DNA from: Herpetosiphonaceae bacterium
GTDB lineage: Bacteria; Chloroflexota; Chloroflexia; Chloroflexales; Kallotenuaceae
Direction of reading: 5' to 3'
DNA: 53,389 bases
NCBI GenBank assembly: GCA_013821605.1
Contig: JACDGP010000023.1
Span: forward strand, 1-53,389
The notes below the pieces were generated by a model. It did not search any database. It had not been told where the DNA came from and saw only the letters and a list, made by a program, of their open reading frames with translations. Of this stretch, positions 1 to 53,389 are shown piece by piece. Every line of letters starts with the position of its first letter. The stretch's first letter is position 1. Position numbers and translations under genes: made by a program.

Positions 1-110
1 GTGATGCAGGTCAACGCGCCGGAGCGGCAGGCGCAGGCCGTAGAGATGATGGGTCGGGTCGATAACGGTGACCGTCTCGAGGGGAGCGGCCGTGCGATCA
101 ATAGGGGTAT
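1..110 (-). pseudogene. Remnant of a small ORF next to an IS element
   Basis: Read on the minus strand, this stretch is open and encodes a peptide containing VTVIDPTHHLYGLRLPL. That resembles the short (V)TxxDPTHPLYGxxxPL proteins often found beside insertion sequences (DUF5372-like, from memory). No start codon is visible and the window edge cuts the other end, so only a fragment can be claimed. It abuts an IS110 remnant on the other strand, which suggests the gene was broken by, or decayed with, the IS cluster. Confidence 0.3.
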
Positions 111-125
111 TCTCCGAAGACGGAT

Positions 126-578
126 ATGCAGCGGTTCCCGAGCGCGGCGCATCTGGCGTCATGGGCCGGAATGTGCCCGGGGAATAATGAAAGTGCAGGC
201 AAACGTCTAAGGGGTAAGACGCGGAAGGGCAGCCCCTGGTTGCGGCAGGTGTTAGTGGAAGCCGCGCATGGAGCAGCGGGGACCAAGAAGACCTATCTGG
301 GCGCACAGTACCGTCGCTTGCTGGTCCGGCGGGGCTGTCGTCGCGCGCTCATTGCAGTTGGCCACTCGATCCTGATCATTGTGTATCATGTTCTGACGCG
401 TAAAGAGATGTATCGTGATCTCGGCCCGAATTACTACGATGAGTTGGATCGGCAGGCGGTCGAACGGAAACTGGTCCGTCGGCTGGAACGATTGGGGTAC
501 GAGGTTCAGCTTCAGCCACAGCTGGGGGATGAACAAGACCAGCCGCCGGCAGTTGGGCCGCCGGCACTAGCGGCATGA
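126..578 (+). pseudogene. IS110-family transposase, C-terminal fragment
   Basis: The 150-residue product carries the C-terminal Transposase_20-type region of IS110 enzymes: an FPSAAHLASWAGMCPGNNESAGKR block at the start, then GKTRKGSPWLRQVLVEAAHGA and an ILIIVYHVLTRKEMYRDLG block near residues 95-115. Family members are usually 300-400 residues and begin with a RuvC-like DEDD domain. That domain is absent, because the upstream frame is interrupted by stops. It is therefore a decayed copy that cannot transpose by itself. IS110 elements lack conventional inverted repeats, so no ends can be drawn. Confidence 0.75.
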
Positions 579-623
579 TCAGGGCCAAGCGGCGCAGGCC
601 TACCCGAGCATTTGTAAGCGTAT

Positions 624-953
624 TTGCCAAGGAGAGGACGACATTTTCAGAGGAGTGATCAGGGGAGCCACTTCACCAGCCCGCAGTACACCCAGCTCTT
701 GCTGGATGGCGAGGTCCAGATCAGTATGGATGGCAAAGGGCGGGTCCTGGACAATATTTTCATCGAGCGCTTCTGGCGGACGGTGAAGTACGAGGATCTG
801 TACTTACAGGAGTATGACTCGCCCCGAGCCGTGCGCACGGGGCTGAGGCACTACATCACCAAGTATAACCAGGAGCGGCCGCATATGGCGCTCGACTATC
901 GGACACCAGCGGCAGTCTATTTCGGCACGGAGCGGTCGACGCCGGCTGCGTAA
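624..953 (+). pseudogene. IS3-family transposase OrfB, C-terminal fragment
   Basis: The fragment contains the second half of the IS3 integrase core: SDQGSHFTSPQYTQLL (second catalytic Asp region), then IERFWRTVKYEDLYL with the catalytic Glu, and the family ending YNQERPHMALDYRTPAAVY. The N-terminal HTH region and first catalytic Asp are missing, about 180 residues compared with a normal OrfB of about 280. It sits directly after the IS110 remnant, consistent with nested, decaying insertions. A possible right-hand terminal repeat lies downstream near 1061-1083. Confidence 0.85.
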
Positions 954-1332
954 CCAAGAGCCTGGTGGGCGGAGATGAGGACGGGTTCCCGCGTCCGCCC
1001 ACACCTGTCAAGTCTTTATTGCGCCTGAAAGGAGCGCGACCTACTGAAAACTCGTCAAATTGGTGTCTTGACAACTGGGACCACTATAAACTTACACGAC
1101 TTGGGCCATACGAGCATCCGTGAAACTACGGAGCGTCAATCCGTAATTCTACGGATGTAAGGACGGAGGCAGAGGACTACACTCATGGACATAAGCGACG
1201 CAGATGAACGATAGGAAGGAGGAATTGTTCTTTACGATTGACCTACATGCGTATTGTCTACCTCACCGGATACCGACCTTTGGCGAGGGTATTATAGGTG
1301 CCCATCACGTTTCCTAATTAGGAGGAGCCACT
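954..1332. other. Gene-free stretch; possible IS3 right end near 1061-1083
   Basis: No coding region is recognised here. At 1061-1083 the sequence ends in TTGACAACTGGGACCA, which resembles an IS3-type right terminal repeat read outward (TGGTCCC...). No matching left end survives in the window. The remainder appears to be leader sequence for the secreted-protein gene that starts at 1333, whose ribosome-binding site AGGAGG lies just upstream. Confidence 0.35.
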
Positions 1333-1779
1333 ATGACGACAAAAGGCAATGGTACGTGTCGGCTTACTCATCTTAACGAGCACCGTCATGTCGTCACACG
1401 ATGTGTATTAATTGGGGCAATGCTCATAACGACATTCCAGTTCATGTTTATGATCACTCCTGTTGGAGCATCGTCATGGAGCACGTTCAGCTCGGGTTAT
1501 TGTGGCCCACCGACTGCTACCGGCACCACACAGGTCAACTGGAGCGGTTATTCAGCGGGTACTTGGACTGATGCCACAAACTGGCTCTACTGGTGGGATG
1601 GTGCATCATGGTCCTTGCGCCGCAAAACTTTCCAAAGTGGTGGTGGAACAAATGGAACAACCCAAGCTTATTCTACATACGGTAGCGCGGCTGGACTGTG
1701 GGCATCAAATGGCACCATCCATGCTAGCTTTACTGGTGGTGTGCAACAGGATAGTTATGCACCTAATTTCTCCTGCTAA
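1333..1779 (+). CDS. Small secreted protein of unknown function
   Basis: I do not recognise this 148-residue family. The start is well supported by AGGAGG ending eight bases before ATG. Residues 1-46 form a long, probably Sec-dependent, signal region: a polar N-terminus, a hydrophobic stretch around 26-44 and a cleavage-like GA-SS site. The mature part of about 100 residues is rich in Ser, Gly, Thr and Trp, with only two cysteines (near its start, in YCGPP, and as the final residue), which could form one disulfide. The layout is like small exported bacteriocin-type or adhesive proteins, but no family motif supports either. It lies in an IS-rich zone next to another exported protein and shares its strong ribosome-binding site, so both could be exported under one condition. 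Confidence 0.6.
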   Translation: MTTKGNGTCRLTHLNEHRHVVTRCVLIGAMLITTFQFMFMITPVGASSWSTFSSGYCGPPTATGTTQVNWSGYSAGTWTDATNWLYWWDGASWSLRRKTFQSGGGTNGTTQAYSTYGSAAGLWASNGTIHASFTGGVQQDSYAPNFSC

Positions 1780-1892
1780 TTGAGCATCCTGGTGTTGTAC
1801 TATCATTACCGCTGTAGCACCACATCTATGTACTAGTTCGACGCGTCTGAGTACAGCAGGTACAATTTGTATTGCTGTTCTAGGAGGTCATT

Positions 1893-2519
1893 ATGTTCAC
1901 CAGCATGAAACTTCGGACACTCATTCTATCAATAGTAGTTCTGCTCGCATGTGGAACTGTTGGCGTCTTTGCCTATTCCAACAGTATTAAAGTGCGTAAT
2001 CCCGCAACGGATACGATTTCCGCAGGTACAATAACCCGGCCAGAAGGTGTCACAGCTATACCCGTGCCGCGTTTAGCACCTCCGGACTCTGTAGCGTTCA
2101 CTGCCAAATCAGTCGGCGCAAGTATTAAGTCTCCCGATGGTCGTGCTGTAGCTCAGCTACGGACGGCACCCCGTACCCTTTCTCAATCAGTCGCAGCCGA
2201 TTTTCCGGCTGGGCCTGCTACATCAGCAGGTGAATTCGCGTTCACCGTTCTATCCAGTATTCGATATACTGGAAGTGGACATACGGTGCTGGTAACAACG
2301 GCACGACCATCGGCTGCAGCGGCACGCGAAACACTAAGCCTCGGCAATAAAATAGTGCAGCTGGGAGATGGATCAACAGCGTATGCTCTAACGAAGATGT
2401 CTGGCTCCACACCGAATCAACTAGCTTGGGTCAAAGGAGACCTTATTATCACGATTGCGAGTGATCTTCCAATCGACACCCTCAAACCTTTGGCAGACAC
2501 CGTCATCATTAGTCAGTAA
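1893..2519 (+). CDS. Exported protein of unknown function
   Basis: The 208-residue product starts behind CTAGGAGGTCATT, a strong ribosome-binding site. Residues 6-27 are a hydrophobic signal segment. It contains LLAC (Cys20), close to but not a strict lipobox, so the protein may be a lipoprotein or be cleaved after VFA. The remaining 180 residues are Ala/Thr/Ser-rich and lack cysteine, with predicted beta character (alternating hydrophobics such as GHTVLVTTARP and DLIITIASDLP). The ending LADTVIISQ resembles anti-sigma or DUF4367-type proteins that finish a beta-sandwich, but I cannot assign a family. It lies 113 bases after the previous secreted gene and 180 bases before an IS4-family insertion. 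Confidence 0.6.
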   Translation: MFTSMKLRTLILSIVVLLACGTVGVFAYSNSIKVRNPATDTISAGTITRPEGVTAIPVPRLAPPDSVAFTAKSVGASIKSPDGRAVAQLRTAPRTLSQSVAADFPAGPATSAGEFAFTVLSSIRYTGSGHTVLVTTARPSAAAARETLSLGNKIVQLGDGSTAYALTKMSGSTPNQLAWVKGDLIITIASDLPIDTLKPLADTVIISQ

Positions 2520-2698
2520 CTTACGCCCATGGTACCGCACATTCGGCACTTTGTAGTACGACTACGGGTGCAGGTGCATCGAGTGCACGTACATCGCCAA
2601 GTCCTATCATTTCTTCCATAAATCGGGCTATACTGATACCAACCTCGCTACTCAAGATAAGCAAGTCAAGCGATAGCTACATCTTGTCCTCCTCACAT

Positions 2699-3964
2699 TT
2701 GACTACCGTACAGAAAATGTGTGCGGCTTAGGCGGCATGGCTCAGCACCGGAAGGACCGGCTTCGTCGGAAAGACGATGGGCACCAAGAACCCATTCGGA
2801 AGAGGAAGATGCTCCTTGAGACAGCGTGCAAGCAGCCGGACGCCCAGCCGAAACAGGCTGAGATCACACCGATCCTGCCGATGGAGCCGTCTGAGCCAGC
2901 CGTCACGCAGCGCGCATACCCCCAAATACACCAACCACAGGTACGCCAAGCACGAGGCGATCAGCAAGCGCGTCAGCCGCTGCGGGTCACACAGATGGCT
3001 GCGGTTGAGCTGGAAGCCGCGGCTTTTTTGGTCCGAAAAGAACGTTTCGATATGTGCCCGTTTCCGATAGGCTGCTAAGGCCGCATCCAAATCCAGCATG
3101 TTCGTCACGAGATAGAGCCGGTCCTCGTAAGCTGCCTCCCAAATCGCCAGGATGCTGACCGGCCCATACTAGGCGGCAGTTATCCAGGCGGGACGCACCG
3201 CCAGCAATTCACCACGGCTTGGGGCAAGCGCTCCGACGTGTCGCTCGTGGCCGTAGACTGTCATAACCAGATGAGGAGCGGTCCGGCACACATACTGCCA
3301 GTGGAACTCCCGCAGCAGCGCCTGCAGCTCCGTCCCATCAAACTCGCCATCGCCTAGCAGAATGACCTCAGCCTGTGTCGGGATGAGCGTCTGGAGGTGG
3401 GCGAGCAACGCGCAGTGCAGTGCTTGCGGGAAGTGGCCTTTCTTGCCGCGCACGACGAGCCAGGTCAAGGGCAAGGCGCGACCGTGGTAGACCACACTGA
3501 CCATCAAGGCGATGCAGCCACGTCCGACGACGCTGCCGTCAATCGCCAAGAGCAGTGGCTGGTGGGCAAGGTTCTGGAGCAGCGCCTGAGCGACCGGCAG
3601 AAACCAGGTGTCCAGCGTATGTGCGTCGTGCTTGAGCCAGCGGGGGTGCCCCCTGGGCCAAGCGGATCAGCAGACTTTCCTGGGTGGCAGCTCCACTGGG
3701 AGCATGATCGGCGATGGTTGACAAGTGGGCGCAGTGTCCACCCGCCAAGCCACAGATCATGGCGATCAGGGTGTTGAAATGGCGCTCACGATGGCCAGTG
3801 AGCTGCGGCTGATAGAATTGCATCAGGCCCCGTTTGATGGCATGATAGCGGCGGTACGTGTCACTCATCTGCTCCTCCAGACTGAAAGGTCAATAAGCAT
3901 GGAGAAGCATACCAGAGCTGGCACGTACCGTTGCTCTAGCTCATACTTTCTGTATGGTAGTCAA
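2699..3964 (-). mobile_element. IS4-family insertion sequence, structurally complete, transposase dead
   Basis: The ends are 18-bp inverted repeats: TTGACTACCGTACAGAAA at 2699-2716 and TTTCTGTATGGTAGTCAA at 3947-3964, matching at 17 of 18 positions. The element is flanked by an exact 8-bp direct repeat CCTCACAT at 2691-2698 and 3965-3972, the target-site duplication. Length is 1266 bp. The transposase on the minus strand has the IS4 Y(2)R(3)E(6)K signature. Intact ends and duplication show a fairly recent insertion. It landed 26 bp upstream of the lipoprotein gene at 3991 and probably separated that gene from its original promoter. Confidence 0.9.
2728..3868 (-). pseudogene. IS4-family transposase, inactivated by a frameshift and a nonsense codon
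   Basis: Read from 3868 downward, the frame runs MSDTYRRYHAIKRGL... to about 3650, where a G/C-rich run (GGGGGTGCCCCC) introduces a frameshift. The second frame carries AIDGSVVGRGC (catalytic Asp region) and LLGDGEFDGTEL, and then meets TAG at 3169-3171. Directly after that stop, the same frame continues as YGPVSILAIWE and into YRKRAHIETFFSDQK, the exact IS4 C-terminal motif. A CAG to TAG change explains the stop. Total coding length would be about 380 residues, normal for the family. The N-terminal frame choice is supported by the GAGGAGCAG ribosome-binding site before 3868. Confidence 0.85.
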
Positions 3965-3990
3965 CCTCACATCAGCGTGGAGAGGACAAG

Positions 3991-5124
3991 ATGCCTCAAT
4001 TTAAAGGTAAGTGTGGAACCATGATGATGCATCGGCTTCGTTTCAGATTACAGATCTTCTTCTTCACGTTGCTGTATGTATATGGCCTAGCGGGGTGCAC
4101 GCAAACGAACGGGCTGACACCCCCTGCTACGACACGTCAACCGGCAGCCACGGAGCAGCCAGCGTCCGTGATACGGGATGTAGTTGTCCACTCATCACTC
4201 TCATCACAGGTCGATATTCGTCCCTTCCCAGCCGGTATATCAGGGGAACGTGGTCTCGGGTATGTTCGGGCCGAAGATCGTACACTACCGGTAACGCAGC
4301 GTCCTCAAAATGACGAATTTCGCCTCGTTGCGACAAACAACTTTAATCCCTGGCTGATCCTGCTGAACAATACTGCATCACCAAAAACTTTTCTCATCAC
4401 AACGATCCTTGATTACCGTCAAGTACCATTCACCCTTGATGGCAAGCCTAGCTTGTTGCAGCTTGTTGAAGTTCCAGCTCATAAAGAGATGAACATCCCG
4501 TTCAGCCTCGATAGCCTTACACCCGGACGGCATGATGTCCAAGTGGTGGGCTTCGAAGATCCTTTCAACATGACCCTGGATATGAATTACCGCTCTGATA
4601 TTCACGGGAACGTTATCTCACGCCGAACTGCAGTGGTAGTGGGTGATACGCAAACACCTGCACGCACGCTTGATGTACTCAGTAACGCGTCCATTCCGAA
4701 TACGAAAGGTCCCGTGAATCTGGATGTGATGTTTCTGAGGCGGTCTGTTGGACATACGGAGCCTATCTCCCCACTCCGGAGAGCCTTGGTCTACACAGAC
4801 ACGGTGCTGCTCGGTCAACCGTACCCACTACAAATCGTTGTCTCACGCCTTAGCGAAAAAGCACCCCAACCTGATGCCGTCCGTGCAGTCGTGCCTTTTC
4901 TCGACTATCATCAGATCACACTCGACGGCAAGGATGTTCTCGCGGTACGCCTGGAGCCAAGCACAGAAGCAGTCGTGAATGCGGATCTGATGCTACCGAA
5001 AGAACGCGGTGTCCACCAATTCCAGGCAATCTATTTAGATAATCCGTACGCCAATATGCTCCAAGATACGCAAACGTCTCCATTTGTGATGGGCTCGATC
5101 CGGGCTGCCTTGGTTGTGAAATAG
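3991..5124 (+). CDS. Predicted lipoprotein of unknown function
   Basis: The 377-residue product has an N-terminal hydrophobic stretch (residues 20-35) ending in a lipobox, LAGC at residues 33-36, so lipid attachment at Cys36 on the outer face of the membrane is predicted. It is followed by a Thr/Pro/Gln-rich linker (about residues 38-60) and roughly 310 residues of beta-rich sequence. Two halves look alike: each has a (V/P)F(T/L)LDGKPSLLQLVEVP or FLDYHQITLDGKDVLAVRLEP segment followed by R(H/G)(D/V)(V/H)Q, suggesting two immunoglobulin-like domains. No enzyme motif is visible. The start at 3991 has AGAGGACAAG upstream; 4021 is an alternative that would shorten the signal peptide. The IS4 insertion ends 26 bp upstream. 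Confidence 0.65.
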   Translation: MPQFKGKCGTMMMHRLRFRLQIFFFTLLYVYGLAGCTQTNGLTPPATTRQPAATEQPASVIRDVVVHSSLSSQVDIRPFPAGISGERGLGYVRAEDRTLPVTQRPQNDEFRLVATNNFNPWLILLNNTASPKTFLITTILDYRQVPFTLDGKPSLLQLVEVPAHKEMNIPFSLDSLTPGRHDVQVVGFEDPFNMTLDMNYRSDIHGNVISRRTAVVVGDTQTPARTLDVLSNASIPNTKGPVNLDVMFLRRSVGHTEPISPLRRALVYTDTVLLGQPYPLQIVVSRLSEKAPQPDAVRAVVPFLDYHQITLDGKDVLAVRLEPSTEAVVNADLMLPKERGVHQFQAIYLDNPYANMLQDTQTSPFVMGSIRAALVVK

Positions 5125-5438
5125 AGCTAAGAGACGCAAACGACGGTTGTGCTGCTCACGCCAACCGTTGTACTACAGACCGCCTCTGCACATAGAACGT
5201 CCACGCCAAAAATGGCGGATGGCCCAGCATCTCCCATCGGGTGGCAAAGTATAATGTGGGAGATGATTACACTTCCCATCCCGCCACAGCACATGTGGCA
5301 AGCCGGCGCGCCATCTGCACATCCAGGATACGATGCACCGGTCCTTGCGTCCGGGCAGATTATGTTTGATATAGAGGACGATAGTACACGATAGCACTGC
5401 TCTACAGGCAGCAGACTCAATATATTGGGAGAAACTAT
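5125..5438. other. Intergenic stretch, no gene recognised
   Basis: A GTG-initiated 81-codon frame at 5149-5394 exists but has no ribosome-binding site or recognisable motif, and an equally long frame lies opposite. A weak inverted repeat (ACGGTTG ... CAACCGT near 5144-5168) follows the lipoprotein stop codon but has no T-run. GGGAGAAA just before 5439 is the ribosome-binding site of the next gene. Confidence 0.4.
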
Positions 5439-6490
5439 ATGATTGTCATGCACTGTCAAAACCCTCGGCGGCTACGGTTTCGACATATAAATATCAGCCT
5501 CATCTGCGGGATTGTTCTTTCCTTTATAGGTTTTGCAACAGTATTACCTGCTGATGCAACGAGCGGAATAGGTCCTAAATGGTGCTTCGCTCAAACGGGA
5601 CACTGCATCGACTCCAACTTCCAGTTGTACTGGGAGCAGCATGGTGGCTTGCCTGTCTTTGGCTATCCGCTGACGGAACCACGTGACGAACTCAACCAAG
5701 ACACGGGCAAACACTATCGCACGCAGTGGTTTGAGCGTGCTCGCTTCGAGTACCATCCCGAAAACCGTCCCCCCTACGACGTGCTGTTGGGTCGGCTTGG
5801 CGCTGATCAGTTCGCCGCAAATGGACTACCCGCTACCCGTGAAGCGGGACCGAAACTGGGCTGCTTATGGTTCCCACAAACCAGTCATACTGTCTGTGAT
5901 CAAGCACAAGCGCGTGGGTTCAAGTGGTACTGGCAGACACATGGGCTGCAAGACCCACAACTGAGCGCCATCAGCAAAGTCTTGCCCTGTTCGGATATCC
6001 TTTAACAGAGCTGCAGGTCGTCACGAATCTGAATGGTGATCGTGTACTCACCCAATGGTTTGAGCGAGCGCGCTTTGAATATCATCCTACCAAACCGCAG
6101 CCCTTCACCGTCTTGTTGGGCTTAATGGGCGTCGACCGCTACCCCGATGGGATGTTCACACCACCTGCGCCTTGCCAAGCGCCTGGAAATGTACCAAGTA
6201 ATGTGAGCGTGAGTAGTACCCCCTCCTTCTGCATTGGGTGGCGTGACACCTATAGCGATGAGCAGCGCTTTTTGATCACACTGAAATATCTGAACAGTGG
6301 CGAAGAATTTCGCTATATTACACCGCCGAATACCAACCAACTGTATGTGCCAGTAAGTGAAGCACCAACCACTGCAAGCTTCGAACAATGTACTGCCCGC
6401 AAAGATTTTCAAATCGAGGTGCAAGCCATTCGCCCAACGGCCGCTACAAGTGTTGGTCAAATGGCCGGTGAAGGCGAATGCCGGCACTAG
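5439..6490 (+). pseudogene. Secreted protein with two FGYPLTE/WFERARFEYHP repeats, frameshifted
   Basis: A signal peptide (hydrophobic residues about 21-40, then PADA) precedes two repeats of the pattern FAQTGHCIDSNFQLYW..HGGLPVFGYPLTE...TQWFERARFEYHP...VLLGRLG. The reading frame breaks in the second repeat at AGCAAAGTC (5973-5981). Adding one A gives S-K-S-L-A-L-F-G-Y-P and joins the two open frames precisely. After the second repeat come about 110 residues of unknown, Cys-containing sequence. The repeats match those in the convergent subtilase at 6603-8816 and are probably wall- or glycan-binding modules of Chloroflexota extracellular proteins (function inferred). As read, translation stops at 6005 after 188 residues. 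A sequencing error or slippage in the short A-run cannot be excluded. Confidence 0.75.
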
Positions 6491-6602
6491 CGTCTGTAAT
6501 CGCCGGTGGAATTCAAGCGTGCGTGGGTGAGGCCCCCGCCAAGGGGCAGGAGTCTCACATTCCCCATTGACCAAATGATGGGGAGCATGACGCGCAGCCC
6601 TG

Positions 6603-8816
6603 CTAGCCGTCAACGATACGGACGAAGATAGTGGCCTGGTGGCCGCTACTTGTGCCGTGGAAGACCGCCGACCACAACCCAGGCGTTAAGGCTGAGGTAT
6701 CAACGGCAACGCTGGCACTACCATCAGTAGCTGCGGTCAATTCAGTGGTGCTGCCTTTCGGTTGGTCCGCTACCTTGCCCTGCTCGTTGACAAACTGAAC
6801 CGTGATCTTTTCACCGGGCTGGAAGCCAGTGATCTGTAATTCGAGCGTGGTGCCAAACAGCACACAGTTGGCGGGAGCGATGACCACATCCTGAGCCGCC
6901 GGAATATTGGCACAACGATCCAAATTCGGTCCGGGCTGTGGAGTTGGCGATGGCCCAGGCAAAGCAGGACGCGCTAGTTCGTCACCCAGCAGGCCGAGTA
7001 GGACGCGATCAGTGCCACCTGGTAGCGAATGGTACTCGAAGCGCGCACGCTCAAACCATTGCGTAATGACATTGTCCCCGGCAGCATTGACTTCTTCTTG
7101 TGCTTCGGTCAGTGGCAGACCCCACAGTTGGAGTGAGCGGGCCTCCGCCGATAAGCCCGGCACATGCAAGCCGTGCGCCTCCCAGAAGACGCGGAAGGGT
7201 CCGCAGAGGGTATGACCGGTAGTGGCAAAGAAGCGGCAATCTGGGTCGCTGGGATCGCCGGGCGGCAAGCGCTGCCAATCTCGACCTGTCCGCAAGAGAC
7301 CGAGCTCGCCTAAGCGTCCGCCCAGCACGGTCGCGGCTGCACCCGGATTGGGATGGAGCTCGAAGCGTTGGCGCTCGAAGTATTGGACGCGGAAGGTGCC
7401 ATCAGGGGTCGTCTCATCGAACTCTTCGGAGATCGGATAGCCGAAGATTGGCAGGCCACCATTCGTGCTCCAATATGTTTTGAAGTCACCGTGCAACGTA
7501 TGGCCGGTCGCAGCGAAGAAGGTGGCATCAGCCGCCTTCGGATCGGCAACCGGGGCGAAGGACTGCGGGTAGGCCGCATCCACGGCCCGACCAGCATCGA
7601 CACGACCGGCCCCGTAGCCATCATCGCGCCCGAGAGTGCCGAGGTCTTGAGGGGTAGATAGCAGCAGCTGTTTGACCTGATCTGCGCTCAAGCTTGGGTT
7701 GACCGACAACACCAACGCCGCAACACCGCTCACCACCGCGCTACTGAACGAAGTACCACTATAAGCCCCATAAGCCAGCAGATCCTGATCATTGGCGATG
7801 CTGGCAATATTAACACCCGGAGCCGTGAGCCCAACGTTACCATTGCGGGTCGAAAACGAGGCCAGATGATCGGCGGCGTCGGTAGCGCCGACCTCAAGGA
7901 CCCCTGGGTAGATCCCTGGGTAGCTCGGAGCATTATCGGTGTCGCCGGAGTTGCCGGCGGCCGCCACCACCAGCACATTTTTGCTCAAGGCATAATTGAC
8001 CGCATCATGCAGCAGCGTCGAATCATAGGCCCCACCCAGACTCATGTTAATGATGCGCGCCCCATTGTCAACGGCAAACCGGATGCTCTGGGCTAGGCTA
8101 CCAGCGGTCCCACCCTGGCGACCAAGCGCTCGAATGGGCATGATGCGGCACTGCCAGCAGAGGCCGGCTACCCCCACGCCATTATCGCCGGGCGCAGCGA
8201 TGATGCCCGAAACAAACGTCCCATGGAAGACATCATCGAATGGCTGGTCGTTGCCTTCGACATAGTTATAACCGGCCACCAGCTTGTTTTGCAGATCAGG
8301 ATGATCCGGGTTCACGCCCGTATCGATCACCGCGACGATGACACCGGGTGAGCCGGTAGTCACATCCCAGCCATGACGCAGGTTGATCCGGTCGGGCAGG
8401 TATTGAAAGCCGAAGAGTGGATCGTTGGGCGTCCGGAGCACGTCATAGCGATAGTTCGGCTCGGCGAAGCGTACGGCAGGATCACGTTTGATCATCTCCA
8501 CCAGGGCCGGGATATCTGCTTGCGACGGGAGATCGAGCTGGTAGCTATTCTGCCCCAAAGCTGCGGCAGCGGTAATCTGTAAGTTGCCCCAACGGTTATG
8601 TAGCATGGTGACCGGGGCCACCGCGCTTTGAGCCGCGAGAACTGAGTCGCTCTGCAGGCCAACGATCAGTTGACCGGGCACAAAACCCGTGGCGCTGCGA
8701 TGGAGAGCCGAGTTTTGCCGGGCTGCAGGTTGCGCAGCGTGGGCAGTAGGCTGCCCATGTGCAGCCAGGCTAACGAGCAGGACGAGTAGCAGGGATAATG
8801 CTTGTCGACGACGCAT
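6603..8816 (-). CDS. Secreted S8 (subtilisin-family) serine peptidase with C-terminal repeats
   Basis: This is a 737-residue exported protease. Residues 1-28 form a signal peptide. Residues about 46-125 look like a propeptide (VPGQLIVGLQ...DPAVRFAEPNY), as in fervidolysin- or thermitase-type precursors. The catalytic triad is Asp165 (VIAVIDTGVNPDHPDL), His198 (FHGTFVSGIIAA) and Ser356 (YSGTSFSSAVVSG), with the oxyanion Asn289 in AAAGNSGD. After the catalytic domain, two repeats (about 433-510 and 530-620) carry FFAATGHT...YW..GGLPIFGYPISEE...YFERQRFELHP...LGGRLGELG, the same module as in the convergent gene at 5439-6490. A Pro-rich linker leads to a C-terminal beta domain (about 640-737, VVIAPANCVLFGTTLELQIT). 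Extracellular protein degradation is the expected role, with the repeats probably anchoring the enzyme. Confidence 0.92.
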   Translation of the reverse strand: MRRRQALSLLLVLLVSLAAHGQPTAHAAQPAARQNSALHRSATGFVPGQLIVGLQSDSVLAAQSAVAPVTMLHNRWGNLQITAAAALGQNSYQLDLPSQADIPALVEMIKRDPAVRFAEPNYRYDVLRTPNDPLFGFQYLPDRINLRHGWDVTTGSPGVIVAVIDTGVNPDHPDLQNKLVAGYNYVEGNDQPFDDVFHGTFVSGIIAAPGDNGVGVAGLCWQCRIMPIRALGRQGGTAGSLAQSIRFAVDNGARIINMSLGGAYDSTLLHDAVNYALSKNVLVVAAAGNSGDTDNAPSYPGIYPGVLEVGATDAADHLASFSTRNGNVGLTAPGVNIASIANDQDLLAYGAYSGTSFSSAVVSGVAALVLSVNPSLSADQVKQLLLSTPQDLGTLGRDDGYGAGRVDAGRAVDAAYPQSFAPVADPKAADATFFAATGHTLHGDFKTYWSTNGGLPIFGYPISEEFDETTPDGTFRVQYFERQRFELHPNPGAAATVLGGRLGELGLLRTGRDWQRLPPGDPSDPDCRFFATTGHTLCGPFRVFWEAHGLHVPGLSAEARSLQLWGLPLTEAQEEVNAAGDNVITQWFERARFEYHSLPGGTDRVLLGLLGDELARPALPGPSPTPQPGPNLDRCANIPAAQDVVIAPANCVLFGTTLELQITGFQPGEKITVQFVNEQGKVADQPKGSTTELTAATDGSASVAVDTSALTPGLWSAVFHGTSSGHQATIFVRIVDG

Positions 8817-8879
8817 AGGTACCTCGATGTGAATAATCCGGGCTATGCTACCAAGCCCCCTAAACGTGGCGCAACCGCA

Positions 8880-10034
8880 TCAACGGCGGCGCACGGTCGG
8901 GGCGGGGCGGGCGGGCACGGGCGAAGGGGGTGGCGGAGGGACAGTCGTCGGCGATGGCGGGGACAACGTTGCCGTGGGGACCGGCGTATCGGTGGCAGTT
9001 GCAGTGGCCGTCGGCAGCGCCGTTGGGGTTGAAGTTAACGTGGGCACCGGTGTTATGGTTGCAGGCAGCGGGGTGTTGGTCGGCGTTGGCGTCGGTGTTG
9101 CACGCGCAAAGGCCCCACGAATATTCTGGCCCAACACGCCCACATTGGAGCGCGCTTTGGCCGAATAGCTTAACCCGCCAACTAACAACACCAGTGCCAC
9201 CAGCAGTCCCGCGACCGGGGCCAGCCAACGTGGCAACGTACGCGGCTCCGGGCGACCACCCAGACTGGGCAAGGGCTGAAAGGGTCCTATGTCATGCTGG
9301 CGGCGGAAGTCGGCCAGTGCGTGGGCTCCATTGAGGCCGAGGTACTCAGCGTACTCCCGCACCATCTGGGCAGCCAACGGTCCACGCGGTAGGAGACCGA
9401 ACTTTTCTTCCTCCATGGCTTGTAAATACCAGATCGCAATGTTGCTCTTGGTTTCTAGGTTGACCTGAACCAATGACTGGCGGCGCGATTGGCGTGCTGC
9501 CCGCAGCCGTTCACCAAGTGGCAAATCCTCGATGGGCTGGGCTAGGGGCTCGACCGGTGCCGTCGGCGCGCTCATCAACTCGCGCTCGGCGGCATGGTCC
9601 ATAAACATCTCGGCCTCTTCCGCCGGAGGCAGTTGGCGGGCAGCCGGTTGGTAGCCGCTGACCGGCGGAGAGCTGGCAGGCGCTGGAGTTCCCAGCCGGC
9701 TGCGAATGCGAGCGAACAATTCATTGGTGCGGTACGGTTTGCTCAACACATCCACCGCGCCCGCTTCGAGCGCTTCGACCACCTCTTCTTCGCGCGCACG
9801 GCTGGTCAACACCAGGACTGGTGTCCCCCGCCGTACTGCATAGGACAGCAACTCCCAGCCTGCGCCGCCGTCGCTGTTAACCTCAAGGATCACGAGATCC
9901 GGCGGAGGCTCAAGCAACTGCGCACCATTGTCAACGTCGGAAGCACGCAGCACAGTGTAGCCGGCCCGTTCGAGATCAGTGCCGAGCGCTGCTAAGAGCG
10001 AAACATCGTCATCTACCAGAAGGATTGTCGCCAA
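8880..10034 (-). CDS. Receiver domain fused to a RodZ-like HTH and membrane anchor
   Basis: This 384-residue fusion has three parts. Residues 1-116 are a response-regulator receiver fold: ILLVDDD acidic pocket (Asp8, Asp9), Thr77 in VLVLTS, Lys99 in LSKPY. At the site where the phosphorylated Asp is expected, the sequence is DLVILEV, with Glu51 instead of Asp. Residues 170-246 are a RodZ/HTH_25-type helix-turn-helix (LGERLRAARQSRRQSLVQVNLETKSNIAIWYLQAMEEE.., then LPRGPLAAQMVREYAEYLGL). Residues 271-290 form one transmembrane helix, followed by a Thr/Pro-rich tail of about 75 residues that would lie outside the cell. RodZ links MreB to the wall machinery; a receiver domain in front is unusual. 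The Glu may mimic the phosphorylated state permanently. An extended -10 on this strand (10070-10078) lies 36 bases upstream. Confidence 0.8.
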   Translation of the reverse strand: MATILLVDDDVSLLAALGTDLERAGYTVLRASDVDNGAQLLEPPPDLVILEVNSDGGAGWELLSYAVRRGTPVLVLTSRAREEEVVEALEAGAVDVLSKPYRTNELFARIRSRLGTPAPASSPPVSGYQPAARQLPPAEEAEMFMDHAAERELMSAPTAPVEPLAQPIEDLPLGERLRAARQSRRQSLVQVNLETKSNIAIWYLQAMEEEKFGLLPRGPLAAQMVREYAEYLGLNGAHALADFRRQHDIGPFQPLPSLGGRPEPRTLPRWLAPVAGLLVALVLLVGGLSYSAKARSNVGVLGQNIRGAFARATPTPTPTNTPLPATITPVPTLTSTPTALPTATATATDTPVPTATLSPPSPTTVPPPPPSPVPARPAPTVRRR

Positions 10035-10069
10035 AGAAAAACTCCCGTATGGGCCTTGCGTAGCGGCGC

Positions 10070-10078
10070 ATTATAGCA
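10070..10078 (-). promoter_or_regulatory. Extended -10 promoter for the receiver-RodZ fusion gene
   Basis: On the minus strand the sequence is TGCTATAAT, a perfect extended -10 element. No good -35 is visible, which is typical of extended -10 promoters. Transcription would start about 28-30 bases before the ATG at 10034. Confidence 0.55.
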
Positions 10079-10109
10079 TGACCAAGCAGGCCACTTTGGA
10101 AGCTGCCGA

Positions 10110-11009
10110 CTAGCGAGCGGTGGTGCCTACACGCGGAGCATCGAACTCCTCGCACCAATAACCAAAAGCCATACGCGGGGTGTTGTGGAAGAAGCCGACG
10201 CGCCCACTGTAATCAAGCACAATGCAGCCACCCAAGCCGTTGACGCGCGCGCCCATTTGTTCAATCGCGACGCGTGCCGCATTGGCTGGATCATAGTGCG
10301 CTAGTAGATCAACGGCATGCTTCGCCAGCACCACGCGCATAATGCCTTCCCCCCAGCCGGTTGCACAGCAAGCTCCTGCCAGGTTATCGGCGTAAAAGCC
10401 GGAGCCGACCAGCGGCGAGTCGCCGACGCGACCGGGTAATTTATTGGGTGTACCACCGGTCGAGATGGCGGCTGCCAGATTACCATCACGATCCAGCGCC
10501 AGCGCGCCAACTGTATCATGGCCACGAAAGGACGTTTCCAACTTGAAGTGAGGATCGAGTTGCTGGGCATCCCAGCGCATACGCTCACGGGGCACGACCA
10601 AGCTCATCGGGTCGCAGAGAGGCAGGCCGGCAGCCTCGGCCAACGCTTCGGCTCCTTCGCCGACGACCAGCACATGCTCAGTAGCCATCACATGCCGCGC
10701 CAGCGTGACAGGATTCCGCACGCGTCCGACCGCCGCGACGGCTCCAACATCGAGCGTGCGCCCATCCATGACGGCGGCGTCCATTTCGACCTTGCCAACC
10801 GCATTCAAGAACGAGCCGACACCGGCATCGAAGGTGGGATCGTCTTCCATGACGCGCACGGCAGCTTCAGTAGCATCCAAAGCAGTGCCACCTGCTTTCA
10901 GCAGTTGCCACCCGGTCATGAGGGCGGTTCGCACACCCTGTTCATGCGCTGTCAGTTCGTCGGCAGGAATAGCCCATGCGCCACCGTGAACAACCAAGGC
11001 AATCGGCAT
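10110..11009 (-). CDS. Isoaspartyl peptidase / L-asparaginase (plant-type Ntn hydrolase)
   Basis: The 299-residue product belongs to the type 2 asparaginase family, which hydrolyses isoaspartyl dipeptides and L-asparagine and matures by self-cleavage into alpha and beta chains. It shows the N-terminal VVHGGAWAIP, an internal DATEAAVRVMEDDPTFDAGVGSFLN block, and HDTVGALALDRDGNLAAAISTGGTPNKLPGRVGDSPLVGSGFYAD. The Thr in HDTVGA is the expected nucleophile exposed after cleavage. The start at 11009 is chosen because AAAGGAAGATCG precedes ATG. A longer frame would run into the divergently oriented neighbour at 11085. Cytoplasmic role in salvage of damaged peptides is expected. Confidence 0.92.
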   Translation of the reverse strand: MPIALVVHGGAWAIPADELTAHEQGVRTALMTGWQLLKAGGTALDATEAAVRVMEDDPTFDAGVGSFLNAVGKVEMDAAVMDGRTLDVGAVAAVGRVRNPVTLARHVMATEHVLVVGEGAEALAEAAGLPLCDPMSLVVPRERMRWDAQQLDPHFKLETSFRGHDTVGALALDRDGNLAAAISTGGTPNKLPGRVGDSPLVGSGFYADNLAGACCATGWGEGIMRVVLAKHAVDLLAHYDPANAARVAIEQMGARVNGLGGCIVLDYSGRVGFFHNTPRMAFGYWCEEFDAPRVGTTAR

Positions 11010-11084
11010 CGATCTTCCTTTCAATCTCCATTTATACTTTGCTCTGATGGTCGGATGACCGTCAGCGACGACAGGAGTAATGTT

Positions 11085-11690
11085 GTGCAGCACGAAACTG
11101 TGCTTCAAGCCTTTGATCAAGGGAGCGATCTGGCCCTCCAGATCCTGCGGCAAGGCGGCGTGATTGGTTTTCCGACCGATACTGTTTATGGCGTAGGTGC
11201 GGCTGGATACGACGCGCGGGCTGTCGCACAGCTTTTTGACGTCAAGGAGCGACCACGTTCCCAGGCGATCCCCCTGTTGCTGGCCGACCCTAGGGATCTG
11301 GGAGCAGTCACGACCGCACTGCCCCCACTCGCCCTAGAACTCGCCCGGCGCTATTGGCCGGGTGGCTTGACACTGGTCGTTCCAGCCCAGCCACAGTTGC
11401 CACCCGAACTGCTGGGTGGCGGTACGACTGTCGCCGTGCGCGTGCCCGATCACCCAGCGTTGCGCCAACTCATCCGCGACCTCGGGCAACCGCTGGCAGC
11501 CACCAGTGGAAACCTCCATGGGGCTGCCAATCCCATTACTGCCCAGCAGGTCCTGGCGCAGCTTGGCGGGCGCTTGCCGTTGATCCTCGACGGTGGTGCC
11601 ACCCCCGGCGATCTGCCATCAACGGTTGTCGACGTGACAGGCAGCGTGCCGCGTCTCCTGCGGCAAGGCGTCGTCACGCTTGAGCTTTAG
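11085..11690 (+). CDS. tsaC: L-threonylcarbamoyladenylate synthase (YrdC/Sua5 family)
   Basis: The enzyme makes threonylcarbamoyl-AMP from threonine, bicarbonate and ATP, the first step of the t6A modification of tRNAs reading ANN codons. The 201-residue YrdC-type domain shows GGVIGFPTDTVYGVGA (N-terminal nucleotide pocket), KERPRSQAIPLLLADP, RYWPGGLTLVVPA, VAVRVPDHP and PLAATSGNLHGAANPITA. The chosen start is GTG at 11085, with AGGAG seven bases upstream; an in-frame ATG at 11055 lacks a ribosome-binding site. The length equals a stand-alone YrdC domain without the extra Sua5 domain. It is divergent from the asparaginase gene, and its stop overlaps by four bases the stop of the convergent cysteine ligase gene. 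Confidence 0.92.
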   Translation: MQHETVLQAFDQGSDLALQILRQGGVIGFPTDTVYGVGAAGYDARAVAQLFDVKERPRSQAIPLLLADPRDLGAVTTALPPLALELARRYWPGGLTLVVPAQPQLPPELLGGGTTVAVRVPDHPALRQLIRDLGQPLAATSGNLHGAANPITAQQVLAQLGGRLPLILDGGATPGDLPSTVVDVTGSVPRLLRQGVVTLEL

Positions 11691-12886
11691 AACGTAAGGC
11701 CGAGGACGCCAGCCAACTCGTGGAGCAAGTGCTGCGCTGCTTGGACATTGCGTCCAGCATGTGCAGTCTCCACGATAGCTGCGGCAAGCTCATCAAGGAT
11801 CATAATAGCGCCAGGCGTGTCGAAGTTATCATCGAGTGTTTGGACAAAACGGTTGCGATAAGCTGTGCCATCAAGCGCAGTCTGCTCCCCAGTGGCTTCG
11901 CTCAGGACCGCGAGGGCGTCGCGCAGTGCCATAGCTTGCTGCTCTGCAGCCTGGATATCTGCCTCGCGATACTCATACGGATCGTGATAGGGCTGCTTTA
12001 AGGTCGCCAAGCGTAGGGCAGCGCCGGAATAGCTCTTTAATACGTCGTCCACAAAGGCCATGTTGCCCAGCGATTTCGACATCTTCTCGCCATCTAAATA
12101 CACCATGCCGACATGCATCCAGGCGCGCACAAAAGGGACTACCCCGGTGATCGGCTCGGCCTGCGCAATCTCACAGGCATGGTGGGGAAAGATGAGATCG
12201 GTACCGCCACCATGAATATCGACCTGGGGACCGAGGTAGGAGGTTGCAATGGTCGAACATTCGATGTGCCAGCCAGGTCGCCCCGGACCCCACGGGCTTG
12301 GCCAAGCGGGCTCGTCGGGTTGCGAGTGCTGCCACAAGACAAAATCAAGCGGATCGCGTTTGTGCGGATCGTTGGCATCATTGCCGCGTTCATTAGCGGT
12401 CGTGAGCATCGTCGCATAGTCCTGATGAAAGATGGTGCCAAAGTCGGGCTTGGAAGCGACGCTATAGTAGACCGCCCCATCCACAACATAGGCATGGCCC
12501 CGTTCGATCAGTTCTGTGATGACGGGCAGCATCTGCGTAATCTGGGAGGTCGCCTTGATATAGAAGTGGGGCTGCTCGACGTTTACCTTGGCGAGCGATT
12601 GGAGATAGCGGACAGTTTGCTGCTCGCCAAGCACACGCCAATCAACCTTGTCACGGCGTGCCCGCTCGAACAGTGGGTCGTCAATATCGGTGATGTTCTG
12701 GACATAGCGAACTTGGAGGCCGCACCATTCGAGGTAACGACGCAGCGTGTCATAAACAATACCCACGCGGGCATGGCCCATATGACTGGTATCGTAGGGT
12801 GTGATGCCACAAACATACATCTTAACCACACCATCCGGAAAATCGATGGTTTTGGTTTGCTGAGCAAGCGTATCGAACAGGCGCAT
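11687..12886 (-). CDS. CysS/MshC-superfamily cysteine ligase, closer to MshC
   Basis: The 399-residue protein has the class I synthetase fold: HMGH (HIGH motif, residues 35-38), zinc ligands Cys26, Cys210, His235/236 and Glu239, and KMSKS at 268-272, so it should activate cysteine with ATP. Several features fit MshC, the mycothiol-pathway cysteine ligase, better than cysteinyl-tRNA synthetase: CGITPYD instead of CGPTVYD, NITDIDDPLFERA-RD-VDWR instead of the usual NVTDVDDKI, and an end at residue 399 (VLGLTF) without the roughly 60-70-residue tRNA-binding tail of CysS (from memory of both families). It could still be a short tRNA synthetase. No other mycothiol genes are in the window. An upstream -10 (TATAAT on this strand at 12918-12923) suggests its own promoter. 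Confidence 0.85.
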   Translation of the reverse strand: MRLFDTLAQQTKTIDFPDGVVKMYVCGITPYDTSHMGHARVGIVYDTLRRYLEWCGLQVRYVQNITDIDDPLFERARRDKVDWRVLGEQQTVRYLQSLAKVNVEQPHFYIKATSQITQMLPVITELIERGHAYVVDGAVYYSVASKPDFGTIFHQDYATMLTTANERGNDANDPHKRDPLDFVLWQHSQPDEPAWPSPWGPGRPGWHIECSTIATSYLGPQVDIHGGGTDLIFPHHACEIAQAEPITGVVPFVRAWMHVGMVYLDGEKMSKSLGNMAFVDDVLKSYSGAALRLATLKQPYHDPYEYREADIQAAEQQAMALRDALAVLSEATGEQTALDGTAYRNRFVQTLDDNFDTPGAIMILDELAAAIVETAHAGRNVQAAQHLLHELAGVLGLTF

Positions 12887-12938
12887 AGATCATCCTTAAG
12901 TACGTGATCGTGTGGTCATTATAGTGGAGTGCAGTGAG

Positions 12939-13382
12939 TTAGATGGCGCACTGGCGTCCAATGGCTTCGATCCATTCCACCGCGTCAACGACCGGTGGTA
13001 GGGCTTGCCCACCGGCACCAACCCATTGGTGGTAGAGCTCGCTATAGCGGTCGAGGATGAAGAGACCGACCTGGGCACCGGTGGGCAGATACTTGTGGAT
13101 CACGCGTCCTTCACTATCAGCCAGCGTCGTCCAAGACGGAACGGTTGGTGGCTTGGCCGTCCCGAGCACAGCAATGCCGCGCGCCGGTAGACCTTGCAAT
13201 TCTGCGAGGTGGGGAGCAACTTCGGCCAAATAGCCGCCAATATCAAAGCCGGCTGTGGCCACGAGCAGCAAGGTATGGGCACGACCGCGCGGTTTAAACA
13301 GGCTAAAAGGCCGGCCGGCTGCATCGGCCAGAGTCCAGGATGGGACGACTTTATGGAGCGGTAGAATAGCTTCAAGCGTCAT
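12939..13382 (-). CDS. Redoxin-fold protein lacking the peroxidatic cysteine
   Basis: The 147-residue protein resembles AhpC/TSA or redoxin proteins in overall order: VVPSWTLADAAGRPFSLFKPRGRAHTLLLVATAGFDIGGYLAEVAPHLAELQGLPARGIAVLGTA, then DSEGRVIHKYLPTGAQVGLFILDRYSELYHQW. Where peroxiredoxins have PxxxTxxC the sequence is ATAGFDIGG, with no cysteine. The only cysteine in the protein is third from the end (QCAI). Peroxidase activity by the normal mechanism is therefore unlikely; it may bind a partner or be a decayed redox enzyme. It lies 52 bases upstream of the cysteine ligase gene on the same strand and could be co-transcribed. GAGGATACTCC is the ribosome-binding site. Confidence 0.65.
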   Translation of the reverse strand: MTLEAILPLHKVVPSWTLADAAGRPFSLFKPRGRAHTLLLVATAGFDIGGYLAEVAPHLAELQGLPARGIAVLGTAKPPTVPSWTTLADSEGRVIHKYLPTGAQVGLFILDRYSELYHQWVGAGGQALPPVVDAVEWIEAIGRQCAI

Positions 13383-13445
13383 GGAGTATCCTCATATCTA
13401 CACCGAAAGTATACTCCTTTGAGCGACCGAAGCGGGGAGGCTGGG

Positions 13446-14252
13446 ATGGGCATCGACTATGCCGAATTTGCCGAGCTCTATGACTTGGTCTATGAACACT
13501 ACGATGACGATATTGCTTTTTATGTGCGGGAGGCCGAGCGGGCGCATGGGCTATGTCTGGAGTTGGGGTGCGGGACAGGGCGTATTTTAATCCCGACGGC
13601 GACGGCTGGGTTCGAAATCATGGGACTGGATCAATCGGCGGCGATGATCGCGCTGGCCCGACGCAAGATCGCGAAGCTCGCGCCGGAGATCGGCCAGCGC
13701 ATTACGGTTGCCGAGGGTGATATGCGCAGCTTTCAACTCGACCAGCGTTTCGCATTGGTCACGGTGCCGTTTCGGGCCTTTCTGCACTTGCTCCAGGTGA
13801 GCGATCAGATCGCGGCACTCCAGAATATTCGACGACATCTACTCCCAAGGGGCCGGCTTGCGCTCAACTTTTTCGATCCGTCGCTCGAATATATCGCCGC
13901 CCACAGCCGCATCCCCAGTGGCACCCTGCACCGCACAGGCGAAGAGTTCGTTGATCCGAGCAGCAATCATCTGCTTGTAGAGTGGGCCACCATCCAGTAT
14001 GACCAACTCAACCAGCGCCTGGACCAATACTTCATCTATGACGAACTTGACCAGCGCGGTCGCGTCGTGAAGCGGCTGTACCGCGAGTTACGCATGCGCT
14101 ATATCTTTCGCTGGGAGTTCGAGCATCTGCTCCACCGTTGCGGCTTCGAGGTCGAAGCACTGTATGGCTCGTTTGATCGTGGGCCACTACTGCAGGCTGG
14201 GGGCGAACTGATTTGGATCGCGCGAGAGATGGAGAGTTATGAATCACCCTAG
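13446..14252 (+). CDS. Class I SAM-dependent methyltransferase
   Basis: The 268-residue product has motif I of Rossmann methyltransferases (CLELGCGTGRILIPTATAGFEIMGLDQSAAMI, about residues 37-68), an acidic residue at the end of beta2 (LDQS), and motif post-I EGDMRSF. The substrate is unknown; the order fits the Methyltransf_25/DUF-type small-molecule methyltransferases with a C-terminal beta region (DQRLDQYFIYDELDQRGRVVKRLYRELRMRYIF). ATG at 13446 is chosen because GGGAGG lies seven bases before; a TTG nine codons upstream lacks one. The gene is divergent from the redoxin-fold gene, with a TATACT -10-like element between them. Confidence 0.8.
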   Translation: MGIDYAEFAELYDLVYEHYDDDIAFYVREAERAHGLCLELGCGTGRILIPTATAGFEIMGLDQSAAMIALARRKIAKLAPEIGQRITVAEGDMRSFQLDQRFALVTVPFRAFLHLLQVSDQIAALQNIRRHLLPRGRLALNFFDPSLEYIAAHSRIPSGTLHRTGEEFVDPSSNHLLVEWATIQYDQLNQRLDQYFIYDELDQRGRVVKRLYRELRMRYIFRWEFEHLLHRCGFEVEALYGSFDRGPLLQAGGELIWIAREMESYESP

Positions 14253-14269
14253 CAACACACTGAAATGCC

Positions 14270-14298
14270 TTGACATCAAATTCCTGATGTACTAACAT
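14270..14298 (+). promoter_or_regulatory. vapBC promoter with overlapping palindromic operator
   Basis: TTGACA (14270-14275), a 17-bp spacer and TAACAT (14293-14298) form a sigma-70-type promoter. The palindrome ACATCA-N6-TGATGT (14273-14290) sits between the two hexamers, and a further ACATCA follows at 14295-14300. Binding of the antitoxin complex here would block RNA polymerase, the usual autoregulation of VapBC operons. Autoregulation is inferred, not shown. Confidence 0.6.
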
Positions 14299-14344
14299 CA
14301 AGACAATAGAGTAACACCTGACATGGACTGGATTGGAAAATGCT

Positions 14345-14572
14345 ATGCGTACAACTCTCGATCTCGACGAAGATGTACTCCTCGCCGCCAAGGATATCGC
14401 TCGCCGACGGGACAGTTCTATAGGGAAGGTCCTCTCTGAGTTAGTTCGTCAAGCATTATCCCGGCAAGATGGTGTAACAACTCGTAGCGGCGTGCCGCTG
14501 TTCCCGATTCAGCCCGACGCACACGTGGTCACCCTAGAACTCGTCAACCAGCTTCGCGACGAAGCGGCATGA
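14345..14572 (+). CDS. vapB: VapB-like ribbon-helix-helix antitoxin
   Basis: The 75-residue protein begins MRTTLDLDEDVLLAAKDIARRRDSSIGKVLSELVRQAL, a ribbon-helix-helix DNA-binding unit (strand of about residues 2-7, two helices to about 38), followed by a C-terminal toxin-binding tail. It should neutralise the downstream PIN-domain toxin and repress the operon. ATG at 14345 is chosen over a TTG at 14333 because the family begins M-R-T-T-L/I. Its stop overlaps the toxin start by four bases (ATGA), implying translational coupling. Confidence 0.8.
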   Translation: MRTTLDLDEDVLLAAKDIARRRDSSIGKVLSELVRQALSRQDGVTTRSGVPLFPIQPDAHVVTLELVNQLRDEAA

Positions 14573-15000
14573 CCACCTATTTACTGGACGTCAATGTGTT
14601 GCTGGCACTCAGCGACCCGATGCATATCCATCACGAACCGGCGCACCGCTGGTTTGCAACGCGGGGCCAGTCTGCTTGGGCAACTTGCCCACTCACGGAA
14701 AACGGCTTTGTCCGTATTGCCAGCCATCCCAGTTATCCCAATCGTCCCGGAGATGCCCCAGCCGTGCTGTCCATCCTACGCCAGTTCTGTGAGACGCCAG
14801 GTCATCACTTCTGGGCTGCCGATATCAGCCTTCGTGATCTGCTTCAACCTGGGGTCTTAATCACACATACTCACGTCACGGATATCTATCTGCTTGGTCT
14901 CGCCGTTCACCACGGTGGGAAGCTAGCGACCTTTGACCAGCGGATTTCGACCACCACCGTGCAGGGAGGACGCTCAGCATTGGAACCCATCAGACTATGA
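14569..15000 (+). CDS. vapC: VapC-like PIN-domain toxin ribonuclease
   Basis: The 143-residue PIN domain shows the N-terminal LLDVNVLLAL with the first acidic metal ligand, TENGFVRI with the conserved Glu after a Thr, HVTDIYLLGLAVHHGGKLATFD with two more Asp residues. These four acids are the usual Mg2+ site of PIN ribonucleases. VapC toxins generally cut tRNA or rRNA. It belongs to the VapC subgroup with TxxNxxRI(A/L). The IS982-like element begins 68 bp downstream but does not interrupt the gene, so the pair appears intact. Confidence 0.85.
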   Translation: MTTYLLDVNVLLALSDPMHIHHEPAHRWFATRGQSAWATCPLTENGFVRIASHPSYPNRPGDAPAVLSILRQFCETPGHHFWAADISLRDLLQPGVLITHTHVTDIYLLGLAVHHGGKLATFDQRISTTTVQGGRSALEPIRL

Positions 15001-15067
15001 CATCCCGGCCCCAATGGCACGCAGGCTACGGTACATAGCGCTTCTGGGCACATCACCGATCTATCTA

Positions 15068-15957
15068 ACGAATGGTGCTAGTGGAAGGAGTTGACAAGGA
15101 CATGCGAACCAGCCATTGTGATGGTGTTCAACGTCATCATGCTGGAGGATCGCATGTCTACCGACGATTTTATCATTGGATTGTATGTCCGTGTGGACCA
15201 GCTGCTCGGCCACCAACCCCAGCATCCTCAAGCTCATCTCCATCCCAGCGAGATCGTCACGTTGGCGCTGCTCTTTGCCTTCAAAGGCAGTGGTCAACGT
15301 GCCTTTTATCGCTGGCTGCATGCCAATTATCGCAACTGGTTTCCTGGCTTGCCCGAACGCACCCACCTGTTTCGCCTCTTTTCGAGCCATAGCGACTGGG
15401 CCAACGCCTTCCTGGCGCAGCCGACGCTCTTGGGGGTGGCCGATACCTACGGGGTCGAATTGCTCCATCCGTGGCGCGAAGACCGGGCCGACCTGCAAAT
15501 TGGACGGAAAGGATTGTCGAACCATCGCTGGATCGTGGGCATGAAGCTCGCCTACCTGGTCAACCAGTATGGCTGGTCGTGGCCTGGGACTACGACACAG
15601 CGAATGTCGCTGACAACGCCTTTCGAACGCTGATCACCGACTTTACGGATGAGATGGTGGTCTTCACCGACATGGCGTTTCACAGTACGGATGGCGATCC
15701 ACCGAACCAAAAAGCCTGCAAACGCGGGAGTTGGAATGGGCGGATGGTGGTGGAAACCGTGTTGTCGATGTTGACGACGGTGTGTCGGCTGAAGAAGTGG
15801 AGCCAACGGACGTGGGAAGGTGTGGGGACACGGCTGCCGTACACGATGGCGGTTTTCAACGTGCTGGTGCAATGGGATGGATTGCCCATCGACGCCGACG
15901 GCACAATCCATCTCTCGATCGCTCAGTTTAGTTTGTGATGACACTAGCACCATTGGT
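15068..15957 (+). mobile_element. IS982-like insertion sequence with 16-bp ends and 6-bp duplication
   Basis: The left end ACGAATGGTGCTAGTG (15068-15083) and the right end (15942-15957, which reads ACCAATGGTGCTAGTG on the other strand) match at 15 of 16 positions. TATCTA flanks both sides (15062-15067 and 15958-15963) as a target duplication. The ACC-type terminus, 890-bp length and a single DDE transposase fit IS982; family assignment rests on these and is moderate. The right copy of the duplication contains the stop codon of the gene at 15961-16482, so that gene kept its full coding sequence. Confidence 0.85.
15154..15938 (+). pseudogene. IS982-like DDE transposase with a single-base frameshift
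   Basis: The product would be about 261 residues. The first frame (MSTDDFIIGLYVRVDQLLG..., start supported by GGAGG eight bases before 15154) carries the first Asp in GVADTYGVEL, then runs out at 15633. The other frame carries WDYDTANVADNAF, the second Asp in VVFTDMAFHS and Glu in VVETVLSML. One missing G near 15576 (GGCTGG(G)TCGTGGCC) rejoins them as YGWVVAWDYDTAN. Because the ends are well preserved, the mutation is recent. A programmed -1/+1 shift is possible but no slippery heptamer is visible. Confidence 0.8.
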
Positions 15958-15960
15958 TAT

Positions 15961-16482
15961 CTACCCCCGTTCGCGTTCCCGGTGCAGCCGCTGGAGCGCG
16001 ACATAGTGCTTAGCCGGCAGGCTGATGCGCTCCTGTTGCTCGGGGCGTAGGGGACGAATCTTACCAGGTACGCCCATGACGAGCGAGCCGGGTGGGACGA
16101 CCATACCCTCGGTCACGAGGGCGCGAGCACCGATGATCGAGCCGGTACCAATGACGGCATGGTTGAGCACCACGGCACCGATCCCGATCAGCACGTTGTC
16201 CTCAATGGTACAGCCATGCACCAGCGCGCCGTGCCCGAGCGTGACGTCGTTACCAATCGTGAGATAAGCATCGGGATCGGCATGCAGCACACAGCCATCC
16301 TGGATATTGGTTCGATCCCCAATCACGATCACACCCTCATCGCCCCGGATCACTGCCATGGGCCAGACACTCGACTCGGCCCCGAGCGTGATGGTGCCGC
16401 AGACATAGGCCTGCAGATGGACAAAGGCGCTGGGATCGAGCACGAGCCGGTCGGTAATATCGGGAAAGTTGTAGTCATCCAT
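15961..16482 (-). CDS. Gamma carbonic anhydrase-like hexapeptide-repeat protein
   Basis: The 173-residue protein is a left-handed beta-helix built from hexapeptide repeats (ITLGAESSVWPMAVIRGDEGVIVIGDRTNIQDGCVLHADP..., VTLGHGALVHGCTIEDNVLIGIGAVVLNHAVIG). The three His ligands of the gamma class are represented by HADP, GHGALVHGC. Proteins of this type are either metal-dependent carbonic anhydrases or YrdA/PaaY-type thioesterase relatives; the sequence does not decide. The start is ATG at 16482 behind GAAAGGGCG. The minus-strand extended -10 (TGCTATAGT near 16511-16519) provides a short leader and faces murI. Its stop codon lies within the duplication made by the adjacent IS. Confidence 0.85.
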   Translation of the reverse strand: MDDYNFPDITDRLVLDPSAFVHLQAYVCGTITLGAESSVWPMAVIRGDEGVIVIGDRTNIQDGCVLHADPDAYLTIGNDVTLGHGALVHGCTIEDNVLIGIGAVVLNHAVIGTGSIIGARALVTEGMVVPPGSLVMGVPGKIRPLRPEQQERISLPAKHYVALQRLHRERERG

Positions 16483-16531
16483 GGGTACGCCCTTTCGGTT
16501 TCGCACGCAACTATAGCATTCCCTTTTTTAA

Positions 16532-16558
16532 ACCCTCTCCTCCGCAGTGGGAGAGGGT
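16532..16558. repeat. CCCTCTCC/GGAGAGGG hairpin repeat
   Basis: A 9-bp perfect stem (ACCCTCTCC / GGAGAGGGT) with a 9-base loop lies between divergent genes, followed by GGCCCGCTGGCC and GGGGTGAGGG. This composition is typical of dispersed REP-like repeats in many GC-rich genomes. It lacks a T-run on either strand and is not a terminator. A similar stem is used as the terminator after lon. Confidence 0.45.
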
Positions 16559-16592
16559 CGGCCCGCTGGCCGGGGTGAGGGCGCTCTACCTA

Positions 16593-16601
16593 TGCTATAC
16601 T
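16593..16601 (+). promoter_or_regulatory. Extended -10 immediately before murI (leaderless start)
   Basis: TGCTATACT is an extended -10 whose last base is only eight bases before the murI ATG at 16610. Transcription would begin at or one to two bases before the start codon, and no ribosome-binding site is present, so a leaderless mRNA is predicted. Confidence 0.5.
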
Positions 16602-16609
16602 CGCAGCGT

Positions 16610-17434
16610 ATGCACACTACTGGCCCCATCGGGGTGTTTGATTCGGGCGTAGGCGGGCTGTCGGTGCTCCGAGAACTGTGTACCTTGTTGCCCAACGAGG
16701 ATTATTGTTACGCTGCCGACTCGCATAATTGTCCGTATGGCAGCCGAGGTGAAGCCTTTATCCAGCAACGCTCACTGCGAATCGTCGGCTGGCTGATCGA
16801 GCAGGGTGCGAAGGTGATTGTGGTCGCCTGTAATACGGCAACAGCAGCTGCGGCTCCGCTCCTACGCGCGACCTATCCGGTGCCGATTATTGCTATGGAA
16901 CCCGCGATCAAGCCCGCCGTTGCTGCTACCCATACTGGAGTCATCGGGGTGCTGGCCACGGTCGGCACATCGCGAAGCACGCGCTTAAGCAGCTTGATCG
17001 AGCGTTACGGCCACGATGTCGAAGTGCTGACGCAGCCCTGTCCGGGTCTCGTTGAGCAGATCGAAGCCGGGGATCTGGATGGTCCAGACACCTGTGCGCT
17101 GATCGAACGTTATACCGGCCCGTTGATCGCCCGTGGGGCCGATGTGCTGGTACTGGGCTGCACCCATTATCCCTTTTTGCGCCCCACCTTGACAATGCTG
17201 CTCGGCCCGCAGATCAGGCTGATTGATACCGGTGCGGCGGTCGCCCGCCAAACCGCACGCGTGTTGCGCGACCAGGGGCTATTAGCGACACGAACAACCG
17301 GACGCATCGAGTTTTGGACGAGTGCTGACCCGGCTGAGAGTGCGCCAGTGGTGCAGCGCCTCTGGCACATGCCGTTACCCATCCAACGGTTGCCGCTGGC
17401 GATTGCGTATCCCGAGCATCAACTGCAAGCATAA
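16610..17434 (+). CDS. murI: Glutamate racemase
   Basis: MurI converts L-glutamate to D-glutamate for peptidoglycan. The 274-residue protein has the family landmarks: GVFDSGVGGLSVLREL at the N-terminus, YAADSHNCPYGSR, the first catalytic cysteine in VVACNTATAAA (about residue 74), AMEPAIKPA, and the second cysteine in VLGCTHYPFLRP (about residue 184). Length and order are normal. ATG at 16610 is preferred over an upstream frame start because it matches the family start and an extended -10 lies just before it. The gene precedes minCDE by 73 bp and may be grouped with cell-envelope functions. Confidence 0.96.
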   Translation: MHTTGPIGVFDSGVGGLSVLRELCTLLPNEDYCYAADSHNCPYGSRGEAFIQQRSLRIVGWLIEQGAKVIVVACNTATAAAAPLLRATYPVPIIAMEPAIKPAVAATHTGVIGVLATVGTSRSTRLSSLIERYGHDVEVLTQPCPGLVEQIEAGDLDGPDTCALIERYTGPLIARGADVLVLGCTHYPFLRPTLTMLLGPQIRLIDTGAAVARQTARVLRDQGLLATRTTGRIEFWTSADPAESAPVVQRLWHMPLPIQRLPLAIAYPEHQLQA

Positions 17435-17441
17435 TGCAACA

Positions 17442-17469
17442 TTGGCGGTTTGCAACTGTACACTATACT
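17442..17469 (+). promoter_or_regulatory. Candidate minCDE promoter
   Basis: TTGGCG (17442-17447), 16-bp spacer, TATACT (17464-17469), located about 40 bases before the minC start. The fit to sigma-70 hexamers is reasonable but the -35 is imperfect. Confidence 0.45.
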
Positions 17470-17507
17470 TGTAAAATATTATCGTAAACATACCCTGGGA
17501 GGGTAGC

Positions 17508-18170
17508 ATGGGGCCAGTCGCAATTAAAGGCGGAAAAGATGGGCTGCGTCTTGTGCTGGCCGAACAGGTGCCATGGGATGAGGTACTCCAGGCGCTACGG
17601 GAGCAATTAGGCCGCAACCCTGAGTTCTTTCATGGCGTCGAATTGACAATCGATACGGGCGAACGCCCAATCTTGGAGGAAGAGCTGCAGCAATTAATGG
17701 CGGCGATGGCCGAGCATAGCCTGCAGCCCACTGTGTTGGCGACAGGCTCGCGTGAGGGCCGGACTGCCGGCAGAACGGCCGGTATCACGACACGTCCTGC
17801 CATCCGGCCTGCGCCAACGGCTACGCCGGTCGTCGACCTGGACTCGGCCTTTATGGTACAACGTACCTTGCGTTCAGGCCAGGTGCTCCGCCATCCGGGA
17901 CATATTACGGTGATTGGTGACATTAATCCTGGCTCGGAAGTAATTGCGGGCGGCAGCATTGTTGTGTGGGGCCGGCTACGCGGTTCGGCACATGCCGGAG
18001 CACTGGGCGACGAAAGCGCCTGCGTATGTGCGATCGAGCTCACGCCGACGATGTTGCGCATCGGCACGAAAATCGCTCGGCCACCGGAATCGCGGCCATC
18101 GGGTCCAGAAGTTGCCCGCGTCACGGCACAGGGCATTGAAGTCGAGCCATGGGAAACCGGCAAACGTTAA
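17508..18170 (+). CDS. minC: Septum-site determining protein MinC
   Basis: MinC blocks FtsZ assembly away from midcell and is recruited to the membrane by MinD. In the 220-residue product, residues 1-75 match the N-terminal FtsZ-inhibiting domain (VAIKGGKDGLRLVL...LREQLGRNPEFFHGVELTIDTGERPI), and residues about 118-205 are the C-terminal beta-helix (VQRTLRSGQVLRHPGHITVIGDINPGSEVIAGGSIVVWGRLRGSAHAGALGDE), with the signature R(S)GQ and GDVNPGAE-like segments. A linker rich in Ala/Arg/Thr-Pro connects them. GGGAGGGTAGC is the ribosome-binding site. It is first in a minC-minD-minE order, 28 bp ahead of minD. Confidence 0.93.
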   Translation: MGPVAIKGGKDGLRLVLAEQVPWDEVLQALREQLGRNPEFFHGVELTIDTGERPILEEELQQLMAAMAEHSLQPTVLATGSREGRTAGRTAGITTRPAIRPAPTATPVVDLDSAFMVQRTLRSGQVLRHPGHITVIGDINPGSEVIAGGSIVVWGRLRGSAHAGALGDESACVCAIELTPTMLRIGTKIARPPESRPSGPEVARVTAQGIEVEPWETGKR

Positions 18171-18198
18171 CCCAATACATTTATGGAAGGAATACACT

Positions 18199-18996
18199 AT
18201 GGCCCGCATCGTCACGATTACATCTGGTAAAGGTGGCGTCGGCAAAACGACGACGACAGCGAACCTGGGCACGGCGCTTGCCATCCACGGCCAGCGCGTG
18301 GCGGTCGTTGACGCCGATATTGGTCTGCGCAATCTTGATGTCGTGATGGGCTTGGAAAATCGCATCGTCTATGATCTGGTCGATGTGGTCGAAGGCCGCT
18401 GCCGGTTACGGCAGGCCTTGATTAAAGATAAGCGCTTCCCCGAGTTGTTCTTGCTCCCCGCTGCCCAAACACGCGACAAGGATTCGGTCACACCCGACGA
18501 TATGGTGGCGCTCTGCACCGAACTGCGCCGCGAGTTTGATTTCGTCCTGATCGACTCGCCGGCCGGCATCGAGGCCGGTTTCCGCAACGCGATCGCCGGT
18601 GCCGATGAGGTCGTGATTGTTACGACGCCCGAAGTATCAGCGGTGCGCGATGCCGACCGGATTGTGGGGCTGGTCGAAGCCAACGAAAAAGGCCACCCGA
18701 AGTTGATCCTGAACCGCATTCGTCCTGATATGGTTAAGCGTGGCGACATGATGACCAACGAAGATGTGGTCGAGATTCTGGCGATTGACCTGATCGGCGT
18801 GGTACCCGACGATCAAAGTATTATCACAACCACCAACCGGGGCGAGGTTGCGGTCATGGATCGCAACTCACAAGCAGGCCGCGCGTTTTCCAATATTGCC
18901 CGCCGTTTGATGGGCGAAGATGTTCCTTTGCAGGTATTGACGAGCAATACGGGCTTGCTCAACCGCATGTTCGGTGCTCTTGGTTTACGGCGTTAG
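18199..18996 (+). CDS. minD: Septum-site determining ATPase MinD
   Basis: MinD is the membrane-bound ATPase of the division-site system. The 265-residue product begins MARIVTITSGKGGVGKTTT with the deviant Walker A motif (Lys11, Lys16). It also has DADIGLRNLDVVMGLENRIVYDLVDV, FVLIDSPAGIEAGF (Walker B region) and VTTPEVSAVRDADR. The final residues NRMFGALGLRR form the amphipathic membrane-targeting helix. Length is normal. The ribosome-binding site GGAAGGAAT precedes the ATG, and minE follows after 34 bp. ATP-dependent oscillation with MinE is the expected behaviour, not shown by sequence. Confidence 0.97.
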   Translation: MARIVTITSGKGGVGKTTTTANLGTALAIHGQRVAVVDADIGLRNLDVVMGLENRIVYDLVDVVEGRCRLRQALIKDKRFPELFLLPAAQTRDKDSVTPDDMVALCTELRREFDFVLIDSPAGIEAGFRNAIAGADEVVIVTTPEVSAVRDADRIVGLVEANEKGHPKLILNRIRPDMVKRGDMMTNEDVVEILAIDLIGVVPDDQSIITTTNRGEVAVMDRNSQAGRAFSNIARRLMGEDVPLQVLTSNTGLLNRMFGALGLRR

Positions 18997-19030
18997 GCGC
19001 GGGCGCCTCTTACCTAGGAGAAGATACACA

Positions 19031-19291
19031 ATGAGCTTTTTAGATACGTTACTTGGTCGCACTCGTACCAACAGCTCGTCGGTAGCGAAAGAGCGCCTGC
19101 TGACGGTTCTGGTCCATGATCGGGTGAAGTTGACCCCCGACATGATGGAGGCCATGCGCGCCGAAATTGTAGCCGTTATCTCGAAATATGTTGATATTGA
19201 GGATGCCGATGCGATCGAGGTGTCGCTGCTGCGAGGTGATACTGCCGATCATCTAAAGGCCGATATTCCGGTACGACGGCAACGTACATGA
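19031..19291 (+). CDS. minE: Cell division topological specificity factor MinE
   Basis: MinE stimulates the MinD ATPase and confines MinC/D to the poles. The 86-residue protein has the N-terminal membrane-binding stretch MSFLDTLLGR, the contact region SSVAKERLLTVLVHDRVKLTPDMMEAMRAEIVAVISKYVDI, and the C-terminal dimerisation part (DADAIEVSLLRGDTADHLKADIPVRR). ATG at 19031 is chosen over an earlier frame start because AGGAGAAG lies eight to ten bases before. The transporter gene begins eight bases after its stop. Confidence 0.93.
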   Translation: MSFLDTLLGRTRTNSSSVAKERLLTVLVHDRVKLTPDMMEAMRAEIVAVISKYVDIEDADAIEVSLLRGDTADHLKADIPVRRQRT

Positions 19292-19298
19292 GGTCCGT

Positions 19299-20516
19299 GT
19301 GACTCAGCCACAATCGTTGCACTTCCCACTATGGGCTAAAATTACCACCATCGCTATTGTCACGACGCTCTTGGTCTTGCTGCTGCGGGCGATGGATGGC
19401 TTGCTGACGCCGTTTTTGTGGGCGATGGTCACGGCCTACCTGCTCAGCCCAATCGTCCGCATCCTAACGCACCGCACACGTATCAGCCGCTTCTATTGGG
19501 TCTTACTGCTCTATGTGATCGCCGGCTTCCTGATCTTCACAGCAGTGAATACACTCGGCCCGCTGGTTGCCGATCAATTCACCAGCTTGCGTACAGCCTT
19601 GCCGGATTTTGCGAATGGTGCTTCGAGCTGGATCCAACAACATGGCGCGATACGCGTCGGCGGCGTCAGCATTAATCTCCAAGCAGCCGAAGACGATTTG
19701 GTGCGCTGGCTCACCACGCTGATCACCGATATTCCCAAGAATTTGCCCAACCTAGTGATTGGGGTGATCGAACGGCTGATTTTGTGGCTCGTCTTTCTGG
19801 TCGTGACCTTCTATCTGTTACTGCAGGGCGAACGCGTCGTTAACTCAGTCTATACTCTCGTTCCGCCCCCCCACCGTGAGGAGATTCGCGAACTGGGCCA
19901 GTCGGTCGACCGAGTATTAGGCGCCTATATCCGTTCACAAATCATTCTGATCATGGTCATGACGCTTGTCACCTGGGCAGCACTCTCGATCCTGCAGATT
20001 CAGTATGCCCTAATCCTTGCGATTACCACCGGCTTCCTAGAGGTCATTCCGTTCGCCGGTCCGTACACCGCAGCAGCCATCACGATCTTCGTCTCACTGG
20101 TTCAGCAAACGCCGCCCTTCGGCTGGCCGCAGTGGCTGTTGGCATTGGTCGTTGCGGGCGTTTATCTGGTGCTCCGCCAGGCTGAAGATCATTTGATCAT
20201 CCCCAACTTGGTCGGTCATATTGTAAAGCTGCACCCGATCGTCGTGATTTTCGCCGTGCTGGCAGGTGGCCATCTGGCCGGTCCACTAGGTCTGTTTGTG
20301 GCGATTCCGGTTGCCGCCAGCATACGTATCGTGCTGGCCTACCTTTACAACAAACTAGTCGATAGTCCCACGCCGATCGCAGAGGTCCATGCCGAGGAAG
20401 CCGAGCTGCTGGGGTCGACCAGCGGGCCGGTCATGGCGGAGCCATCACCAGTTACTCCCCCATCGCAACTACCGGTGCGGCGTACCGACCGCAAAGATGA
20501 ACCTGCGACGCGCTGA
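19299..20516 (+). CDS. AI-2E (PerM) family membrane transporter
   Basis: This 405-residue polytopic protein has about eight hydrophobic segments. The family pattern is visible: VLLLRAMDGLLTPFLWAMVTAYLLSPIVRIL near the N-terminus, FLVVTFYLLLQGERV, an amphipathic middle (HREEIRELGQSVDRVLGAYIRSQIILIMVMTLVTW), GFLEVIPFAGPY and ILPxL-type EDHLIIPNLVGHIVKLHPIVVIFAVLAGGHLAGPLGLFVAIPVAA. Members export diverse solutes, including sodium/proton exchange or AI-2; the substrate here cannot be told. A hydrophilic C-terminal tail follows. GTG start at 19299, eight bases after minE, suggests co-transcription with min genes. Its end overlaps the acetyltransferase start by 20 bases. Confidence 0.85.
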   Translation: MTQPQSLHFPLWAKITTIAIVTTLLVLLLRAMDGLLTPFLWAMVTAYLLSPIVRILTHRTRISRFYWVLLLYVIAGFLIFTAVNTLGPLVADQFTSLRTALPDFANGASSWIQQHGAIRVGGVSINLQAAEDDLVRWLTTLITDIPKNLPNLVIGVIERLILWLVFLVVTFYLLLQGERVVNSVYTLVPPPHREEIRELGQSVDRVLGAYIRSQIILIMVMTLVTWAALSILQIQYALILAITTGFLEVIPFAGPYTAAAITIFVSLVQQTPPFGWPQWLLALVVAGVYLVLRQAEDHLIIPNLVGHIVKLHPIVVIFAVLAGGHLAGPLGLFVAIPVAASIRIVLAYLYNKLVDSPTPIAEVHAEEAELLGSTSGPVMAEPSPVTPPSQLPVRRTDRKDEPATR

Positions 20517-21036
20517 ACCGACCGAGCTAGCAGCGTGTGCCGCACTGTCTACCCAAGTTCAATCGGCATATGTGTGGCAGGTTCAGGTTGAGCGCGATGC
20601 GACCCAACCGCTGGTGAACACGGAGATTGCGGTGGCACTGCGTTGCATCCGCTTACCACGACCCGTGATGCTGCAGACGGTAGATCCGCATCTGGAAGAG
20701 CTCTGGCGGGTGGCCGAACTGGTCCTGGTCGCCGAAGAAGGCGACGCAATTGCTGGCTACGCCGTGCTGACTCAGGCGATCGAGCAACCGGCCTGGATTC
20801 TGGCGCGGCTGGTCGTCGCGCCAGCCCTGCGCCTACGCGGCCTCGGTAGCCAGTTGATCCGGGAAGCCGCGCGCTTGGCACAAGAACAAGGCCAACAAGC
20901 TTTGCTGGCCGCCTGCCCCGTACGGAATCACCCGGCGGTCGCCTGTTTGATACGTGGCGGTTTGAACTTTGCCGGTTATAGCGAAGCAACTTATGCACGC
21001 GGCGATATTGCGCTGTTATGGCAGCGGACCGTGTAG
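20497..21036 (+). CDS. GNAT-family N-acetyltransferase
   Basis: The 179-residue protein carries the acetyl-CoA binding motif A of GNAT enzymes, ARLVVAPALRLRGLGSQLIREAARLAQEQG (RxxGxG/A form R-L-R-G-L-G), and a following segment for motif B (NHPAVACLIRGGLNFAGYSEATY). The substrate is unknown; the N-terminal half (MNLRRAEPTELAACAAL) is typical. ATG at 20497 starts the family sequence and overlaps the preceding gene by 20 bases, implying translational coupling. A terminator for the opposite-strand tRNA gene lies just after its stop. Confidence 0.8.
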   Translation: MNLRRAEPTELAACAALSTQVQSAYVWQVQVERDATQPLVNTEIAVALRCIRLPRPVMLQTVDPHLEELWRVAELVLVAEEGDAIAGYAVLTQAIEQPAWILARLVVAPALRLRGLGSQLIREAARLAQEQGQQALLAACPVRNHPAVACLIRGGLNFAGYSEATYARGDIALLWQRTV

Positions 21037-21037
21037 C

Positions 21038-21072
21038 AAAAAACCGCCGCTTCGTGTTTAGCGAAGCGGCGG
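21038..21072 (-). terminator. Intrinsic terminator of the tRNA-Leu gene
   Basis: An 11-bp perfect stem (CCGCCGCTTCG / CGAAGCGGCGG, 21044-21054 and 21062-21072) with a 7-base loop is followed, on the minus strand, by TTTTTT. It lies 10 bases after the tRNA 3' end. In the plus orientation no T-run follows. Confidence 0.85.
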
Positions 21073-21082
21073 CTATGCTCCC

Positions 21083-21167
21083 TGGTGGGGATGAAGGGAC
21101 TCGAACCCTTACACCTTGCGGTATATGCTCCTAAGGCATACGCGGCTGCCAATTACGCCACATCCCC
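21083..21167 (-). tRNA. tRNA-Leu, anticodon UAG
   Basis: An 85-nt tRNA with acceptor stem GGGGATG/CATCCCC, D-arm GTGGCGTAATTGGCAGCC, anticodon stem-loop TATGC-CTTAGGA-GCATA (anticodon TAG at 21131-21133), a long variable arm (ACCGCAAGGT) expected of class II tRNA-Leu, and T-loop GGTTCGAGTCC. The CCA end is genomically encoded (21083-21085). It reads CUA and other CUN codons by wobble. Confidence 0.95.
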
Positions 21168-21217
21168 GCGCGGCAAAAGTATAGCACGGCTGTAGCGCGC
21201 TCGCAAAGTCGCAACAC

Positions 21218-22234
21218 TTACGCTCGGCTGGCCGTGACTAGAGCTTCGAGTCGTTGCATAGCCGAGCCATTATCCAAAGCAGCAGCAGCTAGCGCCAGCC
21301 CTTCGGGCAGTTCAGCAGCATAATCGGCGGCGACCATAGCGGCAGCCGCATTCAACAAAACCACATCACGGCGTGGCCCCCGATCCTCGCCCCTCAAAAT
21401 ACCCCGTGCAATTGCTACATTCTCACCGACGGTGCCACCCTGCAAACTTGCCCGGTCGGCGCGCCGGATGCCGAACGTCTCCGGGCTAATCTCGAACCGG
21501 CGCGGTTGCTCACCACCACGCACATCCCACACCAAGCTTGGTGCACTTAAGCTGATCTCGTCAACGCCGTCGGTGCCGTGGACGACCAGAGCATGCTGGG
21601 TACCCATACGACTGAGGGCGCTCGCCAGCTTTTCGGCCAACGTAGCCGAGGCAACACCGAGCACTTGATACTGGGCGTGCGCCGGATTGGTGAGTGGCCC
21701 CAGGACATTAAAGACAGTTCGAATCCCGATCTCGCTACGAATCGGCGCAGCATAACGCATGGCCGGGTGGAATTTCTGTGCAAACATGAAACCAATGCCG
21801 GCCTTGTCCAAGCAGCGCCGCACGCCTTCGGCATCAAGGTCGATCACCACGCCCAGCCCTTCCAACACATCTGCTGATCCACACTGCGATGACATGGCGC
21901 GATTACCATGCTTTGCCACCACCGCACCGGCACCGGCGGCGATGAATGCCGCGACGGTAGAAATGTTAAAGGTATTCGAGGCATCACCGCCCGTGCCGCA
22001 GGTATCCAGCACCGCGCCCTCGTGCCCGACCGGCAGCGCCTTTTCGCGCATGACTAGCGCCATTCCCGCAATCTCAGCGTCGGTCTCACCTTTAAGATGG
22101 AGTGCAGTAAGCAAAGCAGCGATCTGGGCCGCCGTTGCCTCACCACTCATAATCGCTTCCATAACGGCGGCGGCAGCCTCCTGTTCAAGGTCACGACCGG
22201 CGACGACGGTCTTTATTGCGTCTCGTATGTGCAT
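21218..22234 (-). CDS. trpD: Anthranilate phosphoribosyltransferase
   Basis: TrpD transfers phosphoribosyl from PRPP to anthranilate, the second step of tryptophan biosynthesis. The 338-residue product has an N-terminal helical domain, then the family signatures DTCGTGGDASNTFNISTVAAFIAAGAGAVVAKHGNRAMSSQCGSADVLEGLG (PRPP-binding GTGGD and KHGNR), GFMFAQKFHPAMRYAAPIR, and FNVLGPLTNPA. The start at 22234 or the GTG one codon before (22237) both fit GGGGAAAAAG upstream. It stands alone between tRNA-Leu and an oxidoreductase, not in a trp operon here. Confidence 0.96.
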   Translation of the reverse strand: MHIRDAIKTVVAGRDLEQEAAAAVMEAIMSGEATAAQIAALLTALHLKGETDAEIAGMALVMREKALPVGHEGAVLDTCGTGGDASNTFNISTVAAFIAAGAGAVVAKHGNRAMSSQCGSADVLEGLGVVIDLDAEGVRRCLDKAGIGFMFAQKFHPAMRYAAPIRSEIGIRTVFNVLGPLTNPAHAQYQVLGVASATLAEKLASALSRMGTQHALVVHGTDGVDEISLSAPSLVWDVRGGEQPRRFEISPETFGIRRADRASLQGGTVGENVAIARGILRGEDRGPRRDVVLLNAAAAMVAADYAAELPEGLALAAAALDNGSAMQRLEALVTASRA

Positions 22235-22373
22235 CACTTTTTCCCCAACTGCAGAACCGGTAGTGTAGCATGTCCGTGAGGATCATATAGAGCCATGACC
22301 AGACGATTGCTACAGGCTGCTAAATCACCGATACTAGCGGCACTTTCGACAAGCAGAACGAGGAGGTTCGGTG

Positions 22374-23627
22374 ATGGATCCAATACGGCTGATTGTGGTG
22401 GGAGCCGGAAGTCGCGGTACCGGGTATGCGACCTATGCGCGGCAACATCCGGAACAGGTGCAGATCGTCGGGGTCGCCGAGCCACGAGACTTTTACCGTG
22501 AGCGGCTGGCCGACGACTATGATATTCCCTTCGACAACGTTTGTAACGACTGGTGCCAGCTTACAGAGCGTCCAAAGTTCGCGGATGGCGTTATTATTGC
22601 CGTTCAGGATGCTGAGCATGCCGACCCAGCGATCGCCTTTGCCAATCTGGGCTACCATATCTTGCTGGAAAAACCGATGGCTCCAAGTTCCGAGGATTGC
22701 CGACGGATCGTCGAAGCCGCAAAACGAAACGACGTTATTTTTGCGGTGTGCCATGTGATGCGTTACACCCATTACACGCAGCAACTAAAGGCGATCATCG
22801 ACTCGGGCCGGATCGGCACGATTGTGAGCATCGCGCACCTAGAACCGGTCGGCTACTGGCACCAGGCCCACTCGTTTGTACGCGGCAACTGGCGCAACGA
22901 AGCCCAATCATCACCCATGCTCCTAGCCAAGTCCTGCCATGACGTGGACTGGCTCCGCTATATCATGGGCCAGCCCTGCGTGCAGGTCTCGTCCTTCGGC
23001 AGCCTGAAGCACTTCCGTCCGGAGGAGCGACCGGATGGGGCCACCGACCGCTGTCTCACCTGTCCGGTCGAGCCGCGCTGCCCCTACTCGGCCATCAAGA
23101 TCTACCTTGGCCGCGTCGAACGTGGTGAGACTGGCTGGCCCGTGAACGTTCTCACACCTGATGTAACCGTGACCGGGGTGACGGAGGCCCTCCGCACAGG
23201 TCCCTATGGCCGCTGCGTCTATGGCTGCGACAACGATGTTGTCGATCATCAGGTCGTCAACATGGTCTTCGCCAACGGCGCGACCGCCTCGTTTACGATG
23301 ACGGCCTTTACTAAGCAGCGCGATCGCGAGACGCGCATCTTTGGTACGCACGGGGAGATCTACGGCGATGGCTCCACCATCGAGATCTACGATTTTCTGA
23401 CCGACCAAACCGAGGTCATCACGACCGACCAGTCATCCGATGGCTCGATTTTGACGGGCCATGGGGGTGGCGATTACGCGCTCATGCAACACTTCGTCGC
23501 GGCACTGGCCAGCAATGATGCCACGCAAATCCTCTCTGGCCCTCAAGAAAGCCTTGAGACGCATTTGACCGTCTTTGCAGCAGAGACGGCTCGTCGTGAA
23601 GGACGTGTCGTCAACGTGCTCGTGTAA
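22374..23627 (+). CDS. Gfo/Idh/MocA-family oxidoreductase
   Basis: This 417-residue protein has the N-terminal Rossmann fold (RLIVVGAGSRGTGYATYARQHPEQVQIVGVAEPRD) and the family LLEKPMAPSSEDCRRIVEAAKR motif with catalytic Lys in EKP. The C-terminal substrate domain contains an MLLAKSCHDVDWLRYIMG block with the conserved HD(V/I)D. A CLTCPVEPRCPYSA insertion (C-x2-C-x4-C) may bind a metal, a feature of one subgroup of these sugar dehydrogenases. The substrate is probably a sugar or inositol derivative. AGGAGG precedes ATG 22374 (spacing eight); a GTG one codon earlier is possible. The gene is divergent from trpD. Confidence 0.88.
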   Translation: MDPIRLIVVGAGSRGTGYATYARQHPEQVQIVGVAEPRDFYRERLADDYDIPFDNVCNDWCQLTERPKFADGVIIAVQDAEHADPAIAFANLGYHILLEKPMAPSSEDCRRIVEAAKRNDVIFAVCHVMRYTHYTQQLKAIIDSGRIGTIVSIAHLEPVGYWHQAHSFVRGNWRNEAQSSPMLLAKSCHDVDWLRYIMGQPCVQVSSFGSLKHFRPEERPDGATDRCLTCPVEPRCPYSAIKIYLGRVERGETGWPVNVLTPDVTVTGVTEALRTGPYGRCVYGCDNDVVDHQVVNMVFANGATASFTMTAFTKQRDRETRIFGTHGEIYGDGSTIEIYDFLTDQTEVITTDQSSDGSILTGHGGGDYALMQHFVAALASNDATQILSGPQESLETHLTVFAAETARREGRVVNVLV

Positions 23628-23746
23628 TATATCTGATGGACGATGCTCCTTTGGTGATTGGTGAGCACCGCTTGCTACGATCACGGCCAACGATTTCAAA
23701 AGGACCACGATGTATTACTTCGTCAACGGCGGAGAACAACAGCCCT

Positions 23747-24134
23747 ATGGATATCCTCCCTTTGCTAGATGAATTGCAAGCGATGGCCCGTAATGGTTTG
23801 CGCTATTCACAAGATTGGTATGATCAGCAACGGTACAGACGTCTGCTTGAACTGGCTATCCACTATTACGGCATGGTGGTTGACCTACCACCAGCGGATA
23901 TCCGTCAGCGTCTGGCCGCCCAACTTGGCGGCCCTTCGCCTTCAGTCGGCGCGAACGCCGCTATTTTTGACCAGCATGGGGCTATATTACTCCAGCGTTG
24001 TTGGAGGGGAACTGCACTGTTCGGATGAAGGAGTAGATGTGCGCTATCGGCAGGTTGCTGACGTTACTGATTGGAGTGCGGATCACCAGCGGCAGGCCTT
24101 GGTTGCGCACGCTTGCTGGTTAGGACAGCAATAG
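23747..24134 (+). pseudogene. NUDIX hydrolase with the Nudix box deleted
   Basis: Residues 1-70 match the N-terminal Nudix_N_2 domain (LLDELQAMARNGLRYSQDWYDQQRYRRLLELA) and the first strand of a NUDIX fold, VGANAAIFDQHGAILLQR. Immediately after LLQR (near 24003) the frame changes and continues as GGELHCSDEGVDVRYRQVADVTDW...HQRQALVAHA, the usual C-terminal part (GGEL..SDE..EVR). The intervening 60 or so codons containing GX5EX7REUXEEXGU are gone. The gene is therefore a deletion pseudogene and cannot hydrolyse nucleoside diphosphate substrates. Confidence 0.7.
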
Positions 24135-24343
24135 GAGAACCTGTGAAACCTCCTTATTGAGTCAGCACACGAGGTGTCACGGCTGCGCTAGTCCGCTGAA
24201 CAGCATCCGCCGAACTCTTATATGATGGGCTGTTACTCCCCAAACGTCCAAAATCGGATCGGCCTAGGGACGCTTAAGGGCATGAGAACCTACCTAAAGC
24301 GGATCACCATTCAAGGATACTTGGCCCAGCAACAGGTGCAATA

Positions 24344-24448
24344 GAGGCGTACAACAATTACCGCTGGCATAAGCTGCAAGGTGGTGATCATAGTGCATTA
24401 GGCGACTGCCGAGCCACGCTTGAACTGATGAAAGAGATGGCAGGATAA
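24344..24448 (+). pseudogene. 3' remnant of a DnaQ-like exonuclease gene
   Basis: The frame before the stop at 24446-24448 encodes EAYNNYRWHKLQGGDHSALGDCRATLELMKEMAG. The block HSALGDCRATL is the exo III motif (HxALxD) of 3'-5' exonucleases of the RNase T/DnaQ family. The rest of the gene cannot be found upstream. Positions 24135-24343 hold nothing else recognisable. Confidence 0.5.
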
Positions 24449-24554
24449 CAGCTAGTTCTGGCACCTGCTTGACTGATTGCCAAAGATGAGCTAGACATGC
24501 TACTCATGAACTCACAACTTTGGTACTATAGTGCATTGTGAAGGAGCTATAGCA

Positions 24555-24806
24555 ATGCTTACCAGTGTCGAGGGTGTGTACCATAACGGCAAGATTGAGT
24601 TGACCGAGCAGCCGACCGGCTTGCATGGCGACGTGCGGGTGATCGTTACCTTTATGCCACTTAATTCCGTTGACCTTCCTGCCCGTGGGATAGACGTGAC
24701 TGCAGCAGCCGAGCTACGACAGCGCTTAACATCCTTTATCGATGAATGGAATAGCCCCGAGATGGATATCTATGACAGCTACCCTCCCGCAACCACTAAG
24801 CCCTAA
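24555..24806 (+). CDS. DUF104-like antitoxin partner of the MazF-type toxin
   Basis: The 83-residue product starts MLTSVEGVYHNGKIELTEQPTGLHGDVRVIVTF, the short beta-rich swapped-hairpin pattern of DUF104/AF2212-like antitoxins, and its C-terminal half (RLTSFIDEWNSPEMDIYDSYPP) is acidic and likely wraps the toxin. AAGGAG lies eight bases before ATG 24555. It overlaps the toxin gene by 35 bases in another frame, consistent with coupled translation. Family assignment is moderate. Confidence 0.65.
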   Translation: MLTSVEGVYHNGKIELTEQPTGLHGDVRVIVTFMPLNSVDLPARGIDVTAAAELRQRLTSFIDEWNSPEMDIYDSYPPATTKP

Positions 24807-25140
24807 ACGGGGTGATGTCGTACTGGTGCTGTTTCCGAACTCCAACCTTCGCACCGCCAAACTGCGACCTGCTCTCATCGTGCAGGCTGATCAGCTTGAG
24901 AGTGGCTTACAGCAAATTATCGTTGCCATGATCACGAGCCGCATGTTTCGAGCCAATCATCCTTCACGCGTACGCATCGTGCAATCGCGTCCAATTGGTC
25001 AACGGTCGGGCTTGCTCAGTGACTCAGTAGTGATGACGGACAACCTAGCCACGATTAGTGAAATGGCGATCGAGCAAGTGATCGGGATAATCCCCATGGC
25101 CGAGGTTGACGCAGCATTACGCCATACGCTGCACCTATAA
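24772..25140 (+). CDS. MazF/PemK-family endoribonuclease toxin
   Basis: The 122-residue product has the family pattern: KRGDVVLVLFPNSNLRTAKLRPALIVQADQ (N-terminal GDVVLV.FP and KxRPALIV with the catalytic Arg region), IIVAMITSR, and GLLSDSVVMTDNLATISE near position 90. MazF/PemK enzymes cut mRNA at short motifs and are held by an antitoxin. Start ATG 24772 lies inside the antitoxin gene and gives a family-length protein; longer alternatives upstream lack a ribosome-binding site. The pair sits among decayed genes. Confidence 0.8.
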   Translation: MTATLPQPLSPKRGDVVLVLFPNSNLRTAKLRPALIVQADQLESGLQQIIVAMITSRMFRANHPSRVRIVQSRPIGQRSGLLSDSVVMTDNLATISEMAIEQVIGIIPMAEVDAALRHTLHL

Positions 25141-25303
25141 GTACGCGATTGAACGTCTGGTGATGCGAACATAGGTGCCTAGCGTTAAGGCATCCCCTTA
25201 GGAATGTTTCGTAGCTCCGAACCCTATCCTTCCATCCCCAACATCCCCTCATAATGCTGTTCTCGGCAGTCCTTCGATAGCCATGCCGAACGTTAGCACT
25301 ACT

Positions 25304-25351
25304 CTTACACTTATGGTCAGGAGTGTTAAGGTAAACGCGGTATAATATACC
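25304..25351 (+). promoter_or_regulatory. lon promoter region with two dyad symmetries
   Basis: TATAAT (25341-25346) lies within a perfect 13-bp palindrome GGTATAATATACC (25339-25351). Just upstream, an imperfect inverted repeat CTTACACT-N10-AGTGTTAAG (25304-25330) covers the -35 region, where no good -35 hexamer exists. The layout suggests a regulated promoter with an operator at or above -35. It is not CIRCE, whose spacer is nine bases with other arms. The lon ATG lies about 63 bases after the palindrome. The preceding bases back to 25141 contain nothing else recognised. Confidence 0.5.
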
Positions 25352-25414
25352 AAATCATTAGAATGCAAATTGTGTATAGGCCGGTACTTGTACGGGCCAT
25401 GAGGCAGTTATTTT

Positions 25415-27844
25415 ATGACAGACACGGATCAACACGAAGTTGAGATCACCGAGCAGTCCACCACGGAGCGGACACTGCCCCTAGTCATTCTGGGCGAAAT
25501 GGTGATCATGCCCCGCATCCCGGTGCCTTTACAGGTTGGCAAAGGTAAATCGTACCGTGCCATGGAAGAGGCCATGGAGGGTGACAAAGAGGTATTGCTC
25601 ATCTTCGTTCCAGAGTCCGACATCGAAGGCTTTAAAGGTAACGCGCCGCAGCCACTGCCACCGGTCGGGGTGATTGCACGGTTGGAAGAGTTCGCCAAGA
25701 AATCCGATGATACCGTCCAGATTATTCTGGAAGGGGTCAGCCGAGCCGAGGTGAAGGACTACGCGCAAACCGATCCCTTTTACCGCGTCACCTGTGTGCC
25801 CTACACCGACCCCGAAGTAGAGGGTCCCGAGGCCGAGGCGCTGATGGGCGAGGTGAAGTCGCAGGTCGAAGAGATCATCAGCTATATGCCGGATGTCTCG
25901 CAAGAGGCCGTAGCCTTTGTTAAGCGGATCACGCAACCCGGTCATCTAGCCGATGTGGTGGCCTATGGGCCGTCCTTTGAGTTTCAGGATCGGCTGGAGT
26001 TGCTGCTTACCCTGGATCCGATGGAGCGGCTGCATAAAGTGCAGCTTGAGCTATCGCACCAGCTTGAGCTCTTGCGCCTGCGGCAGAAGATTCAAAGCGA
26101 AACGAAAGATGCGCTCGACCAGTCGCAAAAAGAATACTTCCTACGCGAGCAGATGAAGGCCATTCGGCGCGAGTTGGGCGAAGACGAGTTCGACGAAGAT
26201 CCGGTTGACGAGCTCAAGCGCAAGATTTTGGAGCTTGACGCACCCGACTATGTCAAAGAGGCGGCGACGCATGAGCTCAAACGGCTGATCCAACAAGGCA
26301 TGAACTCACCCGAAGCCGGTGTGATTCGGACCTATATCGACTGGATACTGAGCTTGCCATGGGCCAAGGAGACGCAGCAGCCGATCATTTTGAGCGAAGC
26401 ACAGAAGATCTTGGATGAAGATCACTTTGGCCTCAACAAGGTCAAGGAGCGCCTGATCGAATACCTGGCGGTGCGCAAGCTCGCCGGCGAAAAGATGCGT
26501 TCGCCGATCCTGTGCTTTGTGGGACCACCCGGCGTTGGCAAGACTAGCCTGGGCAAAAGCATTGCGCGGGCACTGGGCCGCCAATTTGTACGTGCCTCGC
26601 TGGGTGGCGTACGTGATGAGGCCGAGATCCGCGGGCACCGTCGCACCTATATTGGTGCGATGCCCGGTCGCATCATTCAAAGCTTGAAGACGGCGAAGTC
26701 GAATCAGCCAGTCTTTATTCTCGATGAGATCGACAAGCTCGGTGCCGATTTCCGGGGCGACCCGACGTCGGCCTTGCTCGAAGTACTTGACCCCGAGCAG
26801 AACAACACTTTCTCGGATCATTACATGGAGATTCCGGTCGATCTGTCGCAGGTGATCTTTATCGCCACCGCGAACCAGCTTGATCCGATTCCGATGCCGC
26901 TGCGCGACCGTATGGAGATCATCGAGATCGGCGGCTACACCGAGGACGAGAAGCTCGAAATCGCCAAGAACTTCCTGGTACGTAAACAGCGTGAGTTCCA
27001 CGGCTTGAAGCCGGAGCAGTTCACCGTAACGGACGAGGGCTTATTAAAGCTGATCCGCGCCTACACCCGTGAAGCGGGCGTACGCAATCTTGAGCGCGAG
27101 ATCGCGGCGCTCTGCCGCAAGGCGGCCCGCAGAGTTGCCGATACGGAGGAGCAGGTCAAGGTCGCCATCGACGCCAAGGATGTACCCGACTATCTTGGGC
27201 CCGAAAGGTTCTCGTTCGGCTCCGCTGAGGCGAAGGACGAAATCGGTGTGGCGACCGGCGCGGCCTATACTGTCACCGGCGGCGACCTGCTGCAGTTCGA
27301 GGTCTTGCCCCTCCACGGCAAAGGCGAGTTGCGGCTCACGGGACAGCTTGGCGACGTGATGAAAGAGTCGGCGATGGCGGCCATGAGCTATGCGCGCTAT
27401 CGCTCCGCCGACTTTGGCATTCCGGCCTCGTACTTCGAAGACCACTCGATCCATATCCACGTGCCGGAAGGTGCCGTGCCCAAAGATGGTCCCTCGGCGG
27501 GTATTACCCTGACTACCGCGTTGGTCTCAGCGATGACCGGACGTGCTGTGCGCAAGGATGTGGCGATGACCGGTGAGATCACCCTGCGTGGCAAGATCCT
27601 GCCGATCGGTGGCCTAAAGGAAAAAACCCTGGCGGCACATCGCGCCGGCATCAAAACTTTCCTCCTGCCACAGGAGAATGCTAAGGACATTGTGGAACTG
27701 CCGGAAAAGGTGCGTAAAGAGTTGGAGCTGATTCCGGTCGAGAACATGGACCAGGTGCTGGCGATTGCCTTACGACCACAGATTATGGCAGTCACACCAC
27801 CGACACCGGCACCAATTCCACCTCCGGTGATCACAGTAGCCTAA
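25415..27844 (+). CDS. lon: ATP-dependent protease Lon
   Basis: Lon degrades damaged and regulatory proteins in the cytosol. The 809-residue product has, in order, the substrate-binding LAN domain (TLPLVILGEMVIMPRIPVPLQVG), a helical region (YFLREQMKAIRRELGE), the AAA+ module with Walker A GPPGVGKTS from residue 370, Walker B FILDEIDKLG and sensor RDRME, and the C-terminal protease domain with catalytic Ser694 in PKDGPSAGITL and a Lys near 737 in IGGLKEKTLAAHRAG. Length and order match LonA. Heat or stress control is likely given the promoter region but unproven. The gene is monocistronic: an intrinsic terminator follows within 20 bases. Confidence 0.97.
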   Translation: MTDTDQHEVEITEQSTTERTLPLVILGEMVIMPRIPVPLQVGKGKSYRAMEEAMEGDKEVLLIFVPESDIEGFKGNAPQPLPPVGVIARLEEFAKKSDDTVQIILEGVSRAEVKDYAQTDPFYRVTCVPYTDPEVEGPEAEALMGEVKSQVEEIISYMPDVSQEAVAFVKRITQPGHLADVVAYGPSFEFQDRLELLLTLDPMERLHKVQLELSHQLELLRLRQKIQSETKDALDQSQKEYFLREQMKAIRRELGEDEFDEDPVDELKRKILELDAPDYVKEAATHELKRLIQQGMNSPEAGVIRTYIDWILSLPWAKETQQPIILSEAQKILDEDHFGLNKVKERLIEYLAVRKLAGEKMRSPILCFVGPPGVGKTSLGKSIARALGRQFVRASLGGVRDEAEIRGHRRTYIGAMPGRIIQSLKTAKSNQPVFILDEIDKLGADFRGDPTSALLEVLDPEQNNTFSDHYMEIPVDLSQVIFIATANQLDPIPMPLRDRMEIIEIGGYTEDEKLEIAKNFLVRKQREFHGLKPEQFTVTDEGLLKLIRAYTREAGVRNLEREIAALCRKAARRVADTEEQVKVAIDAKDVPDYLGPERFSFGSAEAKDEIGVATGAAYTVTGGDLLQFEVLPLHGKGELRLTGQLGDVMKESAMAAMSYARYRSADFGIPASYFEDHSIHIHVPEGAVPKDGPSAGITLTTALVSAMTGRAVRKDVAMTGEITLRGKILPIGGLKEKTLAAHRAGIKTFLLPQENAKDIVELPEKVRKELELIPVENMDQVLAIALRPQIMAVTPPTPAPIPPPVITVA

Positions 27845-27860
27845 CGACCCCTCCACCTAT

Positions 27861-27895
27861 CCCTCTCCCGTTTGCGACGGGGGAGGGGCTTTTTT
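27861..27895 (+). terminator. Intrinsic terminator after lon
   Basis: Stem CCCTCTCCCG / CGGGGGAGGG (27861-27870 and 27878-27887, one G-T wobble) with a seven-base loop, followed by GCTTTTTT. It separates lon from the LacI gene promoter 13 bases downstream. Confidence 0.85.
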
Positions 27896-27907
27896 GTATA
27901 ATTACGC

Positions 27908-27936
27908 TTGACGCGGCTTATGTGCGTCCGTATAGT
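27908..27936 (+). promoter_or_regulatory. Sigma-70-type promoter of the LacI-family gene
   Basis: TTGACG (27908-27913), exact 17-bp spacer, TATAGT (27931-27936). Transcription would begin near 27943, giving a leader of about 22 bases that contains the operator and no Shine-Dalgarno sequence. Confidence 0.75.
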
Positions 27937-27948
27937 AGGGGTACGTAA

Positions 27949-27962
27949 TGGAAACCATTCCA
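27949..27962 (+). promoter_or_regulatory. LacI-family-type operator overlapping the start region
   Basis: TGGAAACCATTCCA is a dyad (TGGAA-N4-TTCCA) resembling LacI-family operators of the TGGAAACGTTTCCA type. It lies a few bases downstream of the predicted transcription start and two bases before the ATG of the LacI gene. Autorepression by the encoded regulator is inferred. Confidence 0.55.
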
Positions 27963-27964
27963 TA

Positions 27965-28954
27965 ATGGCGACGATCAAGGAAGTAGCCCAACATGCGCGC
28001 GTAGGTGTTGGCACAGTCTCGCGGGTGATCAATAACGCCAGTGCGGTCCACCCCGAAACGCGGGCACGCGTACAGCGCGCTATTCTTGAGCTTGACTACT
28101 ACCCGAACCAAGCGGCGCGCCAACTGGTAACCGCCCAAACCTTGACCATCGGCGTCATCCTCCCTTTCTTGGTTCGACCCTTCTACGTCAACGTGCTGCA
28201 AGGCATTGCCGCCGCCGTCCTACCCTCCCCCTATCATTTGAATATATTCAACGTTGAGACCGCTGCCATTCGCAGCTATTACTTCGAAGAGCTACCGGTC
28301 CGTGGTCGCATCGACGGGCTGATCGTCATTTCGTTGCCCCTTGAGCAAGCGGACGTCGATCGGCTACGAGGAGCCCGCATCCCAACCGTGCTGATCGATG
28401 GCTGGCATCCGGAGATCGCGTCCGTGGGCATGGACAATCGCGCCGGAACTCGCCTCGCTGTCGAGTACTTGATCGGGCGCGGGCACCGGCGCATCGCATT
28501 TATGAGTGGCCCACTTGACGAAGAGTTGCACTTCCAGGTGAACCGCCACCGCTTAGAAGGCTACCATGCAGCCCTAGCAGCGCACGATTTGCACTCCTAT
28601 CCGTCGATGGAACAATCCGGCGTCGACACATATGCCGGCGGCGGCTGGATGACCGAACAGCTACTCGATCTACCCGTCCCGCCGACAGCTATTTTTGCAG
28701 CCAGTGACGTCCACGCGCTCGGTGCCTTACAGACTGCCGTCCGGCGTGGCTTACGCGTCCCCGAAGATATAGCGATCATGGGCTATGATGACATCGAGCT
28801 TGCACCCTATGTTAACCTAACGACCATGTGCCAGCCGATGGCCGAGATGGGACGCCGGGGGGTTGAGTTGCTGATGGAGCAGCTTGGGGCGGAGCCGCCA
28901 CAACCTATCCATGACGTATTGATGGCGACGTTGGTACCCCGTGGAACGGCTTAG
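27965..28954 (+). CDS. LacI-family transcriptional regulator
   Basis: The 329-residue product has the LacI DNA-binding helix-turn-helix at the N-terminus (MATIKEVAQHARVGVGTVSRVINNASAVHPETRARVQRAILELDYYPNQAARQL), with a hinge helix, followed by a periplasmic-binding-protein-like sensor domain (TIGVILPFLVRPFYVNVLQGI ... DGLIVISLPLEQ ... PTAIFAASDVHALGALQTAVRRGLRVPEDIAIMGYDDIELAPYVNLTTMCQP). ATG 27965 is chosen because it begins the family start and follows the operator. The effector is probably a sugar handled by the kinase and glycoside hydrolases that follow on the same strand. The kinase starts 17 bases after the stop, so they form one operon. Confidence 0.93.
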   Translation: MATIKEVAQHARVGVGTVSRVINNASAVHPETRARVQRAILELDYYPNQAARQLVTAQTLTIGVILPFLVRPFYVNVLQGIAAAVLPSPYHLNIFNVETAAIRSYYFEELPVRGRIDGLIVISLPLEQADVDRLRGARIPTVLIDGWHPEIASVGMDNRAGTRLAVEYLIGRGHRRIAFMSGPLDEELHFQVNRHRLEGYHAALAAHDLHSYPSMEQSGVDTYAGGGWMTEQLLDLPVPPTAIFAASDVHALGALQTAVRRGLRVPEDIAIMGYDDIELAPYVNLTTMCQPMAEMGRRGVELLMEQLGAEPPQPIHDVLMATLVPRGTA

Positions 28955-28970
28955 ACGCAGAGGAGACGCC

Positions 28971-29939
28971 ATGACAGCTGGAGATAGCCCAACCATCGAT
29001 ATTCTAGCGCTTGGTGAAGCGCTGGTCGATTTGATTTCGCTTGAGCGCGGCGCGTCACTGGATGATGTGGACTCCTTTAAGCGCTATCTGGGTGGGGCAC
29101 CGATTAATGTTGCGGCGACGGCGGCGCGGCTCGGTCGTTCGTCGGCAGTCATCGCGCGGGTCGGCCACGACGCCTTTGGTCGCTTCATCCGCTCGGAGGT
29201 CCGGCGGCTCCAGGTGGAAGATACCTATCTGCAGGTCGATGCTCAGCGTCCTACGACGCTGACCTTTGTGGCCAGCACGATCGGTACACCTGATTTTCTA
29301 ATGGTCCGTGGTGCCGATGCCTACCTTCAAGCGACACCGGAACCCAACGGCATCCATGCAACTGCCTCACTTGCACAGGCGCTGGCGCGGGCCAAGGCCT
29401 TGCATGTCTCAATGAATGCCCTATCATTGGAGCCCTCCCGCAGCACAGCGATCAACGCTATCAAGCAAGCACATGCAGCCGGGCTGGTCGTTTCGCTAGA
29501 CCCCAACTACCGCTCACGGATTGGGCCGGATGAGGCGACACTACATCACTTGTTGCGTGAGCTTTGTCCATTAACGACGTTAGTTAAGCCCTCACTCGAC
29601 GATGCGATCGCGATCTTTGGACCGGGTTATAGCAAAACAGAATATATCAAGCGCTTTCAGGAGTACGGCGCACGCCGGGTGCTGCTGACGCTGGGCAAAG
29701 ACGGTGTCCTGGTGGCTGATGGCGAGACCCATACCGCCCTCTTGGCGGAGCAGATCGAGGTGGCGGATGCGACCGGCGCCGGCGATGCGTTTACAGCGGG
29801 CGTGCTACTGGCCTTGATCGAGGGGCTGGATCTTGCAACGGCCGCCCGGCTGGGTCAGCGGGTCTCGGCGGCAAAGCTACGTGCTGTTGGCCACAGCGCC
29901 CTGCTACCAAGTTGGACGATGATCCGCGACGGTGTGTAA
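28971..29939 (+). CDS. PfkB-family carbohydrate kinase
   Basis: The 322-residue product is a ribokinase-like sugar kinase. It shows DILALGEALVDLIS at the N-terminus, GGAPINVAATAARLGRSSAVIARVGHDAFGRFI (sugar-binding), and the C-terminal catalytic motif EVADATGAGDAFTAGVLLALIEG, with Asp of GAGD as the base. The pattern fits fructokinase-type or 2-keto-3-deoxygluconate kinase enzymes; the sugar cannot be fixed. GAGGAGACGCC precedes the ATG. It sits 17 bases after the LacI gene and 70 bases before the first glycoside hydrolase, which suggests that it phosphorylates a sugar released by these enzymes. Confidence 0.9.
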   Translation: MTAGDSPTIDILALGEALVDLISLERGASLDDVDSFKRYLGGAPINVAATAARLGRSSAVIARVGHDAFGRFIRSEVRRLQVEDTYLQVDAQRPTTLTFVASTIGTPDFLMVRGADAYLQATPEPNGIHATASLAQALARAKALHVSMNALSLEPSRSTAINAIKQAHAAGLVVSLDPNYRSRIGPDEATLHHLLRELCPLTTLVKPSLDDAIAIFGPGYSKTEYIKRFQEYGARRVLLTLGKDGVLVADGETHTALLAEQIEVADATGAGDAFTAGVLLALIEGLDLATAARLGQRVSAAKLRAVGHSALLPSWTMIRDGV

Positions 29940-30009
29940 GAGGACGGAGGACTGAGGACTTGAGGCGGGTATGCAGCCAGAGGGCTAAGCAAGGATTGAG
30001 GACAACGCT

Positions 30010-31413
30010 ATGACGATGGGACTCACACTGGGGATGGAGGAGCTCCGCGCGGCACTGCCACAGCCTGAGCTACCGCGACGGCCTGAGTTGGTGGAGCTGT
30101 ACTGGTATGCCTGGCAGTTGGCCGCGCGCATGGTCCGGCATGGCACACCCGAAAACAACTTCAGTCCGACATATGTTGATGCAGCCTTCGGCGGCAATAT
30201 CTTCCAGTGGGACACCTGCTTCATCGCCACCTTCGCACGCTATAGTCGCGAACTGATTCCGGTGTTGCCGGCCTTCGATAACTTCTACCGCCTGCAAGAT
30301 ACCGATGGTTATATCGCCCGTGAATACCGCTGGGAGAACGGCGCTCGGTTATGGGCCAAACGCAGCGGCGATTCACTCAATCCACCACTGTTTGCCTGGG
30401 CCGAATGGCAGGTCTATCGCTTGACTGCCGACCGTGAACGGCTACGCACGGTCTGGCCGCACCTCGATAGCTATTACCGCTACCTTGAGCAGTGGCATCG
30501 CAACGACGACGGCACCTACTGGATCACCGATATGGGCTCGGGTATGGACAACACCCCGCGCTTTGCCGCCGGTTGGATCGATATGACCTGCCAGCAGGCG
30601 TTGAATGCCACCATGCTCAGTACGATCGCGCGGGAACTAGGCGATGACGTAGCGGCTGAGCACTATCGTGAGCAGCATCAGACGCTTGCGAACGTTATTA
30701 ATAGCCACATGTGGGACGAGGCCGACGGCTTTTATTGGGACGTCGACGCGGCAGGCTTGGCGATCAAAAGCAAAACGGTGGCCGCCTTCTGGCCACTCCT
30801 TGCCGGCGTCACGTCGCAGTTACAAGCCGCTAAGCTCGTCGGCCATCTCAACGATCCGCAGACCTTCTGGCGTACCCATCCCTTCCCATCGCTGGCCGCC
30901 GACCACCCGTTTTATAAACCGCACGGGGATTATTGGCTCGGGTCAGTCTGGGCGCCCACCAACTATATGGTCATCAAAGGGCTGACGCGTGCTGGCTATG
31001 CCGACTTCGCACTTGAGGCGACCCTACGCCATCTCCAGGCCCTCGAACGGGTCTACCGGAACACCGGGACGTTATGGGAAAACTACCGTGCCGACGAGGA
31101 TGCGCCGGGCATTCCGGCACGACGGGATTTCGTGGGTTGGACCGGCTGCGGGCCGATCGCGCTCCTGCTGGAGGATGTCATTGGCATTTGGATCGATGCC
31201 CATAAAGCCTATGTCCGCTGGACGATTCGTGAAGATGGGCCGCATGGAGTTAAGCAGTTGCCCTTTGGTCCAGGCCTCCTGGATCTGCACATTGATGCCC
31301 AACGCACCCTAACTGTACGCTGCGAAAGCTCCTTACAATTGGAAGCGGATGGCGTGCGAGGCACGGGCAAGTGGAGCTTCGCAGCCGGTACGCATACGGT
31401 TACACTGCCATGA
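30010..31413 (+). CDS. GH63/GH37-like (alpha/alpha)6-barrel glycoside hydrolase
   Basis: The 467-residue protein has no signal peptide and looks cytoplasmic. The clan GH-G pattern is visible: FGGNIFQWDTCF near residue 60, MGSGMDNTPRF with Asp180 as a probable general acid, and LWENYRADEDAPG with Glu357 as a probable base. HGDYWLGSVWAPTNYMVIKGL (residues 305-325) is a typical active-site stretch. Related enzymes include trehalase, glucosylglycerate and mannosylglycerate hydrolases and alpha-glucosidase I. The C-terminal 70 residues form a short beta region. It overlaps the next gene at ATGA and so is translationally coupled to it. With LacI and PfkB genes it suggests use of a small glucoside or compatible solute. 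No transporter is encoded here. Confidence 0.82.
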   Translation: MTMGLTLGMEELRAALPQPELPRRPELVELYWYAWQLAARMVRHGTPENNFSPTYVDAAFGGNIFQWDTCFIATFARYSRELIPVLPAFDNFYRLQDTDGYIAREYRWENGARLWAKRSGDSLNPPLFAWAEWQVYRLTADRERLRTVWPHLDSYYRYLEQWHRNDDGTYWITDMGSGMDNTPRFAAGWIDMTCQQALNATMLSTIARELGDDVAAEHYREQHQTLANVINSHMWDEADGFYWDVDAAGLAIKSKTVAAFWPLLAGVTSQLQAAKLVGHLNDPQTFWRTHPFPSLAADHPFYKPHGDYWLGSVWAPTNYMVIKGLTRAGYADFALEATLRHLQALERVYRNTGTLWENYRADEDAPGIPARRDFVGWTGCGPIALLLEDVIGIWIDAHKAYVRWTIREDGPHGVKQLPFGPGLLDLHIDAQRTLTVRCESSLQLEADGVRGTGKWSFAAGTHTVTLP

Positions 31414-33608
31414 CCCATCAAACGCTCGACTTTGGGCCGATCCATCTCCAACGCGAAGATCGCGAACCTGCACCGTATATGCTAAGCGGACACAAGGCGT
31501 ATGTGCTCGCCACGACCAACGGTGCGCTCGATCCGCTGGGAGCTGAGCACCTCGTCGGCGAGATGGGCGGCCTGTGGGTCCATCCAGTCAAATTTGCGGA
31601 CGGCTGGTACACCGTCATCCACCAAGACGAGACTGCGACGGCTATGACAAGTTGTGAGCACTTCGAGGGCCGCATGTCGGACGCCACCTTGCATTTCCGC
31701 CATAACCAACTCACCGTCGCGCGTACCGATGTCATGGCCGAGGATGCCGCTGCCTTATTCGGCTTGCTCCAAGTGAGCAACATCGGGACCGAGGTGTGGC
31801 AAGGCGCGATCAGCATGGTGCTGCGGGTCAACATCCGACCGTCCTGGTTCAGCGGTTGGGAGCGGGGGCAGACGCTGCTGCGAGAGGAGCAGGGGCTGGT
31901 CACGGCCTATGACAGCGACTGGCAAGGTCGTTGGGGATTGGCCTATGGCAGCCCCGAGTCTCCGAACGACGTACTCATTGCGCAGGATGGTGCCAAGGAC
32001 ACGGTTGAGCTACGTTATGAGGTCACGATCGAGCCTGGTGCAACTCGCCGATGGGAGTTTCTCTTGACCGCCGACCATCAGCATGGCCACGACGCCGCGC
32101 GGCAATTGTGGGCCAGCCTGGCCGGTCAGGGTGCACAGATCCTGGCAGCGAAACGCGAACGCTATGCCGAGATTGCTTGGGGTGGTGTCCAACTCGAAAC
32201 TCCCGATCCTGATATCAACCACGAGTATGCGCTAGCGAAGCTGAACTTGCATATGTTATGGGCCGACTATGCACCGTATCTGCCAGGCTATTTTTTGGCC
32301 GGGGTACCCGAGTATCCCCAATTATTCGGCTGTGATACGACCTATTCCGTGCCGGGCGCAACTGCAGCCGGTTTCACGCAACAAACGAAGTCGGCCTTGC
32401 AGCTGCTGGCAGATCGAGCGCGCATGGCCTGCGGACGGGTGCCGCACGAAATCACAACCAACGGGCGGACCTTTAATCCCGGCAATACCCAGGAAACGCC
32501 ACAATTTGCCCTCGCCGCGTGGGATTATGTGCGTTGGTCTGGCGATCTAGCTTTCTTACGCGAAATGTACCCACTCTGCCGCGAAGGGGTCATGGAGTAT
32601 GTCGGCGGCTTGTGGGATTTCGACGGCGACGGCTATCCCTGGGGCGATGCCATGGTCGAGCGGACCGGCATGGGCGCACTCAAACTCGACTCGGCCTGCT
32701 ATCTCTATGCGGCGTGGCGTGTGCTCGGTGAAATGGCCGCCATCCTTGAGCGCCCGGAGGCCGAGCAGTATCGCAGCCGGGCCAACGATTGGCGTGGACG
32801 CTTTGAGCGGGACTGGTGGCTACCCGACCAACACTTGTACGCTGACTCGTTGCATTCCGACCTGCAGCCCCAACTCGATGGCCACTGGACTCAGGTCGTA
32901 CCGGTCCAGCTTGGCATTGCCCGGCCAGAGCGCGCCGAGCAGGTGCTCGATGAACTCCATCGCTCGTTCACCAACGAGTATGGCTTGATGCACACCCGTG
33001 GCGAGGAGGCGCGGGTCTGGACCTTAGGGACCGGCCTCCTCGCCCTCGCCGATGTGCGCTATGGCCGCACCTCAGCGGCGGTCGAACAGCTGCATCATAT
33101 TGCCTTAACGACGCACAACGGCATGTTAGGTGCCTTTGAGGAACTTATACCGGCGGGCCTCTGCTTCATGCAACTATGGTCAGCGGCCATGTATGTGCAA
33201 TGCGTTGTCGAAGGCTTCCTGGGCCTTGACCCCTTGGCCCATGCTCACCAACTCACGATCCGCCAATCTCTGCCGCCCGACTGGCCTTCGTTGGCCCTCC
33301 GGAACGTCCAGATCGGTAAGCACCGGCTCGACATCCGGGCTACAACTGCTGGCTGCGAGATCCACCACCGTGCCGGGCAGCATCCGCTCCACCTCCGCTA
33401 TGGAATACGTAGCACAAATCTTGCCAGCTACCAACCAGTTGGTGCGGCAACGACACCCGTGAGCTTGGAAACAGTCCACGACGGTACCTTGCTTTGCTTC
33501 GACCTGCGCTCCGCTAGCAGTGTTTCCATCAGCATAACGGGCGACCAGGCAACACTATCCATCGACACACTGGAAGGCGGTGGCCATGAGCAGCAAGGAC
33601 CAAACTGA
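31410..33608 (+). CDS. Predicted six-hairpin glycosidase
   Basis: The 732-residue protein overlaps the preceding hydrolase gene by four bases. An N-terminal beta-sandwich region (about residues 1-250) is followed by an (alpha/alpha)6-type barrel (about 260-640, e.g. FFLTA-GVPEYPQLFGCDTTYSVPG, QETPQFALAAWDYVRWSGDLAFLREMYPLCREGVMEY, DGDGYPWGDAMVERTGMGALKLDSACYLYAAWRVLGEMA) and a C-terminal beta domain. Domain order resembles glycogen-debranching-type or GH78-type proteins. No signal peptide is seen. I cannot assign the catalytic acid or the substrate. It ends inside the start of the TusA-like gene (23-base overlap), so the sugar genes and the sulfur-carrier cluster are transcribed together. Confidence 0.7.
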   Translation: MTHQTLDFGPIHLQREDREPAPYMLSGHKAYVLATTNGALDPLGAEHLVGEMGGLWVHPVKFADGWYTVIHQDETATAMTSCEHFEGRMSDATLHFRHNQLTVARTDVMAEDAAALFGLLQVSNIGTEVWQGAISMVLRVNIRPSWFSGWERGQTLLREEQGLVTAYDSDWQGRWGLAYGSPESPNDVLIAQDGAKDTVELRYEVTIEPGATRRWEFLLTADHQHGHDAARQLWASLAGQGAQILAAKRERYAEIAWGGVQLETPDPDINHEYALAKLNLHMLWADYAPYLPGYFLAGVPEYPQLFGCDTTYSVPGATAAGFTQQTKSALQLLADRARMACGRVPHEITTNGRTFNPGNTQETPQFALAAWDYVRWSGDLAFLREMYPLCREGVMEYVGGLWDFDGDGYPWGDAMVERTGMGALKLDSACYLYAAWRVLGEMAAILERPEAEQYRSRANDWRGRFERDWWLPDQHLYADSLHSDLQPQLDGHWTQVVPVQLGIARPERAEQVLDELHRSFTNEYGLMHTRGEEARVWTLGTGLLALADVRYGRTSAAVEQLHHIALTTHNGMLGAFEELIPAGLCFMQLWSAAMYVQCVVEGFLGLDPLAHAHQLTIRQSLPPDWPSLALRNVQIGKHRLDIRATTAGCEIHHRAGQHPLHLRYGIRSTNLASYQPVGAATTPVSLETVHDGTLLCFDLRSASSVSISITGDQATLSIDTLEGGGHEQQGPN

Positions 33609-33882
33609 TAGCGTGAAGACTGCGCCTAGCCCCTCGGTTGAAGCTGCAACGCTGGTGCCAGATGTACGATTAGATGCGGGTCTAAGCGGCTGTGGGGAGC
33701 TTACGCTTCTGATCTTTCAGGCAATGAAGCAGTTGGCACCGGGTCAAACCTTGGAGGTGCTCGCCTACGACCTCGCCGCTAGCGTCGATATTCCAGCATG
33801 GTGTCGTCAGACGCGCAACAGCCTGCTCATCACCGATCTTGCTACACGGCCGCAACGCTTCGTGATCCAGAAACAGCGCTAG
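33586..33882 (+). CDS. TusA-like sulfur carrier protein with altered CPxP motif
   Basis: The 98-residue protein matches TusA-family carriers from residue 27 on: DVRLDAGLSGCGELTLLIFQAMKQLAPGQTLEVLAYDLAASVDIPAWCRQTRNSLL. The family Cys is Cys36, but the usual C-P-x-P is C-G-E-L, and a second Cys lies in PAWC. TusA proteins carry a persulfide on the cysteine and hand it to DsrE-type proteins or enzymes. The N-terminal 25 residues are a Ser/Thr/Pro-rich extension. The start ATG 33586 lies inside the end of the glycosidase gene. The next gene encodes a DsrE-like protein, supporting a sulfur-relay role. Confidence 0.78.
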   Translation: MSSKDQTDSVKTAPSPSVEAATLVPDVRLDAGLSGCGELTLLIFQAMKQLAPGQTLEVLAYDLAASVDIPAWCRQTRNSLLITDLATRPQRFVIQKQR

Positions 33883-33994
33883 ACCATCGGCAGTCGACAG
33901 CCGACTTATTGCGCGCTAGAATAACATAAGCTAAAGCGTTCGTAGCGATCTGCGTAAGCAATGCGGATGGCTCGACGCGAAAGGAAAGCTGACG

Positions 33995-34354
33995 ATGTCC
34001 AAGTTACTCATCAATTTGACCACCGCTAAAGACAACGCCGATAAAACGACGGTCGCCTTCGTCGTCGCGAATGCCGGTGTGGCCGCCGGACAAGAGGTCG
34101 TCATTTTCTTGAACGTCGAGGCCGTACGCCTGGCGACACCCGGATACGCCGACGATATCACGTCACCGGGCTTCAAGCCGCTCAAAGAGCTCCTAGTCGC
34201 ATTCACAGAAAATGGCGGTAAGCTCTGGGTTTGCCCACCCTGCTTTCAAGCACGTGGTCTCCAGTCGGACCAGGTCGTTGCAGGCGCAACCTTTGCCGGC
34301 GGCGCGGCCGTCGTCGAGTTTCTCGGCCAGGGCGCGGCCAGCTTGAGTTACTGA
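33995..34354 (+). CDS. DsrE-family sulfurtransfer protein
   Basis: The 119-residue product has the DsrE/DsrF-like fold: MSKLLINLTTAKDNADKTTVAFVVANAGVAAGQEVVIFLNVEAVRLA..., then GGKLWVCPPCFQARGL with Cys80 and Cys83 in a C-x2-C arrangement. DsrE-type proteins accept persulfide sulfur from TusA. GGAAAGC precedes the ATG. It follows the TusA-like gene by 112 bases and precedes the radical SAM gene by one base, suggesting a persulfide donor for an enzyme made by the same transcript. Confidence 0.85.
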   Translation: MSKLLINLTTAKDNADKTTVAFVVANAGVAAGQEVVIFLNVEAVRLATPGYADDITSPGFKPLKELLVAFTENGGKLWVCPPCFQARGLQSDQVVAGATFAGGAAVVEFLGQGAASLSY

Positions 34355-34355
34355 T

Positions 34356-35168
34356 ATGACTCATGCGCTGCCTATGACCGAATCGTCAGTGACCGCACCC
34401 ACCCTTGACTGGAAGCTGTGGATCTATACCAACTATGACTGCAACCTGCGCTGCTCGTATTGTGTTGCCAAATCCAGTCCGAATGCCCCACGGCGGGCAA
34501 TCGGCCTAGCGAATGTCCAGCGGCTCGTTGATGAGGCGGTCGAACTCGGCTTTACCGATGTCTTCTTTACCGGCGGCGAGCCCTTTATTCTCAACGACAT
34601 TTACGAGATGCTGGCCTATGCTTCGGCCCGCGTACGGACGACCGTATTGACTAACGCCATGCTGCTCCGCGGCTCGCGGCTGGACAAGCTCGCGGCGGTT
34701 GCTAATGACAACCTCCATGTGCAGGTCAGTCTCGACGGCGGACGTGCCGAAGACCATGACGCATATCGTGGGGCGGGTGCTTGGGCTAAGACCGTCGAAG
34801 GCATCAAGCTGCTGCAGGAACGGGGGTTCCGCGTCCGGCTTTCCACGACCGAAACGCCGGCCAATGCGCAGCATCTCGACAAAGTCTGTGCGTTTCACCG
34901 CTCACTAGGCATTTCCGACGAAGATCACTTTGTCCGCCCGCTCGCTAAACGCGGCTATTCAAAAGAGGGTCTTGAGCTTGGCATGGATAATCTGGTGCCA
35001 GAGCTGACAGTGAATCTTGATGGTATCTTCTGGCATCCGCTTTCGACTGATTCTGATATGCAGGTGAGCAAAAAAATCTTCCCGCTGGCAGCAGCCTACG
35101 AACGAGTGCGTGAGCAACTCGCGGTCATGGCTGAGACTGGTGGCGTCCCTCTGATGACCTTTACTTGA
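34356..35168 (+). CDS. Radical SAM protein in a TusA/DsrE cluster
   Basis: The 270-residue enzyme has the iron-sulfur motif CNLRCSYC (Cys29, Cys33, Cys36), a FTGGEPFIL SAM-binding segment, SLDGGRAEDHDAYRGAG and a NAQHLDKVCAFHRSLG region, so a MoaA/SPASM-type catalytic barrel. No C-terminal SPASM cysteine cluster is present: only one further Cys (in VCAF) is seen. The substrate is unknown. Being coupled to TusA-like and DsrE-like proteins, it could insert sulfur or act on a sulfur compound (inference). The C-terminal portion (about residues 210-270) resembles no domain I know. A GGCTCCC hairpin and a Lrp-like gene follow. Confidence 0.85.
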   Translation: MTHALPMTESSVTAPTLDWKLWIYTNYDCNLRCSYCVAKSSPNAPRRAIGLANVQRLVDEAVELGFTDVFFTGGEPFILNDIYEMLAYASARVRTTVLTNAMLLRGSRLDKLAAVANDNLHVQVSLDGGRAEDHDAYRGAGAWAKTVEGIKLLQERGFRVRLSTTETPANAQHLDKVCAFHRSLGISDEDHFVRPLAKRGYSKEGLELGMDNLVPELTVNLDGIFWHPLSTDSDMQVSKKIFPLAAAYERVREQLAVMAETGGVPLMTFT

Positions 35169-35181
35169 GGATAGCCTCCTG

Positions 35182-35198
35182 GCTCCCGTTGGGAGCCT
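35182..35198 (+). other. Small hairpin between the radical SAM and Lrp-like genes
   Basis: GGCTCCC-GTT-GGGAGCC is a perfect seven-base-pair stem with a three-base loop. No T-run follows, so it is more likely an RNA-processing or stability element than a terminator. Confidence 0.4.
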
Positions 35199-35223
35199 TC
35201 CACCAAAACAAGGAGTTGTTGCC

Positions 35224-35466
35224 GTGATTCACGCGTATGTGCTGATCGAAGCGGAACCGACCCGCGTCCAAGATTTATTCCGGGAACTGCCGGAGATGGA
35301 GCTTGACGGCTCGGTCATCAAAGAAGTGCACGCCGTTAGTGGCCAGTATGACTTGATTGCTTTTGTCGAAAGTCCCGATCTCAAGTCACTGGGCAATTGA
35401 ATAACGACCGGCATAGGGGGCGCCGTGGGCGTCCGTCGCACCGAAACCTGCATTGTCATATGGTAA
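35224..35466 (+). pseudogene. Lrp/AsnC-type RAM-domain gene with an in-frame TGA
   Basis: Starting at GTG 35224 (AAGGAG nine bases before), the frame encodes VIHAYVLIEAEPTRVQDLFRELPEMELDGSVIKEVHAVSGQYDLIAFVESPDLKSLGN and then meets TGA at 35398-35400. In the same frame, beyond the stop, the reading continues ITTGIGGAVGVRRTETCIVIW and ends at TAA (35464-35466). This is the normal end of stand-alone Lrp/AsnC ligand-binding (RAM) domains of about 80 residues. A Leu codon (TTA or TTG) turned into TGA would explain it. Such domains sense amino acids and regulate as partners. Recoding is unlikely, since no selenocysteine signal is apparent. Confidence 0.7.
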
Positions 35467-35473
35467 CTGGGTC

Positions 35474-36706
35474 GTGCCGACGCTTCGCCGTTGGACGTTG
35501 CTTTGGGAGTCTCCATTCTGGAGCGGCCTTCTGGCGTTGGTCGTGTATGGCCTGATTGCAGGCGTGAGCAATCCTGGGCTGCACGCCTCGCCATACTCCT
35601 ACTTCGGCTTCCTTGCGGATGCCTTGCTCCACGGGCAGCTTAACCTGCGCTTGAGACCACCCTCAACCCTTGATCTAAGCCTCTTCAACGGCAAGTACTA
35701 CCTGTATTGGCCGCCGCTGCCGGCCGTGTTGATGCTGCCCTTCGTCGCGGTCTGGGGAGTAGGGTTTAGTGACGTTCTTTTTACGCTGATTATCGCAGTA
35801 GCGAATGTGTCGCTGGTGGCACTCTTGTTGCGCCAGCTTTGCCGACGGCGAGTGCTGCGATTGCACCGGATCCAACGGGGCATCCTTGTGCTATTTTTTG
35901 CACTCGGCACGGTGCATGTCACCCTCGCCCCATTCGGTAAAGTGTGGCCGACGGAGCAGCTCGTCGGCTTTCTATGGGTCGTCCTAGCCTACCTTGCCGC
36001 GCTCAATATGGAACAGACGGCCGCCTTTTTTTGGACCGGCTGTAGCTTCGCGTGTGTTTTCCTCACTCGCAACCACATGCTGTTCAACGGGCTCTGGCCG
36101 GCCTATTATCTCTTGTACACGCACCGGCGCGTTCCATGGCGCTCACTGCTCGGCTTCGCCCTCGTTGGCCTCGCTCCGGTCGTCTTAGCGATTGGGCTGC
36201 TAGGCCTTTATAACTGGCAGCGATTTGATAGCCTGATCTCAAATGGTGTCGATTATCACCAGATGGGCAACCACTTCGTGGGTGACTTCGTGCGTTATGG
36301 TGCCTTCAGCCTGCACTATGTCCCGAGAAACCTGTTCTACCAGTATGTGGCCTACCCGCTACCCATCCGTCCGGCCTCACGTGAGGGCGGCAGTTTGTTC
36401 TTGCTCAGTCCAGTCTTTTTTGCGGCGTTGTGGGGGATCTGGCGTTGTCGTCACTCGTGGTCCATGTGGGTGTTGCTGGGCTCAATTGTGCTTGTGGCCA
36501 TTCCAATCCTGTTATTACTGAGCACGGGCTGGGTGCAATGGGGGCCTCGCTACACACTTGACTTCACGGTGCCATTGCTGATGCTAACAGCGTTGGGGGT
36601 GCGGTGCCGGTCAACCCGGTTGTTGAGCTACATGACCATCATCTCAGTCGGCCATTATCTGGTCGGTGGCCTGCTTTTTTCTGTACTTTCTCAAGGCTTC
36701 GCTTAA
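35474..36706 (+). CDS. Polytopic membrane protein, probable GT-C-type glycosyltransferase
   Basis: The 410-residue product has ten or so hydrophobic segments and an early loop FLADALLHGQLNLRLRPPSTLDLSLFNGKYYLYWPPLPAVLMLPFV, the arrangement of GT-C fold glycosyltransferases (GT39/GT83-like) with a catalytic loop after the first helix. An Asp near DLSLFNGK would be a candidate catalytic residue. These enzymes use polyprenyl-phosphate sugars. The start is uncertain: GTG 35474 follows the Lrp-like stop by eight bases; a TTG at 35453 overlaps it. Ten-helix topology and WVQWGPRYTLDFTVPLLMLTALG at the end are typical for the family. Confidence 0.6.
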   Translation: MPTLRRWTLLWESPFWSGLLALVVYGLIAGVSNPGLHASPYSYFGFLADALLHGQLNLRLRPPSTLDLSLFNGKYYLYWPPLPAVLMLPFVAVWGVGFSDVLFTLIIAVANVSLVALLLRQLCRRRVLRLHRIQRGILVLFFALGTVHVTLAPFGKVWPTEQLVGFLWVVLAYLAALNMEQTAAFFWTGCSFACVFLTRNHMLFNGLWPAYYLLYTHRRVPWRSLLGFALVGLAPVVLAIGLLGLYNWQRFDSLISNGVDYHQMGNHFVGDFVRYGAFSLHYVPRNLFYQYVAYPLPIRPASREGGSLFLLSPVFFAALWGIWRCRHSWSMWVLLGSIVLVAIPILLLLSTGWVQWGPRYTLDFTVPLLMLTALGVRCRSTRLLSYMTIISVGHYLVGGLLFSVLSQGFA

Positions 36707-36752
36707 GCTGCAGCAGGCAGAAAAGGCGAGGCTACGACTAAGGAGCTTAGAA

Positions 36753-37403
36753 ATGGATCTCAAAACGCACTGGGAGACAATCTATGCGACGAAAGAGCCG
36801 ACGGAGGTCAGCTGGTATCAGCCGATCCCGCAGGCATCGCTCGATCTCATCGCCCTAACTGGAGTAGCTACGACCGCACCCATCATTGATGTAGGCGGCG
36901 GAACATCGACCCTCGTCGATCAGCTTCTGCAGCGCGGCTACGAGCACCTCACCGTGCTCGACATCTCCGGGTCTGCCCTACGGCAAGCACAGGTCCATCT
37001 CAGTGCCCTAGCATCCTCGGTCACCTGGATCGAGGACGACATTACCCAGATCACCCTGCCACCCGCAACGTATAGCGTCTGGCACGACCGTGCGGTCTTT
37101 CACTTCCTGACTTCAACTGCAGACCGAGCGCGTTATCTGCAGGCGGTGCAGCATGCACTCGCACCTGGTGGATACGTGATCGTCGGCACCTTCGCCCTCG
37201 ACGGTCCAGAGGAGTGCAGCAACCGCACGGTGATGCGCTACAGCGCTGGATCGCTCCACGCCGCCTTCGGACCGTCCTTCGAACTCCTGACGACTCGCCA
37301 GGAGCTTCACCCGACACCTTGGGGCACCACGCAATCATTCGTGTACACGTTGATGCGAGCAGGCGATGACCGTAGCGCAGTGGATAGCTTGCTTCAACCA
37401 TAG
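36753..37403 (+). CDS. Class I SAM-dependent methyltransferase
   Basis: The 216-residue enzyme begins MDLKTHWETIYATKEPTEVSWYQPIPQASLDLI, then motif I (APIIDVGGGTSTLVDQLL, residues about 47-65), an acidic residue in TVLDISGSAL, and the post-I region EDDITQITLPPATYSVWHDRAVFHFLTSTADRARYLQAVQHAL, followed by GGYVIVGTFALDGPEECS. The family of WD/H-RAVFHF proteins (Methyltransf_25-like, thiopurine methyltransferase-like) is common; the substrate is unknown. AGGAG precedes the ATG by seven bases. It is the last gene of the plus-strand run and is convergent with the DUF2064 gene. Confidence 0.82.
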   Translation: MDLKTHWETIYATKEPTEVSWYQPIPQASLDLIALTGVATTAPIIDVGGGTSTLVDQLLQRGYEHLTVLDISGSALRQAQVHLSALASSVTWIEDDITQITLPPATYSVWHDRAVFHFLTSTADRARYLQAVQHALAPGGYVIVGTFALDGPEECSNRTVMRYSAGSLHAAFGPSFELLTTRQELHPTPWGTTQSFVYTLMRAGDDRSAVDSLLQP

Positions 37404-37442
37404 CGTGGGGACGGCGACGGCTGGTGTAGCACGTATGGTTAG

Positions 37443-38129
37443 CTACCGATCAAGGTCAGCCTCGCCCAATCCTTGCACAAAAGCATAGGTCCGCGGTGCA
37501 CGGCCATCGCCACTACGGGCGACATCGTCCAGCAAGACCTGCAGATCGGCTACAGTGTCGAGATCGTACCAGGGCAGCACGTCGACCAGCGCGAGGCCGG
37601 CCTCCTTGGCCCGCTCCCGCGTTTGGGCAGCCACGATCTCAGTGCTCCAGGTGATGCGCTCGAACAGAATTGGCTGGGGCCGACGCATGCCGATGAGATA
37701 ATACCCACCATCGGAGACGGCCCCGAGCACGGCATCGACCTCCGTGCGGTCGAGGGCGACAAAAGCCTGCTCAAGCGCCGCCTGTGGCACACTGGGATTG
37801 TCGGTGCCGATCATCACCATCCGGTCCGCTCCCTGTGCCGCAAGCTGCGTGAACGCGCTAAACAAGCGCTCCCCAAAGCCGTTCCCATGTTGGGGAATGA
37901 GGGTGAATCCGGGCGCAAGTGCCGCAAAAAAGGCTTCAGCAGCCATGCTTGCAGGCGCGTAGCTGATCACGTGCTCAGCGGCAGGGTAGCTCGCAACGAT
38001 GTCGATAGTATCTTGCAATGTGCACCGGTATAAGTCAGCCGCACGATCTGCTCCCAGGGTCCCCGCCATGCGCGTCTTGACTTGGCCTGCGACCGGCTCT
38101 TTGGCGACAATAATTAGGCAGCGTTTCAC
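37443..38129 (-). CDS. DUF2064-family glycosyltransferase-like protein
   Basis: The 228-residue product belongs to the TIGR04282/DUF2064 group of small GT-A-like proteins, some of which are linked to arsenosugar biosynthesis. It shows CLIIVAKEPVAGQVKTRMAGTLGADRAADLYRC, GNGFGERLFSAF, DRMVMIGTDNPSVPQAALEQAF and DAVLGAVSDGGYYLIGMRRPQPILFERITWSTE. The D-x-P or GTDNP motif is the probable nucleotide-sugar site. GTG start at 38129 behind AAGGGATGTTGG. It is the last gene of a five-gene minus-strand operon with GT2 and GT-C glycosyltransferase genes. Confidence 0.85.
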   Translation of the reverse strand: MKRCLIIVAKEPVAGQVKTRMAGTLGADRAADLYRCTLQDTIDIVASYPAAEHVISYAPASMAAEAFFAALAPGFTLIPQHGNGFGERLFSAFTQLAAQGADRMVMIGTDNPSVPQAALEQAFVALDRTEVDAVLGAVSDGGYYLIGMRRPQPILFERITWSTEIVAAQTRERAKEAGLALVDVLPWYDLDTVADLQVLLDDVARSGDGRAPRTYAFVQGLGEADLDR

Positions 38130-38246
38130 CCAACATCCCTTGATCGATCGTCACCGTTCCGGTGCTGAGCGATTATACGCGATCGCGAGGGCACGGCCAC
38201 CGCCACTATCGTGGTGCGTAAACGTCGAACCTGGGATCGATCATCG

Positions 38247-38936
38247 TCAGCGCCAGGCATGCTTGAGCGTCAGGACCAGCATATGGTAGCCCGCCAACAC
38301 TGAGCCACGGATGGTTCCACCTACCTTCGATTCGCCGCCCAACCGTGCACCATAGCTTGTGGGGACTTCCACGATGGGCAACTTGCGCCGCGCTACCTTT
38401 ACAATCATTTCCGTAGGCCAACCATACGTTGGCTCGCGCATGTCGAGGGCCTGAAGTGTAGCGCGGCGGATTGCGCGAAACGGCCCAACGTCCGTCACAT
38501 GAATGCCATACAGCAGCCGGAGCAGCAGGGCGACCAGGCGATTCCCGAAACGTTGATGCGGCGGCATAGCGTTGCGTGCCATGCCTCCCAGTTCTCGTGA
38601 CCCCAGCACCAACTCGGCGCGGTCAGCAATGATCGGCTCGACCAACGCTCCAATCTGTGCGGGATCGAATGATCCGTCGCCGTCCAGAAAGACGACGATA
38701 TCGGCATCTAATGCCGCCTCGGTTCCAGCACGGCACGCATTCCCATAACCACGCCGAGGTTCTAACACGACGTCGGCACCGGCATTCCGGGCGATACCGG
38801 CAGTATCGTCGGCGGAGCCATTATCAACAACGACGATACGATGAACCACGCTGCGCGGTATGGCCTGTACGACATTGGCAATGGTTGCTGCTTCGTTCAA
38901 TGCCGGAATGATCGCCACGACTTTCACAGGCACCAC
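38247..38936 (-). CDS. GT2-family glycosyltransferase (dolichyl-phosphate mannose synthase-like)
   Basis: The 229-residue GT-A enzyme shows VKVVAIIPALNEAATIANVVQAIPR, VVDNGSADDTAGIARNAG, ADIVVFLDGDGSFDPAQI (DxD-type motif DGD) and GMARNAMPPHQRFGNRLVALLLRLLYG. That is the typical pattern of polyprenyl-phosphate mannose or glucose synthases. Products are polyprenyl-P-sugars which feed GT-C enzymes; the neighbour at 38994 is such an enzyme. The start is GTG 38936, with GTAGAAGG upstream; a GTG nine bases later (38927) is also possible. No C-terminal transmembrane helices are seen. Confidence 0.87.
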   Translation of the reverse strand: MVPVKVVAIIPALNEAATIANVVQAIPRSVVHRIVVVDNGSADDTAGIARNAGADVVLEPRRGYGNACRAGTEAALDADIVVFLDGDGSFDPAQIGALVEPIIADRAELVLGSRELGGMARNAMPPHQRFGNRLVALLLRLLYGIHVTDVGPFRAIRRATLQALDMREPTYGWPTEMIVKVARRKLPIVEVPTSYGARLGGESKVGGTIRGSVLAGYHMLVLTLKHAWR

Positions 38937-38993
38937 CTTCTACGTACCCATTATACCCATCTGTGCGGCCTACCATCAGTCGATGATTGACAA

Positions 38994-40577
38994 CTACGAG
39001 GCTGCCGGCGCCAGGTGCTGCGGCACATGATGGCGGTGCAGGATGGTCCGCGTGTTGATGAGCAACAGCATCAGTAGCGGAGGCACCAATAAGATCACTA
39101 TGGTCAGCACATCGATCTGTGGACCGTTAAGGTGATGCGCCGGATCCTGGTTCAGAAAATCGGTGAGCACATTGCTCCATAACGCCCCAGCCGAAAACAG
39201 CGGCAAAACGGTTTGCGTAAACCGGTCGCCTGGCATCAGCGCAGCCAGCACCAGTATCCACACCACATACCAGCTTTGAAACCAGAAGCAGCCGATGATG
39301 AGGTACGCAAGGATCACCGAAATGCTCGTGCGCCACAGCAGCCCGTCGTCGCTCACCGTACGTGAGCGACGCCAGAAACTCAGGAGCAGCAAGGCACCAA
39401 CGACCAGGAAGCAGAGCGTCGCCCCCCGAATCACGAACTGGCGTGCCAGGGTTTCATCCCAATTTCCACGAATACGGAGCTGATCAAAGACAATGTTGGC
39501 TATGGAATTGTAGGTAAGAATTGCTCGCTCGCGCACCATGCGTGGCAAGGTATCCCAACCACCATACTGCCTGTATAGGAACCAAGAGATCGGCAGCGCG
39601 ATCGCCGCCGCGCGGATGCTTGCCCAAAGCGTCGGCCAAGCACCCCGACGCCGCATGACCCAGAGCAGGAAGACCGGCACCAGCACCAAGATCGTGACCT
39701 TCACATGACCCGCCATGCCGAGCGCAACCAACCCGAACACAAAACGCTGGCGCTGAAACGAGAGCACGGCCAGCAGCAGCAGCATGACCATCATGCCATC
39801 ATTATGGGCACCGACGGCGACAGCGATGATCAACACGGGATTCCAGAGCCAGGCGACCAAGGCCGCCGGTACCAGCCGGCGGTCACGTCGAGCCACGATG
39901 ACACTCATGATGCCGGCGCTGATCGTTGTTAGCGTGATCGCGAGCACCCGGTAGCCAATAATATAGTCGGCCAGCCCCGGTGCATGGCGCAGACTCACCA
40001 GACGCGCAACCAGCGCACTCGGATACTCCCACAGGGGACCATAGGCGTCGACCCAATTATTCCAGGTCAGGTAGGCATAAAAGGGCTGGGTCTGAAAGGC
40101 GTCCGGGGTCGTCGCCAAGGGGCTCGCACCGAAAAGCGCTTGCATCCGGCCACGGAACACGTAGTCGAAGATATCGAGTGAGTCACCGGGATACGCGCGG
40201 AGCAGGCTGCCACAAAAGATCAGCCACCCGCATACGACGAGTACCGAGGTTACAACAACTGCCCGCATCGGGATGCGTACGGCCAAACGGAGCGCTGCCA
40301 TGTAGTCTACGATCAGGAGGCCGTAGACAATGCCATGCCGGAGTCCGGCCGCCAGCGAAAAATTGACGAGCGGCGGCCAGGTGATGTGCGGTGTGAGTAA
40401 TCCTTTGCTCAAAGGGTACGGCACGGAGATGCCCGCGAGGTAAAGACCAGTGCTCAGCAGCGCGATCGCGGCCAGCCCTATAAGAGCGTACCGCGACCGC
40501 ACCTGTTCGTCATTGGAGCTGTGATGAGTGAGTTGGTCCAACGCCACCACCATGGTGTCGCGATCAGGTGATGGCAT
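38994..40577 (-). CDS. GT-C membrane glycosyltransferase (MptB/GT87-like)
   Basis: A protein of about 527 residues with roughly 12 hydrophobic segments. It contains GSLLRAYPGDSLDIFDYVFRGRMQALFGASPL, an early acidic extracytoplasmic loop, and DAYGPLWEYPSALVARLV typical of polyprenol-phosphate mannose-dependent mannosyltransferases (MptA/B, GT87-like). Start options: ATG 40577, overlapping the DoxX stop by 14 bases, or ATG 40553; neither has a clear ribosome-binding site, as expected for a coupled gene. Together with the neighbouring GT2 it suggests synthesis of a membrane glycolipid or glycan. Confidence 0.72.
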   Translation of the reverse strand: MPSPDRDTMVVALDQLTHHSSNDEQVRSRYALIGLAAIALLSTGLYLAGISVPYPLSKGLLTPHITWPPLVNFSLAAGLRHGIVYGLLIVDYMAALRLAVRIPMRAVVVTSVLVVCGWLIFCGSLLRAYPGDSLDIFDYVFRGRMQALFGASPLATTPDAFQTQPFYAYLTWNNWVDAYGPLWEYPSALVARLVSLRHAPGLADYIIGYRVLAITLTTISAGIMSVIVARRDRRLVPAALVAWLWNPVLIIAVAVGAHNDGMMVMLLLLAVLSFQRQRFVFGLVALGMAGHVKVTILVLVPVFLLWVMRRRGAWPTLWASIRAAAIALPISWFLYRQYGGWDTLPRMVRERAILTYNSIANIVFDQLRIRGNWDETLARQFVIRGATLCFLVVGALLLLSFWRRSRTVSDDGLLWRTSISVILAYLIIGCFWFQSWYVVWILVLAALMPGDRFTQTVLPLFSAGALWSNVLTDFLNQDPAHHLNGPQIDVLTIVILLVPPLLMLLLINTRTILHRHHVPQHLAPAAS

Positions 40578-41118
40578 ACAGCAAGCGGGCGATACCATTG
40601 CCACGTGCGGCTGCCTCTAAGCGGGCATGCAATGCGCCATCCACGCCCAATGCTCGACCGGCTCCCCCTAGCGCAAGACTCAGCGCAACAATCATGGGCA
40701 CCAATAATTCCCAGGGCCACGCAGTGCCCAATTCCGAGACCCATAAGCTGGTAAGAAATGCGAAGGCTGCCAGTCCAACCGGACGGGTCAGGAGACCCAC
40801 CAGCAACAATACACCGAAGGACAGTTCGGTGACGGCTTGCAAGGGTGCCGTGACGGTTGCGTGGTCCGCCGCGAACTGCATGACTGCCTTCCATGCGGCG
40901 GGCGCGTGTCCATTTTTTATGTAGCCACCGATCAGACCGGCATAGCCATCGGGTGTATATAGCCCTTTGCCTTTATTCTCGAAAAACACCGACACAAACA
41001 ACACCCCCAGGGTCAAGCGTAGCAGTGTCAGGGCAATCTGTGCACCGGGGGCGGGCACAACTGCTGCGCTGGCTACCGGCTTGGTCCGCTGTGGCAGTAC
41101 CCCTTCTCGTTCCATCAT
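40564..41118 (-). CDS. DoxX-family membrane protein
   Basis: The 184-residue product has four hydrophobic segments with the DoxX/TQO-small pattern: TLLRLTLGVLFVSVFFENKGKGLYTPDGY, AVTELSFGVLLLVGLLTRPVGLAAFAFLTSLWVSE, AWPWELLVPMIVALSLALGGAGRALGVD. DoxX proteins work with quinone oxidoreductases or other membrane redox systems, but many are uncharacterised. GGGAGTTCT is the ribosome-binding site. It lies second in the operon, after the NUDIX gene. Confidence 0.85.
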   Translation of the reverse strand: MMEREGVLPQRTKPVASAAVVPAPGAQIALTLLRLTLGVLFVSVFFENKGKGLYTPDGYAGLIGGYIKNGHAPAAWKAVMQFAADHATVTAPLQAVTELSFGVLLLVGLLTRPVGLAAFAFLTSLWVSELGTAWPWELLVPMIVALSLALGGAGRALGVDGALHARLEAAARGNGIARLLYAIT

Positions 41119-41177
41119 AGAACTCCCTTCGGCACCACAAGGGATGCCTTGTATTGATCATCATAATCTAGTGTGAA

Positions 41178-41720
41178 TTACAACCTGCGCAGGCGCGCCG
41201 CATGCAGCACGGCAATGACCGTCATGCTGTCTCGAATTTCACTGGACAGCACCTGTTCGAGCACCTCCGCAAATGGCAGTGTCGCGATCTCAAAAAATTC
41301 TGTGTCGTCTGGCGGCAGCGTTTGCGACACCAGATCATGTCCCAGGTAAAGATGGGCAACCTCGTCGCAGATACTTTTCGAGGTGTAGTAGCTACAGATG
41401 GGCGTGAGGCGGTTCGCCGCATAACCCACCTCCTCCTGCAACTCGCGCTGCACCGCTGCTTCCAACGTCTCACCCGGCTTGATACCACCGGTTGGCATTT
41501 CCCAGCGGTGATTCTCGTGCTGCACATACCGGTACTGGCGCACCATCAGGACGTGGTCATCATCTACAAACGGCAGCACACCAACGCATCCACCAAACGT
41601 AACAACTCCATAGATCGTCGTATGTCCATTGGGCAACTCAGCTTGATCTTCGCGGAGCTGCATCCATTTGTTGTGGTACACCGGCCGGCTGCTCAGCGTT
41701 TTCCAAGGTGTTGGCGGCAT
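41178..41720 (-). CDS. NUDIX hydrolase (ADP-ribose pyrophosphatase-like)
   Basis: The 180-residue product has an intact Nudix box, GGIKPGETLEAAVQRELQEEVGY (residues about 86-108), following the typical VLMVRQYRYVQHENHRWEMP and preceding LTPICSYYTSKSICDEVAHLYL, the pattern of ADP-ribose pyrophosphatases. The box needs only divalent metal and cleaves nucleoside diphosphate-X compounds. Its promoter (41825-41880) lies about 105 bases upstream and carries the same box as two neighbouring operons. It is the first gene of a five-gene operon. Confidence 0.88.
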   Translation of the reverse strand: MPPTPWKTLSSRPVYHNKWMQLREDQAELPNGHTTIYGVVTFGGCVGVLPFVDDDHVLMVRQYRYVQHENHRWEMPTGGIKPGETLEAAVQRELQEEVGYAANRLTPICSYYTSKSICDEVAHLYLGHDLVSQTLPPDDTEFFEIATLPFAEVLEQVLSSEIRDSMTVIAVLHAARLRRL

Positions 41721-41824
41721 GCTACCCCCACATCATGACATCGATTGCACGGATCGTTATGTTCGCATTCTAGCATACCGAGCCATCTATCGACCTATCC
41801 GCCTTCTGCTCACCCAGTGTCAAC

Positions 41825-41880
41825 ATACTAGCAACCAACGATTGCATGGGAGTTACGGAAATATAAACAGTTTCTTACAC
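41825..41880 (-). promoter_or_regulatory. Shared promoter box, copy 2 (NUDIX-glycosyltransferase operon)
   Basis: On the plus strand, three 7-base units at an 11-base period are GTTACGG-N4-ATAAACA-N4-CTTACAC (41852-41880). On the transcribed (minus) strand they are followed 21 bp downstream by TAGTAT (41825-41830), a -10-like element. A further stretch (GTAAGAAA...TGCAA..GTT) also matches copy 1. The geometry is like a PhoB/PhoP-type activator box covering the -35 region. Transcription would start near 41818. Confidence 0.65.
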
Positions 41881-41919
41881 GCTGCGCCGGGATGAATGAC
41901 CGAGCCAATGTAGGAGCAG

Positions 41920-43332
41920 TCATCCGAGCATAACCGGAAGGAGAACGCCCAATCCAAGCGTAAAGAGCCATAACGCCGGCGCTGGAGTGCCAACGGGGCG
42001 ACGACGACGGGCTTCGCGTGCCGCGATACGTGGATCGAGGAGGAGCCAGGCGGTATGACGGCGCTCCAGCAGCAGGAAGGCAGTGGCAGTTGCGGCACCG
42101 TAGATCAGATGGCCGATCAGCGACGGTAGCGCGGCACCGGCGGCTGCGGTCGTCCAGGTAAAGGTGCCGCCGAGTAAGATCGGTAGCAGCGTCAAGCGGC
42201 CGACGAACCACCAGACTAAACCATACACTAGACCCCAGGCAATTCCGGAGCCGACGTTCGGTGCCTCGTAGCGGAAGAGCACGCCATAGCTCATGCCGAT
42301 CACTGCACCGATGACCAGATGCACCAGGAAGCCGGTTGCTGCCGACGTCCCGCCCATCAGGTGGGCAATCTGGGGCAGCGTGCCGGTCGCGGCCATCACC
42401 AGGCTGAACAAGAGGCTACCACCCACACTGGCAGCAGCACCCCATCCCAGGGAACGTACCGTCGTCGTACCGGGTCCCTCTACCTCACGGTTGATCGGAT
42501 CCGACTCCACAAAGAAGCCGATCCACAACCGATCCACTGCGGCGTAGATCAACCCAACGATCAACCCGTAGATAATATGTCCGACCAATGAGCCAAACAG
42601 TGCGCCACCCCGCTCGTAGGACCAGTCGAGCGCGCGACCCTGAAAGAGCGGCAGCAGCGTGAGCGGCCCCAGGAACCACCAGAACAAACCATAGGCCATG
42701 CCCCAAACTAGGCTAGAACCGAGGCCGCGCAAATCCCGCTGAAAGAGGAAGCCGAAGCTGATACCGATCACGATGGCAATGGCATAATGCAGCGCCATGC
42801 CGACAGCGCGCGAGGTTGAGCCGACCAAACCCGCGATGATCAGAAAGAAGTTGATTTGTTCCATCCACTTGCCAAAGGCCCAGCCACCAACAATCCCGGC
42901 GAGGCCGCCGACGACCAGTGCACGCGGCAGGCTGAAAGGATTCTGCGAATTGGTCGTGCCCTGCCGCATGGATGCATGCATACCGAGGGCTAGGCCGAGG
43001 GGTAAGCCAAAGCACAGTACGTACCCAATCAGTTCGGGAAAATGACTCCTTGCTGTATCAAGCATGCCCATAGCATGAACACTTGTTAGTAGTGGGAATA
43101 ATCCTGCCGGACCGGCCAGCCACAGCAGGAAGGCATAGCCCAGACTCCACAGCAGGCCAGCACCCGGACTTACCGCCCGCGACGCGCCGAGCAACGCGAA
43201 GACCAGGCCATACAGGCTCCCAAGGAGGACGCCAGAGCTGAACGAGCCCAACCCTAATGCGAGGTAGACTATGCCCCCCAGGCAACCGGCACCGCCGCCT
43301 ACCAGGAGTTCGGTGGTACGTGTTGAAGACAT
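41920..43332 (-). CDS. Polytopic membrane protein with three tandem repeats
   Basis: A 470-residue hydrophobic protein with three copies of a domain of roughly 95-100 residues: G-x3-G-x-x-(Y/F)-G-x-x-(F), then [33 protein letters not shown] or [21 protein letters not shown], and a (S)LIGH(L/I)IYG block. Copies lie at about residues 30-115, 175-260 and 335-420. The function is unknown. Related single domains form the N-terminus of the adjacent NADH dehydrogenase. The start ATG 43332 with GGAGTGCGCC precedes the stop of the next gene by 12 bases, so both are in one operon. Confidence 0.7.
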
Positions 43333-43343
43333 GGCGCACTCCT

Positions 43344-45092
43344 TCAAGAAGCAGGCGGTGTACTGGCGTGGGGATCCACTACCACGCGGACCCGCGCATC
43401 ACCGACATCAATCGTCTGGACAATATCGCGGGGAAAGAACAACTCAATCAGCCAGTCGACGAGCACACGCACTTTGCGCTCCAGACCCGGCAATTTACTA
43501 AGGTAGATAGCCCGCCACATCAGCCACGCCAGCAGCCCGGAGAAACGCAGTGACCGGCCGTGGACGAACGGCACGTTCAGTTCGGCACACGCAGTGTGGT
43601 GACCGACGACACAGAGCACGCCCAACGCGGCGAAGTGGAATGGCTTCAGGGGCCGGCCCTGGAGCGTGGCCCGGATGTTATAGGCGACCGTTGCCGCTTC
43701 CCGTAACGCAAACTGCGCCGTCGGCGGGCATGCTGTGCCGAGCTTCGCATCCGTCACCGCCGCGCAGTCCCCGAGTGCCCACACGCCGGCATGACCCGGG
43801 ACTGCAAGCGTGTGATCCACGCGCATGCCGCCCCGTGCATCACGTTCTACAGGTAGGGCTTGGATGAGTGGGCTGGGCATAGTCCCGGCCGTCCAGACCA
43901 GCGTCTCGGTGAGGATCTCTTCGGCCGGCTTCAAAACTACCACCCCACGTCGCGCTCCCGCAACGCGCGTGTTCAGCTTGAAGGTAACGCCTCGTGCGGC
44001 CATGCGCTCCCGCGCATAGGTGGCCAGCGGAAGACTCAATTCTGGTAGGATCCGGTCGCGTGAGTGGACCAGGATGATCTGCAGTTCCTCCGGCGGAATG
44101 TGCGGGTAATAGGCGAGCATGCCACGCGCAAAATCGTTGAGGCCGCCCGCAAGCTCCGCACCGGCAAAGCCGCCACCTGCCACGACGAAGCGCAACAGCG
44201 ACCGGCGGATAGCTGGCTCAGGCTCCTGATCGGCCCGATCAAACATATCGATCACATGGTTGCGAATACGGATCGCATCGGCCAGCGACTTGAAGTCGAA
44301 TGCTTCCTCCTGTACCTGTGTGAGTCCCAGGTAGTTGGAAACCGAGCCCAACGCGAGCACGAGGTGGTCGAAGCGCAGTTCGCGCCCGCCAGGAGCGTAA
44401 TCGTCTGGAGCGATCACAATGCGCCGTTGCTCCAGGTCAATCGCTGCGACGCTGCCGCGCACGACCGTCGTCCGGTGCAGTGTGGTGCGCAGGGGGCTGC
44501 TGATATGGGTCGGCTCGAGACTGCTCGCCGCGACCTCCGCCAGCATCGGTGTGAAGAGCAGGGCATTCGTATCGCTCACCAGGGTGAACGTGACCGACGG
44601 ATCCGCCCCAAATTCGTGTTCTAGCCGAGCGGCCGTGGTCACCCCCGCGAAACCACCACCCAGGATCACGATCTGCGTGGCAATCACCGGTCGTACCGGT
44701 GTTGCCACGAGATCTGGGCCCAGCCAACGTAGAGCAACATCGCTCAACGCCTGGAAGATCAGCCCAAGGCCCGCGCCGTAGAGCACCCAGCCCACCAGCA
44801 TGGGAAACAGCGCACGCATCCCAGTGCCGGTCCACTGCGGGACTTCTCCTACGAAGAGCGGGAGCATGATGACGCTGATCAGGCCCCATAGCGGCACACC
44901 GAGGGCTGCGGCAGTCAGCACACTATCAAGGTATGCGTGCGGCACCGAATGAAAGGCTAGCGCGTAGCCAACGCCGAGCAGCATACCGAGCAGTAACCCG
45001 AGGCCCCAGTGGTTGAGCGTGGCGGCCAACAAGGCACCGCTCGCCAGACCCGCCACCAGTCCAAGCACTCCGCAGCGGAAATACCTGTTCAC
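43344..45092 (-). CDS. Type II NADH dehydrogenase-like flavoprotein with membrane N-terminus
   Basis: This 582-residue protein has two parts. Residues 1-125 are about four hydrophobic helices matching the repeat of the neighbouring gene ([15 protein letters not shown]..., [18 protein letters not shown]). Residues 135-565 are an NDH-2-like oxidoreductase: [14 protein letters not shown] (FAD Rossmann motif), [56 protein letters not shown] (NAD Rossmann) and [14 protein letters not shown]-2 enzymes oxidise NADH and reduce quinone without pumping protons; usual length is about 400-430. The C-terminal [37 protein letters not shown] is the membrane-associating tail. The GTG start has AAAGG upstream. 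Confidence 0.85.
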
Positions 45093-45124
45093 GCATCACA
45101 CCTTTCGCTCGACACTTCGTCTGT

Positions 45125-45180
45125 ATGCTAGCGACGAACTGTTGCACACGAGTTACGGAACTCTGAACACTTTCTTACGC
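45125..45180 (-). promoter_or_regulatory. Shared promoter box, copy 1 (NADH dehydrogenase operon)
   Basis: GTTACGG-N4-CTGAACA-N4-CTTACGC (45152-45180 on the plus strand) is followed on the minus strand, 21 bp downstream, by TAGCAT (45125-45130). The predicted transcript has a leader of about 26 bases before the GTG at 45092. It matches copies 2 and 3 with identical spacing. Confidence 0.65.
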
Positions 45181-45308
45181 ACTATGCTTGGCGGCACCAC
45201 AGGAGTTGCACGCGAGTAGAGCGAGCGTTGGGACGTGACTGGTGGCACCGGGAGTGTCGGCACTGCTGGCGCTCACTCTAGCAGCAGGAGCAGGAATAAC
45301 CAAAGAGA

Positions 45309-46178
45309 TCAATAATGATAGTCCCCTTCAGTAATCGTCCCACGCTCATCATAGAAGCCTGCCTGATCAACCGCCGCGTCCAGTGCACGATACCCTTCGA
45401 CGCGACCCTCCTGCCACGCCGTAACGCCTTCGAGTTCCATTAATGGCCTGACGTCCGGATCAGCGAACGACATGCCGAGCAGTAGATCATGGAAGCGCTG
45501 GACCAAGTCGGATGGAACGCCGGGTCCGACGGTGAAGTTACAGTGATCGTAGGGCCCAGTTTCGCCGATTACACGTGTCGAGCCGGGGGTCAAGGTGCGA
45601 TCCTGCACAAACGCATCATAATTGCCGCGAATAAGGCAGGCAGCATCTGCGGTGCCCTGCATTAACGCCTGTGCACTCGCTCGCTCGCCGCCAATATGAT
45701 CGCCGTGCTTGCCTGCCAGTACATCATGGCGTTGCACGGTAAAGTCAACCCCCGGCTCAAGTCCTTCCTGCTGCAGATACGCGAGCGGTAGCAAGCTCGC
45801 TTGAGGTGAGTCAATCGCGCCAACTGCGATAACCTTGCCCTTGAGATCGGTGATCGTGGTGATCAGGGCGTTAGACCGCACGACGACCACCGAACGGAGG
45901 TCGCAATCCGTATCACGCATCGCAATCGCCTGCACCTGCTGCCCGGCAGCGCGAGCCATGCGCTCTGCCCGGATCCATGCTAAGGGCGAGTTCCAGGCGA
46001 CGTGGCAATAGCCCGCCAGCAGTGCCTCGACCTGTCGTTCGTAATTCGAAAAGAGGATATAGTCGAACGGTAGGCCCCGGCTGATGAAGTAGGCTTTGAA
46101 GCCTTCCCAAATCGTAACGACCTTGGGATCGTACGCAACCGCCCCGAGCACAAGTGTCTCTGCTTGATCCAACGCCAT
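45309..46178 (-). CDS. PhnD-like substrate-binding protein without signal peptide
   Basis: The 289-residue product has the phosphate/phosphite/phosphonate-binding (PhnD, PBP type 2) pattern: FKAYFISRGLPFDYILFSNYERQVEALLAGYCHVAWNSPLAWIRAE, SVVVVRSNALITTITDLKGKVIAVGAIDSPQASLLPLAYLQQEGLEPGVDFTV, and HDVLAGKHGDHIGGERASAQALMQGTADAACLIRGNYDAF. It starts MALDQAETLVLG, with no signal peptide or lipobox. A cytoplasmic role as ligand sensor or carrier is therefore likely, unless secreted by another path. The next upstream gene encodes an acyl-CoA dehydrogenase-like flavoprotein, from which it is separated by a strong hairpin. Confidence 0.78.
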   Translation of the reverse strand: MALDQAETLVLGAVAYDPKVVTIWEGFKAYFISRGLPFDYILFSNYERQVEALLAGYCHVAWNSPLAWIRAERMARAAGQQVQAIAMRDTDCDLRSVVVVRSNALITTITDLKGKVIAVGAIDSPQASLLPLAYLQQEGLEPGVDFTVQRHDVLAGKHGDHIGGERASAQALMQGTADAACLIRGNYDAFVQDRTLTPGSTRVIGETGPYDHCNFTVGPGVPSDLVQRFHDLLLGMSFADPDVRPLMELEGVTAWQEGRVEGYRALDAAVDQAGFYDERGTITEGDYHY

Positions 46179-46227
46179 AGCTGTCTGCTCCTACACTATG
46201 CCAAAAAACTCTCTGGAACTACCCCGC

Positions 46228-46261
46228 GCTAACGGGCACGTTGTAAAACGTGCCCGTTAGC
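46228..46261. other. Perfect 15-bp hairpin with GTAA tetraloop
   Basis: GCTAACGGGCACGTT and AACGTGCCCGTTAGC are separated by GTAA (46243-46246), a GNRA-type loop on the plus strand (TTAC on the minus strand). The stem is perfect over 15 bp. No T-run follows on either strand, so it is not an intrinsic terminator. It lies between the acyl-CoA dehydrogenase and PhnD-like genes and may be a processing site or an mRNA-stability element setting unequal expression. Confidence 0.6.
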
Positions 46262-46295
46262 AAACATCAATACTTTGAAAAACCGCTAGGACGGC

Positions 46296-47432
46296 CTAGC
46301 CAAAAAGCGGCAGCCCACAGATCGCCTTGCCAATGAAGTCGTAGAGTACATCCGTGGTCGGTGCCATCACGGTAGCTGCACGCGCATCACGGAAATGCCG
46401 TTCAACACCAACTTCCTTGCGGAATGCAGCACCGCCGCAGACGCGCATGGCGAGATCGGTCACCTCAGTAGCTGCTTCGCCAGCGGCAGCTTTGACCTCA
46501 AGCACCCGCAACATCGTATCGGCGCGACCACTTTCTACCGCCGCGATGGTGTCGAGGAGCAGGGCCCGCGCCATATCTGTTTTGATCCGCATACGTGCCA
46601 AATAGGCCCGGACGGTCGGCAGATCGGCAAGCGACTGGTTGAGATGCTGCAACGGGGTATCGGCAACGTGGGCCGCCGCTTTCGTCGTCGCAGCGTCCAT
46701 CGTCCCAATCGAAAAAGCAGCATTCATCAGCTGGAAATAGGGCAGGACAACGCCCATCATTACGTCGAAGCCACCACCATCGGCTCCCAGCATAGCGGCA
46801 CGCTCGACAGTCGCGCCCTCGGCCGTGACCGGACTTGAGGCGTTGCCACGGAGGCCGAGGCCGTTAAAAGGGGCAGCAATGCGCAAGCCGGGCGCGCCGA
46901 CCGGCACCAACCAGAGCGCACTTGCACCTTCCGTAGCCAACGGCTTGCTCGACCACACATAGCTACTCACCTCGCCGGCACCGGTTACCCAACTCTTGCG
47001 CGCATCAAGTTCGACGTGGCCGTTGGAAGCAGTCGCTGTGCTGACCGGTGCCCAAAAATGACTACGTGACCCCATTTCCGAGAAGGCCAGCGTCGTCAGG
47101 TGTCGACCGCCGGCAATAGCCTGGCGGACGTCGGCCGGTCCGTATGCTTCAATCACGGCTGTACCCGCGTAGTGCATGCAGGTCACCATCGCCGTGGATG
47201 CACATGCTTGCGCCAGCCGCTCGACCACGAGGGCAGCCGCGCGATGTGCCTGCCCCTGCCCGCCTACATCGGACGAACTGACCAGCCCAAGCAAGCCTGC
47301 CTTGCCAAGTGCGTCGATGGCCGCGCGCGGGAACGTTCCGGTCTGATCAATTTCCACAGCAGCGGGAGTGACCACTTCGTTGATCACACGATCGAGGATG
47401 TCTAGATAGGACGGCGTTTGCGAATCTGGCAT
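46296..47432 (-). CDS. Acyl-CoA dehydrogenase-family flavoprotein
   Basis: The 378-residue protein has an N-terminal helical domain (VINEVVTPAAVEIDQTGTFPRAAIDALGKAGLLGLVSSSDVGGQGQ), a middle region (TLAFSEMGSRSHFWAPVSTA..., KSWVTGAGEVSSYVWSS) and a C-terminal helical domain (VEVKAAAGEAATEVTDLAMRVCGGAAFRKEVGVERHFRDARAATVMAPTTDVLYDFIGK). The catalytic Glu of mid-chain enzymes is not evident; the family also includes SfnB/DszC-type monooxygenases. Two start options exist: ATG 47432, or TTG 47441 preceded by AAGGAG at ideal spacing. It is downstream of promoter box copy 3 and upstream of the PhnD-like gene. Confidence 0.82.
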   Translation of the reverse strand: MPDSQTPSYLDILDRVINEVVTPAAVEIDQTGTFPRAAIDALGKAGLLGLVSSSDVGGQGQAHRAAALVVERLAQACASTAMVTCMHYAGTAVIEAYGPADVRQAIAGGRHLTTLAFSEMGSRSHFWAPVSTATASNGHVELDARKSWVTGAGEVSSYVWSSKPLATEGASALWLVPVGAPGLRIAAPFNGLGLRGNASSPVTAEGATVERAAMLGADGGGFDVMMGVVLPYFQLMNAAFSIGTMDAATTKAAAHVADTPLQHLNQSLADLPTVRAYLARMRIKTDMARALLLDTIAAVESGRADTMLRVLEVKAAAGEAATEVTDLAMRVCGGAAFRKEVGVERHFRDARAATVMAPTTDVLYDFIGKAICGLPLFG

Positions 47433-47513
47433 GGTAGACAAGAGCAACTCCTTTTGCAGCGAGCGTTGCCCACACATCACCGAACAGCGACGCAGAGGCC
47501 GTTCACGCCCGCA

Positions 47514-47569
47514 CTGATACCGTCAGATTGCCATGTACAGGTTACCGAACTATTGTCAAAATCTTACGC
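47514..47569 (-). promoter_or_regulatory. Shared promoter box, copy 3 (acyl-CoA dehydrogenase operon)
   Basis: GTTACCG-N4-ATTGTCA-N4-CTTACGC (47541-47569 on the plus strand) is followed on the minus strand, 21 bp downstream, by TATCAG (47514-47519). It is the most diverged of the three copies but keeps the 11-base period and the distance to the -10-like element. Apart from this, 47442-47870 contains only a short CCCC-GAGCAAC-GGGG hairpin (47790-47804). Confidence 0.55.
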
Positions 47570-47870
47570 GTTGATTACGGCCGGCATTGCAGGTAGTGCG
47601 GAGGCCCCCTATCATTACGGTAACGGACACACAATTAAGTCACCAGTTCACTATGATGAGATTGCTAGCGTAGCATGACACCGGGACGTGGTCAACTGAT
47701 CGTTAGCATCATTCATCGTCCTGTCAAAAGGGAAGAGCGCTCTTTGGCAGCATCGGAGCAACTGACGTTGCAGCTAGGGTGCACGCAAGCCCCGAGCAAC
47801 GGGGATGACCAAGTTTCGGTGTAGGATAGTTATGCAAAAAAGAGTACTTCTTCCACGTGAAAGGATACCT

Positions 47871-48965
47871 ATGATCCAGGCCGTTGTGATGCCCGCGCCT
47901 GACCAACCGCTTGAGCTACGGCAGTTTGCAGTGCCAGAGCTTGAGCAGGGCAGCGTGTTGCTGCAAACCTTGGGCAGCGAGGTGTGCGGCACCGATGTTC
48001 ACCTATGGCATGGTCGCCTGGCGGGTGTGCCCTATCCCATTATTCCGGGTCATGTAAGCGTCGGCAGCGTAGCGGCCGTTGGTGGCCGGGTGACTGATAT
48101 TGACGGGCATCAGCTCGCGGCGGGCGATGTCGTGACCTTTCTGGATGTGTATGGCTCGTGCGGTCGTTGCTGGTATTGTACGGTCGCGCATGCGAGCACG
48201 CGCTGTCCGCACCGTCGGGTCTATGGCATCACCCTGAGCGCAGACGAAGGCTTGCTGGGGGGCTGGGGCGAACATATCTATCTGCGGCCCGGCGTCCATA
48301 TCATCACCCTGCCGCCAAACCTGCCCTGGGAAACGCTGCTGGCAGCCGGCTGCGGCTTGCCAACAGCTATCCATGCCATGGAACGGGCGGAGGTGGGTTT
48401 CGGCGATACCGTGGTCGTCCAGGGCAGCGGGCCGGTCGGCCTCAATGCCGCGATTTTGGCCCAACTGCGCGGTGCTGGCCAGGTGATCGTCATCGGCGGG
48501 CCGGAAGTGCGCCTCGCGATGGCAGAGCAACTGGGTGCCGATGCGATGATCCCGATTGATGGCACTGACGCAGCCGAGCGCATCGCCACCGTGCGGTCCT
48601 TAGCCGGGGGTCGTGGGGCGGATGTGACGATTGAGGCGACCGGCGTAGCCGTAGCGATCCCCGAGGGCATGCGACTGACGCGCGACGGTGGTCGCTATGT
48701 GGTGGTTGGGCAATACACCGATGCCGGCCCAGCGACCTTCAATCCCCACCTCGATCTCAACCAGAAGCATCTTGAGGTACGTGGCTGCTGGGGCAGCGAT
48801 GCCAGCCATGTCTACCGCGCCGTCCAACTATTAGCCCGCTACCACACGCGCTTCCCGTGGGACGCCTTCGTGAGCGGGCGCTATAGCTTGAGCAACGCCC
48901 AAGCAGCCCTCGAAGACGTCCAGGCGCAACGCGTCGTAAAGGCGCTCATTGTGCCACACTCGTAA
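47871..48965 (+). CDS. Zinc-binding alcohol dehydrogenase (MDR family)
   Basis: The 364-residue product has the MDR pattern: EVCGTDVHLWHGRLAG (catalytic zinc Cys), PIIPGHVSVGSVAAVGG, structural-zinc cysteines GSCGRCWYCTVAHASTRCPHRR, and GDTVVVQGSGPVGLNAAILAQLRGAGQVIVIGGP (Rossmann NAD(P)). It also resembles the alcohol dehydrogenases found with phosphonate catabolism genes (from memory, not certain). ATG 47871 is chosen because GAAAGGAT precedes it. The gene is divergent from the acyl-CoA dehydrogenase gene, 430 bases away. Confidence 0.88.
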   Translation: MIQAVVMPAPDQPLELRQFAVPELEQGSVLLQTLGSEVCGTDVHLWHGRLAGVPYPIIPGHVSVGSVAAVGGRVTDIDGHQLAAGDVVTFLDVYGSCGRCWYCTVAHASTRCPHRRVYGITLSADEGLLGGWGEHIYLRPGVHIITLPPNLPWETLLAAGCGLPTAIHAMERAEVGFGDTVVVQGSGPVGLNAAILAQLRGAGQVIVIGGPEVRLAMAEQLGADAMIPIDGTDAAERIATVRSLAGGRGADVTIEATGVAVAIPEGMRLTRDGGRYVVVGQYTDAGPATFNPHLDLNQKHLEVRGCWGSDASHVYRAVQLLARYHTRFPWDAFVSGRYSLSNAQAALEDVQAQRVVKALIVPHS

Positions 48966-49060
48966 ACCGCTGGACATCGCAGACCGAGGCTCAAGTGCGA
49001 GGGCCTTTAGGTACCGTGGCAGCTGCATTCAGTACTTGCCGCCCGGCTAGCCGAGATCGA

Positions 49061-49078
49061 TTGTGCTATACTACACAA
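49061..49078 (+). promoter_or_regulatory. Crp-type palindrome over the promoter of the Crp-family gene
   Basis: TTGTG-N8-CACAA is a perfect dyad that encloses TATACT (49067-49072), a good -10 element. The spacing is close to the TGTGA-N6-TCACA family site. It lies 35 bases before the ATG of the Crp-family gene, so autoregulation is plausible. Confidence 0.5.
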
Positions 49079-49112
49079 ACGTCACAGTAGTTGATAAGGG
49101 AAGGTACAGCGT

Positions 49113-49742
49113 ATGGCAGCAGAGCGACGCTGGGATGATCTTGAGCGGCGCGGCATGACCCGTCGCTTCGTCAAAGGCGGCATTATTTATGCGCCTGACG
49201 AAGCGGCGACCGAACTCTTTGTGATTCGTGAGGGCCAGGTCGCGTTAAATCTCTTGTCGCCTGAAGGCCGCACGCTGACGGTACGGGTCGTCAAGGCCGG
49301 CGATATCTTCGGCCATGCGGCCTTGTTGTCCGATGGAACCTTCGATACCTTCGCACAGGCGCTCGAACCAACCACGGTCGCAGCTGTGCGGCATGATACG
49401 CTGGAAGAGTTGATGAGCCAGCGTCCGGCCTTGGCGCTTGGATTGATGGAGGATCTAGGACGCCATTCCCAGCGGCTGTCGCAACGGCTGGAAAGTGTAG
49501 CCTTTAAATCGGTCCCGGCGCGTCTGGCTACTGTACTGCTTGAGCTTGCACAGTTTGGCGGTCGTGACGGCGTGACGACCGGACGCTGGACCCACCAAGA
49601 ACTGGCCGATATGATCAATGCCTACCGTGAAACGGTTACGAAAGTCCTCAACCAGTTCCGGACTGCTCAATTGATCGAAGTCAACCGCCAGGGTGTGACG
49701 CTCCTTAATATCGCGGGCTTGCGCGAATTAGCTCAGCACTAA
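49113..49742 (+). CDS. Crp/Fnr-family transcriptional regulator
   Basis: The 209-residue product has an N-terminal cyclic-nucleotide-binding-like domain (IIYAPDEAATELFVIREGQVALNLLSPEGRTLTVRVVKAGDIFGHAALLSDGTFDTFAQALEPTTVAAVRHDTLEELM) and a C-terminal Crp helix-turn-helix (GRWTHQELADMINAYRETVTKVLNQFRTAQLIEVNRQGVTLLNI). No Cys cluster for an FNR iron-sulfur cluster is present. The effector is unknown; the loop GDIFGHAAL suggests ligand binding as in Crp. AAGGGAAGG precedes ATG. Confidence 0.9.
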   Translation: MAAERRWDDLERRGMTRRFVKGGIIYAPDEAATELFVIREGQVALNLLSPEGRTLTVRVVKAGDIFGHAALLSDGTFDTFAQALEPTTVAAVRHDTLEELMSQRPALALGLMEDLGRHSQRLSQRLESVAFKSVPARLATVLLELAQFGGRDGVTTGRWTHQELADMINAYRETVTKVLNQFRTAQLIEVNRQGVTLLNIAGLRELAQH

Positions 49743-49766
49743 CCGGCTGCTGATCCCCAATATATC

Positions 49767-50882
49767 ATGCGGGTCTTGCTGCTTTCCAAAGCGATGGTGG
49801 TCGGAACCTACCAGCGCAAGGCTGAAGAATTAGCGGCGTTGCCGGGTGTCGAACTCACCGTCGCGGTCCCGCCGCAGTGGATTGAGCCCCGCGTCGGTAG
49901 TTTGCCCCTTGAACGACGACATCTCAACGGCTATCGCCTGGCGGTTCTACCGATGTGGCTCAACGGCCATTTTCATACACACTTCTACCCCGGGCTGCGA
50001 CGTCTGGTCGCAGCGGTCAAACCCGATATCTTCCACATCGACGAAGAGGCCTTTAACCTGGCGACCTTTCAAGCGATGCGGCTCGGGGTGGCTGGCGGGG
50101 CGCGCTGTTGTTTTTATAACTATGCCAATATCGCGCGCCGTTACCCGCCGCCGTTTGGGCTGTTTGAGCAGTATAACTTCCGCCATGCGGCGGCGGCGAT
50201 GGTGGCGAATCATGAGGCAGCCGAGATTATTCGTGCGCATGGCTATCATGGCCCGGTGCATATCGTGTGGCAGTTCGGCGTCGATCCGGAACTCTTTTAT
50301 CCCGACCCGGTGCAGGGCCTGGATACGGCACCAACACCATTCCGTATCGGTTATGTTGGACGGCTCGTGCCCGAAAAGGGCGTACTCGATCTGATCCAGG
50401 CGCTCCACCAACTACCGGCGCACGTCCAGTTAACCATCACCGGGCGCGGTGGACAGGAGACGGAGCTACGGGCCGAGGTTGAACGGCTGGGCTTGTGTGA
50501 GCGTGTCAGCCTGCAGCCGCAGCTACCCTCCGATCAAGTGGCGGCGGAGATGCGCAGACTACATGCGTTTGTGCTACCCTCGCGCACGACACCCCGCTGG
50601 AAAGAGCAGTTCGGCCGCGTGTTGATCGAGGCGATGGCCAGCGGCGTACCGCCGGTCGGCTCAGGCAGCGGTGAAATTCCGCATGTGATCGGCGACGCCG
50701 GGCTGGTGTTCCACGAAGGTGATGTTGATGATCTGGCGACTCAACTCCGCCGTTTGATCGAGCAACCCGCGCTGCGAGTAGCCCTAGCCCAGCGGGGACG
50801 CGAGCGGGCGCTGGCACAGTATACACAGCGTGCCGTCGCACAACACTGCTACACGATCTATCAGGAAATGTTGGCAGCATGA
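49767..50882 (+). CDS. GT4-family glycosyltransferase
   Basis: The 371-residue GT-B enzyme has the C-terminal retaining motif VLPSRTTPRWKEQFGRVLIEAMASGVPPVGSGSGEIPHVIGDAGLVFHEGD, with Glu-x7-Glu-type residues, and RIGYVGRLVPEKGVLDLIQALHQLPAHVQLTITGRGG before it. The N-terminal Rossmann domain (MRVLLLSKAMVVGTYQRKAEELAALPGVELTVAVPP) holds the acceptor. No ribosome-binding site is visible; with a 24-base gap to the Crp-family gene, coupling or a leaderless start is possible. The MFS transporter gene overlaps its stop by four bases. Confidence 0.9.
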   Translation: MRVLLLSKAMVVGTYQRKAEELAALPGVELTVAVPPQWIEPRVGSLPLERRHLNGYRLAVLPMWLNGHFHTHFYPGLRRLVAAVKPDIFHIDEEAFNLATFQAMRLGVAGGARCCFYNYANIARRYPPPFGLFEQYNFRHAAAAMVANHEAAEIIRAHGYHGPVHIVWQFGVDPELFYPDPVQGLDTAPTPFRIGYVGRLVPEKGVLDLIQALHQLPAHVQLTITGRGGQETELRAEVERLGLCERVSLQPQLPSDQVAAEMRRLHAFVLPSRTTPRWKEQFGRVLIEAMASGVPPVGSGSGEIPHVIGDAGLVFHEGDVDDLATQLRRLIEQPALRVALAQRGRERALAQYTQRAVAQHCYTIYQEMLAA

Positions 50883-52066
50883 TCGATGCTAAGCCCACCA
50901 CCGAAGTGCGCGCTGCACGGCGGGCCGTACTCGCCATCTTCTTTATCAACGGAGCCATCATCGCCTCCTGGGTCGCGCACATCCCGCTGATCAAAGAAAA
51001 ATTCAACCTGACCCCGGGAGAACTCGGCTTCGTCCTCTTAGCTGCCGGCGCTGGCTCTATCGTAGCCCTCACGATGATCGGTGGCCTGGTTGCGCGCCTG
51101 GGCAGCCGCTTGGTAACAAGCGTGGGTGCTATAGCCTGCTGCGCCTCCTTGCCGCTGTTACTCCTGGTACCGAACGTCCCGCTCTTGGTCGCGTCACTCG
51201 CTTTTTTCGGGATGGCCAACGCCACAGTAGATGTCGCGATGAACTCGCAGGCGGTCGCGGTCGAAGCGCGCTATGGTCGTCCGATCATGTCGACCTTCCA
51301 TGCGTTGTTCAGCGCTGGTGGTCTCGTGGGTGCGGCGGTTGGCAGCCTGCTGCTAGCACGAAATGTCAGCACGCCTATACAGGCGCTCGGCATCGTCCTA
51401 ACCCTCGGGCTCATCGTACTTCTCGCGCTCCGCCATCTATTACCCGCCGGTGTCGATCAAGCAAGCGACGCCCCGGCCTTCATCCGTCCCTCCGGGCCCC
51501 TACTCAACTTGGGCCTCCTGGCACTCTTTGCGCTCATAAGCGAAGGCGCGATGGCCGATTGGAGTGCCGTCTACCTCCATACCAGCCTCGGTGCAGCGCC
51601 AGATTTCGCTGCTATCGGCTTCGCAGTCTTTTCCCTCACCATGACCCTTGGACGCTTCGTCGGTGATCGGCTGCGTGCACGCCTACACGCAGTCCAGGTC
51701 GTGCGGTTAAGTGGTGCCCTTGGCGCATTGGGACTTGGGATCGCGCTGTTCCTCGGCCAACCGGTGGCAGCACTCATTGGCTTCGGCTGCGTTGGCTTCG
51801 GGCTCTCAAATCTAGTTCCCGTGCTGTTTAGTGCAGCAGGCAGCACGCCAGGTATGGCACCTGGGGCCGGCATCGCCGCCGTAGCCACAGCCGGCTATCT
51901 TGGCTTCCTGATTGGCCCACCTCTCATTGGTCTCGTAGCCCAGACAACGACACTCCCGCTGGCATTGGGCCTCGTCGCACTGTGTATGGCCTTGATCGCG
52001 CTTCGAGCCGTGAGTGTAGCATCCGCCGACGAGCACATAGCGAACCCCGCTTTGACTAGCGGATAG
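50879..52066 (+). CDS. MFS transporter
   Basis: The 395-residue protein has about 12 transmembrane segments in two halves: FFINGAIIASWVAHIPLIKEKFNLTPGELGFVLLAAGAGSIVALTMIGGLVARLGSRLVTSVGAIACC..., then SGPLLNLGLLALFALISEGAMADWSAVYLHTSLG. The pattern GxxADWSAVYL(H) is typical of the YbjJ/DHA1-like MFS group. The substrate is unknown. ATG overlaps the GT4 stop (ATGA), so the two are coupled. It is convergent with the nucleotidyltransferase gene. Confidence 0.88.
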   Translation: MIDAKPTTEVRAARRAVLAIFFINGAIIASWVAHIPLIKEKFNLTPGELGFVLLAAGAGSIVALTMIGGLVARLGSRLVTSVGAIACCASLPLLLLVPNVPLLVASLAFFGMANATVDVAMNSQAVAVEARYGRPIMSTFHALFSAGGLVGAAVGSLLLARNVSTPIQALGIVLTLGLIVLLALRHLLPAGVDQASDAPAFIRPSGPLLNLGLLALFALISEGAMADWSAVYLHTSLGAAPDFAAIGFAVFSLTMTLGRFVGDRLRARLHAVQVVRLSGALGALGLGIALFLGQPVAALIGFGCVGFGLSNLVPVLFSAAGSTPGMAPGAGIAAVATAGYLGFLIGPPLIGLVAQTTTLPLALGLVALCMALIALRAVSVASADEHIANPALTSG

Positions 52067-52097
52067 ACGATCTAGCTGTCCATCATACCCCGCCGTT

Positions 52098-52829
52098 TCA
52101 CAGCTCGACGCCCTGCTCCCGTGCGACGGTCAGATTTGCGCGAAGGAGCGATGCATGGTTTTCGCCCGCATCAAGCCACCAGCCCTCAACCAGATCGTAC
52201 GTCAATTCGCCGCGCTGGAGGTAAGCGTTATTAACGTCGGTGATCTCAAGCTCGCCGCGTCGAGATGGCGTGAGCGTTGCAATAATATCAAACACGTCCG
52301 CGCAGTACATATAGACGCCGATCACAGCCAAGTTGCTTGATGGCTGTTTTGGCTTCTCAATAATGCGACGAATGTGCTGGTCTTCAACCTCCGCGATACC
52401 ATATTCCTGCGGGTGATCGACTTCCTTCAGCAGGATATGTGCTCCCGATAGCTGTTTCGCAAACGTAGCTACTGCCTGTTTGATGCCGTACTGCAAAATG
52501 TTATCGCCGAGGACGACAACCATACGGTCGTTACCAACAAAATCGCGTGCCAAGCCGAGGGCTTCGGCAATCCCACCTTCACCTGTTTGATAGGCATAAT
52601 TGATGCGCGACAGCCCAAAATCCTCGCCATTACGGATCAGCCTTAGGAAGTCACCGGCGCTATTTCCACCTGTCACGAGCATGATATCGGTGATGCCCGC
52701 GTCTACGAGCATTTGGAGCGGGTAATACACCATTGGTTTGTTGTAAACAGGAAGCAGGTGTTTGTTGGTAATCTGCGTCAGAGGTCGCAACCGGGAACCT
52801 AAGCCGCCAGCCAGCACGATGCCTTTCAT
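52098..52829 (-). CDS. Sugar-1-phosphate nucleotidyltransferase (RfbA-like, short type)
   Basis: The 243-residue product begins MKGIVLAGGLGSRLRPLTQITNKHLLPVYNKPMVYYPLQMLVDAGITDIMLV, the nucleotidyltransferase signature (GxGxRLxPLT with Lys of NKHLLPV), and has VVVLGDNILQYGI, VEVDHPQEYGIAEVEDQHIRRIIEKPKQPSSNLAVIGVYMY and DVNNAYLQRGELTYDLVEGWWLDAGEN. It fits the short branch of glucose-1-phosphate thymidylyltransferases (about 240 residues compared with about 290 for RmlA). ATG 52829 has AAGGAAGACGG upstream. No rml partner genes are in the window. Confidence 0.88.
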   Translation of the reverse strand: MKGIVLAGGLGSRLRPLTQITNKHLLPVYNKPMVYYPLQMLVDAGITDIMLVTGGNSAGDFLRLIRNGEDFGLSRINYAYQTGEGGIAEALGLARDFVGNDRMVVVLGDNILQYGIKQAVATFAKQLSGAHILLKEVDHPQEYGIAEVEDQHIRRIIEKPKQPSSNLAVIGVYMYCADVFDIIATLTPSRRGELEITDVNNAYLQRGELTYDLVEGWWLDAGENHASLLRANLTVAREQGVEL

Positions 52830-53389
52830 AACAACCGTCTTCCTTCTTGCTAGACCATCGGTGAGCATACATCGTGCAAGCGACTATAATCGCACCCCCC
52901 TGTCTTTGGCAAACCCAGGTAAGCACAGCTCGTGGGTGCGGGTAAACGAAGGGCGGGGACCACTACCAGTGGCCATTTATTGCTCCCATTGATCCGGGGG
53001 TGAAAACCGGTTTTTGGGTTTTTCGCTTTCCAATGCGTCAAATGACGATTCGGGAGCAATAAAAAGCAATGGCTGGTTCATTGCTCGTAAGCTTGGACAG
53101 CGCGACACGAAGCAATGCGTTAGCAATGATTTAACAATAGGAGCAATGGGAGCAATGGTAAGGTGCGAGAGAAACGACGGGTAGGAGCATAGAACGCAGA
53201 AACTCGGTGCGCTTGCTCATGGCTAATGACAGGAGTGTATTATAGCACATCAGTGCTGATTTTCTATGATGGGAAGATGACGGTTTGGTTACGGAAGGGA
53301 CAGGAAGGGTTATAAGCTCAGTGTATGGCGTAGTGCAACGTCAACATCGATCATAGGGAGCATAATGTTAGAATGAAGCAAAAGGAATG
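52830..53389. other. Gene-free region with direct and inverted AGCAAT repeats
   Basis: No coding region with a convincing start or motif is seen to the window edge. The region 52979-53156 is dominated by short AGCAAT repeats. TTGGCG or TATAAT-like promoters are not clear. The final 100 bases may be the upstream region of a gene outside the window. Confidence 0.5.
52979..53156. repeat. Cluster of eight AGCAAT/ATTGCT repeats
   Basis: Occurrences start at 52979 and 53080 as ATTGCT and at 53055, 53065, 53111, 53122, 53142 and 53151 as AGCAAT, several in the larger form GGGAGCAATGG. Spacing is irregular (10-75 bases). The cluster may be an operator array for the flanking nucleotidyltransferase gene or a degenerate repeat. 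No origin-like features (DnaA boxes TTATCCACA) are seen. Confidence 0.5.

Follow-up and report, generated by a model that had tools for sequence, protein, structure and literature searches.

Two questions are raised by three neighboring operons in the genome of a Herpetosiphonaceae bacterium, that is, whether they are served by one and the same promoter, and whether that promoter is of the phosphate-responsive, PhoB/PhoP type originally proposed for them. The window, by which we mean the whole stretch of DNA that was analyzed (53,389 bp of contig JACDGP010000023.1), contains three minus-strand transcription units in succession: a dehydrogenase pair, an NDH-2 pair, and a NUDIX-DoxX-GT-C-GT2-DUF2064 operon (41720 down to 37443). 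Each has one of three similar boxes, termed A, B, and C, in the gap directly before its first gene (Table 1). The coordinates given for these boxes in the original prediction, and their exact 21-bp spacing to -10 hexamers, checked out in all three cases.

Table 1. Boxes, -10-like hexamers, and genes of the three minus-strand transcription units, with positions in the window.
Feature	Position	Strand	Remarks
Box C, GCGTAAGATTTTGACAATAGTTCGGTAAC	47541..47569	-	5' of acyl-CoA dehydrogenase operon; most diverged of the three copies
-10-like hexamer TATCAG	47514..47519	-	Weak; 21 bp past box C
Acyl-CoA dehydrogenase-like flavoprotein	46296..47480	-	Rv1679/FadE16 family is the nearest match (404 bits; cut-off 600)
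Substrate-binding-protein-like protein	45309..46178	-	Rv1680 family is the nearest match (238 bits; cut-off 400)
Box B, GCGTAAGAAAGTGTTCAGAGTTCCGTAAC	45152..45180	-	5' of NDH fusion operon
-10-like hexamer TAGCAT	45125..45130	-	21 bp past box B
NDH-2-like pyridine nucleotide-disulphide oxidoreductase	43344..45092	-	N-terminal membrane extension
Repeat membrane protein	41920..43347	-	Partner of the NDH fusion, conserved in relatives
Box A, GTGTAAGAAACTGTTTATATTTCCGTAAC	41852..41880	-	5' of NUDIX operon
-10-like hexamer TAGTAT	41825..41830	-	21 bp past box A
NUDIX hydrolase	41178..41720	-	First gene behind box A
DoxD/DoxX-like membrane protein	40564..41118	-	
GT-C-like glycosyltransferase	38994..40604	-	Weak ALG3/PIG-U matches
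GT2	38247..38936	-	Polyprenyl/dolichyl-phosphate sugar transferases are the nearest matches; scores under the cut-offs
DUF2064/TIGR04282 protein	37443..38129	-	176 bits (cut-off 134)

All three copies have the same order of elements: GYGTAAGA, the conserved TGNNNANA, TTCSGTAAC, 21 bp, and a -10-like hexamer. Specifically, the distance from GTAAGA-N12-TTCSGTAAC to the hexamer was exactly 21 bp in 3/3 copies. The internal structure had been described as three units of seven bases that recur every 11 bases, which was an overstatement. In a column-shuffle test the outer 7-mers (units 1 and 3) did repeat each other, 22 bp apart (p ~0.003), whereas the middle unit had no resemblance to either of them (2-3/7 matches, p ~0.22-0.26). 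The element is therefore a 22-bp direct repeat of GTAAS around a different conserved middle. A transcription start ~7 nt after the -10 would place GTAAC between about -38 and -34 and GTAAG near -60. A simple promoter scan of the minus strand recovered no sigma-70-type -35/-10 hexamer pair at the box sites, and a search for RNA families returned a tRNA as its sole match.

An AAC-containing, -35-like motif at a fixed spacing, together with the missing sigma-70 -35, could point to an ECF-type sigma factor that reads GTAAC and the -10 element, the upstream GTAAGA being secondary. However, GTAAGA at ~-60 is equally invariant and lies outside a sigma footprint, and no ECF gene was recognized among the window proteins scanned, such that we consider this explanation unlikely.

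The resemblance of the three copies is not a chance effect. Because the search patterns were derived from the copies themselves, shuffles and reversed-pattern controls carry more weight here than raw counts. The 27-base pattern GTAAGANNNTGTTNANNNTTCCGTAAC, allowing ≤3 mismatches, was found three times in the window compared to 0.00 times in 100 shuffles, and at the same stringency it recovered only boxes A-C across the 5.88-Mb genome. Likewise, exact matches to GTAAS-N17-GTAAC-N21-TA numbered three in the genome, again only boxes A-C (reversed-pattern control, 2). GTAAGA-N12-TTCSGTAAC also matched exactly at these boxes only, with the next best sites having two mismatches and being at background level; with 2-3 mismatches genome-wide, matches were not above the reversed control (106 vs 228).

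Copies A and B are alike beyond the box units, as was originally noted, with 46/62 bases identical compared to 33 in the best of 60 dinucleotide shuffles. This likeness extends from the box to shortly beyond the -10, where it declines, with flanks that do not match, while copy C has mainly the core in common with A and B. If a non-coding segment had recently been duplicated, with no regulation in common, this would produce an A-B agreement that extends over ~60 bp beyond the box and a C that retains mainly the core, as well as a trait that is missing from relatives (see below). What the copies have in common, however, is the box-to-promoter region and not its surroundings, and both orientation and the 21-bp spacing were kept in 3/3 copies; we therefore regard duplication without shared regulation as improbable. 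The same promoter architecture stands before three transcription units, and hence the three operons are probably co-regulated by one factor next to the -35 region. Thus, with respect to the proposed promoter common to three operons, the architecture is real and co-regulation probable, while the Pho/PhoB identity was not supported.

Under that identity, boxes A-C would be PhoB/PhoP-type Pho boxes and the three operons would belong to a phosphate-limitation regulon. The phasing does appear to be roughly 11 bp by eye, the middle units on the plus strand (CTGAACA, ATAAACA, and ATTGTCA) look like Pho-box halves, and a pst-phoU operon is present in the same genome (contig C93). Moreover, as in the PHO box (PMC4415409, PMC1906773), the boxes have short repeated units near -35, phased by about one helical turn, before several operons. 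A Pho box is defined by at least two 11-nt direct repeat units, each with 7 conserved and 4 less conserved nt (PMC4415409), whereas in boxes A-C no single 7-mer is directly repeated every 11 bp, given that the middle unit does not repeat the outer ones. In addition, the direction in which they read as Pho-like is opposite to that of transcription.

The pstS genes of this lineage provided a direct comparison. Upstream of pstS in the same genome is CTTAACGTGTCGTTAAT, that is, CTTAAC-N5-GTTAAT, and upstream of pstS in a relative (G017) is CTTAACATACGCTTAAC, that is, CTTAAC-N5-CTTAAC, both of them 11-bp repeats in the gene direction and close to the cyanobacterial Pho box CTTAACCT (PMC1906773). 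Based on these two sequences, CTTAAC-N5-(C/G)TTAA(C/T) (L085 6580-6596, minus strand, and L105 309-325) is a candidate Pho box of this order. Boxes A-C differ from the pstS box of their own genome in both sequence and spacing. They are also confined to one locus: with strict patterns no box was found at pst or elsewhere in the genome, with looser patterns matches did not exceed the reversed-pattern control, and no pst, pho, or phn gene was among the genome-wide box matches. The Pho reading of the boxes thus appears unsupported at the sequence level, and we rate it as very improbable.

The substrate-binding-protein-like protein had been taken as PhnD-like, but its score against the PhnD equivalog model TIGR03431 was 39.6 bits, far below the cut-off of 261, and its best model was that of the Rv1680 family (Table 1). 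No signal sequence was evident by eye at its N-terminus (start MALDQAETLVLGAVAYD), and its neighbor is an acyl-CoA dehydrogenase, a pairing also seen in two further genomes of the class (L102 and L103). Three glycosyltransferases had been counted, whereas the operon behind box A has two and a DUF2064 protein. The suggested swap of phospholipid for glycolipid is not supported either, the GT2 being of the polyprenyl-phosphate-sugar kind and not a phosphate-free glycolipid synthase. In the remaining unit, the repeat membrane protein contains repeats that resemble the N-terminal membrane extension of the adjoining NDH fusion, and the two are found together as a conserved pair at several loci in Chloroflexota, occurring twice in G403.

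A radical SAM protein closest to Rv1681 was also encoded in the window (34356-35168, +), such that relatives of the Mycobacterium tuberculosis Rv1679, Rv1680, and Rv1681 products are all located within 13 kb. A literature search on the function of Rv1679-Rv1681 returned nothing.

The boxes were not conserved at orthologous genes. None was present in 10 regions upstream of NDH orthologs, in the short stretch left before the contig end at an eleventh (G055), or upstream of two acyl-CoA dehydrogenase orthologs. Furthermore, the pattern occurred at background level only, both in 60 relatives and in 400 genomes of the phylum. The trait therefore appears to be lineage-specific or too young to footprint, and so phylogeny offers no proof of function. 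Conservation at orthologs had been set beforehand as a test of the Pho idea, which fails because the boxes are absent from the upstream regions inspected. Among five chance matches inspected, one had the same 21-bp spacing, which is not enough to claim a further box. This site (L006 1501-1570; G012:C125:19921), from another family of the order, has GTAAGA-N12-TTCCGTAAG located 21 bp before TACAGT, in front of an AMP-binding gene; chance may account for it.

With respect to which protein might act at the boxes, three regulators were recognized in the window: a CRP/FNR-family protein (49113-49742, +), a LacI protein (27908-28954), and a response-regulator receiver protein with HTH_25 (8880-10034, -). 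The latter makes the statement that no two-component genes lie in the window not quite right, and its joining of a receiver domain to HTH_25 (RodZ-like) is an unusual combination. GTAAS-N17-GTAAS was not found before any of these three genes, nor was a local regulator of the kind that binds direct repeats recognized.

Of the regulator genes, that of the CRP/FNR-family protein, which was absent from the initial account, lies closest to the boxes (1.5 kb from box C), and the protein could in principle bind them. However, CRP-type sites are palindromic and the boxes are not; only the direct repeat was found there, with no palindrome resembling TTGTG-N8-CACAA, a consensus that may not be the site of this particular protein. 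Moreover, four family relatives have this protein with 76-79% conservation, yet their genomes gave no box pattern, and so it is a weak candidate. In the stretches around CRP in these four relatives there was no boxed-operon gene, so the role of CRP is evidently broader. We consider binding of the boxes by this protein improbable. Separately, a perfect TTGTGCTATACTACACAA palindrome (49061-49078) overlaps the probable -10 of the CRP/FNR gene and was not seen in the four family relatives.

Promoters of the AraC/XylS type have half-sites spaced 21 bp apart and overlap the -35. The boxes are similar to such direct-repeat promoters (PMC5481539) in that two half-sites in direct orientation are separated by about two turns of the helix, the proximal one abutting the -35 region, but they differ in that the spacing is 22 bp, in that the half-sites do not each contain an A-box/B-box pair, and in that no AraC gene was recognized nearby. 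In LytTR promoters, direct repeats are located ~10 bp upstream of the -35 and ACCnCTTAn is read with the promoter (PMC6193735). Like boxes A-C, they have direct repeats ahead of a weak promoter, the 9-mers being separated by 11-13 bp. In boxes A-C, however, the motif is GTAAS and there is no such gap, the proximal repeat abutting the -35.

Overall, we lean with moderate confidence toward a lineage-specific private regulon, in which three copies of one ~60-bp regulatory promoter are bound near -35, probably by an activator. A transcription factor would bind the two GTAAS half-sites, two helical turns apart, as well as the conserved TGNNNANA between them. The downstream half-site would lie directly against the -35 region, an arrangement typical of class II activation, and the three operons would thus rise and fall together. 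The missing good sigma-70 -35 fits activator-dependent promoters, although a repressor would leave the same traces as an activator at the boxes. Copies A and B are probably either a duplicated promoter cassette or kept alike by selection, while copy C may be older or weaker. Counting against a private regulon are the number of sites (only three), the poor -10 at copy C, the lack of boxes at the orthologs inspected, and the lack of a recognized direct-repeat-binding regulator nearby.

More tentatively, a lineage-specific factor with an undescribed site (GTAAS, TGNNNANA, and GTAAS over 27 bp, located 21 bp from the -10) could run this private three-operon regulon and so couple the NDH-2/membrane-protein pair, the Rv1679/Rv1680-like flavoenzyme pair, and a polyprenyl-sugar glycosylation operon. 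The shared promoter joins three gene sets, unrelated in other respects, into one likely functional unit, providing a lead to the roles of the Rv1679/Rv1680-like pair and of the NDH-2 fusion in Chloroflexota. At the same time, a wrong phosphate label is removed, and the likely appearance of a Pho box in this order can be sketched for the first time.

Finally, elsewhere in the window, we noted a PemK/MazF-like toxin gene (24742-25140, +) upstream of a Lon protease gene (25415-27844).
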